DNA of 64,000 bases from Cyanobium sp. NIES-981. Lineage in GTDB: Bacteria; Cyanobacteriota; Cyanobacteriia; PCC-6307; Cyanobiaceae. The translations under genes were made by a program, and so were the position numbers. The notes under the pieces are model-generated. The model worked only from the letters and a program-made list of their open reading frames with translations. It ran no database searches and was not told the origin of the DNA. The DNA lies in contig NZ_LT578417.1 of the NCBI RefSeq assembly GCF_900088535.1, forward strand, positions 558,001-622,000. Direction: 5' to 3'. Of the stretch, positions 1 to 64,000 are shown piece by piece (positions within the stretch are counted from its first letter, which is position 1; each line of letters begins with the position of its first letter).

Positions 1-150
1 AACCGCGATCTGGTGTTCATCGGCTACGCCCCGCAGCGCCACTGGGTGATGGGCATCTGGCTCGGCAACGACGACAACAGCCCCACCAGGGGCTCCAGTG
101 CCCTGGCCGCGGGCCTCTGGGGCGACATCATGCGAGCCACCAGTTCCTGA
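1..150 (+). CDS. Penicillin-binding protein (PBP1A-like), C-terminal fragment
   Basis: Only the last 49 codons are inside the window, read from base 1 in frame to a TGA at 148-150. The fragment contains VFIGYAPQRHWVMGIWLGND, the usual end of the transpeptidase domain of class A penicillin-binding proteins (family pattern FvGYTP..v.gVWlGnDd). These enzymes polymerise and cross-link peptidoglycan on the outer face of the cytoplasmic membrane. The catalytic serine and the glycosyltransferase domain lie outside the window, so class A rather than class B is an inference from the C-terminal pattern. The next gene starts 3 bases downstream, suggesting cotranscription. Confidence 0.75.
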   Translation, partial: NRDLVFIGYAPQRHWVMGIWLGNDDNSPTRGSSALAAGLWGDIMRATSS

Positions 151-153
151 GCG

Positions 154-1704
154 GTGAACAGCCGCACCCGCCTCTGGATTGCCGCCGGTGCGCTGCTGCT
201 GGCCCTGGTGGTGGTGGGCATGGTGCTGCAGGCCATCAACCAGCTGGTATGGCAGCTCAGCGCCATCCTTCCCTACGGGTTGGTGGGGCCCGTGGTGGTC
301 CTGCTGATGGCCGGGGCCGTGCTGCTGCTCGCCCAGCTGGCCTGGCCCTGGCTGCGCAGCCTCCGCACCGGCAGCCGATCGGGCAGCCTTCCTCCCCAGC
401 CCCCCCCTGCACCGGACAACCGCCGGGAGGCGGCGGCCCGCCAGCTGGAGGCGATCGACCAGACCCTCGAGCGGGTGCGGGATGCGGTGGAGCGGGAGGC
501 CCTGCGTCAGCAGCAGCAGCGGATGGCGGCGGAACTGGAGCGGGGCGATCTCGTGATCGTGGTGTTCGGCACCGGCTCAGCCGGCAAGACCTCCCTGATC
601 CGGGCGCTGCTGCGCCGGCTGGTGGGCCAGGTGGGTGCCCCGATGGGCGCCACCGGGCGCAGCAGCCGCTACCGGCTGCGGCTGCAGGGCCTGCAGCGGG
701 GAGTGTGGCTGGTGGACACCCCTGGAATCCTTGAGGCCGGCCGGGATGGCGCGGAGCGCGAACGGCTGGCCCGGGCCCAGGCCAGCCGGGCGGATCTGCT
801 GCTGCTGGTGGTGGATGGGGACCTGCGGGCCGCGGAGTACCAGGTGTTCGATGCACTGGCCGCCCTCGGCAAGCGGCTGCTGCTGGTGCTCAACAAGTGC
901 GATCTGCGCGGTGAGCAGGAGGAGCAGCGGCTGCTGGCGTTGCTGCGGCGCCGCTGCGGCACCAGGCTGGCGGCGGAGGATGTGATCCCCGCCAGCGCCT
1001 CCCCCCAGACCCTGCCGCTGCCGGGCGGCCAGCCCCACCAGCCCCCGCCGGAGGTGGAGCGGCTGCTGCTGAGGATCGCCGCCGTGCTCCATGCCGAAGG
1101 CGAGGAGCTGATCGCCGACAACCTGCTTCTGCAGTGCCGCCAGCTCGGCGAGGCGAGCCGGCAGCTGCTGGCGGAGCAGCGCCGCGGCGATGCGGCCCGC
1201 ATCGTGGACCGCTACATGTGGATCGGCGCTGGGGTGCTGGCGGTGACGCCCCTGCCCGGGATCGACCTGCTGGGGGCGGCGGCCGTCAATGCCCAGATGG
1301 TGGTGGAGATCGGCCGGGTCTACGGCGTCAGCCTCAGCCGCTCCACCGCCCAGGACCTGGCCCTCTCGGTGGGGCGCACCCTCGCCGGCCTCGGCCTGGT
1401 GAAGGGGGGCGTGAGCCTGCTCAGCGCGGCGCTCAGCCTTTCCCTGCCGGCGCTGCTGGTGAGCCGGGCCATCCAGGCGGTGAGCGCGGCCTGGCTCACC
1501 CGGGTGGCGGGGCAGAGCTTCATCACCTACTTCGAGCGGGACCAGGACTGGGGCGACGGCGGAATTCAGGATGTGGTGCAGCGGCACTACGACCTGGGCC
1601 GGCGGGACGGCGCGCTGCAGCAGTTCCTGGCGGTGGCCTTCAGGCGCGTGGTGGAACCGCTGCAGCAGAGAGACCGCCAGCTGCCCCCACGCCCGCGGGA
1701 CTGA
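154..1704 (+). CDS. Membrane-anchored GTPase with C-terminal DUF697 domain
   Basis: 516 residues from a GTG start placed 3 bases after the preceding stop. Two hydrophobic helices fill roughly residues 8-65, followed by a basic, Gln/Arg-rich linker. A GTPase domain follows: G1 GTGSAGKTS near residue 139, G3 DTPGI near 188, G4 NKCD near 247. The C-terminal part (about 350-490) has the hydrophobic DUF697 pattern seen in YcjF-like proteins and cyanobacterial slr1462-type GTPases. The role is unknown; membrane-associated GTP hydrolysis is inferred from the domains. The last 65 bases overlap the convergent small membrane gene on the other strand. Confidence 0.85.
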   Translation: MNSRTRLWIAAGALLLALVVVGMVLQAINQLVWQLSAILPYGLVGPVVVLLMAGAVLLLAQLAWPWLRSLRTGSRSGSLPPQPPPAPDNRREAAARQLEAIDQTLERVRDAVEREALRQQQQRMAAELERGDLVIVVFGTGSAGKTSLIRALLRRLVGQVGAPMGATGRSSRYRLRLQGLQRGVWLVDTPGILEAGRDGAERERLARAQASRADLLLLVVDGDLRAAEYQVFDALAALGKRLLLVLNKCDLRGEQEEQRLLALLRRRCGTRLAAEDVIPASASPQTLPLPGGQPHQPPPEVERLLLRIAAVLHAEGEELIADNLLLQCRQLGEASRQLLAEQRRGDAARIVDRYMWIGAGVLAVTPLPGIDLLGAAAVNAQMVVEIGRVYGVSLSRSTAQDLALSVGRTLAGLGLVKGGVSLLSAALSLSLPALLVSRAIQAVSAAWLTRVAGQSFITYFERDQDWGDGGIQDVVQRHYDLGRRDGALQQFLAVAFRRVVEPLQQRDRQLPPRPRD

Positions 1705-1882
1705 GCAGGGCAGCGGCCCCCGCGGGCATCGCCAGCCCGAAGGCCTCCGGAGGGGGAGGCTGCAGGGGGCCCCGGCTGTCCAGCACCAGGATCAGTCCCA
1801 GGTAGAGCACCCCCACCAGGATCGAGATGGCGCCGGTCACGATGGCCACCAGGCGGCCACGGCGGTTCGGGTCGGGGGTCAT
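1640..1882 (-). CDS. Small single-span membrane protein, unknown function
   Basis: 80 residues. After a short charged N-terminus (MTPDPNRRGR) there is one strong hydrophobic helix, LVAIVTGAISILVGVLYLGL, then a proline-rich segment (PLQPPPPEAFG) and a low-complexity Ala/Gly/Pro tail. The ATG at 1882 overlaps the stop of the upstream PLP decarboxylase as ATGA, so translation is probably coupled. I recall similar short proteins with the PPPPEAFG segment in other picocyanobacteria, which supports reality, but no function is known to me. The variable tail runs 65 bases into the end of the convergent GTPase gene. Confidence 0.7.
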   Translation of the reverse strand: MTPDPNRRGRLVAIVTGAISILVGVLYLGLILVLDSRGPLQPPPPEAFGLAMPAGAAALLSPAGVGAAGGLSAAAVPPRA

Positions 1883-3345
1883 GGCGAGGGAGAGGGCAGA
1901 GATCGGCAGTGGATCCCCTGCAGGGAAGCGGCCACCAGCGCGTGGAGCTGCTGAAGTTCCGCGACCGTGGTGTGGGGGTTCCCCAGCACCGCCTTGAGGT
2001 GGTGGCGTCCGCCATGCAGCGGCCGCGACAGCATCAGCTGGTGGTTCAGCAGCTGCTGGCGGGTGGTCTGACTCCAGCTGTCGGCCTCGGCCGCTGAAAG
2101 CCCCCGCGGTGTGAAGGCCAGCAGATGACAGGGCCCGCCCCTGACCTCCAGCTCCGGAAGCGAGGAGAGGAGAGCGTGCAGCACCCGTCGGCGCTGGATC
2201 GCTCCGTCCAGCACCGCCTCGATGCCGCCGAGCCCGAGCTGGCGCAGCCCGAGCCACAGCTTCAGGATGTCGGCGGGCCTGGTGCCCTGCAGGCCCCATT
2301 CACCGCCATGGCCGCCGCCCCAGCTGGGTTCCATGTAGGGCAGGCCGGTGCCGAACGCCTGCTCCAGGGCACCGGGCTGACGCAGCAGCAGCAGGGAGGA
2401 GGTCTTGGTGATGCCCAGCAGCTTCTGGGGGTTGATGGTGATCGAATCGGCCTGCTCCAGGCCCGCCACCCGATGACGGTGGCGGGGGCTGAGAGCGAAC
2501 ACGGCCCCGATCGCCCCATCCACATGCAGCCAGTGGCCGTGGCGCCGGCACAGGGCCGCCACGGGCTCGAGGGGGTCCACCGCCCCACGCACCGTGGTGC
2601 CAGCCGTGGCCACCACGGCGATCACGGGGGTGCCGGCGGCGCGCAGTGCCTCGAGCGCACGGTCCAGCTGGCTCACATCCATGCCACCATCCCGAGCGGT
2701 GGGGATGGCGTGCAGGGCCGTGGCCGGCAGGCCCATCACCGCCACGGCCTTGCGCAGCGACACATGGGCGTCGGCACTGGCCAGCACCACGGCCTCACTG
2801 CAGCAGCCCAGGCCGGCACGGTGGCGGGCCGTGACCAGGGCCATCAGGTTGGCCAGGGTGCCCCCGCTGGCGGCCACGCCACCGCTGACGTCCCCGAGAC
2901 CCAGTTGCCTGGCCAGCCAGGCCGCCAGATTGCGCTCCAGGCGGGAGAGGCTTGGCGAGAGCTCCTCAGCCAGAAGGTTGTTGTTGAGTCCGGCACAGAT
3001 CAGGTCGGCCGCGATGGAGGCCGGCAGGGGTGGGGGGTCGAGATGGGCCAGCGCACCGGGGTGGCTCGGGTTGTACGCCCCGTCCATCACCAGCTGCAGA
3101 TCGGCGAGCAGAGCGGCCTCATCCAACCCCCGGCGCTGGGGTTCCACCTCCGGCAGCACGCTGAGACCGGGCAGCGGCGAACGGCTCGCCGCCGACCCCA
3201 GCCAGGCGCAGAGCCGCTCACTGGCCTGCTCCAGGAACCGCTGCAGGCGAGCATCGGGGTGATCCGGGCTGGCAAAGGGCAGGGGCGGGAGCGCCCAGGG
3301 GGCAGGTGGCGCAGTTGCCAACGAAGGAGGCTCGGATGACACCAT
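1879..3345 (-). CDS. PLP-dependent group II amino-acid decarboxylase family protein
   Basis: 488 residues from the ATG at 3345 (a GTG two codons upstream is the alternative). Fold type I PLP enzyme of the glutamate / aromatic amino-acid / diaminobutyrate decarboxylase family. Visible features: SGGTLANLMAL substrate loop, HVDGAIGA (PLP-binding Asp), and TINPQKLLGI carrying the Schiff-base lysine where most relatives have DPHK. Asn-Pro-Gln instead of Asp-Pro-His makes it a divergent subgroup, so the substrate cannot be named. It is divergent from tadA and overlaps the next small membrane gene by ATGA. L-2,4-diaminobutyrate or aromatic amino-acid decarboxylation are candidates only. Confidence 0.85.
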   Translation of the reverse strand: MVSSEPPSLATAPPAPWALPPLPFASPDHPDARLQRFLEQASERLCAWLGSAASRSPLPGLSVLPEVEPQRRGLDEAALLADLQLVMDGAYNPSHPGALAHLDPPPLPASIAADLICAGLNNNLLAEELSPSLSRLERNLAAWLARQLGLGDVSGGVAASGGTLANLMALVTARHRAGLGCCSEAVVLASADAHVSLRKAVAVMGLPATALHAIPTARDGGMDVSQLDRALEALRAAGTPVIAVVATAGTTVRGAVDPLEPVAALCRRHGHWLHVDGAIGAVFALSPRHRHRVAGLEQADSITINPQKLLGITKTSSLLLLRQPGALEQAFGTGLPYMEPSWGGGHGGEWGLQGTRPADILKLWLGLRQLGLGGIEAVLDGAIQRRRVLHALLSSLPELEVRGGPCHLLAFTPRGLSAAEADSWSQTTRQQLLNHQLMLSRPLHGGRHHLKAVLGNPHTTVAELQQLHALVAASLQGIHCRSLPSPSP

Positions 3346-3377
3346 TCTCACTTGTGAGCCTGAAGCCTGGTTTCAGG

Positions 3378-3929
3378 ATGGCCGGGGCTGCCATGGGGCA
3401 TGGGATCGACACCGCGCAGGCCCGGTCCACCGGGTACGAACTGTGGATGCAGCGCCTGCTGCGCTGCGCCGCACGGGTGGGGGCGGAAGGTGAGATCCCT
3501 GTGGCCGCAGCCGTTCTCGATCAGGAGGGACGTTGCATTGGCTGGGGGAGCAACCGCCGGGAGCGCCTGCAGGATCCCCTGGGCCATGCCGAGCTCGTGG
3601 CGATCCGCCAGGCCAGCCGGGTTCTGGATGACTGGCGTCTGAACAGCTGCACCCTGCTGGTGACCCTGGAGCCCTGCCCGATGTGCGCGGGCGCTCTCGT
3701 GCAGGCCAGGCTCGGCACCCTGGTGTTTGCAGCCCCAGATCCCAAGCGCGGTGCCGTCGGTGGCTGCCTCGATCTGGTGAACCACGCCAGCGCCCATCAC
3801 CACATGCGGGTGATCAGCGGCGTGGCGGCGGATCAGGCCGGGGAGCTGTTGAGCGGATGGTTCAGACGGCGACGGCGGCCGACGTCCGGGAGGTGGCTCC
3901 AGGCCGGAAGGCTGGGAGCTCCGTCCTGA
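3378..3929 (+). CDS. tadA: tRNA adenosine(34) deaminase TadA
   Basis: Cytidine/deoxycytidylate deaminase fold enzyme that converts A34 to inosine in tRNA-Arg(ACG). With the start at 3378 the protein has 183 residues. The zinc site is complete: HAE (His70, Glu72) and PCPMCAGA (Cys100, Cys103). The frame stays open to 3306, but those starts would run across the divergent decarboxylase start; ATG 3378 or ATG 3393 fits family length best. The C-terminus is rich in Arg/Gly. Its last 68 bases overlap the convergent aminotransferase gene. Confidence 0.9.
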   Translation: MAGAAMGHGIDTAQARSTGYELWMQRLLRCAARVGAEGEIPVAAAVLDQEGRCIGWGSNRRERLQDPLGHAELVAIRQASRVLDDWRLNSCTLLVTLEPCPMCAGALVQARLGTLVFAAPDPKRGAVGGCLDLVNHASAHHHMRVISGVAADQAGELLSGWFRRRRRPTSGRWLQAGRLGAPS

Positions 3930-5055
3930 ACAGCTCAAGCAGGCGGTCCACATTCTCCGGCCGGCTGTTGAAGCCCATCAGGCCGATCCGCCAGACCTTG
4001 CCGGCCAGGGCCCCCAGGCCACCGCCCACCTCAATGCCGTGCTGGTTGAGCAGATGGAGCGAGAAGGCCTTGCCATCCACACCTTCAGGGATCCGCACCG
4101 TGGTGAGGGTGGGCAGGCGCAGGTGTTCCGGGGCGTGAAGCTCCAGCCCCAGCTCCTCGAGGCCAGCCCACAGCCGCTCGGCATTGCGCTGGTGGCGGGC
4201 CCAGGCGTTCTCCAGACCCTCCTCGGCCAGAAGTCGCAGCGCCTCGCGCATGCCGAAGTTCATGTTCACCGGCGCGGTGTGGTGGTACACCCGGTCGCTG
4301 CCCCAGTACTGATTCAGCAGGGTGACATCGAGGTACCAGTTCGGCACCTTGTCACGGCGCCGCTCCATTTTGGCTTCGGCGCGGGGGCCCATGGTGAAGG
4401 GTCCGAGCCCCGGCGGACAGCTCAGGCCCTTCTGGCTGCAGCTGTAGGCGAGATCCACCTGCCAGGCATCGAGGTGCACGGGCACGGCACCGAGGGAGGT
4501 CACGGTGTCGAGCAGCAGCAGACAGTTGTGCTGGCGGCAGATTTCACCGATTCCCTCCATCGGCTGGCGGATGCCGGTGGAGGTTTCGGCGTGCACCATG
4601 GCCAGCACGGCCGGGCGATGCTCCTTCACCGCCGCCTCGATCTCCTCGAGGCTGAAGGCCTCGCCCCAGGGGCGTTCAATCGTCACCACCTCGGCGCGGT
4701 AGCGGCCGGCCATGTCCACCAGACGCAGGCCGAAATAGCCCTTCACCGCCACGAGCACTTTGTCCCCCGGCTCGAGGGTGTTGGCCAGGGTGGCCTCCAT
4801 GGCCGCACTGCCGGTGCCGCTCATCGGGATCGTGAGGCGGTTGTCGGTCTGCCAGGCGTAGCGGAGCAGCTCCTGCACCTCGCCCATCAACTCCACGTAG
4901 AGGGGGTCGAGATGGCCGATCGGCGTGCGGGCCAGCGCCTGCAGCACCGTGGGGTGGGCGTTCGAGGGGCCGGGCCCCAGCAGCAGCCGATCGGGAGTGG
5001 CGATGGGCCCGAGGGCGCGGCGGTGGGCGTTGTTGACGGGGTGCGGCGCGGACAA
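3862..5055 (-). CDS. Alanine/serine-glyoxylate aminotransferase family (class V)
   Basis: 397 residues, full length for the family. Fold type I PLP enzyme: GTGSAAMEA cofactor loop near residue 80, LLLDTVTSLG with the PLP-binding Asp near 183, and SCSQKGLSCPPG with the Schiff-base lysine at 209. The SQK..SCPPG pattern is typical of alanine-, serine- and purine-nucleotide-type glyoxylate aminotransferases. In cyanobacteria this enzyme converts photorespiratory glyoxylate to glycine in the cytoplasm; homologues (sll1559 type) were long mislabelled as a soluble hydrogenase 42-kDa subunit. The exact amino donor cannot be read from sequence. Confidence 0.9.
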   Translation of the reverse strand: MSAPHPVNNAHRRALGPIATPDRLLLGPGPSNAHPTVLQALARTPIGHLDPLYVELMGEVQELLRYAWQTDNRLTIPMSGTGSAAMEATLANTLEPGDKVLVAVKGYFGLRLVDMAGRYRAEVVTIERPWGEAFSLEEIEAAVKEHRPAVLAMVHAETSTGIRQPMEGIGEICRQHNCLLLLDTVTSLGAVPVHLDAWQVDLAYSCSQKGLSCPPGLGPFTMGPRAEAKMERRRDKVPNWYLDVTLLNQYWGSDRVYHHTAPVNMNFGMREALRLLAEEGLENAWARHQRNAERLWAGLEELGLELHAPEHLRLPTLTTVRIPEGVDGKAFSLHLLNQHGIEVGGGLGALAGKVWRIGLMGFNSRPENVDRLLELFRTELPAFRPGATSRTSAAVAV

Positions 5056-5183
5056 AAGCCTGAGGGCGTGGGAAGGGGATAGGGATGGGGAGCGCGGCGG
5101 CCGGCCCAGGAGCGGCTGATGGAAGGGCCTCGTGCCCGTTCCGCGCTGCTGCAGCCTACGTAGCGGGGATGACCCGGGGTTGT

Positions 5184-5714
5184 TCAGCGGGTCCGTACAT
5201 CGCTGGCGGCGAGGCCCCGGCAGAGATGCTCGAACGGAGGGCGCACCACGGCGGCCAGGGCTGCTGGGTCGCTGACACCCTCGGCACCCAGCATCTCGCA
5301 GACCACATCCGCGAGCAGGGCGATGCTGCGCACCGTGGGGCCGGTGGGCACCCCCAGGCTCTTGTAGGTGTCATCCAGCCCGTTCAACACCCGCTCGTTG
5401 AGGATGGTGGCGTCGGCGGCCACCAGGGCGTAGCTGGCGTAGCGGAGGAAATAGTCCATGTCCCGCAGACAGGCGGACAGCCGGCGGGTGGTGTAGGCGT
5501 TGCCGCCGGGCAGGATCAGCTCGGGATCATCGAGCCAGAGGCGCTGGGAGGCCTCCCGCACGATGCTGGCGGCTTCCCGGTTGATGAGCTCCACGGCCTT
5601 CAGCCGCAGCTCCGCTTCCGCGAAGTACGCCGTGATGCGATCGATGGCCTCGCGGTCGAGATAGCGGCCCAGCTGGTCGTAGCGGCCGATCAGACCGGTG
5701 ATGGCATCGCGCAT
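5184..5714 (-). CDS. apcF: Allophycocyanin beta-18-type phycobilisome core subunit
   Basis: 176 residues from ATG 5714; the frame extends to a GTG at 5735, but ApcF/ApcB proteins start with M-R/Q-DA, so the ATG is preferred. Phycobiliprotein fold with the PGGNAYTTRR loop, Cys82 in LSACLRDMDYFLRYASYALV as phycocyanobilin attachment site, and NERVLNGLDDTYKSLGVPTG. The combination NAYTTRR plus PTGPTVRSI matches ApcF better than ApcB. ApcF sits in the core cylinder next to ApcE and helps pass energy to photosystem II. It is slightly longer than usual at the C-terminus. Confidence 0.87.
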   Translation of the reverse strand: MRDAITGLIGRYDQLGRYLDREAIDRITAYFAEAELRLKAVELINREAASIVREASQRLWLDDPELILPGGNAYTTRRLSACLRDMDYFLRYASYALVAADATILNERVLNGLDDTYKSLGVPTGPTVRSIALLADVVCEMLGAEGVSDPAALAAVVRPPFEHLCRGLAASDVRTR

Positions 5715-5836
5715 GGCTTGGGAGATTCGACGCACCTGGCGCGGAAGCTAGCACTTGCAACCCGCCAGATCCCAGGCCTGCGGTGCGATCTGGCGGATTT
5801 GAGAGAAACAGTTACGCAAACCCGGGCAGCCATTTG

Positions 5837-5879
5837 GTTACGAGGGCTACAGGGTGCTGGCCGGGCAGCTCCGTACCGT
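5837..5879 (+). promoter_or_regulatory. Candidate NtcA-activated promoter of glnA
   Basis: GTTACGAGGGCTAC at 5837-5850 fits the NtcA box GTA-N8-TAC with one mismatch (GTT-N8-TAC). A -10-like TACCGT (TAN3T) lies at 5874-5879, 23 bases after the box, which is the spacing of class II NtcA-activated promoters. There is no obvious -35 element, as expected where NtcA replaces it. The ATG of glnA follows 43 bases after the -10. NtcA control of glnA is established in other cyanobacteria; here it is inferred from sequence and position. Confidence 0.7.
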
Positions 5880-5922
5880 CCGCACACGCCGGCCCCGGGG
5901 CGGCACTCCATCTGTTTTCGTC

Positions 5923-7341
5923 ATGGCCCAGACAGCCCAGGACGTCCTCCGTCAGATCCAGGACGAAGGAATTGAGCTGATTGACCTCAAGTTCGTCGAC
6001 CTGCACGGCAAATGGCAGCACCTCACGGTGTGCAAGGAGCTGATCGATGAAGACGCCTTCACCAGCGGTGTGGCGTTCGACGGCTCCTCCATCCGCGGCT
6101 GGAAGGCGATCAACGAGTCGGACATGGCCATGGTGCCCGATCCGAAGACCGCCTGGATCGACCCCTTCTACAGCCACAAGACCCTCAGCCTGATCTGCTC
6201 GATCCAGGAGCCCCGCAGCGGCCAGCCCTACGGCCGCTGTCCCCGGGCCCTGGCCCAGAAGGCCCTGGAGTACCTGGGTTCCACCGGCATTGCCGACACC
6301 GCCTATTTCGGTCCGGAGCCGGAATTCTTCGTCTTCGACGACGTGCGCTACACCTCCGGCAGTGGCAGCAGCTTCTACAGCGTCGATTCGATCGAGGCGC
6401 CCTGGAACACCGCCCGTCTCGAGGAGGGCGGCAACCTCGCCTACAAGATCCAGCTGAAGGAGGGCTACTTCCCGGTGTCGCCGAACGACACCCTGCAGGA
6501 CATGAGGACCGAGATGATCCTCACGATGGCCTCCCTGGGGGTGCCGATCGAGAAGCACCACCACGAGGTGGCCACGGCCCAGCACGAGCTGGGCATGAAG
6601 TTCGCCGAGCTGATCAGCGCGGCGGACAACGTGATGATCTACAAGTACGTGGTCCGCAACGTCGCCAGGAAATACGGCAAGACGGCCACGTTCATGCCCA
6701 AGCCCGTGTTCGCCGACAACGGCAGCGGCATGCACGTGCACCAGAGCCTGTGGAAAGCCGGCAACCCCCTCTTCTTCGGTGAGGGCACCTACGCCAACCT
6801 CTCCCAGACAGCCCGCTGGTACATCGGCGGCCTGCTCAGGCACGCCCCCAGCTTCCTGGCCTTCACCAACCCCACCACCAACAGCTACAAGCGGCTGGTG
6901 CCCGGGTTCGAAGCCCCGGTGAACCTGGTGTATTCGCAGGGCAACCGCTCGGCCGCCGTGCGCATTCCCCTCACCGGGCCGAGCCCGAAGGCCAAGCGCC
7001 TCGAGTTCCGCTCCGGCGATGCGCTCTCGAACCCCTACCTGGGCTTCGCCGCCATGCTGATGGCCGGCATCGATGGCATCAAGAACCAGATCGATCCGGG
7101 CGATGGCACCGACGTGGACCTGTTCGAGCTCAGCGCCGATGAGCTGGCCAGGATTTCCACCGTGCCGGCGTCGTTGAACGGTGCGCTTGAGGCCCTCGAT
7201 GCCGATAAGCACTACCTGATGGAGGGTGGGGTGTTCTCCGAAGACTTCATCGACAACTGGATCGCCCTCAAATACGAGGAGGTGCAGCAGCTGCGGCAGC
7301 GTCCCCATCCGCACGAATTCGTGATGTACTACGACGCCTGA
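5923..7341 (+). CDS. glnA: Glutamine synthetase type I
   Basis: 472 residues from ATG 5923 ([16 protein letters not shown]); the open frame extends upstream only through the promoter region. Catalyses ATP-dependent glutamate plus ammonium to glutamine, the entry point of the GS-GOGAT cycle, as a cytoplasmic dodecamer. Visible family motifs: DGSSIRGW near the N-terminus, [10 protein letters not shown] metal-binding segment, [13 protein letters not shown]/glutamate site, and [12 protein letters not shown]. Length matches cyanobacterial GlnA. No Shine-Dalgarno is visible. No gif (inactivating factor) gene is in the window. Confidence 0.97.
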
Positions 7342-7400
7342 ATTCCATTCCTGTTCTGCCCCGGATCCCTGGCCTGGCGCCGTTCCCTCAGCCCCCGCGG

Positions 7401-8219
7401 GTGCTCGAGGGTCCTGCGCTGGAGCACTGCCTGGCCCCTCTGAGCTTCGACTGTGACGCCCTGGTGGAGGGGTCCTCACTCCGCAGGAAGGCCTGCCAGC
7501 AGCTGCGGCGCCATGGGCTGCTGCTGCTGCGCCGTGCGGTCGACGCGCAACGGATGGAGGCGCTGGCTGAGGTGGAGCATTCCGCCTGGCGCCATGCGTC
7601 CCAGGGTTCAGCGGGCGACAGGAACGCTCCGGTGCTGCTCAACCGCGGCCAGGAACGGGCGATCCGCGGCTACCGCAGGCTGGTGGCGGCCAGGAAAGCC
7701 GTGATCAGCATCCGAGCCAATGAGGACAACGGGATGCTGGATGTGTTCCATCCCGAGCGACTCGAACCCCACCTCCACGACCTGGTGGTGACCTCCCTGC
7801 GGGAACCCCTGGTCACCGCTCTGCTCGAGCAGGCCTTCGCCACGCCCTTTCACGTGCGGGCCCGCAACCTGTACGTGAACCGCGGGGTCACCAGCACCCG
7901 GGGGTTCCACACCGACGGCGGCGGCATCAAGGCGAAGGCCTTTCTCTATCTCTCGGACGTCGAGAGCCTCGCCGAAGGCCCCTTCTGCTACGTGCCTGGC
8001 TCCCATCGGCGCCCCTGGCTGCGCTGGCTGAACCGGGGGCTGTTCCGCGGCAGGGGCGTGAGGCGGGATGACTGCCCATGGCTGCCCCTGCAGAGGGCGC
8101 TGCCGGTGTTCTGCGCTGCTGGCGACATGGTGGTGGCCATGCAGCATGGGGTCCACCGCGGTCTGCCCCAGCAGCCCACGGCGGAGCGGACGGTGCTGCT
8201 GAGCATGCTGCAGCCCTGA
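7401..8219 (+). CDS. Phytanoyl-CoA dioxygenase (PhyH)-like 2-oxoglutarate/Fe(II) oxygenase
   Basis: 272 residues from a GTG start. The double-stranded beta-helix core is recognisable: FHTDGG gives the iron ligands His170 and Asp172, KAFLYLSDVE follows, CYVPGSHRRPW is the typical PhyH segment, and QHGVHRGLP supplies the distal His (about 252) with Arg263 for 2-oxoglutarate. Such enzymes hydroxylate lipids, amino acids or natural products; the substrate here is unknown. It follows glnA by 59 bases but is not a known nitrogen gene, and converges on an FkbM methyltransferase, suggesting a small accessory pair. Confidence 0.75.
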   Translation: MLEGPALEHCLAPLSFDCDALVEGSSLRRKACQQLRRHGLLLLRRAVDAQRMEALAEVEHSAWRHASQGSAGDRNAPVLLNRGQERAIRGYRRLVAARKAVISIRANEDNGMLDVFHPERLEPHLHDLVVTSLREPLVTALLEQAFATPFHVRARNLYVNRGVTSTRGFHTDGGGIKAKAFLYLSDVESLAEGPFCYVPGSHRRPWLRWLNRGLFRGRGVRRDDCPWLPLQRALPVFCAAGDMVVAMQHGVHRGLPQQPTAERTVLLSMLQP

Positions 8220-8250
8220 GGCGGCAGTTCCTGCCGGGGATGGGTGGGCA

Positions 8251-9249
8251 TCACGGCTCCTGCCCCCTGGCGGCGTCCGGGGAGATCCCGCCGGCACTGA
8301 CCCCGTCCAGCTCAGCCAGCAGGGTCAGGATGCGGGCATTGGTGGGATGGAGGGCCGTGCCGCGCAGGAGAATGGCGCGGGCTTCATCCAGGCGCTCCGC
8401 CGAGCGGAGCAGGGCCGCCAGGTCGAGGAAGCCGCGGGGATGGGGCCGGGGGCGTGAGAACAGGGTGGCGTAGAGCGTGGCAATCGCCCGCTCGGGCTCG
8501 GCCATCGCCCTGTGCTGCAGGCGAGCCAGATGCAGGCGGCCCCGTTCGTCATCCAGATGGCGCAGCAGACGGGGTGACCAACCGGCGAAACGCACGGCCG
8601 TATTCACGTACCAGTCGTCGTGGCCGCTCAGATCCTTGAAGACACGCCGGAACCCCAGGCTGACCATCAGCCGGTGGATCTTCGTGCGCCCCGGCGAGAA
8701 GTTGTGCTCCACTGTGAAGCATCGAAACGTATAGCTCTCCAGGGGCAGGTTGCGGAGAACCGTGAGCTCGGCACCTTCAACATCAAGGGAGAAGTAGTCA
8801 ATGACGTGGGGCGCGTGCTCGCGCAGCAGCAGATCACCCAGGGTGATCGTTGGCACAGCAATGGTTTCGGTGAAACCGGAACGTGCCTCGGTCGTCCGGC
8901 GATCGGCCGTCTCGTCCAGACCGCCATAGAGACCGTTACAGGCAAACTGCAGGGTGTCCCCTGTGCGCGAGTAGAGCGCCTCTGCCACGACCGTGATCGA
9001 TCGCCGGGCCTCGGCCGCCTTGCGCTGCAAAGGGTTGGGCTCGCCGCCAAGTCCCTTCCAGCCCATGAGCTCCAGCAGGAGAGTATTGGAGAGCTGGGTG
9101 CCGTTGGCCATCCCGAATTCCAGGAAGAAACCCGGCCTGGGACCATGGCAATACAGGGCAAAGAGATCCTGCAGGCACTGGGAATTCGTGAGGTGCTGGA
9201 AGGCCTCGCAGAACCTCAGAAAGCGGTCACTGGAATCAAACAGCCCCAT
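8251..9249 (-). CDS. FkbM-family SAM-dependent methyltransferase with C-terminal helical extension
   Basis: 332 residues from ATG 9249. The N-terminal region carries the FkbM start pattern (NSQCLQDLFAL, then FFLEFGMANG as the SAM loop and GGEPNPLQ). IDYFSLDVEGAELTVLRNL is the diagnostic FkbM motif. FkbM enzymes O-methylate sugars or small molecules. From about residue 235 on, a helix-rich segment (ERAIATLYATLF, DEARAILLRGTALHPTNARI) resembles one or two TPR units, an uncommon addition. Intergenic distance to the convergent PhyH gene is 31 bases. Confidence 0.85.
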   Translation of the reverse strand: MGLFDSSDRFLRFCEAFQHLTNSQCLQDLFALYCHGPRPGFFLEFGMANGTQLSNTLLLELMGWKGLGGEPNPLQRKAAEARRSITVVAEALYSRTGDTLQFACNGLYGGLDETADRRTTEARSGFTETIAVPTITLGDLLLREHAPHVIDYFSLDVEGAELTVLRNLPLESYTFRCFTVEHNFSPGRTKIHRLMVSLGFRRVFKDLSGHDDWYVNTAVRFAGWSPRLLRHLDDERGRLHLARLQHRAMAEPERAIATLYATLFSRPRPHPRGFLDLAALLRSAERLDEARAILLRGTALHPTNARILTLLAELDGVSAGGISPDAARGQEP

Positions 9250-9351
9250 GGCAGTTCAGCCAGCCGCGCAGCGCAGAAGCTAGCACCGTGGCCCGAATGG
9301 AACTCCGGCACGATCAGCTGAAGCTGCCCCCGGCCCTAGCGCTCCCACCGG

Positions 9352-9639
9352 TTACGGGCGCAGCCACCAGGCCACCAGCAGCCCCACGGTGCCCCAGCGC
9401 AACAGCCGCCAGAACATCACCTCGACCCGCAGCGGCGGTGCCAGTTCGATCGGCAGGGGGTCCAGCAGACGCTGAGCCAGTGCCAGACGCTGCCGTTGGC
9501 GTCTCCCCGGGGCGCCGCTGCTGTGGGAGGCCAGCGAGGCGAGGGTGAGCAGGCCCTCCAGATGGTGCAACACCCCGACGGGCTCTCGCGGGGCGGCTGC
9601 ACCTCCGCGACGGGAACGCCTGGATCTCACCGGCTTCAC
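9352..9639 (-). CDS. Small C-tail-anchored membrane protein, unknown
   Basis: 95 residues from a GTG start. Arg-rich N-terminus, a helical stretch LHHLEGLLTLASLAS, then a C-terminal hydrophobic helix (LLRWGTVGLLVAWWLRP) reaching the end, so probably tail-anchored in a membrane. The pattern of conserved-looking hydrophobic residues and the lack of a better frame favour a real gene. No function recognised. Confidence 0.6.
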   Translation of the reverse strand: MKPVRSRRSRRGGAAAPREPVGVLHHLEGLLTLASLASHSSGAPGRRQRQRLALAQRLLDPLPIELAPPLRVEVMFWRLLRWGTVGLLVAWWLRP

Positions 9640-9719
9640 GGCACGCGGCCCAAGGCTGCAGAGGAACCGCCAGGATGGGACCTTCCGGGGCTTTTCGTCC
9701 AGTGCAGAGGGTGCCCACC

Positions 9720-10016
9720 ATGCCGATCGCCCAGACAGTTGACACGGCCTGGCCCGAGGGAGCCGTGGAGCAGGCCAGGCTTCTGCATCAGCACCTCACC
9801 ATCAACGACCGCGACTGGCATGCCCTCAAGACCCAGCGGGCCCGGCGTGGTGCCGAACAGCTGGCCGCAGCCCTGGTGCATCTGCTCAGTGCGGATGATC
9901 CGCGTGACAGCCGCATCGGGCCGGCGCGCCGTGAGGCGGTCGAGCTCGTTGACCATGCCCTGGCGTGGCTCCGGGCGGAAATCAGCGATCCTGGCTGCCC
10001 CAGCCACGGGCGCTGA
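9720..10016 (+). CDS. DUF6439-type small cyanobacterial protein
   Basis: 98 residues from ATG 9720. Two-helix-like sequence with INDRDWHALKTQRARRGAEQ, LAAALVHLLS and EAVELVDHALAWL, ending DPGCPSHGR. I associate this pattern with DUF6439, a short soluble cyanobacterial family of unknown role; the family name is from memory. The final 35 bases overlap the convergent HATPase gene. Confidence 0.75.
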   Translation: MPIAQTVDTAWPEGAVEQARLLHQHLTINDRDWHALKTQRARRGAEQLAAALVHLLSADDPRDSRIGPARREAVELVDHALAWLRAEISDPGCPSHGR

Positions 10017-10422
10017 GCAGCGGTGAGGCCTGCCGCTGGCGCTTGACGGCCAGCTGCAGACGGTTGCCGCGCGGACTCCAGCGCACGTCGTCGAAACAGT
10101 GGTGGATCAGGAAGAGCCCCCGGCCATCCGTGGCGTCGATCGCCTCGGGCAACTGGCCGCGGCGCGCCTGGGTCGGCATGCCGCTGCCCTCATCCTGCAC
10201 CTGCCACACCACCCAGCGGGGGGTCTCGATGCGGCGGATCCGCAGGCATTTGGCGGGATCGCAGCCGTTGCCGTGGCGCACGGCGTTGACCAGGGCCTCC
10301 TGCAAGCCCAACTGCACCTGCGCCTGCTGCTGCAGGCAGCGAACGGGCTCCAGCAGCAGTTCCAGCAGAGGGGCCAGCTGCAGCGTGGAGGGGGTGATGA
10401 AGTCTGACCAGCGCAGGGCCAT
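9982..10422 (-). CDS. Anti-sigma-factor-type ATP-binding protein (RsbW/SpoIIAB-like HATPase)
   Basis: 146 residues. GHKL ATPase fold: N-box GLQEALVNAVRHGN, G1 box VQDEGSGMP and G2-like GRGLFLIHHCFDDV. No histidine-kinase dimerisation helix is present, so it belongs to the HATPase_c_2 serine-kinase/anti-sigma group, which phosphorylates STAS-domain antagonists and binds sigma factors or other partners. A STAS protein that could be its partner is encoded at 44710-45048. It neighbours the GUN4 gene (57-base gap, same strand). Confidence 0.85.
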   Translation of the reverse strand: MALRWSDFITPSTLQLAPLLELLLEPVRCLQQQAQVQLGLQEALVNAVRHGNGCDPAKCLRIRRIETPRWVVWQVQDEGSGMPTQARRGQLPEAIDATDGRGLFLIHHCFDDVRWSPRGNRLQLAVKRQRQASPLLSARGWGSQDR

Positions 10423-10478
10423 CAGCCGTAATCCTCAGGTCCCTCCATGACCCTACGCCGAGGTCGGCGGGGAGAGGA

Positions 10479-11210
10479 TCAGGGGGTGGCGCCGTTGATG
10501 CGTTGTTGCAGAGCCGGGTGCTGCAGCAGGGCATCCATCAGGCGAACGCCGCGCAGCTGATTGACCAGGGGCATGTGCCCCTCCGGTGCCTCGATGGACC
10601 ACTGAAAGGAGCCGGGATAGCGCGTCCAGCGGCCACCCTCCTTCCAGGCCAGCCTGGGCCAGAGCTGATCCCAGCGTCCGTTGCAGGCCTGCAGCAGCCT
10701 GCCCTGCACCGAAAAACCGAACCGCCCCCGGGAGTAACAGACCCAGAGGCGATCCAGCGTGTCCAGGTCGGCCGCCGCCATCGCCGGCACCTCGCTGTAA
10801 TACACGTATCCCCTGGCCACGGCACCGGGCCCCGCCAGTTCTCGCAGCAGGGCACTGGTGAGGCGGTCGGCCTGCTCGAACTGCTGCCGGGCCAGGTGGC
10901 TCTGCAGCGGCCCGTAGGCGATGCCCGAGGCACTGGTGGTGGCCAGCCAGCCTTCCGGGTAACGCTGCAGAAACTCCGTTGCCTCCGGCCCGTCCCCCGC
11001 CAGCAGCAACTGGATCAGGGCCCCGGCGGCCCAGTCGTCTCCCGTGGCATCGAGACCCGCCAGGTGATCGAGGATCAGCGGCCGCAGCTGCTGCGCCCGC
11101 TCCTGCAGGGGCTTCAGCAGGGAGCGCCGCTGCCGTGGACTGGCCGCCTGAAAGCGCTCGAGCAGAGCCTCAGGGCTGGCATTGGCGGAGACCGGAGAAC
11201 CGGAGAGCAT
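10479..11210 (-). CDS. GUN4 domain-containing protein
   Basis: 243 residues from ATG 11210 (a GTG 17 codons upstream is possible). The N-terminal half is an alpha-helical bundle (about 10-95). The C-terminal half is the GUN4 core: DLDTLDRLWVCYSRGRFGFS, then WPRLAWKEGGRWTRYPGSF, EAPEGHMPLVNQLRGVRL. GUN4 binds protoporphyrin IX and Mg-protoporphyrin and stimulates Mg-chelatase (ChlH) in chlorophyll synthesis at the thylakoid or envelope membrane. Cyanobacteria often have more than one GUN4-domain protein, so I leave the symbol blank. It is divergent from psb28. Confidence 0.87.
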   Translation of the reverse strand: MLSGSPVSANASPEALLERFQAASPRQRRSLLKPLQERAQQLRPLILDHLAGLDATGDDWAAGALIQLLLAGDGPEATEFLQRYPEGWLATTSASGIAYGPLQSHLARQQFEQADRLTSALLRELAGPGAVARGYVYYSEVPAMAAADLDTLDRLWVCYSRGRFGFSVQGRLLQACNGRWDQLWPRLAWKEGGRWTRYPGSFQWSIEAPEGHMPLVNQLRGVRLMDALLQHPALQQRINGATP

Positions 11211-11321
11211 GGAAAACCGTGTCTGTGCTGAGCCCGCTGGGCCCACTATGTCAGGCGCCACAGGCCCCGGCGGGGGGCGTTCCGGGGGCGGCTGCCTAGG
11301 ATCGACGTTTGCCTCTCACCC

Positions 11322-11693
11322 ATGGGCGCTGCCATTCAGTTCTTCCGTGGTGTGGACGAACCGGTCGTGCCCGACATTCGCCTCACCCGCTCCCGTGATG
11401 GGCGCACTGGCCAGGCCATGTTCGTGTTCGAGGAGCCGGAAGCCCTGGCCCCGGAAAGCATGGGGGACATCACCGGCATGTTCCTGGTGGATGAGGAGGG
11501 CGAGCTGGTCACCCGCGAGGTGAAGGCCCGGTTCGTGAACGGCAAGGCCAGCGCCATCGAGGCCACCTACACCTGGAAGAGCACGGCCGATTTCGAGCGC
11601 TTCATGCGCTTCGCCCAGCGTTACGCCGACAGCCACGACCTGGGCTTCTCCGGCCAGAAGGAGGGCGATGGCGAGGCCGTGAGCGAGGGCTGA
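11322..11693 (+). CDS. psb28: Photosystem II assembly protein Psb28
   Basis: 123 residues, usual length. Starts [20 protein letters not shown] and contains [20 protein letters not shown] and [20 protein letters not shown], all close to cyanobacterial Psb28 (PsbW). It is a peripheral cytoplasmic factor that binds CP47-containing PSII assembly intermediates and protects reaction-centre precursors. The acidic tail ([10 protein letters not shown]) is short and variable. The permease gene begins 4 bases after its stop. Confidence 0.95.
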
Positions 11694-11697
11694 GGTC

Positions 11698-12762
11698 GTG
11701 CGGTTCGGCCAGTGGCTGGGGCTGCTGGCCCTGGTGGCATCCCTGCTGCTGCTCTGGAGCCTGCGCCAGAGCCTGATGACCCTGTTCGCGGCGGTGGTGC
11801 TGGCCATGGCCCTCTGCACCCTGGTGGGCTGGGTGCGCGAGCGGCTCGCCTGCCACCGTTCCCATGCGCTGCTGCTGAGCCTGGCGTTGGTGACGGTGGT
11901 GGTGACCATCCTCGCCACGGCCGTGATTCCCCCGTTCATCGACCAGTTCGCCGAACTGGTGGCCAAGCTGCCGGCAGCGGCGGCCACTCTGCTCCGCCTG
12001 ATGCGCGGGCTGATCGCGGGCGCCAGTCAGATGCTGTACGGGCGCAGTGACGGCAGTCTCGACTGGCTGCGGGAAGGACTGTTCAGCGGCGGGAGCACGG
12101 AGAACCTGCGGGGTGGGGCACTGCAGCTGCTCGGTCTGGCCGGCGGGATCGGCTCCGGCCTGGTGCAGCTGCTGTTCGTGGTGGCCGTCGCCCTGATGAT
12201 CACGGTGCACCCCGTGGCCTACCGCGAGGTCGCGGTGCTGCTCGTGCCCGCGTTCTACCGGCGCCGCTTCCGCAGGATCCTGATCCACTGCGGCGACGCC
12301 CTGAGCGGCTGGATGGTGGGGGTGCTGATCAGTTCGCTCTGCGTCGGTGTGCTCGCCGCCATCGGGCTCTCGCTGCTCGGCGTCAAACTGGTGGCCGCCA
12401 ATGCGGTGCTGGCCGGGTTGCTGAACATCATTCCCAACATCGGCCCCACCCTGAGCACGGTGTTTCCGATGTCGGTGGCCCTGCTCGATTCGCCGATCAA
12501 GGCGTTGGCGGTGCTGGTGCTCTACGTGGCGGTGCAGAACCTGGAGAGTTACGTGATCACCCCCTCGGTGATGCAGCACCAGCTGAACCTGCTGCCAGGG
12601 CTCACCCTCGCCGCCCAGCTGCTCTTCACCGTGCTGTTTGGCCCCCTGGGACTGCTGCTGGCCCTCCCCCTGGCCGTGTGCCTCCAAGTGATCGTGCGCG
12701 AGGTGCTGATCCATGACGTGCTGGATCGCTGGAAGCCGCCAGCCCTGGACCGTGCGCGATGA
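11698..12762 (+). CDS. AI-2E-family (PerM) transporter, paralogue 1
   Basis: 354 residues from a GTG only 4 bases after the psb28 stop. Eight or so hydrophobic helices with the usual arrangement: N-terminal pair, a hydrophilic mid-section (about 85-140), then a C-terminal bundle containing NIIPNIGPTLSTVFP and QNLESYVITPSVMQ, signatures of the AI-2E/PerM family. Members transport very different solutes (AI-2, Na+/H+), so the substrate is unknown. The next gene is a paralogue. Confidence 0.87.
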   Translation: MRFGQWLGLLALVASLLLLWSLRQSLMTLFAAVVLAMALCTLVGWVRERLACHRSHALLLSLALVTVVVTILATAVIPPFIDQFAELVAKLPAAAATLLRLMRGLIAGASQMLYGRSDGSLDWLREGLFSGGSTENLRGGALQLLGLAGGIGSGLVQLLFVVAVALMITVHPVAYREVAVLLVPAFYRRRFRRILIHCGDALSGWMVGVLISSLCVGVLAAIGLSLLGVKLVAANAVLAGLLNIIPNIGPTLSTVFPMSVALLDSPIKALAVLVLYVAVQNLESYVITPSVMQHQLNLLPGLTLAAQLLFTVLFGPLGLLLALPLAVCLQVIVREVLIHDVLDRWKPPALDRAR

Positions 12763-12786
12763 AGGCCCACTGATGCAATCCCCCCC

Positions 12787-13821
12787 GTGACAGGCAAGGA
12801 CAGGTCAGGGCCCGTGATCGAGGGCCGCACCGTTCTCGGGCTCCTGGCGCTGATCGTGCTGGGCCTGCTCACCTGGGAGCTGCGCTGGGTCCTGCTTGTC
12901 TTCTTCGGTGCCGTGGTGGTGGCGGTGGCCCTGGACGTGCCCACCACGCTGCTGATGCGGCGGCGGCGGCTCGGACGCCCTGCCGCCCTGGCCCTGGTGC
13001 TGCTGGTGCTGGTGCTGCTGGGGGGATGGCTCAGCCAGCAGCTGCTGCCGGAACTGCTGCAGCAGATCAGCCAGCTGGGGCAGCTGATCCCCGAGGTGGC
13101 GGCTCGTCTGGCCAGCATGGCCGCCCAGGTGGATTGGCTGCCGCGGCTGGATCAGAGCCTGGAGCGCCTCACCAGTTGGGATGGGCTCCAGCCGCTGGGC
13201 GCCCAGCTCCTGGGCATGGCCGGCGGTGCCGCCAACAGCACGGTGCAGGTGCTGCTCATGGTGCTGCTGGCCATCCTGCTGGCTCTGGATCCCGCGCGCC
13301 ATCGCCGCCTGGTGATTGCCCTCACCCCCTGCAAATGGCGCCAGGCCATGGCGGCTCTACTGGATGAGTGCCGGGAGGCGCTGGGCGGCTGGCTGGCGGG
13401 GATGACCCTCTCGGCGGTGACCGTCTTTCTGCTCACCTGGGCAGGGCTGGTGCTGCTGCAGGTGCCGCTGGCCCTGCTGAGTGCCCTGGTGTGTGGACTG
13501 CTCACCTTCGTGCCCACCATCGGCCCGACGGCCGCCACCCTGCTGCCATTGGCCGTGGCGCTGCTGGTCTCCCCGACCAAGGTGGCGCAGGTGCTCGTGC
13601 TGCGGCTCGTGCTGCAGAACGGTGAGGCGTTCCTGCTCACGCCGATGCTGCTGAGCCGCACGGTGAACCTGCTGCCCACCGTGGCCCTGATGGCCCAGCT
13701 CAGCCTCGGCACCCTGCTGGGCCTGCCCGGGGTGCTGCTGGCCCTTCCCCTGGTGGTGGTGCTGCAGGTGCTCTGCCGCGAGGTGGTCGTGCACGGCGTG
13801 ATGGATCGCTGGACCGTCTGA
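12787..13821 (+). CDS. AI-2E-family (PerM) transporter, paralogue 2
   Basis: 344 residues from GTG 12787, 24 bases after paralogue 1. Same topology and diagnostic C-terminal motifs in altered form: LTFVPTIGPTAATLLP and QNGEAFLLTPMLLSRTV. The two proteins align along their length and end almost alike (CREVVVHGVMDRW versus VREVLIHDVLDRW), pointing to an old tandem duplication. Substrate unknown. It could form a heteromer with paralogue 1, which is inference from adjacency. Confidence 0.87.
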   Translation: MTGKDRSGPVIEGRTVLGLLALIVLGLLTWELRWVLLVFFGAVVVAVALDVPTTLLMRRRRLGRPAALALVLLVLVLLGGWLSQQLLPELLQQISQLGQLIPEVAARLASMAAQVDWLPRLDQSLERLTSWDGLQPLGAQLLGMAGGAANSTVQVLLMVLLAILLALDPARHRRLVIALTPCKWRQAMAALLDECREALGGWLAGMTLSAVTVFLLTWAGLVLLQVPLALLSALVCGLLTFVPTIGPTAATLLPLAVALLVSPTKVAQVLVLRLVLQNGEAFLLTPMLLSRTVNLLPTVALMAQLSLGTLLGLPGVLLALPLVVVLQVLCREVVVHGVMDRWTV

Positions 13822-13871
13822 GGCAGGCCCATGCCGGTGCCCGGCCCGCTCCCCTGGCCTGGGGGCGGACG

Positions 13872-14096
13872 TCAGCGGTAGCGACGCCAGAGATCGGGGG
13901 TGACCAGGAGCACGATCACAGCCAGGGGATGGCTGATCACGGCGAACCACAGGGCCGTGAAGGTGAAGTGGTCGGCGAGGAGCTGCAGTTCCTGGCGCAG
14001 ATCCAGCAGTGCCAGCAGCGCCAGGGTGAGCGGCAGCAGCGGCAGGGCAGCACGCCGCACGGTGGTACGACGGTTGGTCGCGGCAGGCAAGGTCAC
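13872..14096 (-). CDS. Small two-helix membrane protein downstream of secF
   Basis: 74 residues from a GTG that overlaps the secF stop (GTGA). Two hydrophobic segments: LPLLPLTLALLALLDL and WFAVISHPLAVIVLLVTPDL, separated by RQELQLLADHFTFTAL. The coupling to secF suggests coordinated expression with the Sec translocon; function unknown. Confidence 0.7.
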   Translation of the reverse strand: MTLPAATNRRTTVRRAALPLLPLTLALLALLDLRQELQLLADHFTFTALWFAVISHPLAVIVLLVTPDLWRRYR

Positions 14097-15055
14097 GACC
14101 GTGCCAGTACGGGCAACAGGGTGGGAGCGATCGCCACGCTGGACCAGGCGCCGACCACCACGCCCACACTCAGGGCCACCGCGAACCAGAAGAGGGTGCT
14201 GCCGCCGAAGAGGATCAGCGCCAGCAGCGGCAGCAACGTGGTGAAGCTGGTGTAGATCGAGCGGGTGAGGGTGGCCGCAACGGCGGCATCAGCCTGCTCG
14301 GCCAGCGAAAGATCCTGCAGCTGGTTCCGCTTTTCCCGGATCCGGTCGAAGATCACCACCGTGTCGTTCACCGAATAACCGGCGATGGTGAGCAGCGCCA
14401 CTGCAAAGAGGCTGTTCACCTCCACTCCGGCCAGCAGCCCGAGCCAGGCGAAGACGCCACAGGTGATGAGCACGTCGTGGGCCAGACACAGCAGGGCCAG
14501 CAGGGCAAACAGCCGGTCGTAGCGGATGGTGATGTAGGCGGAGATGCCCACGAAACTCACCGCCAGGGAGATCATGCTGGCCCGCAGCAACCGGCTGCCG
14601 AGCGTGGGACCGATCGTTTCCACCGACAGCCCGGCAGGATCGGTGGGCCCGAGCACCGGTGCGAGGCCCGTCACCACGGCCTGGCCCTGCTCCGCCGTGA
14701 GGCTGGGCAGCCGCAGCACCACCTGCTGACCGCCATCCAACAGCTGCACCGCGGCACCGCTGAGGCTCGGGGGAGCGGCCGCGCCGGCCTCGGCCGGCAG
14801 GCGAATCGTCGCCAGCTGGCCTTCCACCGCCGCTGGGGTGAGAGCGGAACAGGTGGCTCCGCAGCTTCGCGCCAGCTGGATCTGGGTTCCGCCCGTGAAG
14901 TCGAGCCCGGGTCGCAGCGGCGCCCGGATCGAGGGCGCCATCCAGCTGATCCCGATCCCCAGCAGGCTGAGCAGCAGGGCGACGGCCGAGGCGGCCCAGA
15001 GGGTGCGGCGGCGGCGGTTGACCTGCACACCCGGCAGACGACTCAGGATGGACAT
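14093..15055 (-). CDS. secF: Protein translocase subunit SecF
   Basis: 320 residues. One N-terminal helix, a periplasmic/lumenal P1-like domain beginning GLDFTGGTQIQL, then five helices with YSVNDTVVIFDRIREKRNQL, the SecF signature. With SecD it uses the proton gradient to pull exported proteins through SecYEG after SecA-driven translocation; in cyanobacteria it serves both plasma and thylakoid membranes. It lies 15 bases after secD. Confidence 0.95.
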   Translation of the reverse strand: MSILSRLPGVQVNRRRRTLWAASAVALLLSLLGIGISWMAPSIRAPLRPGLDFTGGTQIQLARSCGATCSALTPAAVEGQLATIRLPAEAGAAAPPSLSGAAVQLLDGGQQVVLRLPSLTAEQGQAVVTGLAPVLGPTDPAGLSVETIGPTLGSRLLRASMISLAVSFVGISAYITIRYDRLFALLALLCLAHDVLITCGVFAWLGLLAGVEVNSLFAVALLTIAGYSVNDTVVIFDRIREKRNQLQDLSLAEQADAAVAATLTRSIYTSFTTLLPLLALILFGGSTLFWFAVALSVGVVVGAWSSVAIAPTLLPVLARS

Positions 15056-15070
15056 CAGGGCGGGATCGGT

Positions 15071-16576
15071 TCAGGTGGATGCCGCCGGGAGCTGAACCCG
15101 GGGCAGGAAATAGGTGGGCTGGCGCAGGGCCGGGTAACTCATCAGCAGGCGCAGGAGCGTGCGGGTGCAGGTGAGGGCACTGAACAGGCTGAGCAGCACG
15201 CCGATGCCGAGGGTCACGGCAAAGCCCTTCACGAAGCCGGTGCCCAGGGCGAAGAGGGCCACACAGCTGATCAGGGTGGTGAGCTGGCCATCGAGAATGG
15301 AGGAGAAGGCCAGGCTGAATCCGGTGTCGATCGAGCGGATCAACGTGTTGCCAGCGCGCAGTTCATCCTTGATTCGCTCGAAGATCAGCACATTGGCATC
15401 CACCGCCATGCCCAGCGAGAGGATGAAGCCCGCGATGCCCGGCAGGGTCAGTGTCACCGGGATGAGGGCATAGAGGGCCAGGTTGAAGAGCGCGTAGAGG
15501 CTGAGCGCCAGCACCGCCACCACACCGGCCAGGCGGTACACCAGCACCATGAACACCGCCACCAGCACCAGGCCGGAGAGGGCCGCCACCAGGCTGGTGC
15601 GGATGTTGTCGGCGCCGAGGGAGGGACCCACGGTTCGCACCTCCACCACCCGCACCGGCAAGGGCAGGGATCCACCCCGCAGCTGCACCTCGAGGTCGCG
15701 CGCCTCTTCGGCGCTGAAGTTGCCGGTGATGCTGGCGGAGCCCCCGGTGATTCCAGCGGCCTTGAACTCGGGCCCGACGCTGGCCTCGCTGATGGAGCGG
15801 CCATCGAGCACGATGCCGAGCAGACGGCCGCTGCCGGCGATGTCCTTCGTGAGGCGGGCGAACTGCTCACCGCCGGCCTGGGTGAAGCTCAGGGTCACCT
15901 CCCATCCGCTGCCGGACTGCTGCTGCTGGCGTCCTGCCGTGACGAGCTCCTTGCCGGTGAGGGCCGCCGGCGCGTAGAGCTCCACAATCTTGGTGTTGAC
16001 GGCATCCAGCAGCAGGGAGAGCTGGTCCGCCTCACTGGCGCTCTCCGGCACGGTCACGCCCAGTTGTCTCAGGGCTGCGGCGAGCTGCTGGGTGGGGAAG
16101 GCGTCTGCAGAGCCCTCGGGAGGGACGTCCCCATTGCCGAGGGCGGCCTGGCGGGCCCGGGCGTTGCCCAGCACGGCCTCGGCCTGGCGCTTGAGCTGGA
16201 GCAGTCCCTGCATCTCCTGCTCGGTGCCGGCACGCTGGGCCCGGAATTCCAGCAGGGCGGTGGAGCCCAGCACCCTGGCGGCACGGCTGGGGTCCTGCTC
16301 ACCGGGCAGCTGCAGCACCAGCTGGTCGTTCCCCACGGTCTGCAGGGTGGATTCGGCCACCCCGAGGCCGTTGATGCGGCGCTCCAGCACCTCCTTCACA
16401 GCTTCGAGCTGCTCCTGATCCACGCTCTTGATGCTGCCGGCGGGCATCACCTGGAGGGTGAGCTGGCTGCCGCCGCGCAGATCGAGCCCGAGCTGCAGGG
16501 GAAAGCTGATCAGCAGGGCCCCGGCAGCGATGGCGAGGGCAAGGATGAGGGCGAACCAGCCCTGTTGACGGGCCAT
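15071..16576 (-). CDS. secD: Protein translocase subunit SecD
   Basis: 501 residues from ATG 16576; the open frame runs 47 codons further into pdhB but MARQQGWFALILALAIAAG is the typical SecD N-terminus. GLDLRGGSQLTLQV, the P1 domain, VRVVEVRTVGPSLG and GMAVDANVLIFERIKDEL are all present. Partner of SecF in the preprotein translocase ancillary complex. Its start codon falls 2 bases after the pdhB stop, so it is probably read from the same mRNA. Confidence 0.95.
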   Translation of the reverse strand: MARQQGWFALILALAIAAGALLISFPLQLGLDLRGGSQLTLQVMPAGSIKSVDQEQLEAVKEVLERRINGLGVAESTLQTVGNDQLVLQLPGEQDPSRAARVLGSTALLEFRAQRAGTEQEMQGLLQLKRQAEAVLGNARARQAALGNGDVPPEGSADAFPTQQLAAALRQLGVTVPESASEADQLSLLLDAVNTKIVELYAPAALTGKELVTAGRQQQQSGSGWEVTLSFTQAGGEQFARLTKDIAGSGRLLGIVLDGRSISEASVGPEFKAAGITGGSASITGNFSAEEARDLEVQLRGGSLPLPVRVVEVRTVGPSLGADNIRTSLVAALSGLVLVAVFMVLVYRLAGVVAVLALSLYALFNLALYALIPVTLTLPGIAGFILSLGMAVDANVLIFERIKDELRAGNTLIRSIDTGFSLAFSSILDGQLTTLISCVALFALGTGFVKGFAVTLGIGVLLSLFSALTCTRTLLRLLMSYPALRQPTYFLPRVQLPAAST

Positions 16577-16577
16577 T

Positions 16578-17561
16578 TCAGAGTGACCCGGCCTTGAGTT
16601 GCCGCGCCGCCTCGACGATCTGATGGGGCTGGATGATCGTGAGGTTCTCCAGGACGCCGTTGTAGGGGGTGGGGATGTCCTGGGAGGACAGACGCACGGG
16701 CCTGGCATCGAGATCATCGAAGCAGTGCTCGGTGATCAGGGCCAGGAGCTCGGCGCCGATCCCACCGGTCTTCATGCACTCCTCCACCACGATCACCTTG
16801 TGGGTCTTGCGGATCGAGGCGGCGATGGTGGCCATGTCGAACGGCTTGAGGCTGATCAGATCGATCAGTTCCACATCCACGCCTTCGGCCTCCAGCTGCT
16901 GCACTGCCTTGAGGCAGTGGTGGCGCATGCGGGAATAGGTGAGAATGGTGACATCCTGGCCTTCGCGCACCACTTCAGCCTGATCGAGGGCACAGATGTA
17001 GTCGCCCTCGGGGATGTCCTCGCTGAGGTTGTAGAGCAGCACATGCTCGAAGAAGAGCACGGGGTTGTTGTCGCGAATCGCAGCCTTCATCAGCCCCTTG
17101 GCATTCGTGGGGGTGCTCACGGCCACGATCTTGATGCCCGGCACCGCATGGAAATAGGCCTCAAGACGCTGGCTGTGCTCCGCGCCTAGCTGGCGCCCCA
17201 CACCCCCGGGCCCTCTCACCACGGCTGGGATGGTGAAGTTGCCGCCGCTGGTGTACCGGAGCATCCCCATGTTGTTGGAGATCTGGTTGAAGGCCAGCAG
17301 CAGAAAGCCCATGTTCATGCCCTCCACGATCGGCCGCAGGCCAGTCATGGCGGCGCCGACGGCCATGCCGGTGAAGCTGTTCTCGGCGATCGGAGTGTCC
17401 AGGACCCGCAGCTCGCCGTACTTCTCGTAGAGGTCCTTGGTCACCTTGTAGGAGCCGCCGTACTGGCCCACGTCCTCCCCCATCACACACACGTGGGGAT
17501 CGCGGGCCATCTCCTCGTCGATGGCTTCGCGGAGAGCGTTGAACAGCAGCGTTTCGGCCAC
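16578..17561 (-). CDS. pdhB: Pyruvate dehydrogenase E1 component, beta subunit
   Basis: 327 residues from GTG 17561. Transketolase-like beta chain: [38 protein letters not shown], and C-terminal transketolase domain with [19 protein letters not shown]. Forms E1 with PdhA (not in the window) and decarboxylates pyruvate using thiamine diphosphate to feed acetyl-CoA production. Followed directly by secD-secF. Plant plastid PdhB is of the same type. Confidence 0.95.
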
Positions 17562-17637
17562 GCGTCGGCAAGCACCATCTGGCCGCCAACTTATCTCAGT
17601 CCGGTTGGAGGAGGGCTGAGACGGGGCACCCTGCCGA

Positions 17638-17733
17638 TCAGCCTCCTGCGGCGAAGGTGCTCAGGATCAGTACGGAAAGCAGCATGCCCGGCAGCAGCAG
17701 GGTGACGAGCAGGCCCAGATCATGGGGAGTCAT
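17638..17733 (-). CDS. 31-residue single-span membrane peptide (small ORF)
   Basis: Reading the minus strand from ATG 17733 gives 31 codons to TGA at 17638: [20 protein letters not shown] followed by [11 protein letters not shown]. Nearly the whole peptide is one transmembrane helix. It lies in a 181-base gap between the DUF3082 gene and pdhB, same strand as both, with its start 9 bases after the preceding stop. Size and shape resemble small photosystem or NDH subunits, but it does not match PsbM, PsbT, PsbI, PetN, PetL or PsaM as I know them. Real-gene status is inferred from position and composition. Confidence 0.55.
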
Positions 17734-17742
17734 GGCCCGACG

Positions 17743-18084
17743 CTAGGGGCGATCCTCGGGGCTGGCCGGTGTCGGTGCGGATCCCGAGAAGAGACTGCGC
17801 AGGAACACCAGGCAGAGCCCCAGGGCGATGAAGCCGAAGCTGAAGGTGGCCAGGAAGGCCATCCCCACGATCAGGGTCTTGAGCGCCGTGGCGATGCTCT
17901 GGGCGATGGCCGAGCTGTAGTGGGGCGGATGCAGGGCGTAGTAGAGCGCCATGCGCCGGCTGAGGCCCAGACACAACCAGCTGAGCAGTCCGGCCGTGAG
18001 AGCTCCGGAGAGAAAGCTCAGCGGGCCCTTGCGGGCGGGCTGCGCGTCATGACCGGGGTCGGTGGGAGGGAGGGAGTCGCTCAC
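17743..18084 (-). CDS. DUF3082 membrane protein
   Basis: 113 residues from a GTG overlapping the ispE stop (GTGA). Two to three helices: [20 protein letters not shown], then [20 protein letters not shown], then [20 protein letters not shown]. The [20 protein letters not shown] stretch is typical of DUF3082, a cyanobacterial and plastid family of unknown function. It sits in the rsmA-ispE operon. Confidence 0.85.
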
Positions 18085-19028
18085 CCCTCCAGGCTGACAC
18101 CCCGCGGGCGCAGCCGGCAGGCCCAGCTGACGAAACCGCCGGCCTCGATTCCGCCGGCCAGCGCGGCCTGGGCGGCGAGGGCCTGATCGAGCTGGCCGAA
18201 CAGGGCGAACACACTGGGACCCGATCCACTCATGGCCACCGCCAGGGGACCGTTGGCCTGCCGCAGCAGCTCCAGCCCCGCCCGCACACTGGCCACCTCT
18301 GGCTCCACCACCTGCTGCAGGTCATTGCGCAGGGGGGGCAGGGCCAGGCCGGCCCTGCCCCCCGGCCCCAGGGCGTGCAACAGGGGCGACTGGCGCAGGG
18401 CATCCCGCCGCCGGGCGAAGTCCACCTCGGTGTGCAGGTAGGTGTGCTGGCGCTGCTCCCGGCAGAGGCGGTAGGCCCAGGGTGTGCTGACGCTCGCGTC
18501 CGGATGCTTGAGCAGCAGCACCGCCAGATCTGCGCTGCCCCCATCCCGCTGGGGTTCCAGCACCTCTCCGCGACCGAAGCAGAGCTGGGTGCCCCCGGCG
18601 AGGCAGAACGGCATGTCGGAGCCGAGGGTGGCGGCCATCTCCAGCAGGTCCTCCGGTGCGAAACCGAGCCCCCACACGGTGTTCAGCCCCACCAGGGCGG
18701 CGGCGCCATCACTGGAGCCCCCCGCCAGACCGGCGCCCACGGGGATGCGCTTCTGCAGATGGATCCGGGCACCGAGCTCCGGCAGTCCGGCCCTGGACCG
18801 CAGCAGCGCGGCGGCCTTCACGATCAGGTTGTCGCCGTCCACCGGCAGGGCCGGGTTGTCACAGCTGAGGGTGATGCCGCCATCGGCTGTGGGGGAGAGC
18901 TGAAGGGTATCCAGCAGGTCGATGCTCTGCATCACCATCGCCAGCTCATGGAAGCCGTCGCGGCGCAGGCCCAGCACCTCCAGGTGCAGATTGATCTTGG
19001 CGGGAGCCCAGACGGTCAGATCAGCCAT
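18081..19028 (-). CDS. ispE: 4-diphosphocytidyl-2-C-methyl-D-erythritol kinase
   Basis: 315 residues. GHMP kinase: [11 protein letters not shown] at the N-terminus, [20 protein letters not shown] as the ATP loop, and [13 protein letters not shown] near the C-terminus. Phosphorylates CDP-methylerythritol in the MEP pathway, feeding carotenoid, phytol and quinone side chains. The start overlaps the end of rsmA by 8 bases. Confidence 0.95.
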
Positions 19029-19863
19029 GGCATGCAGGGGGAGCGGGCAGGACGCCGGTGGAGCGATTCAAACCGGCAGCCAGCCGCAGCCAGGCCGCCG
19101 GGGCGATCTCCTGGGGGCGCTGCTGCAGGCCGATGCCCGCCTGCTCGGCCAGGTCCTGGAGCTCCCCCTCAGGGAGCAGCCCGGCCAGGCTGTTCCGCAG
19201 CATCTTGCGGCGGGCAGCGAAGCTGCGGCGCAGCAGCTGCTCTGTGGTTCGGGCCAGGGAGGCCTCGGGAAGCTCCCCCGCGCCGTGGGGCTCGATCAGG
19301 ATGACTTCTGACTGCACCTTCGGCGGCGGCTGGAAGCAGCGCGGAGGCACCGGGCACACCGTGCGGCACTCCCCCAGCAGCTGCATGCGCACGCTCAGCG
19401 CCGAGTAGGCCGGGCTGCCGGGGCTGCAGCGGATGCGCTCAGCCACCTCCCGCTGCAACAGGAGCACCAGCCGCCGGTACGGCGGCTGCACGGGACGGTC
19501 GAGGCGGCCCACCAGACGCTCCAGCAGCGGGCCGGTGATGTTGTAGGGGATGTTGGCCACCACCTTGTCAGCCGGGGGGAGGGAAAGGGCGAGGGCATCG
19601 CCCTGATGCAGGGCGAAGCGGGGATCGCCGCCGAAGCGTTGCCGCAGGCCCGCCACCAGGTCGCGATCCAGCTCCACCGCCGCCACCGCCGCCGCCCCGC
19701 TGGCCAGGAGCCTTCCGGTGAGGGCTCCGCGCCCCGGACCGATCTCCAGCACCCGCTCCTCAGGCCGCAGGTCCGCCGCAGCCACGATCCGATCCAGCAC
19801 CGCCGCATCGGTGAGCCAGTGCTGGCCGAAGCGCTTGCGGGCGCGGTGGGCGGCGAAGGACAT
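19021..19863 (-). CDS. rsmA: 16S rRNA adenine(1518/1519) dimethyltransferase RsmA
   Basis: 280 residues from ATG 19863. [17 protein letters not shown] opening, SAM loop [12 protein letters not shown], catalytic [12 protein letters not shown] (N-x-P-Y), and a C-terminal helical domain with [19 protein letters not shown]. Dimethylates two adenosines in helix 45 of 16S rRNA late in 30S assembly (ksgA). First gene of the minus-strand run that continues through ispE. Confidence 0.95.
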
Positions 19864-19995
19864 GGCGGCGGCACGATCCCCCCAGACTGCCTGCCGGTGT
19901 TCCCCGGCGGCGCCGCAGTGGCTGCGGCGCTAGACCGGACGTTGACCCCCTCCCGGGCTTGCGACATCCCGGGGCTTCCGACACCTGGGCCTGCC

Positions 19996-20277
19996 GTGAT
20001 CAGTCCTGCCTTGCTTCTGGTTTCCCTGACGGCCCTGGCCCTCACGGCCCCCGCCGCCGGAGCCGGCAGCATCACGGCGGGTTCGGTGTGGGACCGGGAC
20101 AATGCCCTGCAGCGCGCCCGTGAACAGATGCCCAAGGGGGCCACGGAGACGCGCAACCGCTGCGAGGAGGTGGAGGTGGGCATGAACAACGTGCGCTACC
20201 GCTGCACGGTCTGGTACGACACCCCCCCGGCCGCTCCCACGGCCGCTCCCATGGCTGCTCCGACGGTGGAACCCTGA
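19996..20277 (+). CDS. Small secreted protein, unknown
   Basis: 93 residues from GTG 19996. A signal peptide is evident: LLLVSLTALALTAPAAGAGS, with likely cleavage after AGA. The mature part is about 70 residues, has two cysteines (NRCEEVEV and YRCTVWYD) that may pair, and ends in a repetitive Pro/Thr/Ala tail (three PxAAP-like units). The divergent neighbour is rsmA. Function unknown; periplasmic or lumenal location inferred. Confidence 0.65.
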   Translation: MISPALLLVSLTALALTAPAAGAGSITAGSVWDRDNALQRAREQMPKGATETRNRCEEVEVGMNNVRYRCTVWYDTPPAAPTAAPMAAPTVEP

Positions 20278-20340
20278 GCCGCTGACACCCTGGTGCAGGG
20301 CGCCAGGAGCAGGGCGCCAGAACGGTGCGGGTGAGCCGAC

Positions 20341-20709
20341 CTAGGCGGTGACCCGGATCCAGCGCACCGGCCGTCTGGAGGGCGGCAGGGGCACCAGGGC
20401 GTAGACCTGCTCCACGGGGGCCCCGGCCCACTCGGGATGCTCCAGCAGCCAGCAGGCCCAGCTGCGCTCCAGCCGGATGCGCTTGGCCGCTCCCAGCGCC
20501 GCCCGGCCCCAGCCATCCGGGCCGCTGCGGGAGCGTGCCTTCACCTCCACCAGCAGCAGCCGCGGCGGCTTCACCAGCACCAGATCCAGCTCGCCCCAGC
20601 GGCAGCGCCACTGCCGATCCAGCAGCGTCCAGCCCCGCGCCCGCAGCAACCGCAGGGCACGCTGCTCGGCCCAGTTGCCCTGGCGCTGGGTGGGTGAAGG
20701 GGTCGCCAA
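20341..20709 (-). CDS. YraN/UPF0102 family endonuclease-like protein
   Basis: 122 residues from TTG 20709; no ATG or GTG exists before an upstream in-frame stop, and a GGGAG lies about 6 bases before the TTG. RQGNWAEQRALRLLRARGW, then CRWGELDLVLV and LLLVEVKARS give the G-E-x-D...E-V-K residues of a PD-(D/E)XK nuclease fold. UPF0102 proteins are conserved but their substrate is not settled; Holliday-junction-resolvase-like activity has been suggested from structure. Confidence 0.85.
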   Translation of the reverse strand: MATPSPTQRQGNWAEQRALRLLRARGWTLLDRQWRCRWGELDLVLVKPPRLLLVEVKARSRSGPDGWGRAALGAAKRIRLERSWACWLLEHPEWAGAPVEQVYALVPLPPSRRPVRWIRVTA

Positions 20710-20840
20710 CAGCTCTCCCGGGGGCGGACAGGCTCAGGTTTGCCACCCGGGTCCGGGAACCGGGACCAGCGGGACGCTTCGGCGAGGATGGGAGGGCGGC
20801 GCCAACGCCGTGAACTCCCTGCAGCGACGAGGACGTGGCC

Positions 20841-21368
20841 ATGGCCCGCAGAACAACGGCCCCTTCACGCCCCGGCGGCCAGGCGCCGTTCTGGCTGATC
20901 AGCCTGCTGACGCTGGCATTGGCCCTTCCCCTCGGCTGGCTGGTGCCGTCCCCTGCTCTCGCCGCGGTGGATGTGGCCAAGCAGGTGCTGATCGGCGCCG
21001 ACTACCACGGCCAGGACCTGCGGGGCGGCACCTTCAACCTCACCAACCTGCGCGACGCCGATCTCTCGGGCTCCGATCTGCAGGGCGCCAGCCTGTTCGG
21101 CGCCAAGCTGCAGGATGCCGACCTGAGCAACACCAACCTGCGGGAAGCCACGCTCGATTCGGCCGTGTTCAACGGCACCGACCTCACCAATGCGGTGCTG
21201 GAGGACGCCTTCGCCTTCAACACCAAATTCACGGATGTGATCATCGACGGGGCCGACTTCACGAACGTGCCCCTGCGGGGCGATGCGCTGAAAGCGCTCT
21301 GCGCCGTGGCCGGGGGCACCAACCCCGTCACCGGCCGCCGGACCCGCGACACACTGGGTTGCAGCTGA
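20841..21368 (+). CDS. Pentapeptide-repeat protein, probably lumenal or periplasmic
   Basis: 175 residues from ATG 20841 (GTG 20835 is in frame). N-terminal signal segment: Arg pair, PFWLISLLTLALALPLGWLV, then cleavage candidates at ALAA. About 16 pentapeptide units A(D/N)LxX follow (GADYHGQDLRGGTFNLTNLR, ADLSGSDLQGASLFGAKLQD), forming a right-handed quadrilateral beta-helix, then LKALCAVAGGTNPVTGRRTR with a cysteine at each end. This matches thylakoid lumenal TL15/TL17-type proteins. Function unknown. Confidence 0.85.
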   Translation: MARRTTAPSRPGGQAPFWLISLLTLALALPLGWLVPSPALAAVDVAKQVLIGADYHGQDLRGGTFNLTNLRDADLSGSDLQGASLFGAKLQDADLSNTNLREATLDSAVFNGTDLTNAVLEDAFAFNTKFTDVIIDGADFTNVPLRGDALKALCAVAGGTNPVTGRRTRDTLGCS

Positions 21369-21395
21369 GCCCGGCACGGTTCCGGGGCCCTCCCC

Positions 21396-21824
21396 ATGAG
21401 CTTCGATGCCCGCAGCCTGGAGCACCTCCAGCAACTGGGTCGCACCCTGCCCAAGCCCCTGCCCAAGCCAGAGGCACCGCCGCCGCCGGCCCGGGCTGAT
21501 CGGCCCCGCCACAAGGTGGAGACCGAAACCGATCCGGACGCCTTGTTCCGGGAGCTGATGCGGGCCAGCCCGGACGGCAGCGTGCCGCCCCACCTGCTGG
21601 ATCGCCTCCGCTCCCTCGAAGCGCAGCGCCGCCAGAGCCAGGCCGCCCCGCTGACCTCCTCCCCCGCCGCGGGCAGCGAGACCCCCGGCGCCACAGGCAC
21701 GCCGCCCGTGCCCCGAGCCCGCAACCGGGCCCTCGGCCGCGCCAACCCCCATCTGGCCCAGGACCATGCAGACCTCTACACCGCCTTTCAGCAGCTGCTG
21801 CTGGAGGACGAGGACGATCCCTGA
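21396..21824 (+). CDS. Pro/Arg-rich soluble protein, unknown
   Basis: 142 residues from ATG 21396. N-terminal helix SFDARSLEHLQQLGRTLPK, a proline-rich stretch (KPLPKPEAPPPPARADRPRH), an acidic/helical part DPDALFRELMRASPDG, a low-complexity linker, and a C-terminal helix HADLYTAFQQLLLEDEDDP. No signal or membrane segment. I do not recognise a family, but the helices flanking disordered linkers look like a real protein. Confidence 0.6.
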   Translation: MSFDARSLEHLQQLGRTLPKPLPKPEAPPPPARADRPRHKVETETDPDALFRELMRASPDGSVPPHLLDRLRSLEAQRRQSQAAPLTSSPAAGSETPGATGTPPVPRARNRALGRANPHLAQDHADLYTAFQQLLLEDEDDP

Positions 21825-21858
21825 CTCCGCAGGCAGACGCCTGCCCGGCGCGGCAGCG

Positions 21859-22185
21859 ATGGCTGCCGTCATGCCGCTGCTCGCGGCCGCTGCGGTGGCG
21901 GCGGCATCCCCGGCGGCGGGCGCCCCGCTGAGCGAGAAGGAGGCCTTCATGCTGATGTTCGGCAAGGGGAACGGGGCGATGCGCACCCTCTGCGTGCTGG
22001 AGCGAGACGGCCTGATCACCGCGGAGCAGCGCCGCCGCTACAGCGAGACCCTCACCCCCCTGCTGCTGGAGCGCGCCGACGACGCGGTGGCCCGCCGGAA
22101 TCTGCGGGTGGGGATGGCCTTCGCCGATGGCCGGGCCAGCCTGTGCCCTTCGTCGGTCTTCAGCGGCGGCGTAGGCACTCCGTAG
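21859..22185 (+). CDS. Small secreted protein, unknown
   Basis: 108 residues from ATG 21859. Signal peptide MAAVMPLLAAAAVAAASPAA followed by GAPLSEKEAFMLMFGKGNGA. The mature portion has two cysteines (RTLCVLERDGLI, ASLCPSSVF) and helices with RRRYSETLTPLLLERADDAV. Preceded by the Pro/Arg-rich gene, followed after 39 bases by gap. No family recognised. Confidence 0.6.
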   Translation: MAAVMPLLAAAAVAAASPAAGAPLSEKEAFMLMFGKGNGAMRTLCVLERDGLITAEQRRRYSETLTPLLLERADDAVARRNLRVGMAFADGRASLCPSSVFSGGVGTP

Positions 22186-23226
<1,041 letters not shown>

Positions 23227-23309
23227 GGCTGGCCTAAGCCACGCTTTGTCACAACCGCTGGCGCGTTGGCGTCCCTGCCCCTAGACAGCAGCGACGCCGC
23301 GCTTCCGCC

Positions 23310-23627
23310 ATGCGCCTGATCGAAGCCTTCACCTCAGCCTGGAGCCGCTCGTTCGACTACAGCGGGCGCTCCAACCGCGGTGACTACTGGTGGTTCGTGC
23401 TGGCGAACCTGATCATCGGGATCCTGCTGCAGCTGATCTCCGACAAGCTGTACACCGTGTACGCCGTGGCCAGCCTGCTGCCGGGCATCCCCATCTGCGT
23501 GCGCCGGCTGCGGGACATCGGCAAACCCTGGCCCTGGCTGCTCATCGGCCTGATTCCAATCGTGGGGGCGATCTGGCTGATCGTGCTCTTCTGCCAGCCC
23601 TCCTTGGCGCCCTCCGTGACGGCCTGA
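23310..23627 (+). CDS. DUF805 membrane protein
   Basis: 105 residues. Opens FTSAWSRSFDYSGRSNRGDY with the DUF805 signature F-x-G-R-(S/A)-x-R-x-(D/E)-(Y/F)W, then WWFVLANLIIGILLQLI, a middle loop with VRRLRDIGKPWPWLL (R-R-L-x-D), and a last helix IPIVGAIWLIVLFCQP. Three to four membrane spans. Role unknown in the family. Confidence 0.88.
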   Translation: MRLIEAFTSAWSRSFDYSGRSNRGDYWWFVLANLIIGILLQLISDKLYTVYAVASLLPGIPICVRRLRDIGKPWPWLLIGLIPIVGAIWLIVLFCQPSLAPSVTA

Positions 23628-23668
23628 GACAGGGGTGGGCACTGATCTGGAGAGTTCTCCTCTCCGCC

Positions 23669-24103
23669 GTGCCCACGCCTCCACCCGCCGCCGCCTTCCC
23701 CCCATCAGCTCCGGCCTCGCTTCCGGCCTCGTCCGCCGCCCTGATCTCCCTGGTGGATCCGCGCTGCGGCGACCAGATGCACTGGTGGCTGGAGGCCGAT
23801 GGCTTTCCTCAGCGCATCGCCGGTCTGCTGGGAGCACCCCTGCGGAGCAGCGGGCAGCCCGCCACCACGACCCTGGAGCTGCTGGAGGTGTTCTCTCCCC
23901 TGCCCGTGCTGCCTGCCGCCGCCGCCCACCCCGCCTGCCGCACGGCTGGCTACCGGTATCTGCTCTGCGGGCATCGCCACGGCTTTCGCCTCTCCTGCTG
24001 GCGGCAGCACCCGGGCACGCCCGGCTGGCAGCGGCGCTGCGGACCGATGGCCCTGCCGGCCTTCATCCGGCACTTCGCCGCCCCTCGCGATGCATCCAGC
24101 TGA
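23669..24103 (+). CDS. Hypothetical protein, cysteine/histidine/proline-rich
   Basis: 144 residues from GTG 23669. Pro/Ala-rich N-terminus, then DPRCGDQMHWWLEADGFPQR, TLELLEVFSPLPVLPAAAAH, and C-terminal CGHRHGFRLSCWRQHPGTPG. The Cys/His-rich end and the absence of a better frame make it plausible, but no family is recognised and the last 41 bases overlap the convergent sdhB gene. Confidence 0.42.
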   Translation: MPTPPPAAAFPPSAPASLPASSAALISLVDPRCGDQMHWWLEADGFPQRIAGLLGAPLRSSGQPATTTLELLEVFSPLPVLPAAAAHPACRTAGYRYLLCGHRHGFRLSCWRQHPGTPGWQRRCGPMALPAFIRHFAAPRDASS

Positions 24104-24815
24104 TCCAGTCGGCGGAGATCTGCTGGGGGCACACCGCCTCGCACTCCAGGTGGCTGCTGCAGCTGCCGAACCCCTCCTCCTCCATCCGCTGCTGCAGGGC
24201 CCGGGCCCGCCGCGCCCGCTCCGGCTGGCCCTGGGGCAGCTGGCCCAGGTGGGCCAGCTTGGCCGCCACGAACAGGCTGGCGGAGGCGTTGCGGCAGCTC
24301 GCCACGCAGGCGCCGCAGCCGATGCAGGTGGCGGTGTCGAAGGCCGAACGGGCCTGCTCCGCCCCCACCAGCATGGCGTTGCCGTCGGCGGCCTGGCCGG
24401 TGTTCACCGAGCAGTAGCCCCCCGCGGCGATCAGCCGGTCCAGGGCGGAGCGGTCCACCACCAGATCCTGCACGGGCGGGAAGGCCGTGGCCCGCCAGGG
24501 CTCCAGCGTGAGGGTGGCACCGCTCTCGAACTGGCGCAGATAGAGCTGGCACACGCTGGTGGCGCTGCGGGGACCATGGGCCTGGCCGTTCACCAGGAAG
24601 CCGCAGCTCCCGCAGATGCCCTCCCGGCAGTCGTGCTCGAAATTCACGGGCCGCTCCCCCGCCGCGATCAGTCCTTCGTTGAGCTGATCGAGCGCCTCCA
24701 GCACGGAGAGATCCGCCGACACCCCGTCCAGCCGATAGTCGCGGAAGCCACCGGGGCTCCCCGGGGATTCCTGCCGCCAGATGCGCAGCGTCAGGGACAG
24801 CGTTCGGCTGCTCAT
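24063..24815 (-). CDS. sdhB: Succinate dehydrogenase/fumarate reductase iron-sulfur subunit (type B)
   Basis: 250 residues. N-terminal plant-type ferredoxin domain binds [2Fe-2S] via [16 protein letters not shown]; the C-terminal domain has [11 protein letters not shown] for [4Fe-4S] and [12 protein letters not shown] for the remaining centre. Carries electrons between the flavoprotein and cytochrome b. The ATG overlaps the sdhA stop as ATGA. Cysteine spacing and the gene order C-A-B match the type-B enzymes of Bacillus/Wolinella and Bacteroidetes. Confidence 0.92.
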
Positions 24816-26728
24816 CGGTAGTTGCGGGTGGAGGGCTGCAGCACCGTGAACTGCAGCGGCTCGGCATGGCGCAAGGGCTCCGCGCCTGGCCGGTGTTCCC
24901 AGGCGGCGATGTGGGCGAAGTTGGCGTCATCGCGGCGGGCTTCGCCTTCCGGCGTCTGGTGGTCCTCGCGGAAGTGGGCCCCACAGGATTCCTCCCGGGC
25001 CAGGGCATCGCGGAGCATCAACCGGGCCAGGCCGAAGAAGTCGCTCAGCCGCAGCGCCTTCTCCAGTTCGGGGTTGGGGCCCTCACCGCTCCCCGGCACC
25101 CGCACCTCCGTCAGGAAGCGCTGCTCCAGCTGCTCCACCTCCCTGAGGCCGCTCCGCAGTCCCTGCGCGTCGCGGCTGATGCCGCAGTGCCGGATCATCA
25201 CCGCGCCCAGCTCCCGGTGGAAGGCATCCACCGGCCGGGCTCCCGGCACCTGGAGCAGGGCCTCGATCCTGGCGGCGGCCCGTGCGAGGGCCTCCCGGCA
25301 GGACGGATGGGTCGCCTCAACGCTGGGGGTTCCATGGCCGGCCAGCCAGGCCGTCACCGTGAGTGGAGCGATGAAATAGCCGTCCGCCAGGCCCTGCATC
25401 AGGGCACTGGCCCCGAGCCGGTTGGCGCCGTGCTCGGAGAAGTTGGCCTCCCCGAGCACGAACAGTCCGGGGATCGAACTCATCAGCTGGTAGTCCACCC
25501 ACAGGCCCCCCATCGTGTAGTGGGGTGCCGGATAGATCCGCAGGGGCGTGGTGTACGGATCGGCTCCGCTGATCCGCTCGTACATCTCCAGCAGATTGCC
25601 GTAGCGGGCCTCGATCACCTGCCTTCCCTGGCTGGCGATGGCGTCCCGCAGATCGAGGTACACCGAGCGGCCGCCGGGCCCGACGCCATGGCCGGCGTCG
25701 CAGAGTTCGCGGGCCCGGCGGGAGGCCAGGTCGCGCGGCACCATGTTGCCGTAGCTCGGATAGAGGCGCTCCAGGAAATAGTCGCGCTCGTGTTCGGGAA
25801 TCCCGGCCGGATCCCGCTCGTCGCCGGGGCGGAGCGGCAGCCACACCCGCCCGTCGTTGCGCAGGCTCTCGCTCATCAGCGTGAGCTTGCTCTGGTAGGC
25901 GTCGCCGCTGGGAATGCAGGTGGGATGGATCTGGGTGAAACAGGGGTTGGCGAACAGGGCGCCCTGCAGATGGGCCCGCCAGATCGCACTGGCATTCGAT
26001 TTCAGTGCGTTGGTGGAGAGGAAATACACGTTGCTGTAGCCCCCGGTGGCCAGCAGCACCGCCTGGGCGGTGTGCACCTCGAGGGCGCCGCTGAGCAGAT
26101 CGCGGCACACCACGCCGCGGGCCACCCCATCCACCGTGATGATCTCCAGCACGTCGCGCCGGCAGAGCAGTTCCACCCGGCCGGCCTCCACCTGGCGCAT
26201 CAGGGCCTGGTAGGCGCCGTAGAGCAGCTGCTGGCCGGTCTGGCCGCGGGCGTAGAAGGTGCGGCTCACCAGGGCACCGCCGAAGTTGCGGGTGGTGAGG
26301 GTGCCGCCGTACTCCCGGGCGAAGGGCACGCCCTGGGCCACGCACTGGTCGATGATGCCGCTGCTGATCTCCGCCAGGCGGTGGCAGCCCGCTTCGCGGG
26401 CCCGGAAATCGCCGCCCCGCAGCGTATCGGCGAAGAGGCGGCTGACGCTGTCGCCATCGGCCGCTCCGGGCCGGGCGGCATTGATGCCTCCCTGGGCCGC
26501 CACCGAGTGGGCCCGCCGGGGGCTGTCGTGGAAGCAGAGCACCCGCACCCGGTAGCCCTGCTCGGCCAGGGTGGCGGCCGCCGATGCTCCGGCCAGCCCC
26601 GTGCCCACCACCAGCAGCCGCAGCTGGGCCTTGCGCTGCGGGCTGATCAGGGGCATGGCCTCCCGCTGGCGGCACCAGCCATCGGCCAGCGGGCCGCCGG
26701 GCAGTCGTGCATCCGGCAGGCCGCTCAC
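24812..26728 (-). CDS. sdhA: Succinate dehydrogenase/fumarate reductase flavoprotein (type B)
   Basis: 638 residues from GTG 26728, which overlaps the sdhC stop as GTGA. The start [13 protein letters not shown] corresponds to the N-terminus of Bacteroidetes/Wolinella-like Frd[21 protein letters not shown] is the FAD loop; [15 protein letters not shown] holds the covalent-FAD histidine; [33 protein letters not shown] and [11 protein letters not shown] form the dicarboxylate site. Interconverts succinate and fumarate at the membrane. The frame is open further upstream across sdhC, but that is composition, not a fusion. Confidence 0.93.
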
Positions 26729-27369
26729 GGGGCCACCCCCAGCACCAGGGCCACGGCTGCAAAACCCACCCCGAGCACCAGGGCCAGGCTGCGGCCCGCG
26801 GCCCGGATCAGGGCGCCGTTGGCCGGATCCAGCAGCCCCAGGCTGCGGTGGGCCGCTTCCGTGCCATGCCAGAGGTGCAGGCCCACGGCCAGGGCGGCGG
26901 CCCCATACAGGGCCAGGGAGGCCGGCTGCGCCAGCACCGCCCGCAGGGTGGCCAGCTCCTCGCCGGCCTGGGGACGGGGCCAGCGCAGCTGGGCCAGGTG
27001 CACCCCGAGGAACAGCAGCAGCAGCGCCCCACCGGCGGCCTGGCTGCGGGCGGCCAGGGCGGCGAGGGGCTCGCCGCGGCGGCTCACCAGGGCGGCGGTG
27101 TTGCCGGCACGACGGTTGGCCAGGCGCTTCGCCAGACCCAGGGCCAGATGGGCCATGGCCAGCCCCAGCAGTGCCAGCTCCACGGCCGGCAGCCAGGCCG
27201 CCTGATGCAGCCGCACCGCGTAGGCTTCGAACCGCACCGGTGCCACCGCGGCCAGGGCGATGCCCCCCAGGTGCACCACGAGAAACAGCACCAGCAGCAA
27301 CCCGGCGGCAGCTGTCCAGACCCTGGCCTTCTCCGCCCCGATCACCGCGCGCCGCCTGGATGGGTGCAT
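26725..27369 (-). CDS. sdhC: Succinate dehydrogenase cytochrome b558-type membrane anchor (type B)
   Basis: 214 residues from ATG 27369 (GTG at 27378 is possible). Five hydrophobic helices: [80 protein letters not shown], and [20 protein letters not shown]. Histidines in four helices (VVHLGG, MAHLAL, GVHLAQ, GLHLWHG) could ligate two hemes. A single five-helix anchor with two hemes defines type-B quinone oxidoreductases such as B. subtilis SdhC. First gene of sdhCAB; its start lies 54 bases from a LexA box. Confidence 0.85.
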
Positions 27370-27422
27370 CGTATTCACGATCCGGCGGCCGCGCCCCTGC
27401 CTGCGCCCGCGCTCCATTCAGC

Positions 27423-27436
27423 AGTACGCCTGTACT
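27423..27436. promoter_or_regulatory. LexA (SOS) box between sdhC and umuD
   Basis: AGTACGCCTGTACT fits the cyanobacterial LexA consensus RGTACNNNDGTWCB at every position. It is 28 bases before the umuD GTG, and a -10-like TAGATT overlaps its end at 27436-27441, so LexA would cover the core promoter. The palindrome is also 54 bases upstream of the divergent sdhC start. Repression of umuDC by LexA is expected from other systems; an effect on sdhCAB is speculation. Confidence 0.85.
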
Positions 27437-27463
27437 AGATTGCATGCCAGCGATGCCGGCTGC

Positions 27464-27832
27464 GTGACCCACCTTTCCAGCGGCGACCCCGGCAGCCCCC
27501 CTGAGGCCACCGGCCCGGCAGTCATCGACCTGCAGCGGCTGCTGGTGCCCGATCCCCGCGGCTGCCTGCTGCTGCGGGTGGCCGGCGAGTCGATGCGTGA
27601 TGCCGGCATCCACCACGGCGACCTGCTGATCGTGGACCGGCGGCTGGAACCCCGACCGGGCCTGGTGGTGGTGGCTCTGCTGGAGGAGGGCTTCACGGTG
27701 AAGCGTCTGGCCGGCCGCGGAGCGCGCTTGTGGCTGGAGGCGGCCCATCCCGCCTATCCCGCCCTGCCGTTGCCCCCCGACCGCGCCGTGCGGATCTGGG
27801 GCGTGGCCACCCACGTGGTCCACCCCTGCTGA
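27464..27832 (+). CDS. umuD: UmuD-like S24 peptidase (polymerase V accessory subunit)
   Basis: 122 residues from GTG 27464, just after the LexA box; the frame is open upstream but runs through the operator. The S24 catalytic pair is present: Ser in [18 protein letters not shown] and Lys in [21 protein letters not shown] and [10 protein letters not shown] match UmuD. The N-terminal arm is short (about 30 residues before the fold) and shows no clear Cys-Gly or Ala-Gly cleavage site, so the start may be non-canonical or the protein may act in a UmuD'-like form. Cotranscribed with umuC (27-base gap). Confidence 0.88.
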
Positions 27833-27859
27833 TCGGTCCCCACTGCCGAACCGTCACCG

Positions 27860-29197
27860 GTGAGCCTCCATGACACCAGTTCCGAAGGACGCCTCCAGGG
27901 CCGCCCCCAGACGGGCAGCCAGCCGGCCATCGCCCTGATCGACGGCAACAACTTCTATGCCTCCTGCGAGGCCGTGATGGATCCGTCCCTGCTGGGCCGG
28001 CCCCTGGTGGTGCTCTCCAACAACGACGGCTGCATCGTGTCGCGCAGTGCCGAGGCCCGGCGGCTGGGGATCGCCATGGGCACGCCCTACTTCCAGGTGC
28101 AGCGGCAGCTGGAGCGGCTGGGCGTGGAGGTGCGCAGCTCCAACTACGCCCTCTACGCCGACATGAGCCAGCGGCTGATGGCCACCCTGGAGCGCTGGGT
28201 GGAGGAGCTGGAGGTGTATTCGATCGATGAGGCCTTCGGCCTGCTGAGCCGCCGGGAGGGCGAGGATCTCAGCAGCTGGGGCCGGCAGGTGCGCCGGGCG
28301 GTGCGCCGGGAGCTGGGGCTGCCGGTGGCCGTGGGCCTCGCCTCCACCAAGGTGCTGGCCAAGCTGGCCAACCGCCTGGCCAAGACGCAACCCGCCCACG
28401 GCCACGTGTTCGACCTGGAGGCCCAGGCCGACCCCACGCCCTGGCTGGAGCAGGTGGCGATCGAGGACGTGTGGGGCATCGGCCGGCGCCTGGCCCGCTG
28501 GTGCCGGCTGCGGGGTGTCGCCGATGCCCGCGCCCTGCGCGACATGCCCAGCGGCGAGCTGCGTCAGAAGTGCGGCGTGGTGGGCCTGCGGCTGCAGCAG
28601 GAGTTGCGCGGCCACCGCTGCCTGCCGCTCACCCTGGTGCCGCCCCCGAAACAGGAGACCTGCGTGAGCCGCAGCTTCAGCCAGCCGGTGCGCACCGCCG
28701 ACGCACTGCGGCAGGCGCTGGCCACCTACACGGTGCGGGCCGCCGAGAAGCTGCGCCGCCAGCACCAGAGGGCCGGTGCCCTGAGCGTGTTCGTGCGCAG
28801 CAACCCGTTCAACGGCACCAGCTTCTACAGCAACAGCGCCACCGTGACCCTGGCGGTGCCCAGCAACGACACCGCTGTGCTGCTGGCGGCGGCGCTGCCC
28901 CTGGCCGAGACGCTGTTCCGCCCCTGCCATCCGCTGCAGAAAGCCGGTGTGCTGCTGCTGCAGCTGCAGGGCGAGGAGCAGCTGCAACACCACCTGCTGC
29001 AGCCCCTGCCACCGGAGCAGCAGCAGCGCCGGGCCGCCCTGATGGCGGTGCTGGACCGTCTGAACCGTCGCTACGGCAGCGGCACCGTGCGCTGGGCCGC
29101 CTGCGGCCTGCAACCGGCCTGGGCGATGCGGCGGGAGCGGCTCTCGCGGGCCGCCACCACCCGGCTGGAGGCGATCCCGCGGGTGCTGGCCCGCTGA
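27860..29197 (+). CDS. umuC: Y-family error-prone DNA polymerase UmuC
   Basis: 445 residues from GTG 27860. Y-family palm: ALIDGNNFYASCEAVMDP with the first metal Asp, LSNNDGCIVSRSAEAR, and YSIDEAFGLL with the second Asp-Glu pair. A helix-hairpin-helix region (VWGIGRRLARW) precedes the little finger and a C-terminal domain (KQETCVSRSFSQP) typical of UmuC rather than DinB. Forms Pol V with cleaved UmuD and performs translesion synthesis after DNA damage. Confidence 0.93.
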   Translation: MSLHDTSSEGRLQGRPQTGSQPAIALIDGNNFYASCEAVMDPSLLGRPLVVLSNNDGCIVSRSAEARRLGIAMGTPYFQVQRQLERLGVEVRSSNYALYADMSQRLMATLERWVEELEVYSIDEAFGLLSRREGEDLSSWGRQVRRAVRRELGLPVAVGLASTKVLAKLANRLAKTQPAHGHVFDLEAQADPTPWLEQVAIEDVWGIGRRLARWCRLRGVADARALRDMPSGELRQKCGVVGLRLQQELRGHRCLPLTLVPPPKQETCVSRSFSQPVRTADALRQALATYTVRAAEKLRRQHQRAGALSVFVRSNPFNGTSFYSNSATVTLAVPSNDTAVLLAAALPLAETLFRPCHPLQKAGVLLLQLQGEEQLQHHLLQPLPPEQQQRRAALMAVLDRLNRRYGSGTVRWAACGLQPAWAMRRERLSRAATTRLEAIPRVLAR

Positions 29198-29278
29198 ACC
29201 GTGGAAGTCAAACCAACCAGTTCAGGCGTGCCGCAGCAACTCCGGGCAGGAGGCGAGCCATGGCCAGGGGCGCAGGGA

Positions 29279-29530
29279 TCAGGGGTGGGAGGCCAGGGCG
29301 GCCTCGATCATGGCGGCCGTCACGGGGATCGTCTCCAGCTCATCGGCGTTGTCCAGGAAGGCCTCGAAAGAGGCATAGCGGCGGATGCAGGGATCGGCAC
29401 CAGCTGTGGCGCAGGCCTCGCTCCAGTTGCCGTCGTCCGGTTTCACCAGGGCGTAGGCAGCGAGGGCCTCCTCGAGATCACCCCCGTCACCGATGCCATC
29501 GCCATGCCAGAGCACCTCGAAGAAAGCCAT
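29279..29530 (-). CDS. Small acidic soluble protein, unknown
   Basis: 83 residues. MAFFEVLWHGDGIGDGGDLE, then EALAAYALVKPDDGNWSEAC, two cysteines (EACATAGADPCIRRY) and helices to the C-terminus. Acidic, no signal or membrane segment. It reads like an expressed picocyanobacterial protein but I do not recognise a family. Confidence 0.65.
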   Translation of the reverse strand: MAFFEVLWHGDGIGDGGDLEEALAAYALVKPDDGNWSEACATAGADPCIRRYASFEAFLDNADELETIPVTAAMIEAALASHP

Positions 29531-29569
29531 GCGGGAAGGGCTGCAGATGGCCGTTTCAGCCTCGGCAGC

Positions 29570-31222
29570 CTAGGTCTGCTGGCGCAGGGCATCGCGCCAC
29601 TCGCGCAACTGCTCGGCAGCCACCTCCCGACCGCCCACCCCGAAGGCGACGGCGGCCGCAACGGCAATCGACCCCAGGACCAGCCCGAAGGCGAGGGTCA
29701 CGATCGAAGGGGCGACTCCGATCTGCTGCAGGGCCATCGCACCGCTGAAGCCGAGGATACCCACCCGGGCGGCCTGGGCCAGCAGTCCGGCCTGCACGGT
29801 CTGGGAACTGACGATCAGGCGGGCCGCGAAGTTGGCGATCGCGAGCCCGAAGGCGAACACGATCACCCCGGCGAGGATCCGGCCGAACACCAGCAACAGC
29901 CCACTCACGATCTCCGTGATGGCGGGGAGGTTGAGCACATTGGCCGCCGCCACGGCGCCGAACAGCACCACGGCGCCCAGCACCGCGACGCCGATCACCT
30001 CGGAGGGACGTCGCGGGGTGGATGCGGTCGCGGCGGCCAGCCCCGCATCGCCCTGAAGCGCGTCGCCCTGAACCGCCTCAGCCTGGGCCGCGGCCCTGCT
30101 CTGCGGGGAATCCTCGGAATCACCGTCCTCCACCAGGCCCAGCTGCTGGACCCAGTGATCGAAGCCGAACCCGGTGAACAGCCGCACCGCCAGCTGCTCG
30201 AGGAAGCGCCCAAGGACAACGGCCACGGCAAGAATCGCCGCCGCGGTGAACACCTGGGGAAGGGTGCCGAGCACCGTGTTGAGCATGCCGATGGCCGGCC
30301 CGGCAATCGCCGGCATGGCCAGAGCCTCCAGGGCCGCAATGGCCGTGGGGATCAGCACCAGCACGAAGCTGAGGGTGCCACCCAGGCTGGAGAGCGACTG
30401 GCCGGGCTGCTCCGGATCGAGGCCCATGCCCTCGCCCAGGTGATCCAGGCCGGTGGAGCCGAGCAGGTTGCGCACCAGGCTGCGGACCGTGCGGGCCAGA
30501 AGCCAGCCCACCACCGCGATTGCCGCCGCCTTCGCGAGCAGGGGCACCGCCGCCATGAACTCGTTGAGCAGGTTGAGCAGCGGCAGGAGCTGGCTGCCCA
30601 GATTCAGCGCATTGAGAACCAGCGGCAGGAAGAAGAGAAGGATCAGCCAGTACAGGAGATTGGCGAGGGTGTGGCTCGACAGCAGTCCCGGAGTGGTGTC
30701 GTCGGACTGGTCGTCCTCGGGGGAGGAGAACAGGCGTTCATCCAGCTGCAGCTGCTGGGCGGTCTGCAGCAGCAGCGCGCGCGCCAGGCTGGCCACCATC
30801 CAGCCCAGCGCAGCCAGCAGCCCTGCGGCCCCCAGCTGGGGCAGGAAGGAGAAAATCTGCGAGAGGAAGTCGTTGAGCGGTTCCGAGACCGTGGTGAGGT
30901 TGAGGGCATTCAGGGCCGCCACCACCGCCAGCACCAGCACCACCCAGAACACCAGCGCGGCCAGCAGCCGATCGAGCCGCAGGTTCCGCTGGCCCGGGCG
31001 TTCCGGGTCCTGGATGGCGTTGGAGACGCGCTCATCCAGCTGGGTGCGGCGCAGCAGACTGCGGACGCTCCTGGCTGCAAGGGCAGCCACCAGCCAGCCC
31101 ACCAGCAGGATGGCCAGAGCCCCGAGCAGATTGACCACCAGGGGCATCAGCGTGGCTGGGATGCCAGCCACGGGCAGGGCCGCAAGGGGGGGCGGCTGGG
31201 CAGGGAGGGTGGCATCCACCAT
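29570..31222 (-). CDS. Multi-TM protein of the mechanosensitive-channel 'conserved TM helix' type
   Basis: 550 residues from ATG 31222. Four repeated modules, each with a hydrophobic pair and a basic amphipathic segment: LGALAILLVGWLVAALAARS, AGLLAALGWMVASLARALLL, AAAIAVVGWLLARTVRSLVR, AAAILAVAVVLGRFLEQLAV. This is the TM-helix repeat (PF05552 type) found next to MscS channels; the last part holds two more helices (VVLFGAVAAANVLNLPAITE). A beta domain of MscS is not obvious, so channel function is inferred from repeats only. An acidic insert separates modules near residue 380. Confidence 0.72.
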   Translation of the reverse strand: MVDATLPAQPPPLAALPVAGIPATLMPLVVNLLGALAILLVGWLVAALAARSVRSLLRRTQLDERVSNAIQDPERPGQRNLRLDRLLAALVFWVVLVLAVVAALNALNLTTVSEPLNDFLSQIFSFLPQLGAAGLLAALGWMVASLARALLLQTAQQLQLDERLFSSPEDDQSDDTTPGLLSSHTLANLLYWLILLFFLPLVLNALNLGSQLLPLLNLLNEFMAAVPLLAKAAAIAVVGWLLARTVRSLVRNLLGSTGLDHLGEGMGLDPEQPGQSLSSLGGTLSFVLVLIPTAIAALEALAMPAIAGPAIGMLNTVLGTLPQVFTAAAILAVAVVLGRFLEQLAVRLFTGFGFDHWVQQLGLVEDGDSEDSPQSRAAAQAEAVQGDALQGDAGLAAATASTPRRPSEVIGVAVLGAVVLFGAVAAANVLNLPAITEIVSGLLLVFGRILAGVIVFAFGLAIANFAARLIVSSQTVQAGLLAQAARVGILGFSGAMALQQIGVAPSIVTLAFGLVLGSIAVAAAVAFGVGGREVAAEQLREWRDALRQQT

Positions 31223-31332
31223 CGAAAACGCATCGCGACATGGTTTCAACCTGAGCCCAGGGGCCGACGAACGCCATTAAGCGGATCGAAAGATCGAAAC
31301 AAAATCAGCGCACGGCCGCAGGGCTCCATTCC

Positions 31333-31387
31333 GCCCACCGCGACGGCCGACCGCGACGTCTCACCCTGACGGCCCACCGCGACGGCC
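31333..31387. repeat. 16-bp direct repeat in the gene-poor interval before the channel gene
   Basis: GCCCACCGCGACGGCC occurs at 31333-31348 and again at 31372-31387, with partial copies (GACCGCGACG after the first, CCCACCGCG at about 31390). A second short repeat, GATCGAAA, is doubled at about 31284-31299. The 198-base interval between genes (31223-31420) holds no ORF I can support. Function unknown; it could be a remnant of duplication or a protein-binding array. Confidence 0.6.
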
Positions 31388-31420
31388 AGACCCACCGCGC
31401 AGCCTCTCCTGGTTGTTGTG

Positions 31421-32095
31421 TCAGGTCTGTCCGGAGATCACGCCGGCCGCCTGGATCTGCACATCGGGCCAGAGAAACGTGTTGAACTGTCGCCCACCCA
31501 GGCGATTGCGCTGGCCCAGGGTATTTTCTGTGGACAGACTCACCACGGCTCCAAGCCGATCAGCGAGCTTGACGCACTGCCCGAAGGTCTGGGATGTGTA
31601 GCACTGCACATCGAGTTGGTTGCAGCCTCCACGGGGAACAAGACCAACCTGGAAAGGCTGAATACTGCAGAAGATCGGCTTGGAATAAAGCTGACGCAAT
31701 CGGTAGAAGCTTGAGAGGCTGTAGTTGGCGAAGAAGTGGTCGTCCACCTGGATGCCATCCGCATGGCGCGCCTCATGGATGAGATCGCTCACGCTCATGG
31801 AGCGGTATTGGGGCGATTGGACCCACACCACGGGGATCAGCCCCTGGGCTCGGGCCTCCTCTGCCACCTGCTTCTGCACGGGATCCGAAACGTTCCGGTA
31901 GTCGAGAAAGACCACGCGGTAGCGGTTCGCCCGGATCTGGGCCATCAACTGCGGCACGGCCTGCCTGGAGCTGTAGAACCAGATCTGGGGCTGGGACAGC
32001 CAGGTGCCGTTGGGGTTGGCCGCGGCGGCCACCGGTGCCAGAGCCAGCTTCGCCGTGACGGCCAGGGCGGTGATGAAGCTCAGGCCACCAGGCAT
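31421..32095 (-). CDS. Secreted protein of unknown function, TIM-barrel-like pattern
   Basis: 224 residues from ATG 32095 (GTG 32104 in frame). Signal peptide LSFITALAVTAKLALAPVAA with cleavage near AAAA/N. The mature protein shows alternating strands and helices: QIWFYSSRQAVPQLMAQIRA, YRVVFLDYRNVSDPVQKQVA, LIPVVWVQSPQYRSMSVSDL, ADGIQVDDHFFANYSLSSFY, PIFCSIQPFQVGLVPRG, and ending GGRQFNTFLWPDVQIQAA. The IQVDDHF acidic pair after a strand recalls glycosidase-like barrels, but no family is certain. Four cysteines could form two disulfides. Confidence 0.6.
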   Translation of the reverse strand: MPGGLSFITALAVTAKLALAPVAAAANPNGTWLSQPQIWFYSSRQAVPQLMAQIRANRYRVVFLDYRNVSDPVQKQVAEEARAQGLIPVVWVQSPQYRSMSVSDLIHEARHADGIQVDDHFFANYSLSSFYRLRQLYSKPIFCSIQPFQVGLVPRGGCNQLDVQCYTSQTFGQCVKLADRLGAVVSLSTENTLGQRNRLGGRQFNTFLWPDVQIQAAGVISGQT

Positions 32096-32176
32096 CCCCA
32101 CCACCGCGACAGGCCCCAGGGTCGAGCACCCCAGTATCGCCCCTGAAGCAGCTGCGGCCGTGCTGCCACGGCAGGA

Positions 32177-34330
32177 TCAGCCGGCCACATCGAGCTCCGC
32201 TGGCCGGTTCATGGCCGGCACCAGCTCGGCGAAACCGGCCCGGCGCCGGGCATCGAGCTCCTCCAGGTAGCGGCGTTCGTTGTAATACAGCTCCTGAAAG
32301 CGCAGCGCATCGCTGTTGAGCTCGGCGAACAGGGTTTCGATGCGGCTCTCCATGTCGCTCACGGGCACCAGCCCGGCGTGGCTCTCGGCCTCCAGGCGCT
32401 CACCTTCAAGCAACCGGGCGATGCAGCGCTCCAGGGTCTCGAGCCGCTGACTGCTCCAGGCATCGAGCAGATGGCGGCAGCGCTTGAGGCTGCGCTGCCG
32501 TTCCAGGGAGGCCAGGGCGCCGCGGAGCTGCAGCATCGGCTGGGCCAGGTGCAGGTGCTGCAGCTCACTCGGCTCGATCAGGGGCGTGAGCCGGGCCAGC
32601 AGGGCACTCTCCTCCACCAGCAGCTGATCACTCAGCAGGCGCGGCAGGTCGAGGTCGGCCAGGTCGTGGCCGGCATCGAGGCCGCGGTTCACCGCCTCCA
32701 GTCGGCCGGCACCGAGGTTGTCCTCCTCCAGGGCGCTGATCGCGGCCCAGAGCTGGCGGTGGTGCGCCAGGGCGAAGTCCTCGAGCTCATGGCGACGCAG
32801 CTCCGCCCGGATCGGGGCGCGGTACGCCCCGCAATGCAGGTAGAGCCGCAGCACCTCGGCTTCGGCCCGTTCCCGCAGGCCCGCTTCGCCGGGCTGCTCC
32901 CACTTCTGGGAGCGGCCGTGCCAGCGCTGGCCCTTCACCTGCTGGCGCAGGTCGTCCTCCAGCTGGATCGCCAGCCGCGCCTGGCCGCCGCTGAGCCGCT
33001 CGGCCACCTGCTGCAGGTAGTGGCTGCGCACGGCGCTCTGGGGCAGCTTGCCCAGCAGGGCCACCAGGCCGCTCACCGCCTGCTGGAACTGGTCGGAGCG
33101 GGCCAGGTCCTTGCCGGCCAGCACCTGCTCGATCTGCCAGTCGAGCCACTGGGGCGCCTGGTCGAGCAGGGCGCGGTAGTCGCCGGCGCCGTGCTGCCGC
33201 AGAAACTCGTCGGGGTCCTTGCCGGCGGGCAGGTGCAGCACCCGCAGCTCCAGCTGCCCCTGCAGCGCCTGCTGCTCCACCTCGCCGATCGCCCGCTGCG
33301 CCGCCCGCACGCCGGCGCCGTCGCTGTCGAAGTTGAGGATCAGCCGCCGGCTCTCGCAGCAGCGGCACAGCTGGGTGATCTGCTGGCTGCTCAGGGCCGT
33401 GCCCAGCGAGGCCACGGCATTGGTGATGCCGGCGGCATGGAGGGCGATCACGTCGAAGTAGCCCTCCACCACCACGGCCCGGTCGTCCCGGCGGATGGCG
33501 CTGGCGGCCCGGTCCAGCCCGAAGAGGTGCTTGCCCTTCTCGAACACCTCGGTTTCCGGGGAGTTGAGGTATTTGGGCTCGGCGCCGTCGAGGCTGCGGC
33601 CGCCGAAGCCGATCACCCGCCCCTGGCGGTCCCTGATCGGCACCATCACGCGGCCGCGGAAGCGGTCGTAGTAGCCCTGGGCGCCCTCACCGCCCTGGCC
33701 CTTGCGCGGCACCGCCAGGCCCGCCTCCACCAGCCACTCGGGCGCAAGGCCCTCCACCTGGCCCAGGTGGTTGAGCAGGCCGTCCCAGCGCTCCGGGGCG
33801 AAGCCGAGTTCGAAGGCCTCGATGGTGCCCTCGTCGAGCTTGCGCTGCTCGCGCAGGTAGGCCAGGGCCGCCGCGCCCTCCGGGACCCGCAGCTGGCTGC
33901 GGAACCAGCCCGAGGCCAGGCTCAGCACCCGGTGCAGCTGATCGCGGCGGGAGAGCTGCCGGCGCAGCCGCTCCTGCTGGGGCCCGTCGAGGGTCTCGAT
34001 CGGCAGCTGGTACTTGCGCGCCAGCTCCAGCACCACGTCGCTGAAGCTCTGGCGCTGCAGTTCCATCAGGAACTTGATGGCGTTGCCGCCGGCGCCGCAG
34101 GAGAAGCAGTAGTAGAACTGCTTGGCGGGCGACACCGTCATCGACGGGGATTTGTCGTCGTGGAAGGGGCAGATCCCCACGAACTCCCGCCCCTTCTTCT
34201 TGAGCACCACGTGCTCGCCCACCACATCCACGATGTCGGCGCGCTCCTTGACGGCCTCGATCGTGCGGGGGTGGAGGCGCGGCAGGCTCAAGGGCACAGC
34301 CCGGACGACAGCCCCGATTCTGCCCGCCAT
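32177..34330 (-). CDS. dnaG: DNA primase
   Basis: 717 residues from ATG 34330. The family start SLPRLHPRTIEAVKERADIV lies 14 residues in, so a GTG at 34297 or TTG at 34291 is equally plausible. CHC2 zinc finger GICPFHDDKSPSM...YYCFSCGAGG, TOPRIM domain with VVVEGYFDVIALHAAGI, LGTALSSQQI and LNFDSDGAGVRAAQRAI. Synthesises RNA primers at the replication fork and binds DnaB through the C-terminal helical part. Divergent from the DMT exporter. Confidence 0.95.
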   Translation of the reverse strand: MAGRIGAVVRAVPLSLPRLHPRTIEAVKERADIVDVVGEHVVLKKKGREFVGICPFHDDKSPSMTVSPAKQFYYCFSCGAGGNAIKFLMELQRQSFSDVVLELARKYQLPIETLDGPQQERLRRQLSRRDQLHRVLSLASGWFRSQLRVPEGAAALAYLREQRKLDEGTIEAFELGFAPERWDGLLNHLGQVEGLAPEWLVEAGLAVPRKGQGGEGAQGYYDRFRGRVMVPIRDRQGRVIGFGGRSLDGAEPKYLNSPETEVFEKGKHLFGLDRAASAIRRDDRAVVVEGYFDVIALHAAGITNAVASLGTALSSQQITQLCRCCESRRLILNFDSDGAGVRAAQRAIGEVEQQALQGQLELRVLHLPAGKDPDEFLRQHGAGDYRALLDQAPQWLDWQIEQVLAGKDLARSDQFQQAVSGLVALLGKLPQSAVRSHYLQQVAERLSGGQARLAIQLEDDLRQQVKGQRWHGRSQKWEQPGEAGLRERAEAEVLRLYLHCGAYRAPIRAELRRHELEDFALAHHRQLWAAISALEEDNLGAGRLEAVNRGLDAGHDLADLDLPRLLSDQLLVEESALLARLTPLIEPSELQHLHLAQPMLQLRGALASLERQRSLKRCRHLLDAWSSQRLETLERCIARLLEGERLEAESHAGLVPVSDMESRIETLFAELNSDALRFQELYYNERRYLEELDARRRAGFAELVPAMNRPAELDVAG

Positions 34331-34392
34331 GGCCCTCGCCGTGGCGCTCGCCCGGCTGGCACGATGGCCATGGCGGCCGGGGACAGCGCACC

Positions 34393-35268
34393 ATGACCCG
34401 GGCCACGCCCCTGGCACCGACGCTGCAGATGGTGGCGAGCGCCCTGGCCTTCAGCGTGATGGGGGTGTGCGTGAAGCAGGTGGGCGGCCGCATCCCCGCC
34501 GCCGAGGTGGTGCTGGTTCGGGCCCTGGTGAGCGTGGTGCTGAGCTGGGGGCTGCTGCGCCGCGCCGGAATCGATCCCTGGGGCCATCAGCGCGGCCTGC
34601 TGCTCTGGCGCGGCACCATCGGCACCCTGGCCCTGTTCTGCGTCTACGTGGCGCTGATGGCGCTGCCGCTGGCCTCGGCCACGGTGCTGCAGTACCTCTA
34701 CCCCACCTTCACGGCCCTGCTGGCCTGGCTGGCCCTCGGCGAGCCCATCGGCCGGCGCGTGGTGCTGGCGATGGTGGTGGGCTGGGCCGGTGTGCTGCTG
34801 GTGGCCCAGCCGGCGCCGCTGTCCGGCGGCGCCACTCCCCTGGAGCCGCTGCCGGTGCTGGTCGCCGTGGCCGGAGCCCTGGCCACGGCCCTGGCCTACG
34901 TGAGCGTGCGCAAGCTCGGTCGCACGGAGCACCCGCTGGTGATCGTCTTCTACTTCCCCCTGGTCGCGGTGCCCCTGAGCCTGCCGCTGGTGGCTCTCGA
35001 TCCGGTGCTGCCCACGCCCACGGAGCTGCTCTGGCTGGCGGGCGTGGGGCTGTTCACCCAGATGGGGCAGGTCTGCCTGACCCGCGGACTGACCGCGCTG
35101 CCGGCGGCGCGGGCCACGGCGATCAGCTACGTGCAGGTGCTCTTTGCCGGACTGTGGGGCTGGCTGCTGTTCGCTGAGGCCCTCGATGGCTGGACGATCC
35201 TCGGTGCGCTGCTGGTGTTGCTGGCCACCCTGATCAGTCTCAGCTCGGCAGGGGAAGGGGGTCGGTGA
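34393..35268 (+). CDS. EamA/DMT-family permease
   Basis: 291 residues, ten hydrophobic helices in two EamA repeats. Helix 1 ALAFSVMGVCVKQVGGRIPA carries the family's conserved Ser/Lys; ALPLASATVLQYLYPTFTAL is the hallmark of repeat 1, and AARATAISYVQVLFAGLWGW that of repeat 2. Probably exports a metabolite; substrate unknown. The 3' end overlaps the convergent lipoprotein gene by 29 bases. Confidence 0.85.
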   Translation: MTRATPLAPTLQMVASALAFSVMGVCVKQVGGRIPAAEVVLVRALVSVVLSWGLLRRAGIDPWGHQRGLLLWRGTIGTLALFCVYVALMALPLASATVLQYLYPTFTALLAWLALGEPIGRRVVLAMVVGWAGVLLVAQPAPLSGGATPLEPLPVLVAVAGALATALAYVSVRKLGRTEHPLVIVFYFPLVAVPLSLPLVALDPVLPTPTELLWLAGVGLFTQMGQVCLTRGLTALPAARATAISYVQVLFAGLWGWLLFAEALDGWTILGALLVLLATLISLSSAGEGGR

Positions 35269-35731
35269 TCCAGAGCTGGGTGTCGCCGTCGAGGGCACCG
35301 CTGGGCCGGGCCAGCCGCCAGCTCTCGCCGCGCTCACCGCGCTGCAGATACAGCTCGAAGGGCGTATCCACCCGGATCGGGTCGTCCGGCAGGCGCCAGT
35401 CGAAGCTGCCGGTGAGGTGCAGGCCCTTGGCCTCGCCGATCCGCACCGTGTCCTGGCGGATCACCCGCACCCGGCTCACCTGGGGCACCCCCTCGGGCTG
35501 CAGGCGCAGGGCCTGGGCGATGGCGCCCTGGGTGAGCTGGATCTGCAGGGTGAGGGCTGAGAGCAGCACACTGCGGGGTGGCTGTCCCACCCCGCCGCAG
35601 CCGCCCAGGCCCAGCAGGAGCACCAGCGCGAGGGCCAGAACCGGCAGGCGCCGCCGGCTCCGGAGCGCCTGGCCGGCGAAGGCGGGGAAGGAAGCCCAGG
35701 ACTGGGCAAGGGTCCGCAGGGCGGGCAGCAT
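35240..35731 (-). CDS. Predicted lipoprotein, unknown
   Basis: 163 residues from ATG 35731. Basic N-terminus, hydrophobic core LPVLALALVLLLGLGG and the lipobox-like LGGC, after which VGQPPRSVLLSALTLQIQLT starts a soluble domain with RVIRQDTVRIGEAKGLHLTG and FELYLQRGERGESWRLARP. The long N-region (about 22 residues before the core) is unusual for lipoproteins but occurs in cyanobacteria. The start lies 22 bases from the divergent ruvA. Confidence 0.68.
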   Translation of the reverse strand: MLPALRTLAQSWASFPAFAGQALRSRRRLPVLALALVLLLGLGGCGGVGQPPRSVLLSALTLQIQLTQGAIAQALRLQPEGVPQVSRVRVIRQDTVRIGEAKGLHLTGSFDWRLPDDPIRVDTPFELYLQRGERGESWRLARPSGALDGDTQLWITDPLPLPS

Positions 35732-35753
35732 GGATTCGGTTTCTCTGCTTCCA

Positions 35754-36398
35754 ATGATCGGCTGGCTGCAAGGCGAACTCGCCGATCCCTGGCAGCACGA
35801 CAAGCGGTGCGGGCTGATGCTCCTCTGCCAGGGGGTCGGCTACGAGGTGCAGGTGAGCCAGCGGGAATGGCAGCGCCTGCCCCCGCCCGGCGCCGCGCTA
35901 GGCCTGCACATCCACCAGAGCATCCGGGAGGACGCCTGGACGCTCTACGGCTTCACGGCGCGGCAGGAGCGCGACCTCTTCCGGGAACTGGTGGCCGTGA
36001 GCGGCGTGGGTCCCCAGATGGCCCTGGGCCTGCTTGGGGCCCTCGAGCCCGAGGAGCTGGTGCAGGCCATCGTGCAGCCGGACCTGCGCCGCCTCTGCCA
36101 TGCCCCCGGCGTGGGCAAGCGCACGGCGGAACGCCTGGCGGTGGAGCTGCGGGGGCGGCTGCAGGAGCGCTATCTCGGCCCGGCCGGCCCTGGCGCTGAC
36201 AGCGGCGACGGCAGCCTCTCAAGCCTGGCCGACGGCAGCCGCGACGACATCCACGGCACCCTGGTGTCCCTTGGGTTCGCAGAGCTCGAAATCCACCGGG
36301 CCCTGCACGCGGTGGCCGCCCAGGGACTCGATCCGGAGGCCTCCACCGAGGACTGGATCCGCGACTGTCTGCGCTGGTTGTCCCGTTCGGCCGCCTGA
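35754..36398 (+). CDS. ruvA: Holliday junction branch migration protein RuvA
   Basis: 214 residues from ATG 35754. OB-fold N-terminus MIGWLQGELADPW, helix-hairpin-helix motifs SGVGPQMALGLL and APGVGKRTAERLAVEL, an acidic flexible linker (GADSGDGSLSSLADGSRDD), and domain III for RuvB binding (LVSLGFAELEIHRALHAV). Binds four-way junctions and loads RuvB. No LexA box seen upstream. Confidence 0.95.
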   Translation: MIGWLQGELADPWQHDKRCGLMLLCQGVGYEVQVSQREWQRLPPPGAALGLHIHQSIREDAWTLYGFTARQERDLFRELVAVSGVGPQMALGLLGALEPEELVQAIVQPDLRRLCHAPGVGKRTAERLAVELRGRLQERYLGPAGPGADSGDGSLSSLADGSRDDIHGTLVSLGFAELEIHRALHAVAAQGLDPEASTEDWIRDCLRWLSRSAA

Positions 36399-36557
36399 GC
36401 GGGGGTTGCCGGGGAGGGGGGGACTCCGGACGTTAAAGTGCCGGTTTGCACCGCAGACGCCGGGGCAAGGCCGTTGTTGTCGGGGTCCGATTCCCCGGCC
36501 GATCGCCCTGCCTGCCACACCAGGCTGCAGGCCCGGGCTCCGCCAACTTCCATCTCC

Positions 36558-36827
36558 ATGCCGCTCACCACCGACAAGAAGCAGGAACTGATCAACAGCC
36601 ACCAGACCCACGGCACCGACACCGGTTCCGTTGAGGTGCAGGTGGCGATGTTGAGTGAGCGCATCAGCCAGCTCACGGGCCATCTGCAGCAGAACAAGCA
36701 CGACTTCTCCTCCCGCCAGGGGCTGCTGAAGATGATCGGGCGCCGCAAGCGCCTGCTGGGCTACCTCAAGAGCATCAGCCAGGAGCGGTACAGCACCCTC
36801 ATCGCCAAGCTCGGCATCCGCGGCTGA
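36558..36827 (+). CDS. rpsO: 30S ribosomal protein S15
   Basis: 89 residues, exact family length. [20 protein letters not shown], then [40 protein letters not shown] and [17 protein letters not shown]. Binds the 16S rRNA three-way junction at helices 20-22. A 159-base leader separates it from ruvA and contains GC-rich inverted segments but no rpsO-type pseudoknot I can prove. Confidence 0.97.
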
Positions 36828-36836
36828 GGCCCAGCC

Positions 36837-37229
36837 ATGGCCGGCAAGGGGATGGGGAAAGGGCCGGTTGCATCCGGCTCCCGCAGGGTCAAGCCCTCCC
36901 GCAAGGGAAGCCAGCAGGTGATTCCCGAAGCCGTGGCCAACCGCATGGTCCGGAGGATCGCGGTGGCCACGGGCGTGCCCACGGCCGCGGGCATGGCGGT
37001 GTTCGTGGTGAGCTATGTGCTGGTGAGCCGCCAGATCCTCGACATCCCACCGGGAGCCACGCTCGCCGCCTCCGGAGCCTGTTTCCTGCTCGGACTGCTC
37101 GGTCTCAGCTACGGGGTTCTCTCCGCCAGCTGGGAGGACAAGCCAGGGAGCCTGATGGGCAGCGAACAACTGGGCCTCAACATCTCCCGGGTCCGCGAGT
37201 CACTCCGGGCCATGCGGGCCGGCCGCTGA
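36837..37229 (+). CDS. PAM68-family photosystem II assembly factor
   Basis: 130 residues. Basic N-terminus KGMGKGPVASGSRRVKPSRK, then IPEAVANRMVRRIAVATGVP, two membrane helices (AAGMAVFVVSYVLVSRQI and ATLAASGACFLLGLLGLSYG), and SASWEDKPGSLMGSEQLGLN, the family signature. PAM68 (sll0933 in Synechocystis) helps insert chlorophyll into CP47 during PSII assembly in thylakoids. It is 9 bases after rpsO, a neighbourhood shared by many cyanobacteria. Confidence 0.9.
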   Translation: MAGKGMGKGPVASGSRRVKPSRKGSQQVIPEAVANRMVRRIAVATGVPTAAGMAVFVVSYVLVSRQILDIPPGATLAASGACFLLGLLGLSYGVLSASWEDKPGSLMGSEQLGLNISRVRESLRAMRAGR

Positions 37230-37269
37230 TCCGCGCTGACCCTCTGGGAGGCGGCGCTGGCGGCGGCCC

Positions 37270-40200
37270 TCAGGCGGCGATCAGCGGAGCACTGATGCGG
37301 GCCCGGAACGCGGCCGCCGCCAGGGTGTCCAGCGCGGCGGCCGCATCGGCGACGCAGAACTGGGAACCGAGCCGCACGAACCGCGTCTCCTGGCTCTGCT
37401 GCACCAGGGCCACCACGGGCACGCGCAGGCCGGGTTCGTCCTGGGGAGGTCTGTGGCGCTGCAGGCATTCCCGCAGGCGGTGCTGGATCGCAATGTCAGC
37501 GGCCTGATCGGCCTCCAGTTCCACCATCAGCAGCTGCAGATCATCGATGGAGCGGCAGTCATCCACGATGAGCTGCACACGGTCATCGCGCCGGTCCACG
37601 GATCCCCACACCAGCAGCCGTGCATCCACCATCAGGTGGTCCGCCAGGCGGGCATAGGTGCGGGGAAAGACCACCGCCTCGCAGCTGCCGGTGAGGTCTT
37701 CCAGCTGCAGCACCGCCATGCGATCCCCTTTGCGGGTGTTCACCTGGCGCAGCTCGGGCACCATCACCACAGCACTCACCTTGGCCTTGTCGGCGAGTTC
37801 ATCGAGGTTGGTGAGGGCCACCGGGGAGAGCAGGCGCACGGGGCGCCCGAGCTGCTTCAGGGGGTGGTCCGAGAGGTAGAACCCCACCAGCTCCTTCTCC
37901 AGACGCAGTTTCTCTGTGGGGGGATAGTCCTTCACCGGAGCCGCTTTGGGGGCGGTGCCCAGATCGCCACCACCGGCCTCAGGCCCGGCAGCTTCAGCGC
38001 CGCCAGCGGCAACAAGGTCGAACAGGTTCCCCTGACCGCTGGCTCGGTCGCGGGCCCGGGAGCTGGCCCAGTCGAGGATCAGATCGAGGTCCGCCATCAG
38101 CTGGGCACGGTTCCCACTGGGCTCCAGGGCATCGAGGGCACCGGAGTGGATGAGCGCCTCCAGGGCCCGCCGGTTCAGCTGCTGGCCCGGAATGCGGTCG
38201 CAGAGATCGGCAAGGGAGCGGTAGGGGCCATCGCTCTGGCGAGCCTCGATCAGCTGGCGGATCGCGCCATCGCCGAGGTTGCGTACGGCCGAAAGGCCGA
38301 ACAGGATGCGCCCGCCGACCGGTGTGAAGTCGATCCCCGAGGCATTCACATCCGGAGGCATCACCTCGATGCCCATGGCATTGCAGTTGGCGATGTAGCG
38401 CTGCACCTTGTCGGAGGCACCCGCGTTCACCGTGAGCAGGGCCGCCATGTAGGCCACGGGGTAGTGCGCCTTGAGGTAGGCGGTCTGGAAGGTCACAGCG
38501 CCATAGGCCGTGGAGTGGCTCTTGTTGAAGCAGTACTCCGCAAACAGCACCATCTGCTCGAACAGAGCCTCCGCCACTGCCGTGTCCACCCCCCGCTGGG
38601 TGGCCCCTTCCACAAAGATGCTCTGGTGTTTCTCCATCTCGCTCTTCTTCTTTTTCCCCATGGCACGCCGCAGCAGGTCGGCCTCGCCCAGGGAGTAGCC
38701 GGCCAGATCCTGAGCGATCTTCATGATCTGCTCCTGGTACACCATGATCCCGTAGGTTTCCTTCAGGATGGGCTGGAGTTTGACGTGGGCAACCTCGATG
38801 ACTTCACGGCCATGCTTGCGGTTGATGAACTTGGGAATCAGGCCGGCATCGAGAGGCCCGGGACGATAGAGCGCCAGGATTGAGGAGATATCCTCCAGGG
38901 ACGAGGGTTTGAGATCGCGCACGATCTGCCGCATGCCGCTCGATTCCAGCTGGAAAATACCTTCCAGATCCCCACGGGCCAGCAGCCCGTAGGTCGCAGG
39001 GTCATCCAGAGGCAGTTTGTCGGGGTCGATGGTTTCCCCCGTGCTCTGGTGAACCAGATCGAGGGTCTTCTCGATCATGGTGAGGTTCTTGAGGCCCAGG
39101 AAATCCATCTTCAGCAGGCCCATCGACTCCACGTCTTCCATGAAGTACTGGGTGATCACCTGGCCGTCGTTGTTGCGCTGCAACGGCACCAGTTCATCGA
39201 GGGGATCGGCCGCGATCACCACGCCAGCGGCATGCACACCGAACGTCTTGTTGGTGCCCTCGATCCGCATGGCCATGTCCACCCAGCGGCGCACCACGGG
39301 ATCCTTGTCATATTTCTCGCGGAACTCCGGCGCTGGCGACTCCGGAGAGATCATCTCCTTGAGCTTGGCGGGCTTGCCCCGAACCACGGGGATGAGCTTG
39401 GCAAGGCGATCGGCATCGCCGTAGGGGATGTCGAGAACCCGGGCCACATCCTTGAGCACCGCCTTGGAGGTCATGCGGTTGAAGGTGATGATCTGGGCCA
39501 CCTTGTCCTCGCCGTAGCGCTGGGTCACGTAGTCGATCACCTCCCCGCGCCGCTCGATGCAGAAGTCGGTGTCGATGTCAGGCATCGACTTGCGCTCGGG
39601 ATTGAGGAAGCGCTCGAACAGCAGCCCATGCACCACCGGATCGATGTTGGTGATGCCCAGCGCGTAGGCCACCAGCGATCCCGCCGCCGAGCCCCGGCCC
39701 GGCCCCACCGGGATGCCGTTGTCGCGGGCGAAGCGGATGTAATCCCACACCACCAGGAAGTAGGTGGGAAAGCCCATCTGCTCCATCACCTGCAGCTCGA
39801 AGTGCAGACGCTCGCCGTAGGCAGGATCGAATGACGCTTCCGGTGCCAGCTCCAGCCGATCCCGCAGGCCCTGCTCGGCCACCGCGGTGAGGTAGCTCAC
39901 GGCCGTGTGCCCGTCCGGGATGGGGAAGCGCGGCATCTGGTAACGGCCGAGAATGTCATAGTCCTCCACTTTCTCGGCCACCCCGGCGGTGTTGGCCACG
40001 GCACGCTCGATCACCTCCGGCTCGAGGTGGTCGGCGAACAGGCCGAGCATTTCCGCCTCGCTCTTGATGTACTCGGTGCCCGTGTAGCGCAGCCGTTTCT
40101 CGTCGCTGATCAGCTTGCCGGTGAGCACACACAACAGGGCGTCATGGGCCTCCACATCCCCCACGCTGAGGTAGTGGGCGTCGTTGGTGGCGATCAGCTC

Positions 40201-40830
40201 GATGCCCAGCTCCTGGCCGATGCGGGCGATCTCGGTGTTGACGATGCGATCTTCCAGGCCGCCGTGATCCTGGATCTCAAGGTAGAAGTCGTCGCCGAAC
40301 ACCTCCTGGTACCAGGCCGCCACCTCCCGGGCCACCTCGGGGCGGCCGCGGAGGATCGCCTGGGGAATCTCGCCCCCGAGACAGGCGGTGGCCACGATCA
40401 GCCCCTCGCTGTGCTGCCGCAGCAGCTGCTTGTCGATGCAGGCCCGGGCGAAGATGCCCCGGCCCCGAATGCCCCGCAGGTGGCTGATGCTGGTGAGCTT
40501 CACCAGGTTGCGGTAGCCCACCGCGTTCTTGGCCAGCACCACCAGGTGGTAGCGGCGCTCCTTCTTGGGGGGATTGGGATCATCCAGCGCCCCGTTGATC
40601 ACGTACATCTCGTTGCCGATGATCGGCTTGATGCCGGCCTTCGCGCAGAGTTTCAGCAGCTCGATGGCGCCATACATGACCCCGTGGTCGGTGAGGGCCA
40701 GGGCGGGCATGCCCAGCGCCACCGCCCGCTCCACCATGGCCGGCAGCTGACTGGCCCCGTCCAGGAGGCTGTAATCGCTGTGGTTGTGGAGGGGTACGAA
40801 AGCCAAGGAGGGCAGCGCCTGTAGCGGCAA
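37270..40830 (-). CDS. dnaE: DNA polymerase III alpha subunit, continuous (no split intein)
   Basis: 1186 residues. PHP domain [20 protein letters not shown], catalytic aspartates in [42 protein letters not shown], then HhH and an OB fold ([18 protein letters not shown]). Start: TTG at 40830 with GGAGG about 10 bases upstream (TTG 40806 is an alternative); no ATG or GTG lies in frame nearby. Many cyanobacteria split dnaE with a trans-splicing intein; here the chain is unbroken. Replicative polymerase of the chromosome. Confidence 0.96.
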
Positions 40831-40874
40831 GCGTAGATCGCCTCCACCAGATCTGGTGCCCGGCCAGGGCAGGA

Positions 40875-42335
40875 TCAGACGGCCAGGGCAGCCTCCGGCC
40901 GCTGCTCCATCACCCGGGCCGCCAGCTCGTAGTGGTGGGCCACCTGCAGCAGCCTCGCCTCCTCGAGCACATTGGTGATGAACTGCACCCCGATCGGCAG
41001 ACCGCGCTGATCGAAGCCGCAGGGCACACTGATGGCCGGCACGCCGGCCATGTTGGCCGGAATGGTGAGCAGGTCGGCCAGGTACATCGCCAGGGGGTCG
41101 TCGGTGTGGGCCCCGAAGGCGAAGGCGGTGGTGGGTGAGGTGGGGGTCAGCAGCACATCGACCCGCTCGAAGGCGCGGTCGAAATCGCGGCGGATCAGGG
41201 TGCGCACCTGCTGGGCCTTCTTGTAGTAGGCGTCCACGTAGCCGGCGGAGAGGGCGTAGGTGCCGATCAGGATGCGGCGCTGCACCTCATCGCCGAACCC
41301 CTCGGCGCGGCTGCGGGCCGTCATCTCAGCCAGGCTCTCCACACCCTCGGCGCGATGGCCGTACTTCACGCCGTCGTAGCGGGCCAGGTTGGCGGACGCT
41401 TCCGAGGGCGCGATCACGTAGTAGGTGGCGATGCCGTCGTTGAAGCGGGGGCAGCTCACCTCCACCAGCTCGCAGCCGAGGGCCTCGAGCTGGCTGGCGG
41501 CGGCCAGCACGGAGGCCTTCACCTCCGGATCCAGACCCTCGGCCTCCAGGCACTCACGCACCACGCCCACCCGCAGCCCGGCCACAGGCTGCTGAAGGGC
41601 AGCGCGGTAGTCCGGCACCGGCAGCCGCAGGCAGGTGGAATCGCGCGGATCCGGACCGGCGATCACCTGCAGCAGTTCGGCGGCATCCGCCACGCTGCGG
41701 CTGAACGGCCCCACCTGATCGAGGGAGCTGGCGAAGGCCACCAGGCCGTAGCGGCTCACCCGGCCGTAGGTGGGCTTGAGGCCCACCACCCCGCAGAAGG
41801 CCGCGGGCTGGCGGATGGAGCCACCGGTGTCGGAGCCAAGGGAGGCCACGCACTCGCCGGCGGCCACGGCGGCGGCACTGCCGCCGGAGCTGCCCCCCGG
41901 CACCCGCTCCGGGTCCCAGGGGTTGTGGCTGGGTCCGAAGGCCGAGGTCTCGGTGGAGCTGCCCATGGCGAACTCGTCGAGATTGGTCTTGCCGAGGAGC
42001 ACCGCACCGGCCTGCCACAGCCGCTCGGTGACCGTGGACTCGTAGGGCGGCACGAAGCTTTCCAGCATGCGGCTGGAGCAGGTGGTGGCAATGCCCGCGG
42101 TGCAGAGGTTGTCCTTGATCGCCAGGGGGATGCCCGCCAGCGGCGGCAGGGGCTCCCCGGCCAGGCGGGCCGCATCGATCCGGTCGGCGTCCGCCCGGGC
42201 CCGCTCGGCGGTGACGGTGAGGAACGCCTTGACGGTGCCGTCCACCGCCTCGATCCGCGCCAGGTGGTGATCGGTGAGCTCGCGGGCCGACACCTCGCCC
42301 CGCTCTAGGTGCTCACGCCATTCGGCGATGCCCAT
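40875..42335 (-). CDS. gatA: Glutamyl-tRNA(Gln) amidotransferase subunit A
   Basis: 486 residues from ATG 42335 (GTG 42347 is in frame). Amidase signature: [11 protein letters not shown]-type loop ([20 protein letters not shown], catalytic Lys), [18 protein letters not shown], and [15 protein letters not shown] with the cis-Ser and nucleophile Ser. Releases ammonia from glutamine for transamidation of Glu-tRNA(Gln) with GatB and GatC. Lies 45 bases upstream of dnaE on the same strand. Confidence 0.95.
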
Positions 42336-42365
42336 CCAACCGTTCACCAGCAGGACTGGACGCTA

Positions 42366-42605
42366 TCAGCCCAGCTCGGTGAGGGGCTCGCCGCGGCGGG
42401 TGCGCAGCAGCTCCACCTCAAGGGAGGCCGGTGCTTCGGCGCGGAGATCCTCGACGAAGGCCGGGAGCTGGGCCTCAAGGGTGCGGCGTCGCACGAAGGG
42501 GCCGAACCAGTAGGTGACATCGGGCGACTGTGTGCGCACCCGGGCCCACCAGGCCAGACCCAGACCGTTGGCGCAGCTGCGCACAGGCCAGAGCAAGGGG
42601 TTCAT
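42366..42605 (-). CDS. DUF1816 (CpcD-like) small protein
   Basis: 79 residues from ATG 42605 (the frame is open 17 codons further up). WPVRSCANGLGLAWWARVRT, then SPDVTYWFGPFVRRRTLEAQ and LPAFVEDLRAEAP match the DUF1816 pattern W-x-E-I-x-T-x-x-P-x-x-x-Y-x-F-G-P-F. The fold resembles the CpcD linker domain, and a phycobilisome link has been suggested for the family; no direct evidence here. Confidence 0.8.
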   Translation of the reverse strand: MNPLLWPVRSCANGLGLAWWARVRTQSPDVTYWFGPFVRRRTLEAQLPAFVEDLRAEAPASLEVELLRTRRGEPLTELG

Positions 42606-42668
42606 GGATGCGGGGTCAGGCAAGGGCCATTGTGCCGGGTGGCTGGTCGCTGCCATGGCGCCGCTGGG

Positions 42669-44285
42669 TCACAACTGGATGTCACGGGCGAAGGCCGGGT
42701 CGGGGAAGGAAGCAGGCGTCAACGGATCGAGGCTCACGGCTGGCGCTGCGGCAGGCTCGAGGGGCTGATCCGCCCCAGCCTCCGGGCCAGGCGGCTCCGG
42801 CATGGCGTCGGTGGGGCCGGGGTCGGGGTCGGGGTCGGGCCCGGGGCCGGGGTCGGGCCCGGGGTCGGGGTTGGGCGGCGGAGTGGCGGCGGAGTCTGCC
42901 AGCGGTTCAGAACCAGGCACCTGCGAAGCTTCGGGGTAGGGGCCCGGGGCATCGGGCTCGGGGCCGGGGACTTCGGCAGCGGCGGCCACAGGCATGCGGG
43001 GCCGCTGCAGCCGGGGGGCGGGTTGCCCCCCCTTCAACCCCTTCATCCAGCCCCTGCGGGCCACCTCGTAGAGCAGCAGGGCGGTGGCCACGGAGGCGTT
43101 GAGGCTGGGTGTGGCCCCCCGCAGGGGAATGCTCACCAGCTGATCGCAGTGCTTGCGGGTCAACATGGCCAGGCCGTCCGCCTCGGATCCGGTGACGATC
43201 ACCAGAGGTCCCTCCAGGTCGGCCTCCTCCAGGCTCAGGTTCCCCTCCGAGGCCAGACCGATCACGCGGTAGCCCTCCTGCTTGAGGCTGTCGAGAGCCC
43301 GGTTGAGATTCACCACCCGGGCCACGGGCAGATGCTCCAGAGCCCCGGCGGCCACTTTCGCCACCGAGCCCGTGAGCCCGGCACTGCGGCGCTGGGGCAG
43401 AACCAGACCGTGGGCCCCGAGGGCCTCGGCGCTGCGGGCGATCGCTCCGAGGTTGTGGGGATCGGTGATGCCGTCGAGCGCCATCAGGAGGGGGGGCTCA
43501 CCGATGGCGCGGCAGCCCTCGATCAGGCCGGGCAGATCGAGGGTCTCGGCCGCCGCCGTCTGAAGCACGATGCCCTGGTGCACCGCCCCGCCGGTGAGCT
43601 GCCCCAGCCGGGCCCAGGTGACTTCCTCCACAAGCACCCCGGAACTCTTGGCCTCCCGCAGCAGTTGCAGGAAGCGGGGGCTGAAGCGCATCTCGGCCGT
43701 GCACCAGATCCGGTGGATGGGGCGTCCGCTCTCCAGGGCCGCCTGGGCGGAATGGCGACCCCAGATGAGATCGGCTGGCTGGTCCATGCCGTGCTGGTCC
43801 GCCTCCGGCACCACGGGGCGGCGATCAGCGTCCTCCAGACCCACCCGGGTGGGCGTGGGCGCGCCGCCGTAGCGGCGAGCAGGGGCATCGAGGCGGCGGG
43901 CTGGTCGCCTGGCCGAGGCGTCGCGACGCACGGGCGCCCCTCCCCAGTCCCTGCGCGGGCTCCGCGCCCGGACATCGTCACGGCGGCCGTAGGCACGGTC
44001 GCCGGCGTCACGGCTGCGGCCCTCCCGGTCTGGCCGGGCTGCACGGGCGGGCGATCGGTCAGCGGATCGGTCAGGGGATCGGCGGGCGAAGGATCCCCGT
44101 TCCGCCTGGCCACGGGAGAAGGGGGGCCTGGAGCGCTCCCCACCCTCAGCGCCGCCATCGACACGACGCACGTCGCGACCCCGCTCCCGCTTCCCCTGCC
44201 AGGCACCCTCTCGGGCAGGGCGTGCGGCCCCACGGCCCCCAGTCCCCGTCCGTTTGTCCGGACGGCGTTCAAATCGCGGGCTCAT
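42669..44285 (-). CDS. TrmH/RlmB-family RNA 2'-O-methyltransferase with disordered tails
   Basis: 538 residues. The first 165 are Arg/Gly/Asp-rich and disordered (RFERRPDKRTGTGGRGAARP and similar). Residues about 180-420 are the enzyme: LIWGRHSAQAALESGRPIHR (substrate-binding), LDGITDPHNLGAIARSAEAL, VTGSEADGLA and LRGATPSLNASVATALLLYE, the SPOUT knot. It is probably RlmB (Gm2251 of 23S rRNA). The last 110 residues are a Pro/Asp/Gly/Glu tail with NPDPGPDPGPGPDPDPDPG. The N-terminal extension is common in cyanobacteria; the C-terminal tail is not typical. Confidence 0.9.
   Translation of the reverse strand: MSPRFERRPDKRTGTGGRGAARPAREGAWQGKRERGRDVRRVDGGAEGGERSRPPFSRGQAERGSFARRSPDRSADRSPARAARPDREGRSRDAGDRAYGRRDDVRARSPRRDWGGAPVRRDASARRPARRLDAPARRYGGAPTPTRVGLEDADRRPVVPEADQHGMDQPADLIWGRHSAQAALESGRPIHRIWCTAEMRFSPRFLQLLREAKSSGVLVEEVTWARLGQLTGGAVHQGIVLQTAAAETLDLPGLIEGCRAIGEPPLLMALDGITDPHNLGAIARSAEALGAHGLVLPQRRSAGLTGSVAKVAAGALEHLPVARVVNLNRALDSLKQEGYRVIGLASEGNLSLEEADLEGPLVIVTGSEADGLAMLTRKHCDQLVSIPLRGATPSLNASVATALLLYEVARRGWMKGLKGGQPAPRLQRPRMPVAAAAEVPGPEPDAPGPYPEASQVPGSEPLADSAATPPPNPDPGPDPGPGPDPDPDPGPTDAMPEPPGPEAGADQPLEPAAAPAVSLDPLTPASFPDPAFARDIQL
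42813..42870. repeat. G-run tandem repeat with G-quadruplex potential (inside RlmB-like gene)
   Basis: The plus strand carries about ten runs of 3-4 G separated by CC, TC or CCC (units GGGGTC and GGGCCC) over 58 bases. Four or more G-runs with 1-3 base loops meet the canonical quadruplex pattern. The host gene is on the minus strand, so this G-rich strand is its template and the mRNA is C-rich, encoding the Pro-Asp-Gly tail. Confidence 0.75.
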
Positions 44286-44297
44286 GGTCGCCAGGTC

Positions 44298-44729
44298 TTA
44301 TGGATTGTTGTCGTTCAAGTGATCTAGCAGCTCGACCAACCGCGCCGGATCATGGAGGAACAACCAGCCCAGCAGGGCCTCGAAACCGGTGGCCCGCGCA
44401 TAGACCGACGGATCTCCCCCCCGGGGGCCGCGTCCGGCCCTGTTGCGGGCCCGCCGCACCAGCTCGCGCTCAGCGCTGCGCAAGCTCGGCTCCAGCCTTT
44501 CCAGCAGCAGGGCCTGGGCATCGGCCCGCACCGCTGCCACCACGTGCCGGTGGAGATCCTGGGCTCGGGCGGGAGCCCGGCAGCGGTCCAGGCGCTGATG
44601 GAGCTCCCATACGGCATCACCCAGCCAGGCTAGCTGCAGCACCCCCAGCTCGGCGCTGGGCCGCTGGGGATGCAGCCCCTGCAGCCAGGCGGATCCGCCT
44701 CGGCCGGACTCAGGCGGCGAGGCTGTCAA
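44298..44729 (-). CDS. mrnC: Mini-ribonuclease III
   Basis: 143 residues from TTG 44729, overlapping the STAS gene by 20 bases; there is no ATG or GTG before the family core. LGVLQLAWLGDAVWELHQRL and SVYARATGFEALLGWLFLHD hold the Asp and Glu residues of the RNase III catalytic fold, with no dsRNA-binding domain. Mini-III matures 23S rRNA ends in bacteria that have it. The start codon choice is uncertain. Confidence 0.9.
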   Translation of the reverse strand: MTASPPESGRGGSAWLQGLHPQRPSAELGVLQLAWLGDAVWELHQRLDRCRAPARAQDLHRHVVAAVRADAQALLLERLEPSLRSAERELVRRARNRAGRGPRGGDPSVYARATGFEALLGWLFLHDPARLVELLDHLNDNNP

Positions 44730-45048
44730 GGGCGGTGGCCAGGTCGGGCTGGAGATGCAGAAACTCCTCCAGGCGCACGAGTTTCACCGTCTGCACAACC
44801 CGGGCATTGCCCACCACCAGAAAGGTCTGCCGGTCGGTGTTGCACTGCTTGGCGAGCTGCACCAGGGCGCCGAGCCCGGACGAGTCGATGAAATCGATGT
44901 GGGTGAGGTCCACCACCAGGGGTTGACCGGGGCTGCGGTGCTCGGCGATGAAGGTTCCGAACTGCTTGTCGGAGTAGGCGTCGAGCTGGCCGGTGAACCG
45001 GAAGAGCTGGCAGCGGGCCTGCTGCTCGAAGCCGCCGCGCAGGGACAC
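44710..45048 (-). CDS. STAS-domain anti-sigma-factor antagonist
   Basis: 112 residues from GTG 45048. STAS fold: FRFTGQLDAYSDKQFGTFIA, LVVDLTHIDFIDSSGLGALV with the phosphorylatable Ser in D-S-S-G, then LAKQCNTDRQTFLVVGNARV. Binds and sequesters an HATPase-type anti-sigma/serine kinase; unphosphorylated form is active. A candidate kinase partner is encoded at 9982-10422. Next to rRNA-processing genes but no direct functional link is known. Confidence 0.9.
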   Translation of the reverse strand: MSLRGGFEQQARCQLFRFTGQLDAYSDKQFGTFIAEHRSPGQPLVVDLTHIDFIDSSGLGALVQLAKQCNTDRQTFLVVGNARVVQTVKLVRLEEFLHLQPDLATALDSLAA

Positions 45049-45173
45049 CGTCAGACGCTGCAGGTCGTTGATGGCTCTGCCCCCTTGGCTGTTCTGCGGG
45101 GAGTGTAGGGAGAGGGACGCCGTTTGCAGAAAGCAGAGCCCAGGGGGCCGCCACGGGGTGGGCCGAGCGCCCC

Positions 45174-46313
45174 TCAGCCGCGGCGCTCGGCCATCAGGGC
45201 CGCGAAGCGAGCGAAGTGGTGATCGGCGTCGTGGGGACCGGGGCTCGCTTCCGGGTGGTACTGGATACCGAACACGGGCTGGTCGCGCAGGGCCAGGGCC
45301 GCCACGGTGCGGTCGTTGAGGTTGAGGTGGGTGATCTCCACCCGGTCCGCGGGCAGGGAGTCGGCCTCGATGGCGAAACCGTGGTTCTGGCTGGTGATCT
45401 CCACGTGCCCGGGGCTGCCGCAGGGATGGTTCAGGCCGCGGTGGCCGTAGCCGAGCTTGAAGCTGCGTCCCCCCAGGGCCAGGGCGAGGATCTGGTGGCC
45501 CATGCAGATGCCGAACACCGGCAGGTCGGGTTGCTGCAGCAGGCCGCGGGCCAGCTCCACCCCCGTGGTGACAGCGGCCGGATCACCGGGGCCATTCGAG
45601 AGGAACACACCTTCGGGATGGTGGCTCAGCACCTCCTCGAGACTGGCGGTGGCCGGCAGCACCGTGACCACGCAGCCGTGGGCCACCAAGCGATCGAGGA
45701 TGGCCCGCTTGATGCCGAAATCGATGGCCACCACGCGATAGGGAGGTTCAGGAGTGGCCTGGATCCTGGTGTCGAACGCGGCCGCGCAGGTGCCGTCCCA
45801 GGTGTAGGGCTCCGGGGTGGTGACCCTGGAGGCCAGGTCGAGCCCCTGCATCGACGGGGCTGCGACCACCTGCCTGAGCAGCTCCTGGGCGGCGGTGCCA
45901 TCACTGCTGATCGCCCCGTTGATGGCGCCGCCCTCCCGCAGGTGCCGCACCAGGGCACGGGTGTCCACGCCACGGATTCCCACCACGCCATGGCCCTCCA
46001 GCCACGTGCTCAGGTCGGCCTCGGCGCGCCAGCTGCTGGCCACGGGCGCGAGCTGGCGGGCGATCACCCCGCGGACGTGGGGATGGTCCGCCTCCTGGTC
46101 GGCGGCGTTGACACCGGTGTTGCCGAGTTCGGGGTAGGTGAAGGTCACCAGCTGCCCGGAGTAGCTGGGGTCGGTCATCACCTCCTGATACCCGGTCATG
46201 CCGGTGTTGAAGACCACCTCACCAATGGCCGTGCCGATGGCGCCGAAGGCCTCACCGCGCAGCAGGGTGCCGTCGGCGAGAACCAGGAGAGCGGCTGGGG
46301 AGGACGCAGTCAC
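45174..46313 (-). CDS. carA: Carbamoyl-phosphate synthase small subunit
   Basis: 379 residues from GTG 46313; the open frame continues through a repeat and is not coding. N-terminal CPSase small-chain domain ([40 protein letters not shown]) then class I glutaminase: [29 protein letters not shown] with the catalytic Cys, and [15 protein letters not shown] with the His-x-Glu pair. Supplies ammonia to CarB (not in window) for arginine and pyrimidine synthesis. Follows trpD by 127 bases. Confidence 0.95.
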
Positions 46314-46317
46314 GATG

Positions 46318-46349
46318 GCGGGGTTGCGGGGTTGCGGGGTTGCGGGGGG
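46318..46349. repeat. 8-bp tandem repeat and G-quadruplex motif upstream of carA
   Basis: GCGGGGTT is repeated three times from 46318 to 46341 and continues into GCGGGGGG, giving four G-runs of at least four separated by TTGC loops on the plus strand (GGGG at 46320, 46328, 46336, then six G at 46344). This is a textbook quadruplex pattern, and it lies 5 bases before the carA start on the template strand. Copy number could change by slippage. Confidence 0.85.
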
Positions 46350-46440
46350 AAGTGGAGCGGGGCGGGCCGTGGAACGATCATCCCCTGAAACGGGCCAGCA
46401 ACCGGTGTGCACGGGCACCGCGCCGGATCACCGGGCCGGA

Positions 46441-47493
46441 TCAGAGCGGCGCCAGCGCCTCCCGCAGGGCCAGCAGGCTGGACCAGGCCGCCCCGTCGGC
46501 CATCGCCCGCCGGGCCGGTTCGCAGCCGGCGGCAGGGCTGTCGACCAGGCCGGCCGCCCACAGCACCAGGGCGGTGTTGAGCGCCACCACATCCTGCTGG
46601 GCCCGGGTGCCCCGGCCCTGCAGCACCGCCTCGAGAATGGCCCGGTTGGTGGCCAGATCCCCACCGGCCAGGGCGCTCAGGGGCGCGGGCTCCATGCCGA
46701 GGCTGGCGGGGTCGAGGCTGGCGGGCCGCACCTCACCGTTCTCCACCAGCCGCAGGGCATTCACGCCGGCCAGGGAAGCCTCGTCGAGGCCGCCGGCCCC
46801 GTGCACCACCACGGCCCGGCGCAGGCCCAGGCGGGCCAGGGCTCCGGCCATGGGATCCAGCAGCTCAGGCCGCGCCACACCGAGCACCTGGGCGGCCGGG
46901 CGGAGGGGATTGACCAACGGCCCGAGCAGGTTGAACACGGTGCGGACCCCGAGACTGCGCCGCAGCGGAGCCAGGCCCACCAGCGCCGGATGCCACCCCG
47001 GCGCGAACAGGAAGGTGACCCCCGACTTCGGCAGCGCCGCCAGCACCTGCTCCTGGGGAGCCTGGAGATGGATCCCCAGGGCCTCGAGCACATCGGCGGA
47101 CCCGACACGGCCACTGGCGCTGCGGTTGCCGTGCTTCGCCACGGCCACGCCACAGGCGGCGGCCACGAAGGCCACCGCCGTGGAGATGTTGAAGCTGTCT
47201 GCACCGTCCCCACCCGTGCCGCAGGTGTCCACCAGATCGATCGCAGGCAGGGGCGCCTGAAGGGCGCAGGCCTGGCGCAGCACCGCGGCCATGGCGGCCA
47301 GCTCCTCCGCCCCCACCCCCTTGGCCCGCAGGGCCGCCAGCAGGGCTCCCGTGAGCACCGGCGGGATCTCCTCCGCCAGCCAGCCGCGCATCAGCGCCTC
47401 CGCCTCCTCTGCCGGGAGGTCACGGCCCTGCAGCAGGGTCTCCAGCAGGGCAGGCCAGGACGGAGCAGGGGCCATCGGCGTGGAGGAAACCAT
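46441..47493 (-). CDS. trpD: Anthranilate phosphoribosyltransferase
   Basis: 350 residues from ATG 47493 (ATG 47475 also possible). [20 protein letters not shown], the PRPP loop GTGGD, then [20 protein letters not shown] and [20 protein letters not shown], all diagnostic of TrpD. Transfers phosphoribose to anthranilate in tryptophan synthesis. It is the gene before carA on the same strand, a linkage I know from other picocyanobacteria. Confidence 0.95.
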
Positions 47494-47580
47494 CGACGCA
47501 GGCGATCAGCAGCGGCAGCATTCTGCTGTGGTGCGGCCGGCAGGCTCGCCGGCGGCCCGGGCCCGGACCCATGACGCCAG

Positions 47581-47610
47581 AAAAAAGCCCGGGTGCGGAG
47601 CACACCGGGC
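47581..47610 (-). terminator. Intrinsic terminator on the minus strand
   Basis: On the minus strand, GCCCGGTGTGCTCCGCACCC pairs with its own end (GCCCGG...CCGGGC, with GTG/CAC extension and a one-base bulge) and is followed at once by six T (47586-47581). It lies 115 bases after the DUF3288 gene stop and 88 bases before trpD, so it should end the DUF3288 transcript. It is the only clear hairpin-plus-T-tract I noticed in the window. Confidence 0.82.
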
Positions 47611-47724
47611 CGGGTGATGGGGACGGATCCACTATCACCCAGGACACGCTGTGACGGCGCGCAGGCGGCAACGGCTGTGGGCAGGCCATGACGGTTCGCG
47701 GCAGGGGGGCTGCCGAAGCCGGCG

Positions 47725-48066
47725 TCACCCCTCCTGGGAGGCGGTATCGAAACCCGATCCCACCGCTTCCGCGGCGGCGGGAGCCGGCCGGTAGCCCTCC
47801 GCCCAGATGGCTCGGGTGCGGGCGTGCAGCGCCTCGCGGCTGAGGTTCCAGAAGCGCAGTGCCTTGGTCAGATCGTCCTGGATGTCGTGGGCACCGGGAA
47901 ATCCTTCGTAACGCATCAGCAGGCGGGCGGCATCCACCAGATCGGCGTCGCTGGGGGGGTCCGCAGCCAGCAGCCGGTCCACCACCGCTCGGTCCTGGGC
48001 CTGGAGGGGATGGCTCTGGAGGGGCGGCCCCTCGGAGCCGGGCTGGGAAGGGGCAGACGGGGGCAT
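47725..48066 (-). CDS. DUF3288 family protein
   Basis: 113 residues from ATG 48066 (GTG 48087 in frame). After a Pro/Ser-rich start, LQAQDRAVVDRLLAADPPSD, then LVDAARLLMRYEGFPGAHDI and QDDLTKALRFWNLSREALHA follow the DUF3288 pattern (HPL..D..iv..Ll....d..lae.aRL..RY.GFPGA.dIq.DL). Cyanobacterial and plant-plastid family without known role. Confidence 0.82.
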   Translation of the reverse strand: MPPSAPSQPGSEGPPLQSHPLQAQDRAVVDRLLAADPPSDADLVDAARLLMRYEGFPGAHDIQDDLTKALRFWNLSREALHARTRAIWAEGYRPAPAAAEAVGSGFDTASQEG

Positions 48067-48155
48067 GGAGGGAGCGGCGGGTGGCACGGGGCACGGGATG
48101 GAAGCGGTCCGGCCCGCCGTGATCCCTAGGTTGGGCCCACGTTCGTGATGGCCGC

Positions 48156-49931
48156 GTGGCCGCCTTCCGGCTCGATCTGATCCGACGCTATCTGCGACCC
48201 CACCGGCGCACGGTGCTGATGGGGGTGGCCGCCCTCGTGGTGGTGAACCTGCTGAGCGTCAGCATTCCCCTGCTGGTGCGCCGGGTGATCGACGACCTGC
48301 AGGACGGCTTCACCCTGCGGGACGTGCTGCTGCAGGCGGCCCTGATCATGGGGTTGGCGACCGCCATGGGCGCCGTGCGGCTGTATTCGAGGCTGCTGGT
48401 GTTCGGCGTGGGCCGCCAGGTGGAGGCCGACCTCAAGCAGAACATCTTCGACCACCTGCTGCTGCAGGAACCCGGCTGGGTGCAGACCGCCGGCAGCGGT
48501 GAAGTGATCAGCCGCGCCACCAGCGACGTGGAGAACGTGCGGCGGCTGCTGGGTTTCGCCGTGCTCAGCCTCACCAACACCGCCCTCGCCTACAGCCTCA
48601 CCCTGCCGGCGATGCTGTCCATCGATCCCTGGCTCAGCCTGGCGGCCGTGGGGCTCTACCCGCTGATGCTGATCACGGTGCGGCTGTTCGGCGGGCGGAT
48701 GATGCGGCAGCAGCGGCGCCAGCAGGAGGCCCTGGCCGGCCTGAGCGATCTGATCCAGGAGGATCTCTCCGGGATCAGCGCCATCAAGATCTACGGCCAG
48801 GAAGCCACCGAACAGGAGGCCTTCTCCGGCCGCAACCGCCGCTACCGGGATGCGGCGCTGGGCCTGGCGCGCACCCGCAGCACCCTCTTCCCCCTGCTGG
48901 AGGGCATCTCCTCGATCAGCCTGCTGCTGCTGCTGGCCCTCGGCAGCGGCCAGCTGGAGACCGGCCGGCTGAGCATCGGCGATCTGGTGGCCCTGATCCT
49001 GTTCGTGGAGCGGCTGGTGTTCCCCACCGCCCTGCTGGGTTTCACGCTCAACACCTTCCAGACCGGGCAGGTGAGCCTGGAGAGGATCGAGGAGCTGCTG
49101 CGCCGCCAGCCCCTGATCACCTCGCCGGCCCAGCCCGAGCCCCTGGGGCGGCGCGGCCGGGGAGCCCTCGAGGCCAGGGGGCTGACGGTGCGCTACCCCG
49201 AGGCTCCCCGGCCCGCCCTGGTGGATGTGAGCTTCCGCCTGGAGCCCGGGGAGCTCGTGGCCGTGGTGGGGCCGGTGGGATGCGGCAAGACCACCCTGGC
49301 CCGCGCCATCGGGCGCATGGTGGAGGTGGCGCCGCGGGAGCTCTGGCTGGATGGCGTCGACATCACCCGGCTGAGCCTGGACGACCTGCGCCGCCAGGTG
49401 GCGCTCGTTCCCCAGGAGGGTTACCTGTTCACGGCCACCCTGGCCGACAACCTCCGCTACGGCGAGCCTGCCGCCCCGATGGAGACCGTGGAGAGGGCGG
49501 CCCGGGAAGCGCGGCTGGAGGGCGACATCAAGGGCTTCCCCGACGGGTACCGCACGCTGGTGGGGGAGCGTGGCATCACCCTCAGCGGCGGCCAGCGCCA
49601 ACGCACGGCCCTGGGACGGGCACTGCTGGTGGAGGCTCCCCTGCTGGTGCTCGACGACGCTCTGGCCAGTGTGGACAACACCACGGCAGCGGAGATCCTG
49701 CGCACCATCCGCAGCCAGGGCCTGCACCGGGAGGATGGCGAACCCGGCCGCACGATCCTGATGATCAGCCACCAGCTCTCGGCGGCCGCCGCCTGCGACC
49801 GGATCCTGGTGCTGGAGGACGGCCGGCTCGTGCAGGAGGGTGACCACGAGAGCCTGCTGGCGGTGCCGGGCACCTACCGCCGGCTGTGGGCCAGGGAGCA
49901 GGCCTCCGAGCAACTGCGCGCAGCCGGCTGA
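48156..49931 (+). CDS. ABC exporter, fused permease and ATPase
   Basis: 591 residues from GTG 48156. N-terminal ABC type 1 membrane domain with six helices (LMGVAALVVVNLLSVSIPLL first) and the intracellular-loop signature VISRATSDVENVRRLLGF. C-terminal nucleotide-binding domain: Walker A GPVGCGKTTLARA, signature LSGGQRQRTALGRALL, Walker B LLVLDDALASVDNTTA, H-loop SHQLS. MsbA/MDR-like half transporter acting as a homodimer; substrate unknown. Confidence 0.92.
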   Translation: MAAFRLDLIRRYLRPHRRTVLMGVAALVVVNLLSVSIPLLVRRVIDDLQDGFTLRDVLLQAALIMGLATAMGAVRLYSRLLVFGVGRQVEADLKQNIFDHLLLQEPGWVQTAGSGEVISRATSDVENVRRLLGFAVLSLTNTALAYSLTLPAMLSIDPWLSLAAVGLYPLMLITVRLFGGRMMRQQRRQQEALAGLSDLIQEDLSGISAIKIYGQEATEQEAFSGRNRRYRDAALGLARTRSTLFPLLEGISSISLLLLLALGSGQLETGRLSIGDLVALILFVERLVFPTALLGFTLNTFQTGQVSLERIEELLRRQPLITSPAQPEPLGRRGRGALEARGLTVRYPEAPRPALVDVSFRLEPGELVAVVGPVGCGKTTLARAIGRMVEVAPRELWLDGVDITRLSLDDLRRQVALVPQEGYLFTATLADNLRYGEPAAPMETVERAAREARLEGDIKGFPDGYRTLVGERGITLSGGQRQRTALGRALLVEAPLLVLDDALASVDNTTAAEILRTIRSQGLHREDGEPGRTILMISHQLSAAAACDRILVLEDGRLVQEGDHESLLAVPGTYRRLWAREQASEQLRAAG

Positions 49932-50065
49932 TCCCGCCCCGGTTCCCTGCCGGCATGTCTCAACAGTTGTTGAGCAACCCGGCCAGTGGCGCCGGGGCTG
50001 GCTTGAGTGGGGCAGGCAGCTGTGCCTGCTCCCACCCGCCGCCGGCCTCTCCCCCGCAGCCTTCC

Positions 50066-50353
50066 ATGACGTCCGCCACCACCGTGGAGCCCAGGGTCAC
50101 GACCCAGGCCTACAACCTGCGCTGCACCCTCACCTTCGGGGACATCTACGGGCAGATCCTGATCTGGATGCTGGTGATCTTCGCCAGCCTCGCCGCGGGC
50201 CTGGCCCTGATGGGGGCGAGCAAGCCGATCGTGGCCCTGGTGGGTGTGGGCCTGATTCTGGTGCTGTCGCTGCCCTTCCTGCTCTTCGCCTTCACCACCA
50301 CGCTGCTCAACCACATCGCTCTTGAACCGAACAGCGGCACGCCACCGCTCTGA
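50066..50353 (+). CDS. Small two-helix membrane protein, cyanobacterial unknown
   Basis: 95 residues from ATG 50066 (the frame is open further upstream but low-complexity). VEPRVTTQAYNLRCTLTFGD, then IYGQILIWMLVIFASLAAGL and VALVGVGLILVLSLPFLLFA form two membrane helices, ending NHIALEPNSGTPPL. The YNLRCTLTFGDIYGQ segment looks conserved in picocyanobacteria as I recall. Function unknown. Confidence 0.75.
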   Translation: MTSATTVEPRVTTQAYNLRCTLTFGDIYGQILIWMLVIFASLAAGLALMGASKPIVALVGVGLILVLSLPFLLFAFTTTLLNHIALEPNSGTPPL

Positions 50354-50423
50354 GGGCCGGGTCGGGGAACCCGGCCGCGGGGGAGCGGGGCGCGCTGCCT
50401 AGGGTGAAGGCTGATGCGTGCCC

Positions 50424-51128
50424 ATGGTGTTCGGACTGTTCCAGAAGCCGGAGACAGCGTCGGGAGAGCGTCTCCACGCTGTGCTGGGAACCCCCATCGA
50501 TGCCCCCGTCACAAGTGCTCAGGGGGAGGTTCTGTTCGGCTGTGGCTGCTTCTGGGGGGCCGAGAAGGGCTTCTGGCGCCTGCCGGGGGTGGTGAGCACG
50601 GCGGTGGGGTATGCCGGCGGTGCCCTGGACGATCCCAGCTACCAGCAGGTGTGCTCGGGCCGCACGGGCCATGCCGAGGTCGTGCGGGTGGTGTGGGAGC
50701 GCCAGACAGTCGGTTTCGCCGATCTGCTCAAGCTCTTCTGGGAATGCCATGACCCCACCCAGGGGGACCGTCAGGGCAACGACAGGGGGTCCCAGTACCG
50801 CTCCGCCATCTACGTGACCCGTGACGAGGACCTGGTGCTGGCCGAGGCCAGCCGGGAGGCCTACCAGGGGCTGCTGAGCGCGGCCGGTCACGGCGCGATC
50901 ACCACCGAGATCCGCTGCGGCGTGCGCTTCTGGTCGGCCGAGACGTACCACCAGCAATATCTGGCCAAGCCGGGCAGCCGTCCCTACTGCTCAGCCCAGC
51001 CCACCGGCGTTGCCCTGGGCGACTTCCCCGGCAGCGACTACACACTGCCGGCTTCTGTCTGGCAGCAGTACGACTGGTCCATCCCCCATTGCGTGCTGCG
51101 GGGAGACAACGCGCCGATCACCGTCTGA
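50424..51128 (+). CDS. msrA: Peptide methionine sulfoxide reductase MsrA
   Basis: 234 residues from ATG 50424. LFGCGCFWGAEKGFWRLPGV holds the catalytic Cys in GCFWG; GYAGGALDDPSYQQVCSGRT and ECHDPTQGDRQGNDRGSQYR are family signatures. Reduces Met-S-sulfoxide in proteins using thioredoxin. The N-terminal extension (residues 1-38) is moderately long; resolving cysteines near the C-terminus (RPYCSAQ, PHCVLRG). The 3' end overlaps the CPA1 antiporter by 11 bases. Confidence 0.95.
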   Translation: MVFGLFQKPETASGERLHAVLGTPIDAPVTSAQGEVLFGCGCFWGAEKGFWRLPGVVSTAVGYAGGALDDPSYQQVCSGRTGHAEVVRVVWERQTVGFADLLKLFWECHDPTQGDRQGNDRGSQYRSAIYVTRDEDLVLAEASREAYQGLLSAAGHGAITTEIRCGVRFWSAETYHQQYLAKPGSRPYCSAQPTGVALGDFPGSDYTLPASVWQQYDWSIPHCVLRGDNAPITV

Positions 51129-52824
51129 CCAGCACCAGCTCCCGGTCCGGACCTGCCTCGATGATGAGGCTGCCCAGCTCCATGGCCGCGGCCGGCTGGG
51201 CGGCCGCCAGCAGCGAGCCCAGGCTGGATGCGGCCGTCCGCTTCGGCAGGTGCGGATCCAGGGGCAGCCCGAGAAACCCATGCAGCTGCTCCACCGTGGT
51301 GGTGGCCCGGAACGCCAGCCGCAGATCGGGGGGCAGCGAGGGGGCTGCGGCGCCTTCGGCGAAGGCGGCGGGATCGGGATCGAACAGGCGATCGATCAGG
51401 GGCTGGAGGCTGGTGCGCATGGCGACGAACACGTGATCACCGGGCAGCAGCACCGTGCCGCCCCGGGGCATCACCACCTGCCTGCCCCGCAGGATCAGGG
51501 TCACCAGCACCCCGTCGGGCAGGGCCAGCTGACGCAGGGCCTTGCCGGCCCCAACGGCCGTGGGCTTCACGGTGTAATCCACGATCTCGCCATCCACGCG
51601 CCGCAGCGCATTGATCTCCACCGTGAGGGCGGGGCTCGGGTCGGCCGGCCGGCCGATCCGCAGCCAGCGCGCCACCAGCGGCAGGGACCAGCCCTGGGTG
51701 ATCGCCGAGAGCAGCACCACGAAGAACACCGCGTTGAAGATCAGCTGGCTCTGGGGAATGCCCGCCATCAGCGGGAAGGTGGCCAGGGTGATCGGCACCG
51801 CCCCCTTGAGCCCCACCCAGGACAGAAAGACCAGCTCCCGGAGCCGGTAGTGGAAGGGCAGGGCGGCCGTGAACACGGCGAGAGGGCGCGCCACCAGGAG
51901 GAGCACCAGGGCGATCAGCACCCCGGCCCAGGCCACCGTGAGCAGGCGGCTGGGAAAGCTGAGCAGGCCGAGCATCACGAAGAGCACGATCTGCCCCAGC
52001 CAGGCGATCGCATCGTGAAAGGCCAGGATGCCGGGGCGGAACACCCGCGAGCTGCTGCCGATCACCATCCCGGCCAGATACACCGCCAGAAAGCCGCTGC
52101 CGCCGAGCACCGAGGCCAGCCCGAAGGCCACCAGGCCGAAGCCGAGGGCCAGCAGCGGATAGAGGCCGGGGTAGTCGAGGTTGATCCGGTTCACGGCGCG
52201 TGCCGCGAGCACCCCCACAAGGAGTCCGCCCGCCATCCCCACCCCGAACTGGGCCAGGAAGAGCAACAGGAGAGCCTGGGCCGAGTCCGCCTGCCCGCTG
52301 ATCACGCCGATCAGGCCGATGGTGAGGAAGATCGCCATCGGATCGTTGGAGCCGCTCTCCACCTCCAGCGTGGCGGTGAGCCTCTCGGGCAGCTTCAGTC
52401 CACTGGTGCGCAGCATGGAGAACACCGCTGCCGCATCGGTGGAGCCGACGATGCTGCCCAGCAGCAGCCCCTGCAGCGGGGGCATCCCCAGCACCCAGGC
52501 CGCCGCCAGCCCGGTGATCAGGGAGGTGAGCAGCACACCCAGGGTGGAGAGGGCCAGGGCCGGGCGCCACACCCGCCGCGCCGAGGCCGGCGAGGTGCGC
52601 AGCCCGCCGTCGAACAGGATCAGGGCGAGGGCGACGCTGCCCATGTTGTTCGCCAGGGGGTAATCCTCGAAGGGAATGCCGCCCAGTCCTTCGGAGCCGG
52701 CCAGCATGCCGAGCCCGAGGAACAGCACCAGCACGGGCACCCCCAGCCGGGCCGAGAACTTGCTGGAGGCGATGCCCAGCAGCAGCAGCACCCCGCCCAG
52801 CAGCATGGAGGCCTGAATCGACAC
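51118..52824 (-). CDS. CPA1-family K+/H+ or Na+/H+ antiporter (NhaP2-like) with TrkA-C domain
   Basis: 568 residues from GTG 52824 (the frame is open 41 codons further up; ATG 52809 also possible). FSARLGVPVLVLFLGLGMLA and GSEGLGGIPFEDYPLANNMG match NhaP2/CvrA N-termini; SIVGSTDAAAVFSMLRTSGL and ATLEVESGSNDPMAIFLTIG hold the S-D-A and N-D-P ion-site residues. About 12 helices, then a TrkA-C-like regulatory domain (VTLILRGRQVVMPRGGTVLL). Cation specificity is inferred from family only. Confidence 0.9.
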   Translation of the reverse strand: MSIQASMLLGGVLLLLGIASSKFSARLGVPVLVLFLGLGMLAGSEGLGGIPFEDYPLANNMGSVALALILFDGGLRTSPASARRVWRPALALSTLGVLLTSLITGLAAAWVLGMPPLQGLLLGSIVGSTDAAAVFSMLRTSGLKLPERLTATLEVESGSNDPMAIFLTIGLIGVISGQADSAQALLLLFLAQFGVGMAGGLLVGVLAARAVNRINLDYPGLYPLLALGFGLVAFGLASVLGGSGFLAVYLAGMVIGSSSRVFRPGILAFHDAIAWLGQIVLFVMLGLLSFPSRLLTVAWAGVLIALVLLLVARPLAVFTAALPFHYRLRELVFLSWVGLKGAVPITLATFPLMAGIPQSQLIFNAVFFVVLLSAITQGWSLPLVARWLRIGRPADPSPALTVEINALRRVDGEIVDYTVKPTAVGAGKALRQLALPDGVLVTLILRGRQVVMPRGGTVLLPGDHVFVAMRTSLQPLIDRLFDPDPAAFAEGAAAPSLPPDLRLAFRATTTVEQLHGFLGLPLDPHLPKRTAASSLGSLLAAAQPAAAMELGSLIIEAGPDRELVLVRR

Positions 52825-52997
52825 CTGCTCTCGGGCGGTGGAATGTCCAGAGAATGCCGCAGAGGCTCCCCGGCGGAGCGGACGGCAGCGAGGCCGGTGC
52901 CGGATCCGGAGATCCGAATCGCGGTAGACCAGCTGCCCCCAGGCCACCCCACCGCTCCTTACCCTGCGGAGCGGTGGTTCTCACACCCCCTCACCCG

Positions 52998-53294
52998 ATG
53001 GCTCCGCTGTTGCTGGTTCTGGCGATGATCGCCCAGTCCTCACCCTGGTGGGAGAACTACGACAGCACCGAAAGCTTCCTGTGCCCGAATCGCGGCCGGG
53101 TGGTGCTGGAGCGCAACGCATCCCAGGCGTCGCTGATCAGCGGCGGGTACCGCAGCACCTACTTCCGCGAACCCTCCCAGCTTCCGGGGATCCACTACCG
53201 CAACCAGAGCCGCAGCCTGATCCTCAGGGGCGACATCCTCACCCTCGAACAACTGCCCAGCCGCATTGAGTGCACCCGTACCGAGCAGGTGTGA
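52998..53294 (+). CDS. Small secreted protein, unknown
   Basis: 98 residues from ATG 52998. Short signal-like N-terminus MAPLLLVLAMIAQSSPWWEN, then ESFLCPNRGRVVLERNASQA, YRSTYFREPSQLPGIHYRNQ and LEQLPSRIECTRTEQV. Two cysteines. Likely exported; no family recognised. First of three tiny genes before tRNA-Pro. Confidence 0.65.
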   Translation: MAPLLLVLAMIAQSSPWWENYDSTESFLCPNRGRVVLERNASQASLISGGYRSTYFREPSQLPGIHYRNQSRSLILRGDILTLEQLPSRIECTRTEQV

Positions 53295-53328
53295 CCGAAA
53301 CTGATTGCCGACGACCTCGGCCGCGTCC

Positions 53329-53526
53329 ATGACTCCCCTGCCCGACCGCGTCGTGATCGTGGCCCTGCTCGCCACCGTGGGGGTCTGCTTTGCCCTGGTG
53401 CTCTGGACCGTGAAACTCCAGCCCAGACAGGAGCTGCCGATGCAGTGGCGCGACGCTCCCGCCGCCCGGCTCGACGGCCGTCCGTTCCCGTCGCCAGTGG
53501 CCAGCAGCCTGCCGACCGTCCCGTGA
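53329..53526 (+). CDS. Small single-span membrane protein
   Basis: 65 residues from ATG 53329 (an ATG at 53305 in frame is less likely). TPLPDRVVIVALLATVGVCF, continuing ALVLWTVKLQPRQ, is one transmembrane helix, then a Pro/Ala-rich tail. Its TGA overlaps the GTG of the next gene (GTGA), so they are coupled. Unknown function. Confidence 0.6.
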   Translation: MTPLPDRVVIVALLATVGVCFALVLWTVKLQPRQELPMQWRDAPAARLDGRPFPSPVASSLPTVP

Positions 53527-53870
53527 CCGACCCCCCCCAGGCGCCGCAGGAGTCGTCGGAACGCCAGCTCCACCCCCTGCCCATGGGCCTGGTGGAGCTC
53601 TACGGGCTGCTGGCGGTGCTGTTCGTGCTGGTGCCCGAGTGGATGGCCGGTGGCCTCATGGTTGGCCTCCAGGGGCGCCAGCGGGGGGAGCTGCTGGCGC
53701 CGGCGGCCGCCGCCTGGCGCCGCCTGCCTGAGCTGCGACTGGCCAGCATGTCCCTGGCCGAGCTGCGCCTGCTGGCCCGCAGCCTGCGGGTGGGCGGCTA
53801 TGCCTCCCTGCGGCGGGAGCGGCTGGAGAGTCGCCTGCTGCGCCGGCTCAGACGGCGCAAAGCGTTGTGA
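53523..53870 (+). CDS. Small membrane-associated basic protein, unknown
   Basis: 115 residues from GTG 53523, coupled to the previous stop. LVELYGLLAVLFVLVPEWMA is a hydrophobic segment, followed by GGLMVGLQGRQRGELLAPAA and a Leu/Arg-rich amphipathic region: ELRLASMSLAELRLLARSLR, then SLRRERLESRLLRRLRRRKA. The LAELRxLARxLRVxGYxxLRRxxLxxRL stretch resembles SAP-like or Rho-N-like helical motifs, so nucleic-acid contact is possible but unproven. Confidence 0.65.
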   Translation: MTDPPQAPQESSERQLHPLPMGLVELYGLLAVLFVLVPEWMAGGLMVGLQGRQRGELLAPAAAAWRRLPELRLASMSLAELRLLARSLRVGGYASLRRERLESRLLRRLRRRKAL

Positions 53871-53884
53871 TAATTTCGTTCCGC

Positions 53885-53958
53885 CGGGGCGTAGCGCAGC
53901 TTGGTAGCGCACCACTTTGGGGTAGTGGGGGTCGTGGGTTCAAATCCCGCCGCTCCGA
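53885..53958 (+). tRNA. tRNA-Pro (anticodon GGG)
   Basis: 74-base cloverleaf: acceptor CGGGGCG pairs with CGCTCCG (one G-T pair), D-arm GCGC..GCGC, anticodon stem CCACT/AGTGG with loop TTGGGGT giving anticodon GGG, T-arm containing GTTCAAAT. Discriminator A at 53958; CCA is not encoded. Reads CCC codons, frequent in this GC-rich genome. A hairpin 28 bases downstream may end it. Confidence 0.97.
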
Positions 53959-53985
53959 TTTCACCGGCCTGACGACCACCGGACA

Positions 53986-54008
53986 CCACGGCTCCCCTGG
54001 AGCTGTGG
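53986..54008 (+). terminator. Hairpin after tRNA-Pro, probable terminator
   Basis: CCACGGCTCC and GGAGCTGTGG form a 10-bp stem (one G-T pair) with a CCT loop. A moderately T-rich stretch (GGTTTCCCTTTTGC) follows after a short gap, so termination of the plus-strand tRNA transcript is plausible though the T-tract is broken. Confidence 0.5.
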
Positions 54009-54039
54009 CCTGGGGTTTCCCTTTTGCTTACCCGATTGC

Positions 54040-54405
54040 TCACCCGGCTGGGAGCTCCGGCTCGCCCGGGCGGTGAGCGCCGGCCCCTGGATCCGACCCA
54101 GCTTGTGCCTCGCGGCCCTCCCCCCCGCCGAGCCCCGCGGGCAGCACGGCCGTGATCAGCCGGGTGTGAACCCGGAACCCCTGCAGCCAGCGGTTCACCT
54201 GATGCCGCAGGGCGGCGGGAACCTCGTGATGCAGTTGTCCCAGCTCCTGGGCGGCGAGGCGACGCAGGGGCCGCACATCCACGAGCCAGAGCGCCTCGGC
54301 CTCCCGGATCAGCCGTGCCCAGCTCCGGCACACCTGCCAGCGGCCGAGCTGCTGGCGGGGAGAACGGGGCTCGCGGCTACGGCTGGGAAGGCAGGCAATG
54401 GCCAT
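54040..54405 (-). CDS. Hypothetical soluble protein
   Basis: 121 residues from ATG 54405. Helical core: VCRSWARLIREAEALWLVDV, RPLRRLAAQELGQLHHEVPA, ALRHQVNRWLQGFRVHTRLI, ending in a Gly/Pro-rich tail. The long ordered middle suggests a real protein. No family recognised. It faces tRNA-Pro on the other strand. Confidence 0.55.
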   Translation of the reverse strand: MAIACLPSRSREPRSPRQQLGRWQVCRSWARLIREAEALWLVDVRPLRRLAAQELGQLHHEVPAALRHQVNRWLQGFRVHTRLITAVLPAGLGGGEGREAQAGSDPGAGAHRPGEPELPAG

Positions 54406-54475
54406 GGCGTCACGGCCCGGATGCCCAAGGCTGGTGGCGCTGGGGCGGGGGCAGGCGAATCCACCGGAGGACTTC

Positions 54476-54500
54476 AGCCACTGGAAGCAAATCAGTGGCT
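54476..54500. repeat. Perfect 8-bp inverted repeat downstream of the exonuclease gene
   Basis: AGCCACTG and CAGTGGCT flank GAAGCAAAT. It lies 11 bases past the stop of the minus-strand exonuclease gene, in the 105-base gap before the hypothetical gene. No T-tract follows on the minus strand, so it could be a weak terminator or a protein-binding site. Confidence 0.45.
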
Positions 54501-54510
54501 TGCGGCAGAT

Positions 54511-55350
54511 TCAGGCAGCTTCCTGGGTGGGGCGCACCGGCTGCACAGGGAAGGGAAGGGCCGAGGCCTCACGCGCGCTCAGCCGCCGGCTCCAGGCACC
54601 GGGCACCGGATCGTTCCAGCGGAAGCCGGCCTGTTTGGCCTTGTGCCGTTCGGCATAGGAGAGCTGGGCTCGAAACAGCTGGCGCGGTTCGCGGGCGGCG
54701 ACCAGCAAGGCCTCCAGTTGCCGGCAGCGCTGCAGCACCTGGGCCAGGTAGATGCAGTCGGTGAGGGCCCGGTGGGCCGCCCAGACGGGCACGCCGTAGG
54801 CCAGGGCCAGGTCCCGGACGGAGGGATTGGGCCTCAACCCGCGCTCCGGCGGCCAGCGGATGTCCTCCATCGAGCAGATCCACGGAGCCGCCAGGGCGGG
54901 GAGCTCCCCGCGACCGAACCACTGCCGGTCGAAGGCCGCGTTGTGGGCCAGCACCGCGTCGGCCGAGGCCGCCATCGCCTCGAAGCAGCACAGACCCTGG
55001 CGCCAGGGCTGGGGCAGGCGGGTGGTGGCGGCGGCGATGCCGTTGATCGCCTCGGCCGGATTGTCCCGCACCGGCAGGAGAAAGGAGACCTGGCTGAGAA
55101 CGGCACGACTCCGCACATGGAACAGGATCGCCCCCACCTCCAGGCAGTGGTCGCGCTCGGGATCGAGGCCCGTGGTCTCGGTGTCCACGATCAGCAGCGT
55201 GCCCGGCGAACCATCGGGTTGCTCAGCGGCCGCTTCCACCCCAGGGGGGGGCGTGGGGGAAGGCTGGGGGGAGGGTGTGGGAGCCAGGAGGCCACTCAGC
55301 AGATCCTGCTGCTGCCATGGGCCGCTCGGCTGGGCAGGGGTGCCACTCAT
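54511..55350 (-). CDS. DEDDh 3'-5' exonuclease (DnaQ/RNase T superfamily)
   Basis: 279 residues from ATG 55350. Proline-rich N-terminal 50 residues, then LLIVDTETTGLDPERDHCLE (Asp, Glu), VLAHNAAFDRQWFGRG (Asp) and VWAAHRALTDCIYLAQVL (His, Asp), the complete DEDDh set. The C-terminal 70 residues have a separate segment with FRAQLSYAERHKAKQAGFRW. It is a stand-alone proofreading-like or RNA-processing exonuclease; the substrate is not evident. Confidence 0.9.
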   Translation of the reverse strand: MSGTPAQPSGPWQQQDLLSGLLAPTPSPQPSPTPPPGVEAAAEQPDGSPGTLLIVDTETTGLDPERDHCLEVGAILFHVRSRAVLSQVSFLLPVRDNPAEAINGIAAATTRLPQPWRQGLCCFEAMAASADAVLAHNAAFDRQWFGRGELPALAAPWICSMEDIRWPPERGLRPNPSVRDLALAYGVPVWAAHRALTDCIYLAQVLQRCRQLEALLVAAREPRQLFRAQLSYAERHKAKQAGFRWNDPVPGAWSRRLSAREASALPFPVQPVRPTQEAA

Positions 55351-55442
55351 GGACGGGACGGGGGCTCACCCCATCGTCCCAGCCACGGCAACCGGCAGCA
55401 CGGTCCCACTGCCTAGGGTTCAGGCACTCACCCGCCAACCGC

Positions 55443-55901
55443 ATGGCTCTTGCCGTGGGCGATCGCGCCCCCCTGATCGCTCTGACCGACCAGAGCGGCA
55501 CCGAACGCCGCAGCGACCAGCTCGGCGGCAGGGCCCTTGTGCTCTTCTTCTACCCCAAGGACGACACGCCGGGCTGCACCATGGAGGCCTGTGCCTTCCG
55601 GGACAGCTTCTCCGACCTCCAGGCCCTCGGAGCCGAGGTGTGGGGCGTGAGCGGCGACGATGCCGCCAGCCACCAGCGCTTCGCCCAACGTCACAATCTG
55701 CCCTACCCCCTGCTGGTGGACCGGGGCAATGGACTGCGCAAGGCCTTCGGAGTGCCGAGCGTGCTGGGGCTGCTGCCGGGGCGCGTCACCTATGTGATCG
55801 ACGGGGGTGGGGTGATCCGCCACGTGTTCAACAACCTGCTCGACGGCGCCGCCCACCGCCGCGAGGCCCTCGAAGCTCTGCGAGAGCTCCACGCCGCTTG
55901 A
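55443..55901 (+). CDS. Peroxiredoxin Q (Bcp-type)
   Basis: 152 residues from ATG 55443. Thioredoxin-fold peroxidase: LFFYPKDDTPGCTMEACAFR has the peroxidatic Cys in PGCT and the resolving Cys five residues on, the atypical two-Cys PrxQ arrangement. Then VWGVSGDDAASHQRFAQRHN and FNNLLDGAAHRREALEALRE. Reduces hydrogen and alkyl peroxides with thioredoxin; protects photosynthetic cells. Confidence 0.93.
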   Translation: MALAVGDRAPLIALTDQSGTERRSDQLGGRALVLFFYPKDDTPGCTMEACAFRDSFSDLQALGAEVWGVSGDDAASHQRFAQRHNLPYPLLVDRGNGLRKAFGVPSVLGLLPGRVTYVIDGGGVIRHVFNNLLDGAAHRREALEALRELHAA

Positions 55902-55911
55902 ACAGCCGGCG

Positions 55912-56649
55912 ATGACACGTTGGCGGCAACAGGGGGAGATCTGGACACTGGAGCCAGCGGCCTCGCCCGCTGGGTTGATCGAGTTCATCGGCGGCAGCTA
56001 CCTGGCCGCCACCCCGCAGCTGAGCTACCGGCGGTTCCTTGAGGCCCTGGCCGACCGCGGCTGGCGGGTGCACGCCTGGAGCTATGTGCCGGGCTTCGAC
56101 CATCAGGCCCAGGCCAACACCGCCTGGCGTCTGTTCCGGCAGTTGCGCGAGCAGGAGCCGGTGCCGCTGGGCCCACCCCGGCAACGCCAGCTGCGGCTGG
56201 GCCACAGCCTCGGCTGCAAGCTTCACCTGCTCGCCCCCGATGGCGGCCGCCGCTGCGACGGCCTGGTGGCCCTCAGCTTCAACAACTTCTCAGCGGAGCG
56301 CTCCGTACCGTTCCTGGCCGAACTGGGCCAGCAGTTCCGCTTCCGCAGCGAATTCAGTCCGTCGCCGGAGCAGACCCTGGCGCAGATCAGCCAGAGCTAC
56401 CGCCAGCCCCGCAACCTGCTGGTGCGGTTCAGCCGCGACGGCATCGACCAGAGCAGCCGGCTGGTCGGGGTGCTGCAGGCCCGCACGGACGATGCCTCCA
56501 CCCTGCTGGAGCTGCCCGGTGACCACCTCACCCCGGCCAGTGGAGCCCTGCGCAAGCAACTGCTCGGCGCCTGGGCCGACGATCCGGGCCGGCAGCGGCG
56601 CATGGAGCGGCTGGCGGACCAGATCACCGCCTGGGCCGAGCCCGCCTAG
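55912..56649 (+). CDS. DUF1350 alpha/beta-hydrolase-like protein
   Basis: 245 residues. LIEFIGGSYLAATPQLSYRR, then VHAWSYVPGFDHQAQANTAW and LRLGHSLGCKLHLLAPDGGR, the latter containing a G-x-S-x-G nucleophile elbow, and LLELPGDHLTPASG as a possible catalytic His. DUF1350 is conserved in cyanobacteria and plastids; substrate unknown. Follows prxQ by 10 bases. Confidence 0.85.
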   Translation: MTRWRQQGEIWTLEPAASPAGLIEFIGGSYLAATPQLSYRRFLEALADRGWRVHAWSYVPGFDHQAQANTAWRLFRQLREQEPVPLGPPRQRQLRLGHSLGCKLHLLAPDGGRRCDGLVALSFNNFSAERSVPFLAELGQQFRFRSEFSPSPEQTLAQISQSYRQPRNLLVRFSRDGIDQSSRLVGVLQARTDDASTLLELPGDHLTPASGALRKQLLGAWADDPGRQRRMERLADQITAWAEPA

Positions 56650-56709
56650 CGGCACGAACGTGCTGCGCACCTCTGTCCATCTCACCGCCGAACGGGAGCA
56701 GCCCAGTCC

Positions 56710-57336
56710 TCACTCCAGCGGCCTGGGACGCAACGGCCCGTGTTTGCTCTCGAAGGCCTTCACCATCTCCTCACTGCCAGAGCCCCAGCGGGCCACGCTC
56801 TTCATGGCGTCGGTGAAGGGCACATCGAGAGGATGCACCCGGCTGGCATCCACGATGAACACCGCCCCGGCGAAGGGGGTGGGGATCGAGGGCACGAACA
56901 CCGTGAAGCGGCCATCCGCGAATTCCTCGATGATGAACGCGGGCAGCAGACCCTCATCACTCTCGAAGAAGGCCGGCTTCCACACGTTCTCTTCGCTGGT
57001 GCCCAGCAGCTGCTGGAAGAGGCTGCGAAACAGGGAATAGCCGGGGATGCGGTCATACAGACGGCGCTCCAACCGCTGGTGCAGCAGCTGTCCGGCCGGA
57101 GTGGCCACCACAAAGCCCACCAGCAGGCAGATCGCGGCCAGCAACAGCAGCGAGAGCACCTTCTGCACCGGCAGGGAATCGGGCACCACCAGGGCCACCG
57201 GCTGCACCAGCCCGCCGACCGCCTTCATCGCCTTCACCACCAGCAGAAAGCTGAGATAGGCGGGCACCACGATCAGCAGACCCCGGAAGAACGTGGCCAG
57301 CAGAGAGTCCTCCAGCCGCCGCACCCGGTGGCCCAT
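56710..57336 (-). CDS. DUF502 membrane protein
   Basis: 208 residues from ATG 57336 (GTG 57345 in frame). SLLATFFRGLLIVVPAYLSF and KVLSLLLLAAICLLVGFVVA are two membrane helices; the soluble part has YDRIPGYSLFRSLFQQLLGT and PSIPTPFAGAVFIVDASRVH, DUF502 signatures. The family has plant relatives (LCV/COV) involved in vesicle or vascular patterning; bacterial role unknown. It starts 5 bases after the acs stop. Confidence 0.88.
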   Translation of the reverse strand: MGHRVRRLEDSLLATFFRGLLIVVPAYLSFLLVVKAMKAVGGLVQPVALVVPDSLPVQKVLSLLLLAAICLLVGFVVATPAGQLLHQRLERRLYDRIPGYSLFRSLFQQLLGTSEENVWKPAFFESDEGLLPAFIIEEFADGRFTVFVPSIPTPFAGAVFIVDASRVHPLDVPFTDAMKSVARWGSGSEEMVKAFESKHGPLRPRPLE

Positions 57337-57341
57337 GGGCC

Positions 57342-59315
<1,974 letters not shown>

Positions 59316-59426
59316 GGCTGAAGCAGCTGCCTCATTGTGGAGCGCCGGGCGGGCCTGGCCCCCCGGGGGCGCCGCGGCGGAGACCTCACGACACACTGGA
59401 ACGGCAGCAGCGGCCGGCAGCACCAC

Positions 59427-59897
59427 ATGGAAGGGGCGCGCATCCAGGGCCACGGGGCTCCTCTCGCCAGCGCCCAAGGCGTCGCCTACTCCACCCGCCA
59501 CAACCGTCCCGTGGCCGGCCGCGACTGGGGCTTCTGGTATTTCCAGACCAGCAAGAAGGTCTGGTTCCCGGTCCAGCGTGGCGGCGTGCAGGAGCTGATC
59601 CCCGTGTTCACCTACGACGGCCGGCCGATCCTGCACCACAGTGAGCGGCGCAGCTCCTGGACCCGCTCCCATCCCGCCTACGCCGGCAGAACCCCAGTGA
59701 GCTGGGGCCACTTCCTGGGCACCGACTTTTCGAATGGGCCTGGTGGCACACAGCTCTATCTCAAGCTCTGGACCCGCTGGACCTGGCTCCATCCGGAAGC
59801 CTGCGGCCACCCGGAGCGGTTCAGGGTCGACTTCTTCGCCGCCGTCCCCAACAGTGCTTCAGCTGGCGAGGTTCCAGCGATGATGGATCCGCTGTGA
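59427..59897 (+). CDS. Aromatic-rich hypothetical protein
   Basis: 156 residues from ATG 59427 (an ATG at 59337 is in frame). Many Trp/Tyr/Phe/His: [80 protein letters not shown]. No signal peptide or helix pattern. I recognise no family; overlap of its stop with the HAD start (GTGA) supports real expression. Confidence 0.6.
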
Positions 59898-60541
59898 CAA
59901 TCCAACGCCCCGCCGCCTGCCTGTTCGACCTTGACGGGCTCCTGCTCGACACCGAACCCCTGCAGGGGCAGGCCTGGCGGGAGGCGGCCCGGCACTTCGG
60001 TGCCGACCTGAATGATGGGCAGCTGCGGCGGCTGCGCGGACGGCGGCGGCTGGACTGTGCCGACGAGGTGCGCCGGCTGCTGCCCGCCGGGATCAGTGCG
60101 GAGGAGCTGCTGGCCGTGCGTGAGCCGATCGCGGCCCGGTTGCTGCCCCACGCCCGGGCCATGCCAGGAGCGCAGGAGCTGGTGCAACGCTGCCGTGAGC
60201 TGGCCATCCCGACGGCGCTGGCCACCAGCAGCGCCGCTGCGGCCGTGAACGTGAAGGCTGCCCCCCACCCCTGGCTTGAGCTGATCACGCTGCGGGTGAT
60301 GGGGGATGACCCGGACCTGAGGCAGGGCAAGCCAGCGCCGGACATCTTTCGGATCGCCCTGGAGCGGCTCGGCGTGGCCGCCGCCGCAACCTGGGCGTTT
60401 GAAGACTCCGTGGCGGGCAGCCAGGCCGCCACCTCTGCAGGCTGCCGGGTGTACGTGCTGGCTCCACCGGATGCGGATCGGAACGCCTATCCGGCCGGTG
60501 TGGTCTGGCTGGAGTCGTTGCGGGACGTGAAGTTCCCCTGA
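59894..60541 (+). CDS. HAD-superfamily phosphatase
   Basis: 215 residues from GTG 59894, coupled to the previous gene. Motif I FDLDGLLLDTEPLQG, motif II ALATSSAAAAVNVKAA, motif III Lys in RQGKPAPDIFRIALERLGVA, motif IV WAFEDSVAGSQAATSAGC. Cap type 1 as in phosphoglycolate phosphatase or sugar-phosphatase relatives. The substrate is not determinable from sequence. Confidence 0.9.
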   Translation: MTIQRPAACLFDLDGLLLDTEPLQGQAWREAARHFGADLNDGQLRRLRGRRRLDCADEVRRLLPAGISAEELLAVREPIAARLLPHARAMPGAQELVQRCRELAIPTALATSSAAAAVNVKAAPHPWLELITLRVMGDDPDLRQGKPAPDIFRIALERLGVAAAATWAFEDSVAGSQAATSAGCRVYVLAPPDADRNAYPAGVVWLESLRDVKFP

Positions 60542-60577
60542 GCCGACGCTGGCCCCGGGGTTCAGGTCAGTGGCGCG

Positions 60578-61549
60578 TCAGTAGAGACGGCTGAGCACGA
60601 AGTCCGGCAGGGCCCTGAGCGCACTGCGGGGCTCGGAGGGCTGCAGCCACTCCAGGGCTTCGGCGGCTTCCCGGGAGAACTGTTCGGCCAGCGCCCGCGA
60701 ACGGGGGATGGCCTCGCAGCCGCGCACCAGCTCGAGGGCCTGTTCGAGATCGCCCTCCTCGGAGAATTCCCGCTCGATCAGGCCGGCCAGGGCCGGTCGC
60801 TCCTGCAGGGCGAACAGGGCGGGAGCGGTGAGGTAGCCGGAGGCCAGATCACTGGCGGCCGGCTTGCCGAGCTGCTGGTCGCTGCCGGTGAAGTCGAGGA
60901 TGTCATCCACCACCTGGAAGGCCAGGCCCAGCTGGCGGCCGAAGCGGTAGAGGTCATCGAGCCTTGAGGCCGCCAGGCCAGAAAGAACGCCGGCGGCACG
61001 GGCACTGTTGGCGATCAGGGAGGCGGTCTTGCAGTAGCTCTTCTCGAGGTAGGTCTCGAAGCTCTGGGTGGTGTCGTAGCGGAACAGCCCCTGCTTCACC
61101 TCGCCGTCGGCCAGATCCATGATCACGCGGCTGAGCAGCTTCACCACATCGAGGTCATCGAGGTTGGCGAGGTGCCAGCTGGCCTGGGCGAAGAGGAAAT
61201 CGCCGGCAAGAACGGCCACCCGGTGATTGAAACGGCTGTGCACGGTGTCGACCCCGCGCCGGGTGGCGGCCTCGTCCACCACGTCGTCGTGCACCAGCGA
61301 GGCGGTGTGGATCATCTCGGTGATCTCGGCCAGGCGGCGATGCCGCGGGGTGAGTTCCCCGTCCGGGGCCACCGCCCGGGAGAGCAGCAGCACGATGCCG
61401 GGCCTCAGCCGCTTGCCACCGGCGGCGAAGAGGTGCTCGGCGGCGGCCTGGAGGATGGGATGGCCCGCTCCGATCAGGCTGCGCAGGTCGGCCAGCAGGG
61501 TATCGAGATCCGCCTCGACCGGATTGAGCAGCTCTGCAACCGTTGCCAC
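60578..61549 (-). CDS. All-trans polyprenyl (solanesyl-type) diphosphate synthase
   Basis: 323 residues from GTG 61549. GGKRLRPGIVLLLSRAVAPD, first Asp-rich motif HTASLVHDDVVDEAATRRGV, second LGLAFQVVDDILDFTGSDQQ. In cyanobacteria this chain-elongating enzyme makes the C45 tail of plastoquinone. Lies 23 bases after murI on the same strand. Symbol in databases is sds or preA; chain length is inferred. Confidence 0.92.
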   Translation of the reverse strand: MATVAELLNPVEADLDTLLADLRSLIGAGHPILQAAAEHLFAAGGKRLRPGIVLLLSRAVAPDGELTPRHRRLAEITEMIHTASLVHDDVVDEAATRRGVDTVHSRFNHRVAVLAGDFLFAQASWHLANLDDLDVVKLLSRVIMDLADGEVKQGLFRYDTTQSFETYLEKSYCKTASLIANSARAAGVLSGLAASRLDDLYRFGRQLGLAFQVVDDILDFTGSDQQLGKPAASDLASGYLTAPALFALQERPALAGLIEREFSEEGDLEQALELVRGCEAIPRSRALAEQFSREAAEALEWLQPSEPRSALRALPDFVLSRLY

Positions 61550-61572
61550 AACACCTCCGTCGTGGCTTGATC

Positions 61573-62397
61573 CTAGAAGGCTCCAGCGGTGGACCGCAGG
61601 TCGACGCGCTCGACGCTGGGGCGGTGGCCCAGCCAGTCTTCGGCTCCGGTGGCGAAGGTGTCCGGACAGCCGGTGACGCAGAGCCGGGAGCGCTGGACGG
61701 CCGGCACGACCGACTCCCCCTGGCGCTCCACCTCCGGGGCTTCGCCGAGGCTGCCGAGCAGGGGGCCCAGACGTTCGGCCGCAGCCTCGGCCGGATCCAC
61801 CAGCTGAACGCCCGCGGGCAACAGCTCGGTGAGCAGGGGGCGCAACAGGGGGTAGTGGGTGCAGCCGAGCACCACCGTGTCCACATCGGCCGCCAGCAGT
61901 GGCTCGAGGTAGGCGACGGCAGCCCGGCGCAGCTCGGGTGAAAAGCGGTGGCCGGCTTCGATCAAGGGCACGAACTCCGGGCAGCCCACCTCCACCACCA
62001 GGGCGTCCGGGCGGCTGGCATGGATCGCCCGGCGGTAGGCGCCGCTGCCCGCCGTGGCGGGGGTGGCCAGCACACCCACCCGGTCGCTGCTGATCACGCT
62101 GGCCACGCTGTCGATCAGGCCGAGCACGGGCACGCCCGCCTCGGCCACGGCCACATCGAGGGCCAGGGCATTGGAGGTGTTGCAGGCCATCAGCAGCACG
62201 CCCACCCTCTGGCGGCGCAACCACTGCACCACCTCCGCCGCGATGGTGCGGATCTCCTCGGCGCTGCGGGTGCCGTAGGGCACCCGCGCCGTGTCCCCCA
62301 GGTAGAGGCAGGGGGAGTGGGGATAGAGCTGGTTCACCCTGCGCAGCACGGTGAGGCCGCCAAGACCGCTGTCGAACAGCCCGAGAAGCAGCGCCAT
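61573..62397 (-). CDS. murI: Glutamate racemase
   Basis: 274 residues from ATG 62397, which shares a base with the amidase stop (TGATG). LGLFDSGLGGLTVLRRVNQL, VLLMACNTSNALALDVAVAE with Cys1 in ACNT, and DTVVLGCTHYPLLRPLLTEL with Cys2 in GCTHYP, the cofactor-free racemase site. Supplies D-glutamate for peptidoglycan. Coupled to the amidase gene before it. Confidence 0.95.
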   Translation of the reverse strand: MALLLGLFDSGLGGLTVLRRVNQLYPHSPCLYLGDTARVPYGTRSAEEIRTIAAEVVQWLRRQRVGVLLMACNTSNALALDVAVAEAGVPVLGLIDSVASVISSDRVGVLATPATAGSGAYRRAIHASRPDALVVEVGCPEFVPLIEAGHRFSPELRRAAVAYLEPLLAADVDTVVLGCTHYPLLRPLLTELLPAGVQLVDPAEAAAERLGPLLGSLGEAPEVERQGESVVPAVQRSRLCVTGCPDTFATGAEDWLGHRPSVERVDLRSTAGAF

Positions 62398-63473
62398 CAG
62401 CGTCCTCCGAGGTACTGGAGGATGCCCGTGGCCAGGGCCAGGGCCAGCCGGCGGCGGTGGGCGGGGTCCGCCAGCCGGGGCGCGTCGAGGGCACCGGTGA
62501 CGAAGCCCATCTCCACCAGGGCGGAGGGCATCACGGTGCGGCGGATCACGAAGAAGCGCCCCTGCTTCACCCCCCGGTTCGGCGAGCCGGGGGACACGGC
62601 CAGCATCTGGCCCTGCAGGGAGTCGGCCAGACGGCGGGAGTAACCGCTGGAGAAGTAGAAGGTCTCGATCCCATTCACGTCGGGACGCGCCATGCTCAGG
62701 GCGTTGGCGTGGACGCTCACGAACACGTCGGCACCGACGCGGTTCGCCAGGGACACCCGGGGCGGGAGGTCGACGTCCACCTCCGAGGTGCGGGTCATCA
62801 CCACGGTCACGCCGCGGGCCTGGAGGAGCCGCGCCACCTGCAGCGACACATCGAGCACCACGTCGGTCTCCCGCAGGCCGCGGATGCCCACGGCCCCGGG
62901 ATCCGGGCCTCCATGACCGGGGTCGATCACCACCTTGAACCGACCCCGTGGCACCACCGGCAGCCCATCGGCCGAGAGGGGGGTGCTGGCGGTGGGGAAA
63001 CTGGCCACCGGGTAGGAGGCCACGGCAGTGCCCTCGATGTCGCCCTCGCCGAGGCCCAGCAGCACCGCCCGGCTGAGGCCCTTGAACTCCAGCTTCCAGC
63101 GGTCGGGGGAGGTGCCCACCAGGCGCAGGTCGGCGGGGTCGAGGTCGGTGCCCGGCCGGAACTCCACCACGATCCGGGTGGAGGTGGGGGTGGGCTTGCC
63201 GATCCGCACCTCCCGCACGTCGCCGCTGCCGCGGATGGAGCGGGCCCGGGAGGGGGCGCCCGGCAGGTCGACCCACACCCGCGGCCCCTGGATCCGGGAG
63301 CCGTCCTCGAAGAAGGCCTGCGGCCGCACATTGGGACTGGTGCGCAGCTCCAGCACCCCCTGGCGGGTGATGCGCCAGGCCGCCAGGCTCGAGGCCCAGG
63401 CCGGCAGGTCGGCCAGCAGCAGGGCCAGCACGAGCAGGCCGCGAATCACAGTCCAGGGATGCCTGCGGGTCAT
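62397..63473 (-). CDS. N-acetylmuramoyl-L-alanine amidase with AMIN domain
   Basis: 358 residues from ATG 63473. Signal peptide VIRGLLVLALLLADLPAWAS, AMIN targeting domain (about 30-130), then Amidase_3 from KVVIDPGHGGPDPGAVGIRG: zinc ligands His in DPGHGG, Glu in GLRETDVVL, His in VFVSVHANALSMA; catalytic Glu in SALVEMGFVTG. Cleaves septal peptidoglycan in the periplasm, AmiC-like. First of the amidase-murI-prenyl synthase run after the nitrilase gene. Confidence 0.94.
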   Translation of the reverse strand: MTRRHPWTVIRGLLVLALLLADLPAWASSLAAWRITRQGVLELRTSPNVRPQAFFEDGSRIQGPRVWVDLPGAPSRARSIRGSGDVREVRIGKPTPTSTRIVVEFRPGTDLDPADLRLVGTSPDRWKLEFKGLSRAVLLGLGEGDIEGTAVASYPVASFPTASTPLSADGLPVVPRGRFKVVIDPGHGGPDPGAVGIRGLRETDVVLDVSLQVARLLQARGVTVVMTRTSEVDVDLPPRVSLANRVGADVFVSVHANALSMARPDVNGIETFYFSSGYSRRLADSLQGQMLAVSPGSPNRGVKQGRFFVIRRTVMPSALVEMGFVTGALDAPRLADPAHRRRLALALATGILQYLGGR

Positions 63474-63495
63474 GGGCGGCCGGTGTGACGGGGGC

Positions 63496-64000
63496 TCAGA
63501 ACAGGGCAGGCCGGCGGTGCTGCAGGCTCGGCATCTGGGCCCGCACCCGCTCGCCGTGGCGTGGGTCGATCGGAGCGACGGCCAGGCCGGGGGCGTCGCC
63601 GGCGTCGGCCAGCACCGTGCCCCAGGGATCGATCACCAGCGCGTGGCCATGGCTCTGGCGACGGCCGTAGTGCAGCCCGGTCTGGGCCGGTGCCACCACA
63701 TAGGCGGTGTTTTCGATCGCCCGGGCCTGGAGCAGCACCTGCCAGTGGTCCTTGCCGGTGAAGGCCGTGAAGGCGGCCGGCACCATCAGCACATCGGCGC
63801 CGGCGGCGGCCAGGTGGCGGTAGAGCTCGGGGAAGCGGACGTCGTAGCAGATGGACAGGCCGATGCGGCCCAGACCCGGCACCGCCACCACCGGGGGCAG
63901 CTCCTCACCGGGGCGCACCGTGGCCGACTCCCGGTAGGTGTTGCCGTCGGGCAGATCCACATCGAAGAGATGGATCTTGTCGTAGCGGGCCAGCAGCTGC
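63496..64000 (-). CDS. Carbon-nitrogen hydrolase (nitrilase superfamily, Nit-like), partial
   Basis: The stop is at 63496 and the frame runs off the window end at 64000, so about 168 residues of the C-terminal part are seen. RYDKIHLFDVDLPDG includes the catalytic Lys, and LGRIGLSICYDVRFPELYRH the catalytic Cys, followed by PAAFTAFTGKDHWQVLLQAR and ALVIDPWGTVLADAGD. The pattern fits Nit1/Nit2-type deaminated-glutathione or omega-amidases. The N-terminal Glu is outside the window. Confidence 0.93.
   Translation of the reverse strand, partial: QLLARYDKIHLFDVDLPDGNTYRESATVRPGEELPPVVAVPGLGRIGLSICYDVRFPELYRHLAAAGADVLMVPAAFTAFTGKDHWQVLLQARAIENTAYVVAPAQTGLHYGRRQSHGHALVIDPWGTVLADAGDAPGLAVAPIDPRHGERVRAQMPSLQHRRPALF

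What the first reader, a model, noticed from the sequence alone, without database searches (positions are those of the whole stretch)
17638..17733. Unannotated-type 31-residue transmembrane peptide in an operon
A complete ORF starting ATG and made almost wholly of one membrane helix sits 9 bases after the DUF3082 gene and before pdhB, same strand. Its composition differs from known tiny photosystem and cytochrome subunits. It could be a new small subunit of a thylakoid or plasma-membrane complex.
Basis: partly seen in the sequence, partly recalled or inferred. Interest (0 to 1): 0.5.

Follow-up and report, generated by a model that had tools for sequence, protein, structure and literature searches.

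The report
Conserved membrane microprotein Norf4 in picocyanobacteria
The tiny 31-residue membrane protein is real and strongly conserved across most cyanobacteria; it is the picocyanobacterial form of Norf4, a known protein of unknown function once reported missing from this group, and it survives in relatives that have lost both photosystems, so it is probably not a photosystem part.

Summary
The 31-codon ORF (17733..17638, minus strand) is a real gene. Picocyanobacterial copies differ mostly at silent sites (median pN/pS 0.21, 1222 pairs). A profile finds it in 168 of 386 genomes sampled from the phylum, all in the window's class. It is not new as a protein: Norf4 of Synechocystis 6803 (Baumgartner et al. 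2016) is 31 residues, membrane-spanning and detected with a FLAG tag. The published norf4 primers match a family member exactly, and it lies beside a GAPDH gene on the opposite strand, as published. New: the paper calls Norf4 lacking in alpha-cyanobacteria; here it sits in an alpha-cyanobacterial gene order DUF3082-norf4-pdhB, found in 46 of 50 family genomes examined. The photosystem option is disfavoured: four endosymbiont genomes with no intact psaA/B or psbB/C keep an intact copy, and no PDB sequence matches. Best guess: a one-helix subunit or assembly helper of a respiratory/cyclic electron-transfer complex, perhaps NDH-1, packing through one conserved helix face. Identity is near certain; function is inferred and unproven.

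The parts
17638..17733 (-). norf4 ortholog, 31 aa, one predicted helix (residues 3-28), taken to span the membrane
   Evidence: ORF; conservation; identity to Norf4; AlphaFold2 helix, mean pLDDT 93.3
17743..18084 (-). DUF3082 gene, 113 aa, immediately upstream
   Evidence: Pfam E 3.5e-25; same strand and order in 46 of 50 family genomes examined, in one of them (L012) about 0.8 kb away
16578..17561 (-). pdhB, pyruvate dehydrogenase E1 beta, immediately downstream
   Evidence: Pfam Transket_pyr and Transketolase_C; same strand and order in 46 of 50 family genomes examined
18081..19028 (-). ispE-like GHMP kinase, overlaps the DUF3082 start
   Evidence: Pfam GHMP_kinases N and C; the name ispE is recalled
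19021..19863 (-). ksgA-like rRNA adenine dimethylase, overlaps the kinase start
   Evidence: Pfam RrnaAD E 9.2e-51; the name ksgA is recalled

Best explanation
The ORF encodes the alpha-cyanobacterial ortholog of Norf4, a 31-residue single-helix protein present in most cyanobacteria sampled (shown). It inserts as one transmembrane helix and packs one conserved face (L9, L13, G16, S20, M/L24, F27) against a larger membrane protein (the face is shown by periodicity; insertion and packing are inferred). That partner is more likely in the respiratory/cyclic electron-transfer system that diatom diazoplasts still keep (NDH-1, cytochrome b6f, terminal oxidase, ATP synthase) than in PSI or PSII (inferred from retention). 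NDH-1 is the single most likely partner (weak inference). The peptide would act as an accessory subunit, stabiliser or assembly helper. My separate confidences: Norf4 identity 0.97; not a photosystem subunit 0.93; a respiratory/cyclic electron-transfer partner 0.4; NDH-1 specifically 0.25.
For: Identity: the three published norf4 primer sequences compared match L148 without mismatch, and L148 carries a GAPDH-like gene on the opposite strand 84 nt downstream, as published for norf4/gap1. The window peptide is 17/31 identical to it without gaps, E 4e-07 for that comparison, and 0 of 200000 shuffles reach its score. A profile built without any member of that family (A1) finds that genome (G145) at 1.7e-12. 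Diazoplasts are reported to keep thylakoids and complete respiratory electron transport (PMC11070190, passages). No PDB chain matches, while a 29-residue PetN control finds five PetN sequences. Partner face: conservation at residues 6-28 has its strongest period at 100 degrees (5-degree steps), p 0.0042 for 135 peptides and p 0.012 for the 35 unfiltered peptides of A1; leaving out positions 13, 15, 19 and 20, which my extraction pattern restricted, p is 0.0046 and 0.023. NDH-1 hint: in 29 loci (25 genomes by my mapping) of families f25 and f28 the gene directly upstream is a PF02636 methyltransferase, the family of the complex I assembly factor NDUFAF7 (recalled); PF02636 is in 21 of 21 genomes tested with norf4 and 14 of 20 without.
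Against: No experiment links Norf4 to any complex. Its gene neighbours change between lineages, so there is no stable operon partner outside the picocyanobacteria and one S. elongatus-like genome. Several lineages lack it, so it is dispensable there; I did not test their respiratory chains, which I assume to be ordinary. The PF02636 link rests on about three loss events, one of which could be a joint deletion of adjacent genes; Fisher p 0.0086 ignores relatedness. Diazoplasts might keep Norf4 for something unrelated to electron transfer. [quoted passage not shown]
Confidence: 0.42

Rival explanations
1. A small regulator or chaperone of a general membrane machine (translocon, FtsH protease, ion transporter, lipid enzyme), not a part of an electron-transfer complex.
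For: Patchy loss and changing neighbours suit an accessory regulator. PcxA/CemA is directly upstream in 18 loci (about 11 genomes by my mapping), including UCYN-A-like and diazoplast genomes. Small one-helix regulators of transporters are common (recalled).
Against: PcxA itself cannot be the obligate partner: CemA-family genes are missing in the 4 picocyanobacteria of at most 1.9 Mb tested, all of which have the peptide, and present in all 19 tested genomes that lack it. No other candidate of this kind was tested.
Confidence: 0.33
2. A photosystem I or II subunit.
For: Confined to one class of cyanobacteria in the 386-genome sample; size and single helix resemble PsbT, PsaM and PetN (31, 31 and 29 aa).
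Against: Kept intact in 4 of 4 genomes with no intact psaA/B or psbB/C and in 2 of 2 UCYN-A-like genomes with intact psaA/B but no intact psbB/C (one of these keeps an intact shorter CP43-like gene, perhaps isiA). No match among PDB chains, which include cyanobacterial photosystem structures (recalled).
Confidence: 0.04
3. A dual-function transcript whose main role is RNA-based (antisense to gap1 in Synechocystis), with the peptide secondary.
For: Baumgartner et al. report a longer norf4 transcript overlapping gap1, accumulating transiently under nitrogen stress.
Against: In the window the neighbour is pdhB on the same strand, not gap1. Conservation is of codons, with silent sites much changed. 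No Rfam match at E up to 0.1 in 15000-20500.
Confidence: 0.04
4. A chance ORF conserved only because it lies inside an operon.
For: Short ORFs are abundant here.
Against: In 44 of 44 loci from the first tblastn search (L004-L047, read without a length filter) the frame stops directly after residue 31, and 43 of 44 have ATG at residue 1; median pN/pS about 0.2; and it is conserved in genomes without the DUF3082-pdhB order.
Confidence: 0.005

Closest known systems
Norf4 of Synechocystis sp. PCC 6803 (Baumgartner et al. 2016, PMC5126843)
   Same: 31 aa, one transmembrane region, gap-free alignment with 17/31 identical to the primer-matched L148 copy, including P15, L19, S20 and the ending FAxGG; unknown function
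   Different: Lies beside gap1 on the opposite strand in Synechocystis and is reported lacking in alpha-cyanobacteria; here it lies between DUF3082 and pdhB in an alpha-cyanobacterium
Tiny one-helix photosynthetic subunits (PetN, PsbT, PsaM)
   Same: 29-31 residues in Synechocystis; one helix (recalled)
   Different: No Pfam match to them and no PDB match; retained without photosystems. Retention alone does not exclude a b6f-associated peptide
SliP4/HliR1 and AtpTheta/Norf1, other small cyanobacterial proteins
   Same: Small Synechocystis proteins, since given roles in bioenergetics (abstract starts in the listings; the synonymies HliR1 = SliP4 and Norf1 = AtpTheta are recalled)
   Different: Different length (37 and 48 aa); no relation tested here
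Oxidase micro-subunits (CydX, CoxIIa)
   Same: Single-helix accessory peptides of terminal oxidases; a model for how Norf4 might work (recalled)
   Different: No such family among the Pfam matches at E up to 1 of 35 members scanned

Membership tests
Norf4 | 31-residue ORF of constant length | tested here: met
   31 aa in the window; the frame stops after residue 31 in 44 of 44 loci read without a length filter, 43 with ATG at residue 1; the other, L037, may start three codons earlier
Norf4 | Sequence homology to Synechocystis Norf4 | tested here: met
   17/31 identical without gaps; 0 of 200000 shuffles as good; L148 anchored by exact published primers. The 6803 record itself was not fetched
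Norf4 | One predicted transmembrane helix | tested here: met
   AlphaFold2 helix 3-28, pLDDT 93.3; hydrophobic composition seen directly. No dedicated membrane-topology program was run
Norf4 | Protein made in vivo | not testable with these tools
   Shown for Synechocystis with a FLAG tag (PMC5126843 abstract); no data for this genome
Norf4 | Overlap with gap1 mRNA (a feature of Synechocystis, not of the whole family) | tested here: not met
   The neighbour here is pdhB; the nearest GAPDH-like ORF found within 6 kb is over 4 kb away. Of the 54 loci of that call only one other (L038) holds a GAPDH-like ORF, so I do not treat it as defining
PSI or PSII small subunit | Lost when the photosystem is lost | tested here: not met
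   Intact in 4 of 4 genomes with no intact psaA/B or psbB/C
PSI, PSII or b6f small subunit | Sequence among solved complexes | tested here: not met
   0 matches in the PDB at E up to 10 with sequence and profile; PetN control found. Chains of unknown residues are not in that library
NDH-1 subunit or assembly helper | Co-purification or loss-of-function defect in NDH-1 | not testable with these tools
   Only indirect: PF02636 adjacency and nested occurrence
PcxA/CemA accessory peptide | Co-occurrence with PcxA | tested here: not met
   The 4 picocyanobacteria of at most 1.9 Mb tested have the peptide and no CemA-family match; all 19 tested genomes without the peptide have one

The most novel reading that the evidence does not exclude
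Norf4 is an overlooked, nearly universal subunit or assembly helper of the cyanobacterial respiratory/cyclic electron-transfer system, most likely NDH-1.
Probability: 0.22. Interest if true: 0.8.

Novelty: new member of a known kind. Interest (0 to 1): 0.5.

Why it matters
It contradicts the published statement that Norf4 is lacking in alpha-cyanobacteria, the marine picocyanobacteria among them, and makes it a protein of most cyanobacteria. It also narrows the function: selection keeps it where both photosystems are gone. That makes a direct test possible in laboratory Synechocystis or S. elongatus, and gives a reason why structures from Thermosynechococcus could not have shown it.

Tried and rejected
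PcxA/CemA as partner: attractive because it lies directly upstream in 18 loci, but rejected as an obligate partner. Photosystem subunit: disfavoured. Hidden diverged copies in norf4-less genomes: the profile at E up to 10 in 24 genomes (22 of the class, 2 outside) gave matches in 16, the best at E 0.18 and none over the full length; a degenerate pattern in the 22 class genomes gave three matches, two with an in-frame stop and one without the final stop. I take these lineages as lacking it, though strong divergence is not excluded. Two further matches, G451 (E 0.003) and G569 (E 0.009), are partial; they are within the 333 and I did not use them. Phage and plasmid copies: none by tblastn. RNA family in 15000-20500: none. 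Pfam DUF5367 at E 0.063 is below its cut-off and was dismissed. Row dropped: G043/L048 (E 0.75, inside a 716-codon frame) from the 45 of 60, leaving 44. Loci L116-L140, L202 and L203 (weak matches) were left out of the alignments and counts. Caveat: the peptides were extracted with a pattern that fixed the length, P15, S20 and G30-G31 and restricted residues 1, 13 and 19, so invariance there is partly built in; the 35 peptides of A1, taken without it, show L9, L13, P15, L19, S20, G30 and G31 invariant, and repeats the periodicity test on them and without those positions.

Papers: PMC5126843 abstract, sections 12 and 16, and passages; PMC11070190 and PMC5638926 passages only; all others only as search listings. 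I did not open the Nostoc proteogenomics paper (PMC8557916), Pro-SMP finder (PMC10903887) or the small-protein review (PMC7760959), any of which might mention homologs under another name.

Full report
What is there. The minus-strand ORF 17733..17638 (ATG to TGA) encodes [31 protein letters not shown]. It starts 9 bases after the stop of a DUF3082 gene and ends 76 bases before the GTG of pdhB. Upstream, the order is a KsgA-like methylase, an IspE-like kinase and DUF3082, with overlapping ends; pdhB is followed by ORFs that read as SecD and SecF (the SecD/SecF names are my reading and were not tested).

Is it a gene? Yes. tblastn finds it in 45 of 60 genomes, the window's own included, at E up to 1; I discard one weak row (G043), leaving 44. 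In all 44 the frame stops after residue 31, and 43 have ATG at residue 1. A 35-sequence profile (A1) finds it in 168 of 386 genomes drawn from the phylum. All 168 are in the window's class. The genomes without a match are listed by kinship: 18 of the class, then two outside it, with 198 not printed; I infer 168 of 186 in the class and 0 of 200 outside. In one order, 333 of 388 genomes have a match at E up to 0.01, two of them partial and doubtful. In 50 genomes of the window's family, differences fall mostly on third codon positions (9675/4092/22633), and median pN/pS is 0.21, maximum 0.73, over 1222 of 1225 pairs. Against eight of eleven congeners the ORF stays 79-88% identical while the flanks mostly do not.

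What it is. Baumgartner et al. 2016 (PMC5126843; I read the abstract, sections 12 and 16, and passages with the primers) describe Norf4 of Synechocystis 6803: 31 aa, with a predicted transmembrane region, detected as a tagged protein, its mRNA overlapping gap1 on the other strand, present in 51 genomes including two of Candidatus Atelocyanobacterium thalassa, and lacking in alpha-cyanobacteria. The figure with the sequence is not held, but the primers give MTADQLL... and ...GSFAKGG. Locus L148 matches all three primer sequences compared without mismatch and has a GAPDH-like gene on the opposite strand 84 nt downstream. L148 lies on a contig whose length, 96,220, equals that of a record titled Synechocystis salina LEGE 00031. 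Its peptide, MTADQLLMLVVLLVPGILLSALVMGSFAKGG, aligns to the window peptide without gaps, 17/31 identical. The profile A1, built with no sequence of that family, finds that genome (G145) at 1.7e-12. So the window peptide is a Norf4 ortholog.

Alpha-cyanobacteria. The alpha-carboxysome protein CsoS2 (its use as a marker is recalled) is found in 11 of 11 genomes of the window's family tested, the window's own included, and in 0 of 5 others, so this is an alpha-cyanobacterium. In one search all 58 family genomes listed have the peptide and none is listed without, 31 of 37 do, and the six without it are 62-88% complete. DUF3082 upstream and pdhB downstream on the same strand are found in 46 of the 50 family genomes for which I held a locus, in one of them (L012) with DUF3082 about 0.8 kb away, and in one S. 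elongatus-like genome outside the family (L037), where DUF3082 is 0.6 kb away and an ABA4-like gene on the other strand lies nearest upstream (mapping of loci to genomes is mine). The published statement of absence therefore does not hold for the genomes now available. A word search for norf4 in the held library found no other relevant paper (3 papers, two on viruses). One search returned none; searches listed none whose title or abstract start describes the alpha form, but I did not open those papers apart from PMC5126843, and subscription journals and preprints are mostly not held.

Where it is missing. Some lineages lack it: five of five genomes of family f35, two of two of f16 and three of three of f23 sampled, eight of the nine f37 genomes listed, and others; a looser profile and a DNA pattern found no convincing copy in the class genomes re-searched.

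Photosystems. Four genomes have no psaA/B match (G197, G593) or only fragments, nearly all with stops (G229, G312), and no intact psbB/C: fragments with stops or one match below the cut-off in three, nothing in G593. All four keep the 31-codon ORF, with far more silent than replacement changes (12 against 1 between G312 and G593; pN/pS 0.03-0.16 in the five of six diazoplast pairs computed). Two genomes of 1.44 and 1.49 Mb with intact psaA/B and no intact psbB/C also keep it; one of them, G613, has an intact 347-codon CP43-like frame of the size seen beside psbB/C in other genomes, which I take for isiA (recalled). I take both for UCYN-A from size and gene content. Passages in PMC11070190 say diazoplasts keep thylakoids and complete respiratory electron transport; passages in PMC5638926 report no functional photosystem genes in the R. 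gibberula endosymbiont and loss of photosynthesis in that of E. turgida. So selection on Norf4 does not depend on photosystems, unless it reflects time before their loss. Together with no PDB match by sequence or profile, against a working PetN control, this argues against a photosystem subunit.

How it may work. AlphaFold2 gives one helix, residues 3-28, pLDDT 93.3. Among 135 distinct peptides, conservation at residues 6-28 has its strongest period at 100 degrees, p 0.0042-0.0044 by permutation. Because my extraction pattern restricted some residues, I repeated the test on the 35 peptides of A1, taken without it (p 0.012), and without positions 13, 15, 19 and 20 in both sets (p 0.0046 and 0.023); the period stays at 100 degrees. 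The peptides are related, so these p values are indicative. One face is kept, as for a helix packed against a partner. I infer an accessory subunit or assembly helper.

Which partner? Neighbours vary: in families f25 and f28 a PF02636 methyltransferase lies 80-280 nt upstream on the same strand (29 loci, 25 genomes); in others PcxA/CemA (18 loci, about 11 genomes); a convergent DUF760 gene follows in 48 loci, some genomes counted more than once. PcxA fails as obligate partner. PF02636 is present in 21 of 21 genomes with norf4 and 14 of 20 without (Fisher p 0.0086 without correction for relatedness). One of the six genomes without either, G105, belongs to a genus where G277 keeps both side by side. 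PF02636 is, from memory, the family of NDUFAF7, an assembly factor of complex I, which is why I lean to NDH-1. This is a lead, not a demonstration.

Verdict. The new points are its presence in alpha-cyanobacteria, its gene order there, and its retention without photosystems.

Noticed in passing
29 loci (25 genomes) of families f25 and f28, e.g. L110, L085, L168: A PF02636 methyltransferase (family of NDUFAF7, recalled) lies directly upstream of norf4; the six genomes of 41 tested that lack PF02636 all lack norf4 too.
   Followed up: partly
48 loci, e.g. L094, L192, L199: A DUF760 gene converges on norf4 from the opposite strand across several families, with scpB within 700 nt in 20 loci; function of DUF760 unknown.
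   Followed up: no
18 loci including UCYN-A-like L198/L199 and diazoplasts L192, L195, L200, L201: PcxA/CemA, a proton-extrusion protein (recalled), sits directly upstream and has no stops even in genomes without intact photosystem genes.
   Followed up: partly
window 17743-18084: DUF3082 protein of unknown function, in the same order with norf4 and pdhB in 46 of 50 family genomes examined.
   Followed up: no
L037 (S. elongatus-like genome G046): The ORF may start three codons upstream (ATG ACT GCT TTG), giving 34 residues, and an ABA4-like gene lies between DUF3082 and norf4 on the other strand.
   Followed up: no
G312 and G229 (contig lengths of the Epithemia clementina and Rhopalodia gibberula endosymbionts): psaA/B survive only as fragments, nearly all with stops, while two other diazoplast genomes have no match.
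   Followed up: no
G613 (UCYN-A-like, 1.44 Mb), C1:1021868-1022812: An intact 347-codon CP43-like frame, perhaps isiA, in a genome without intact psbB/C.
   Followed up: no
G105 against G277, same genus g64: G105 has no match to norf4 or to the PF02636 gene, which are neighbours in G277; perhaps one deletion.
   Followed up: no
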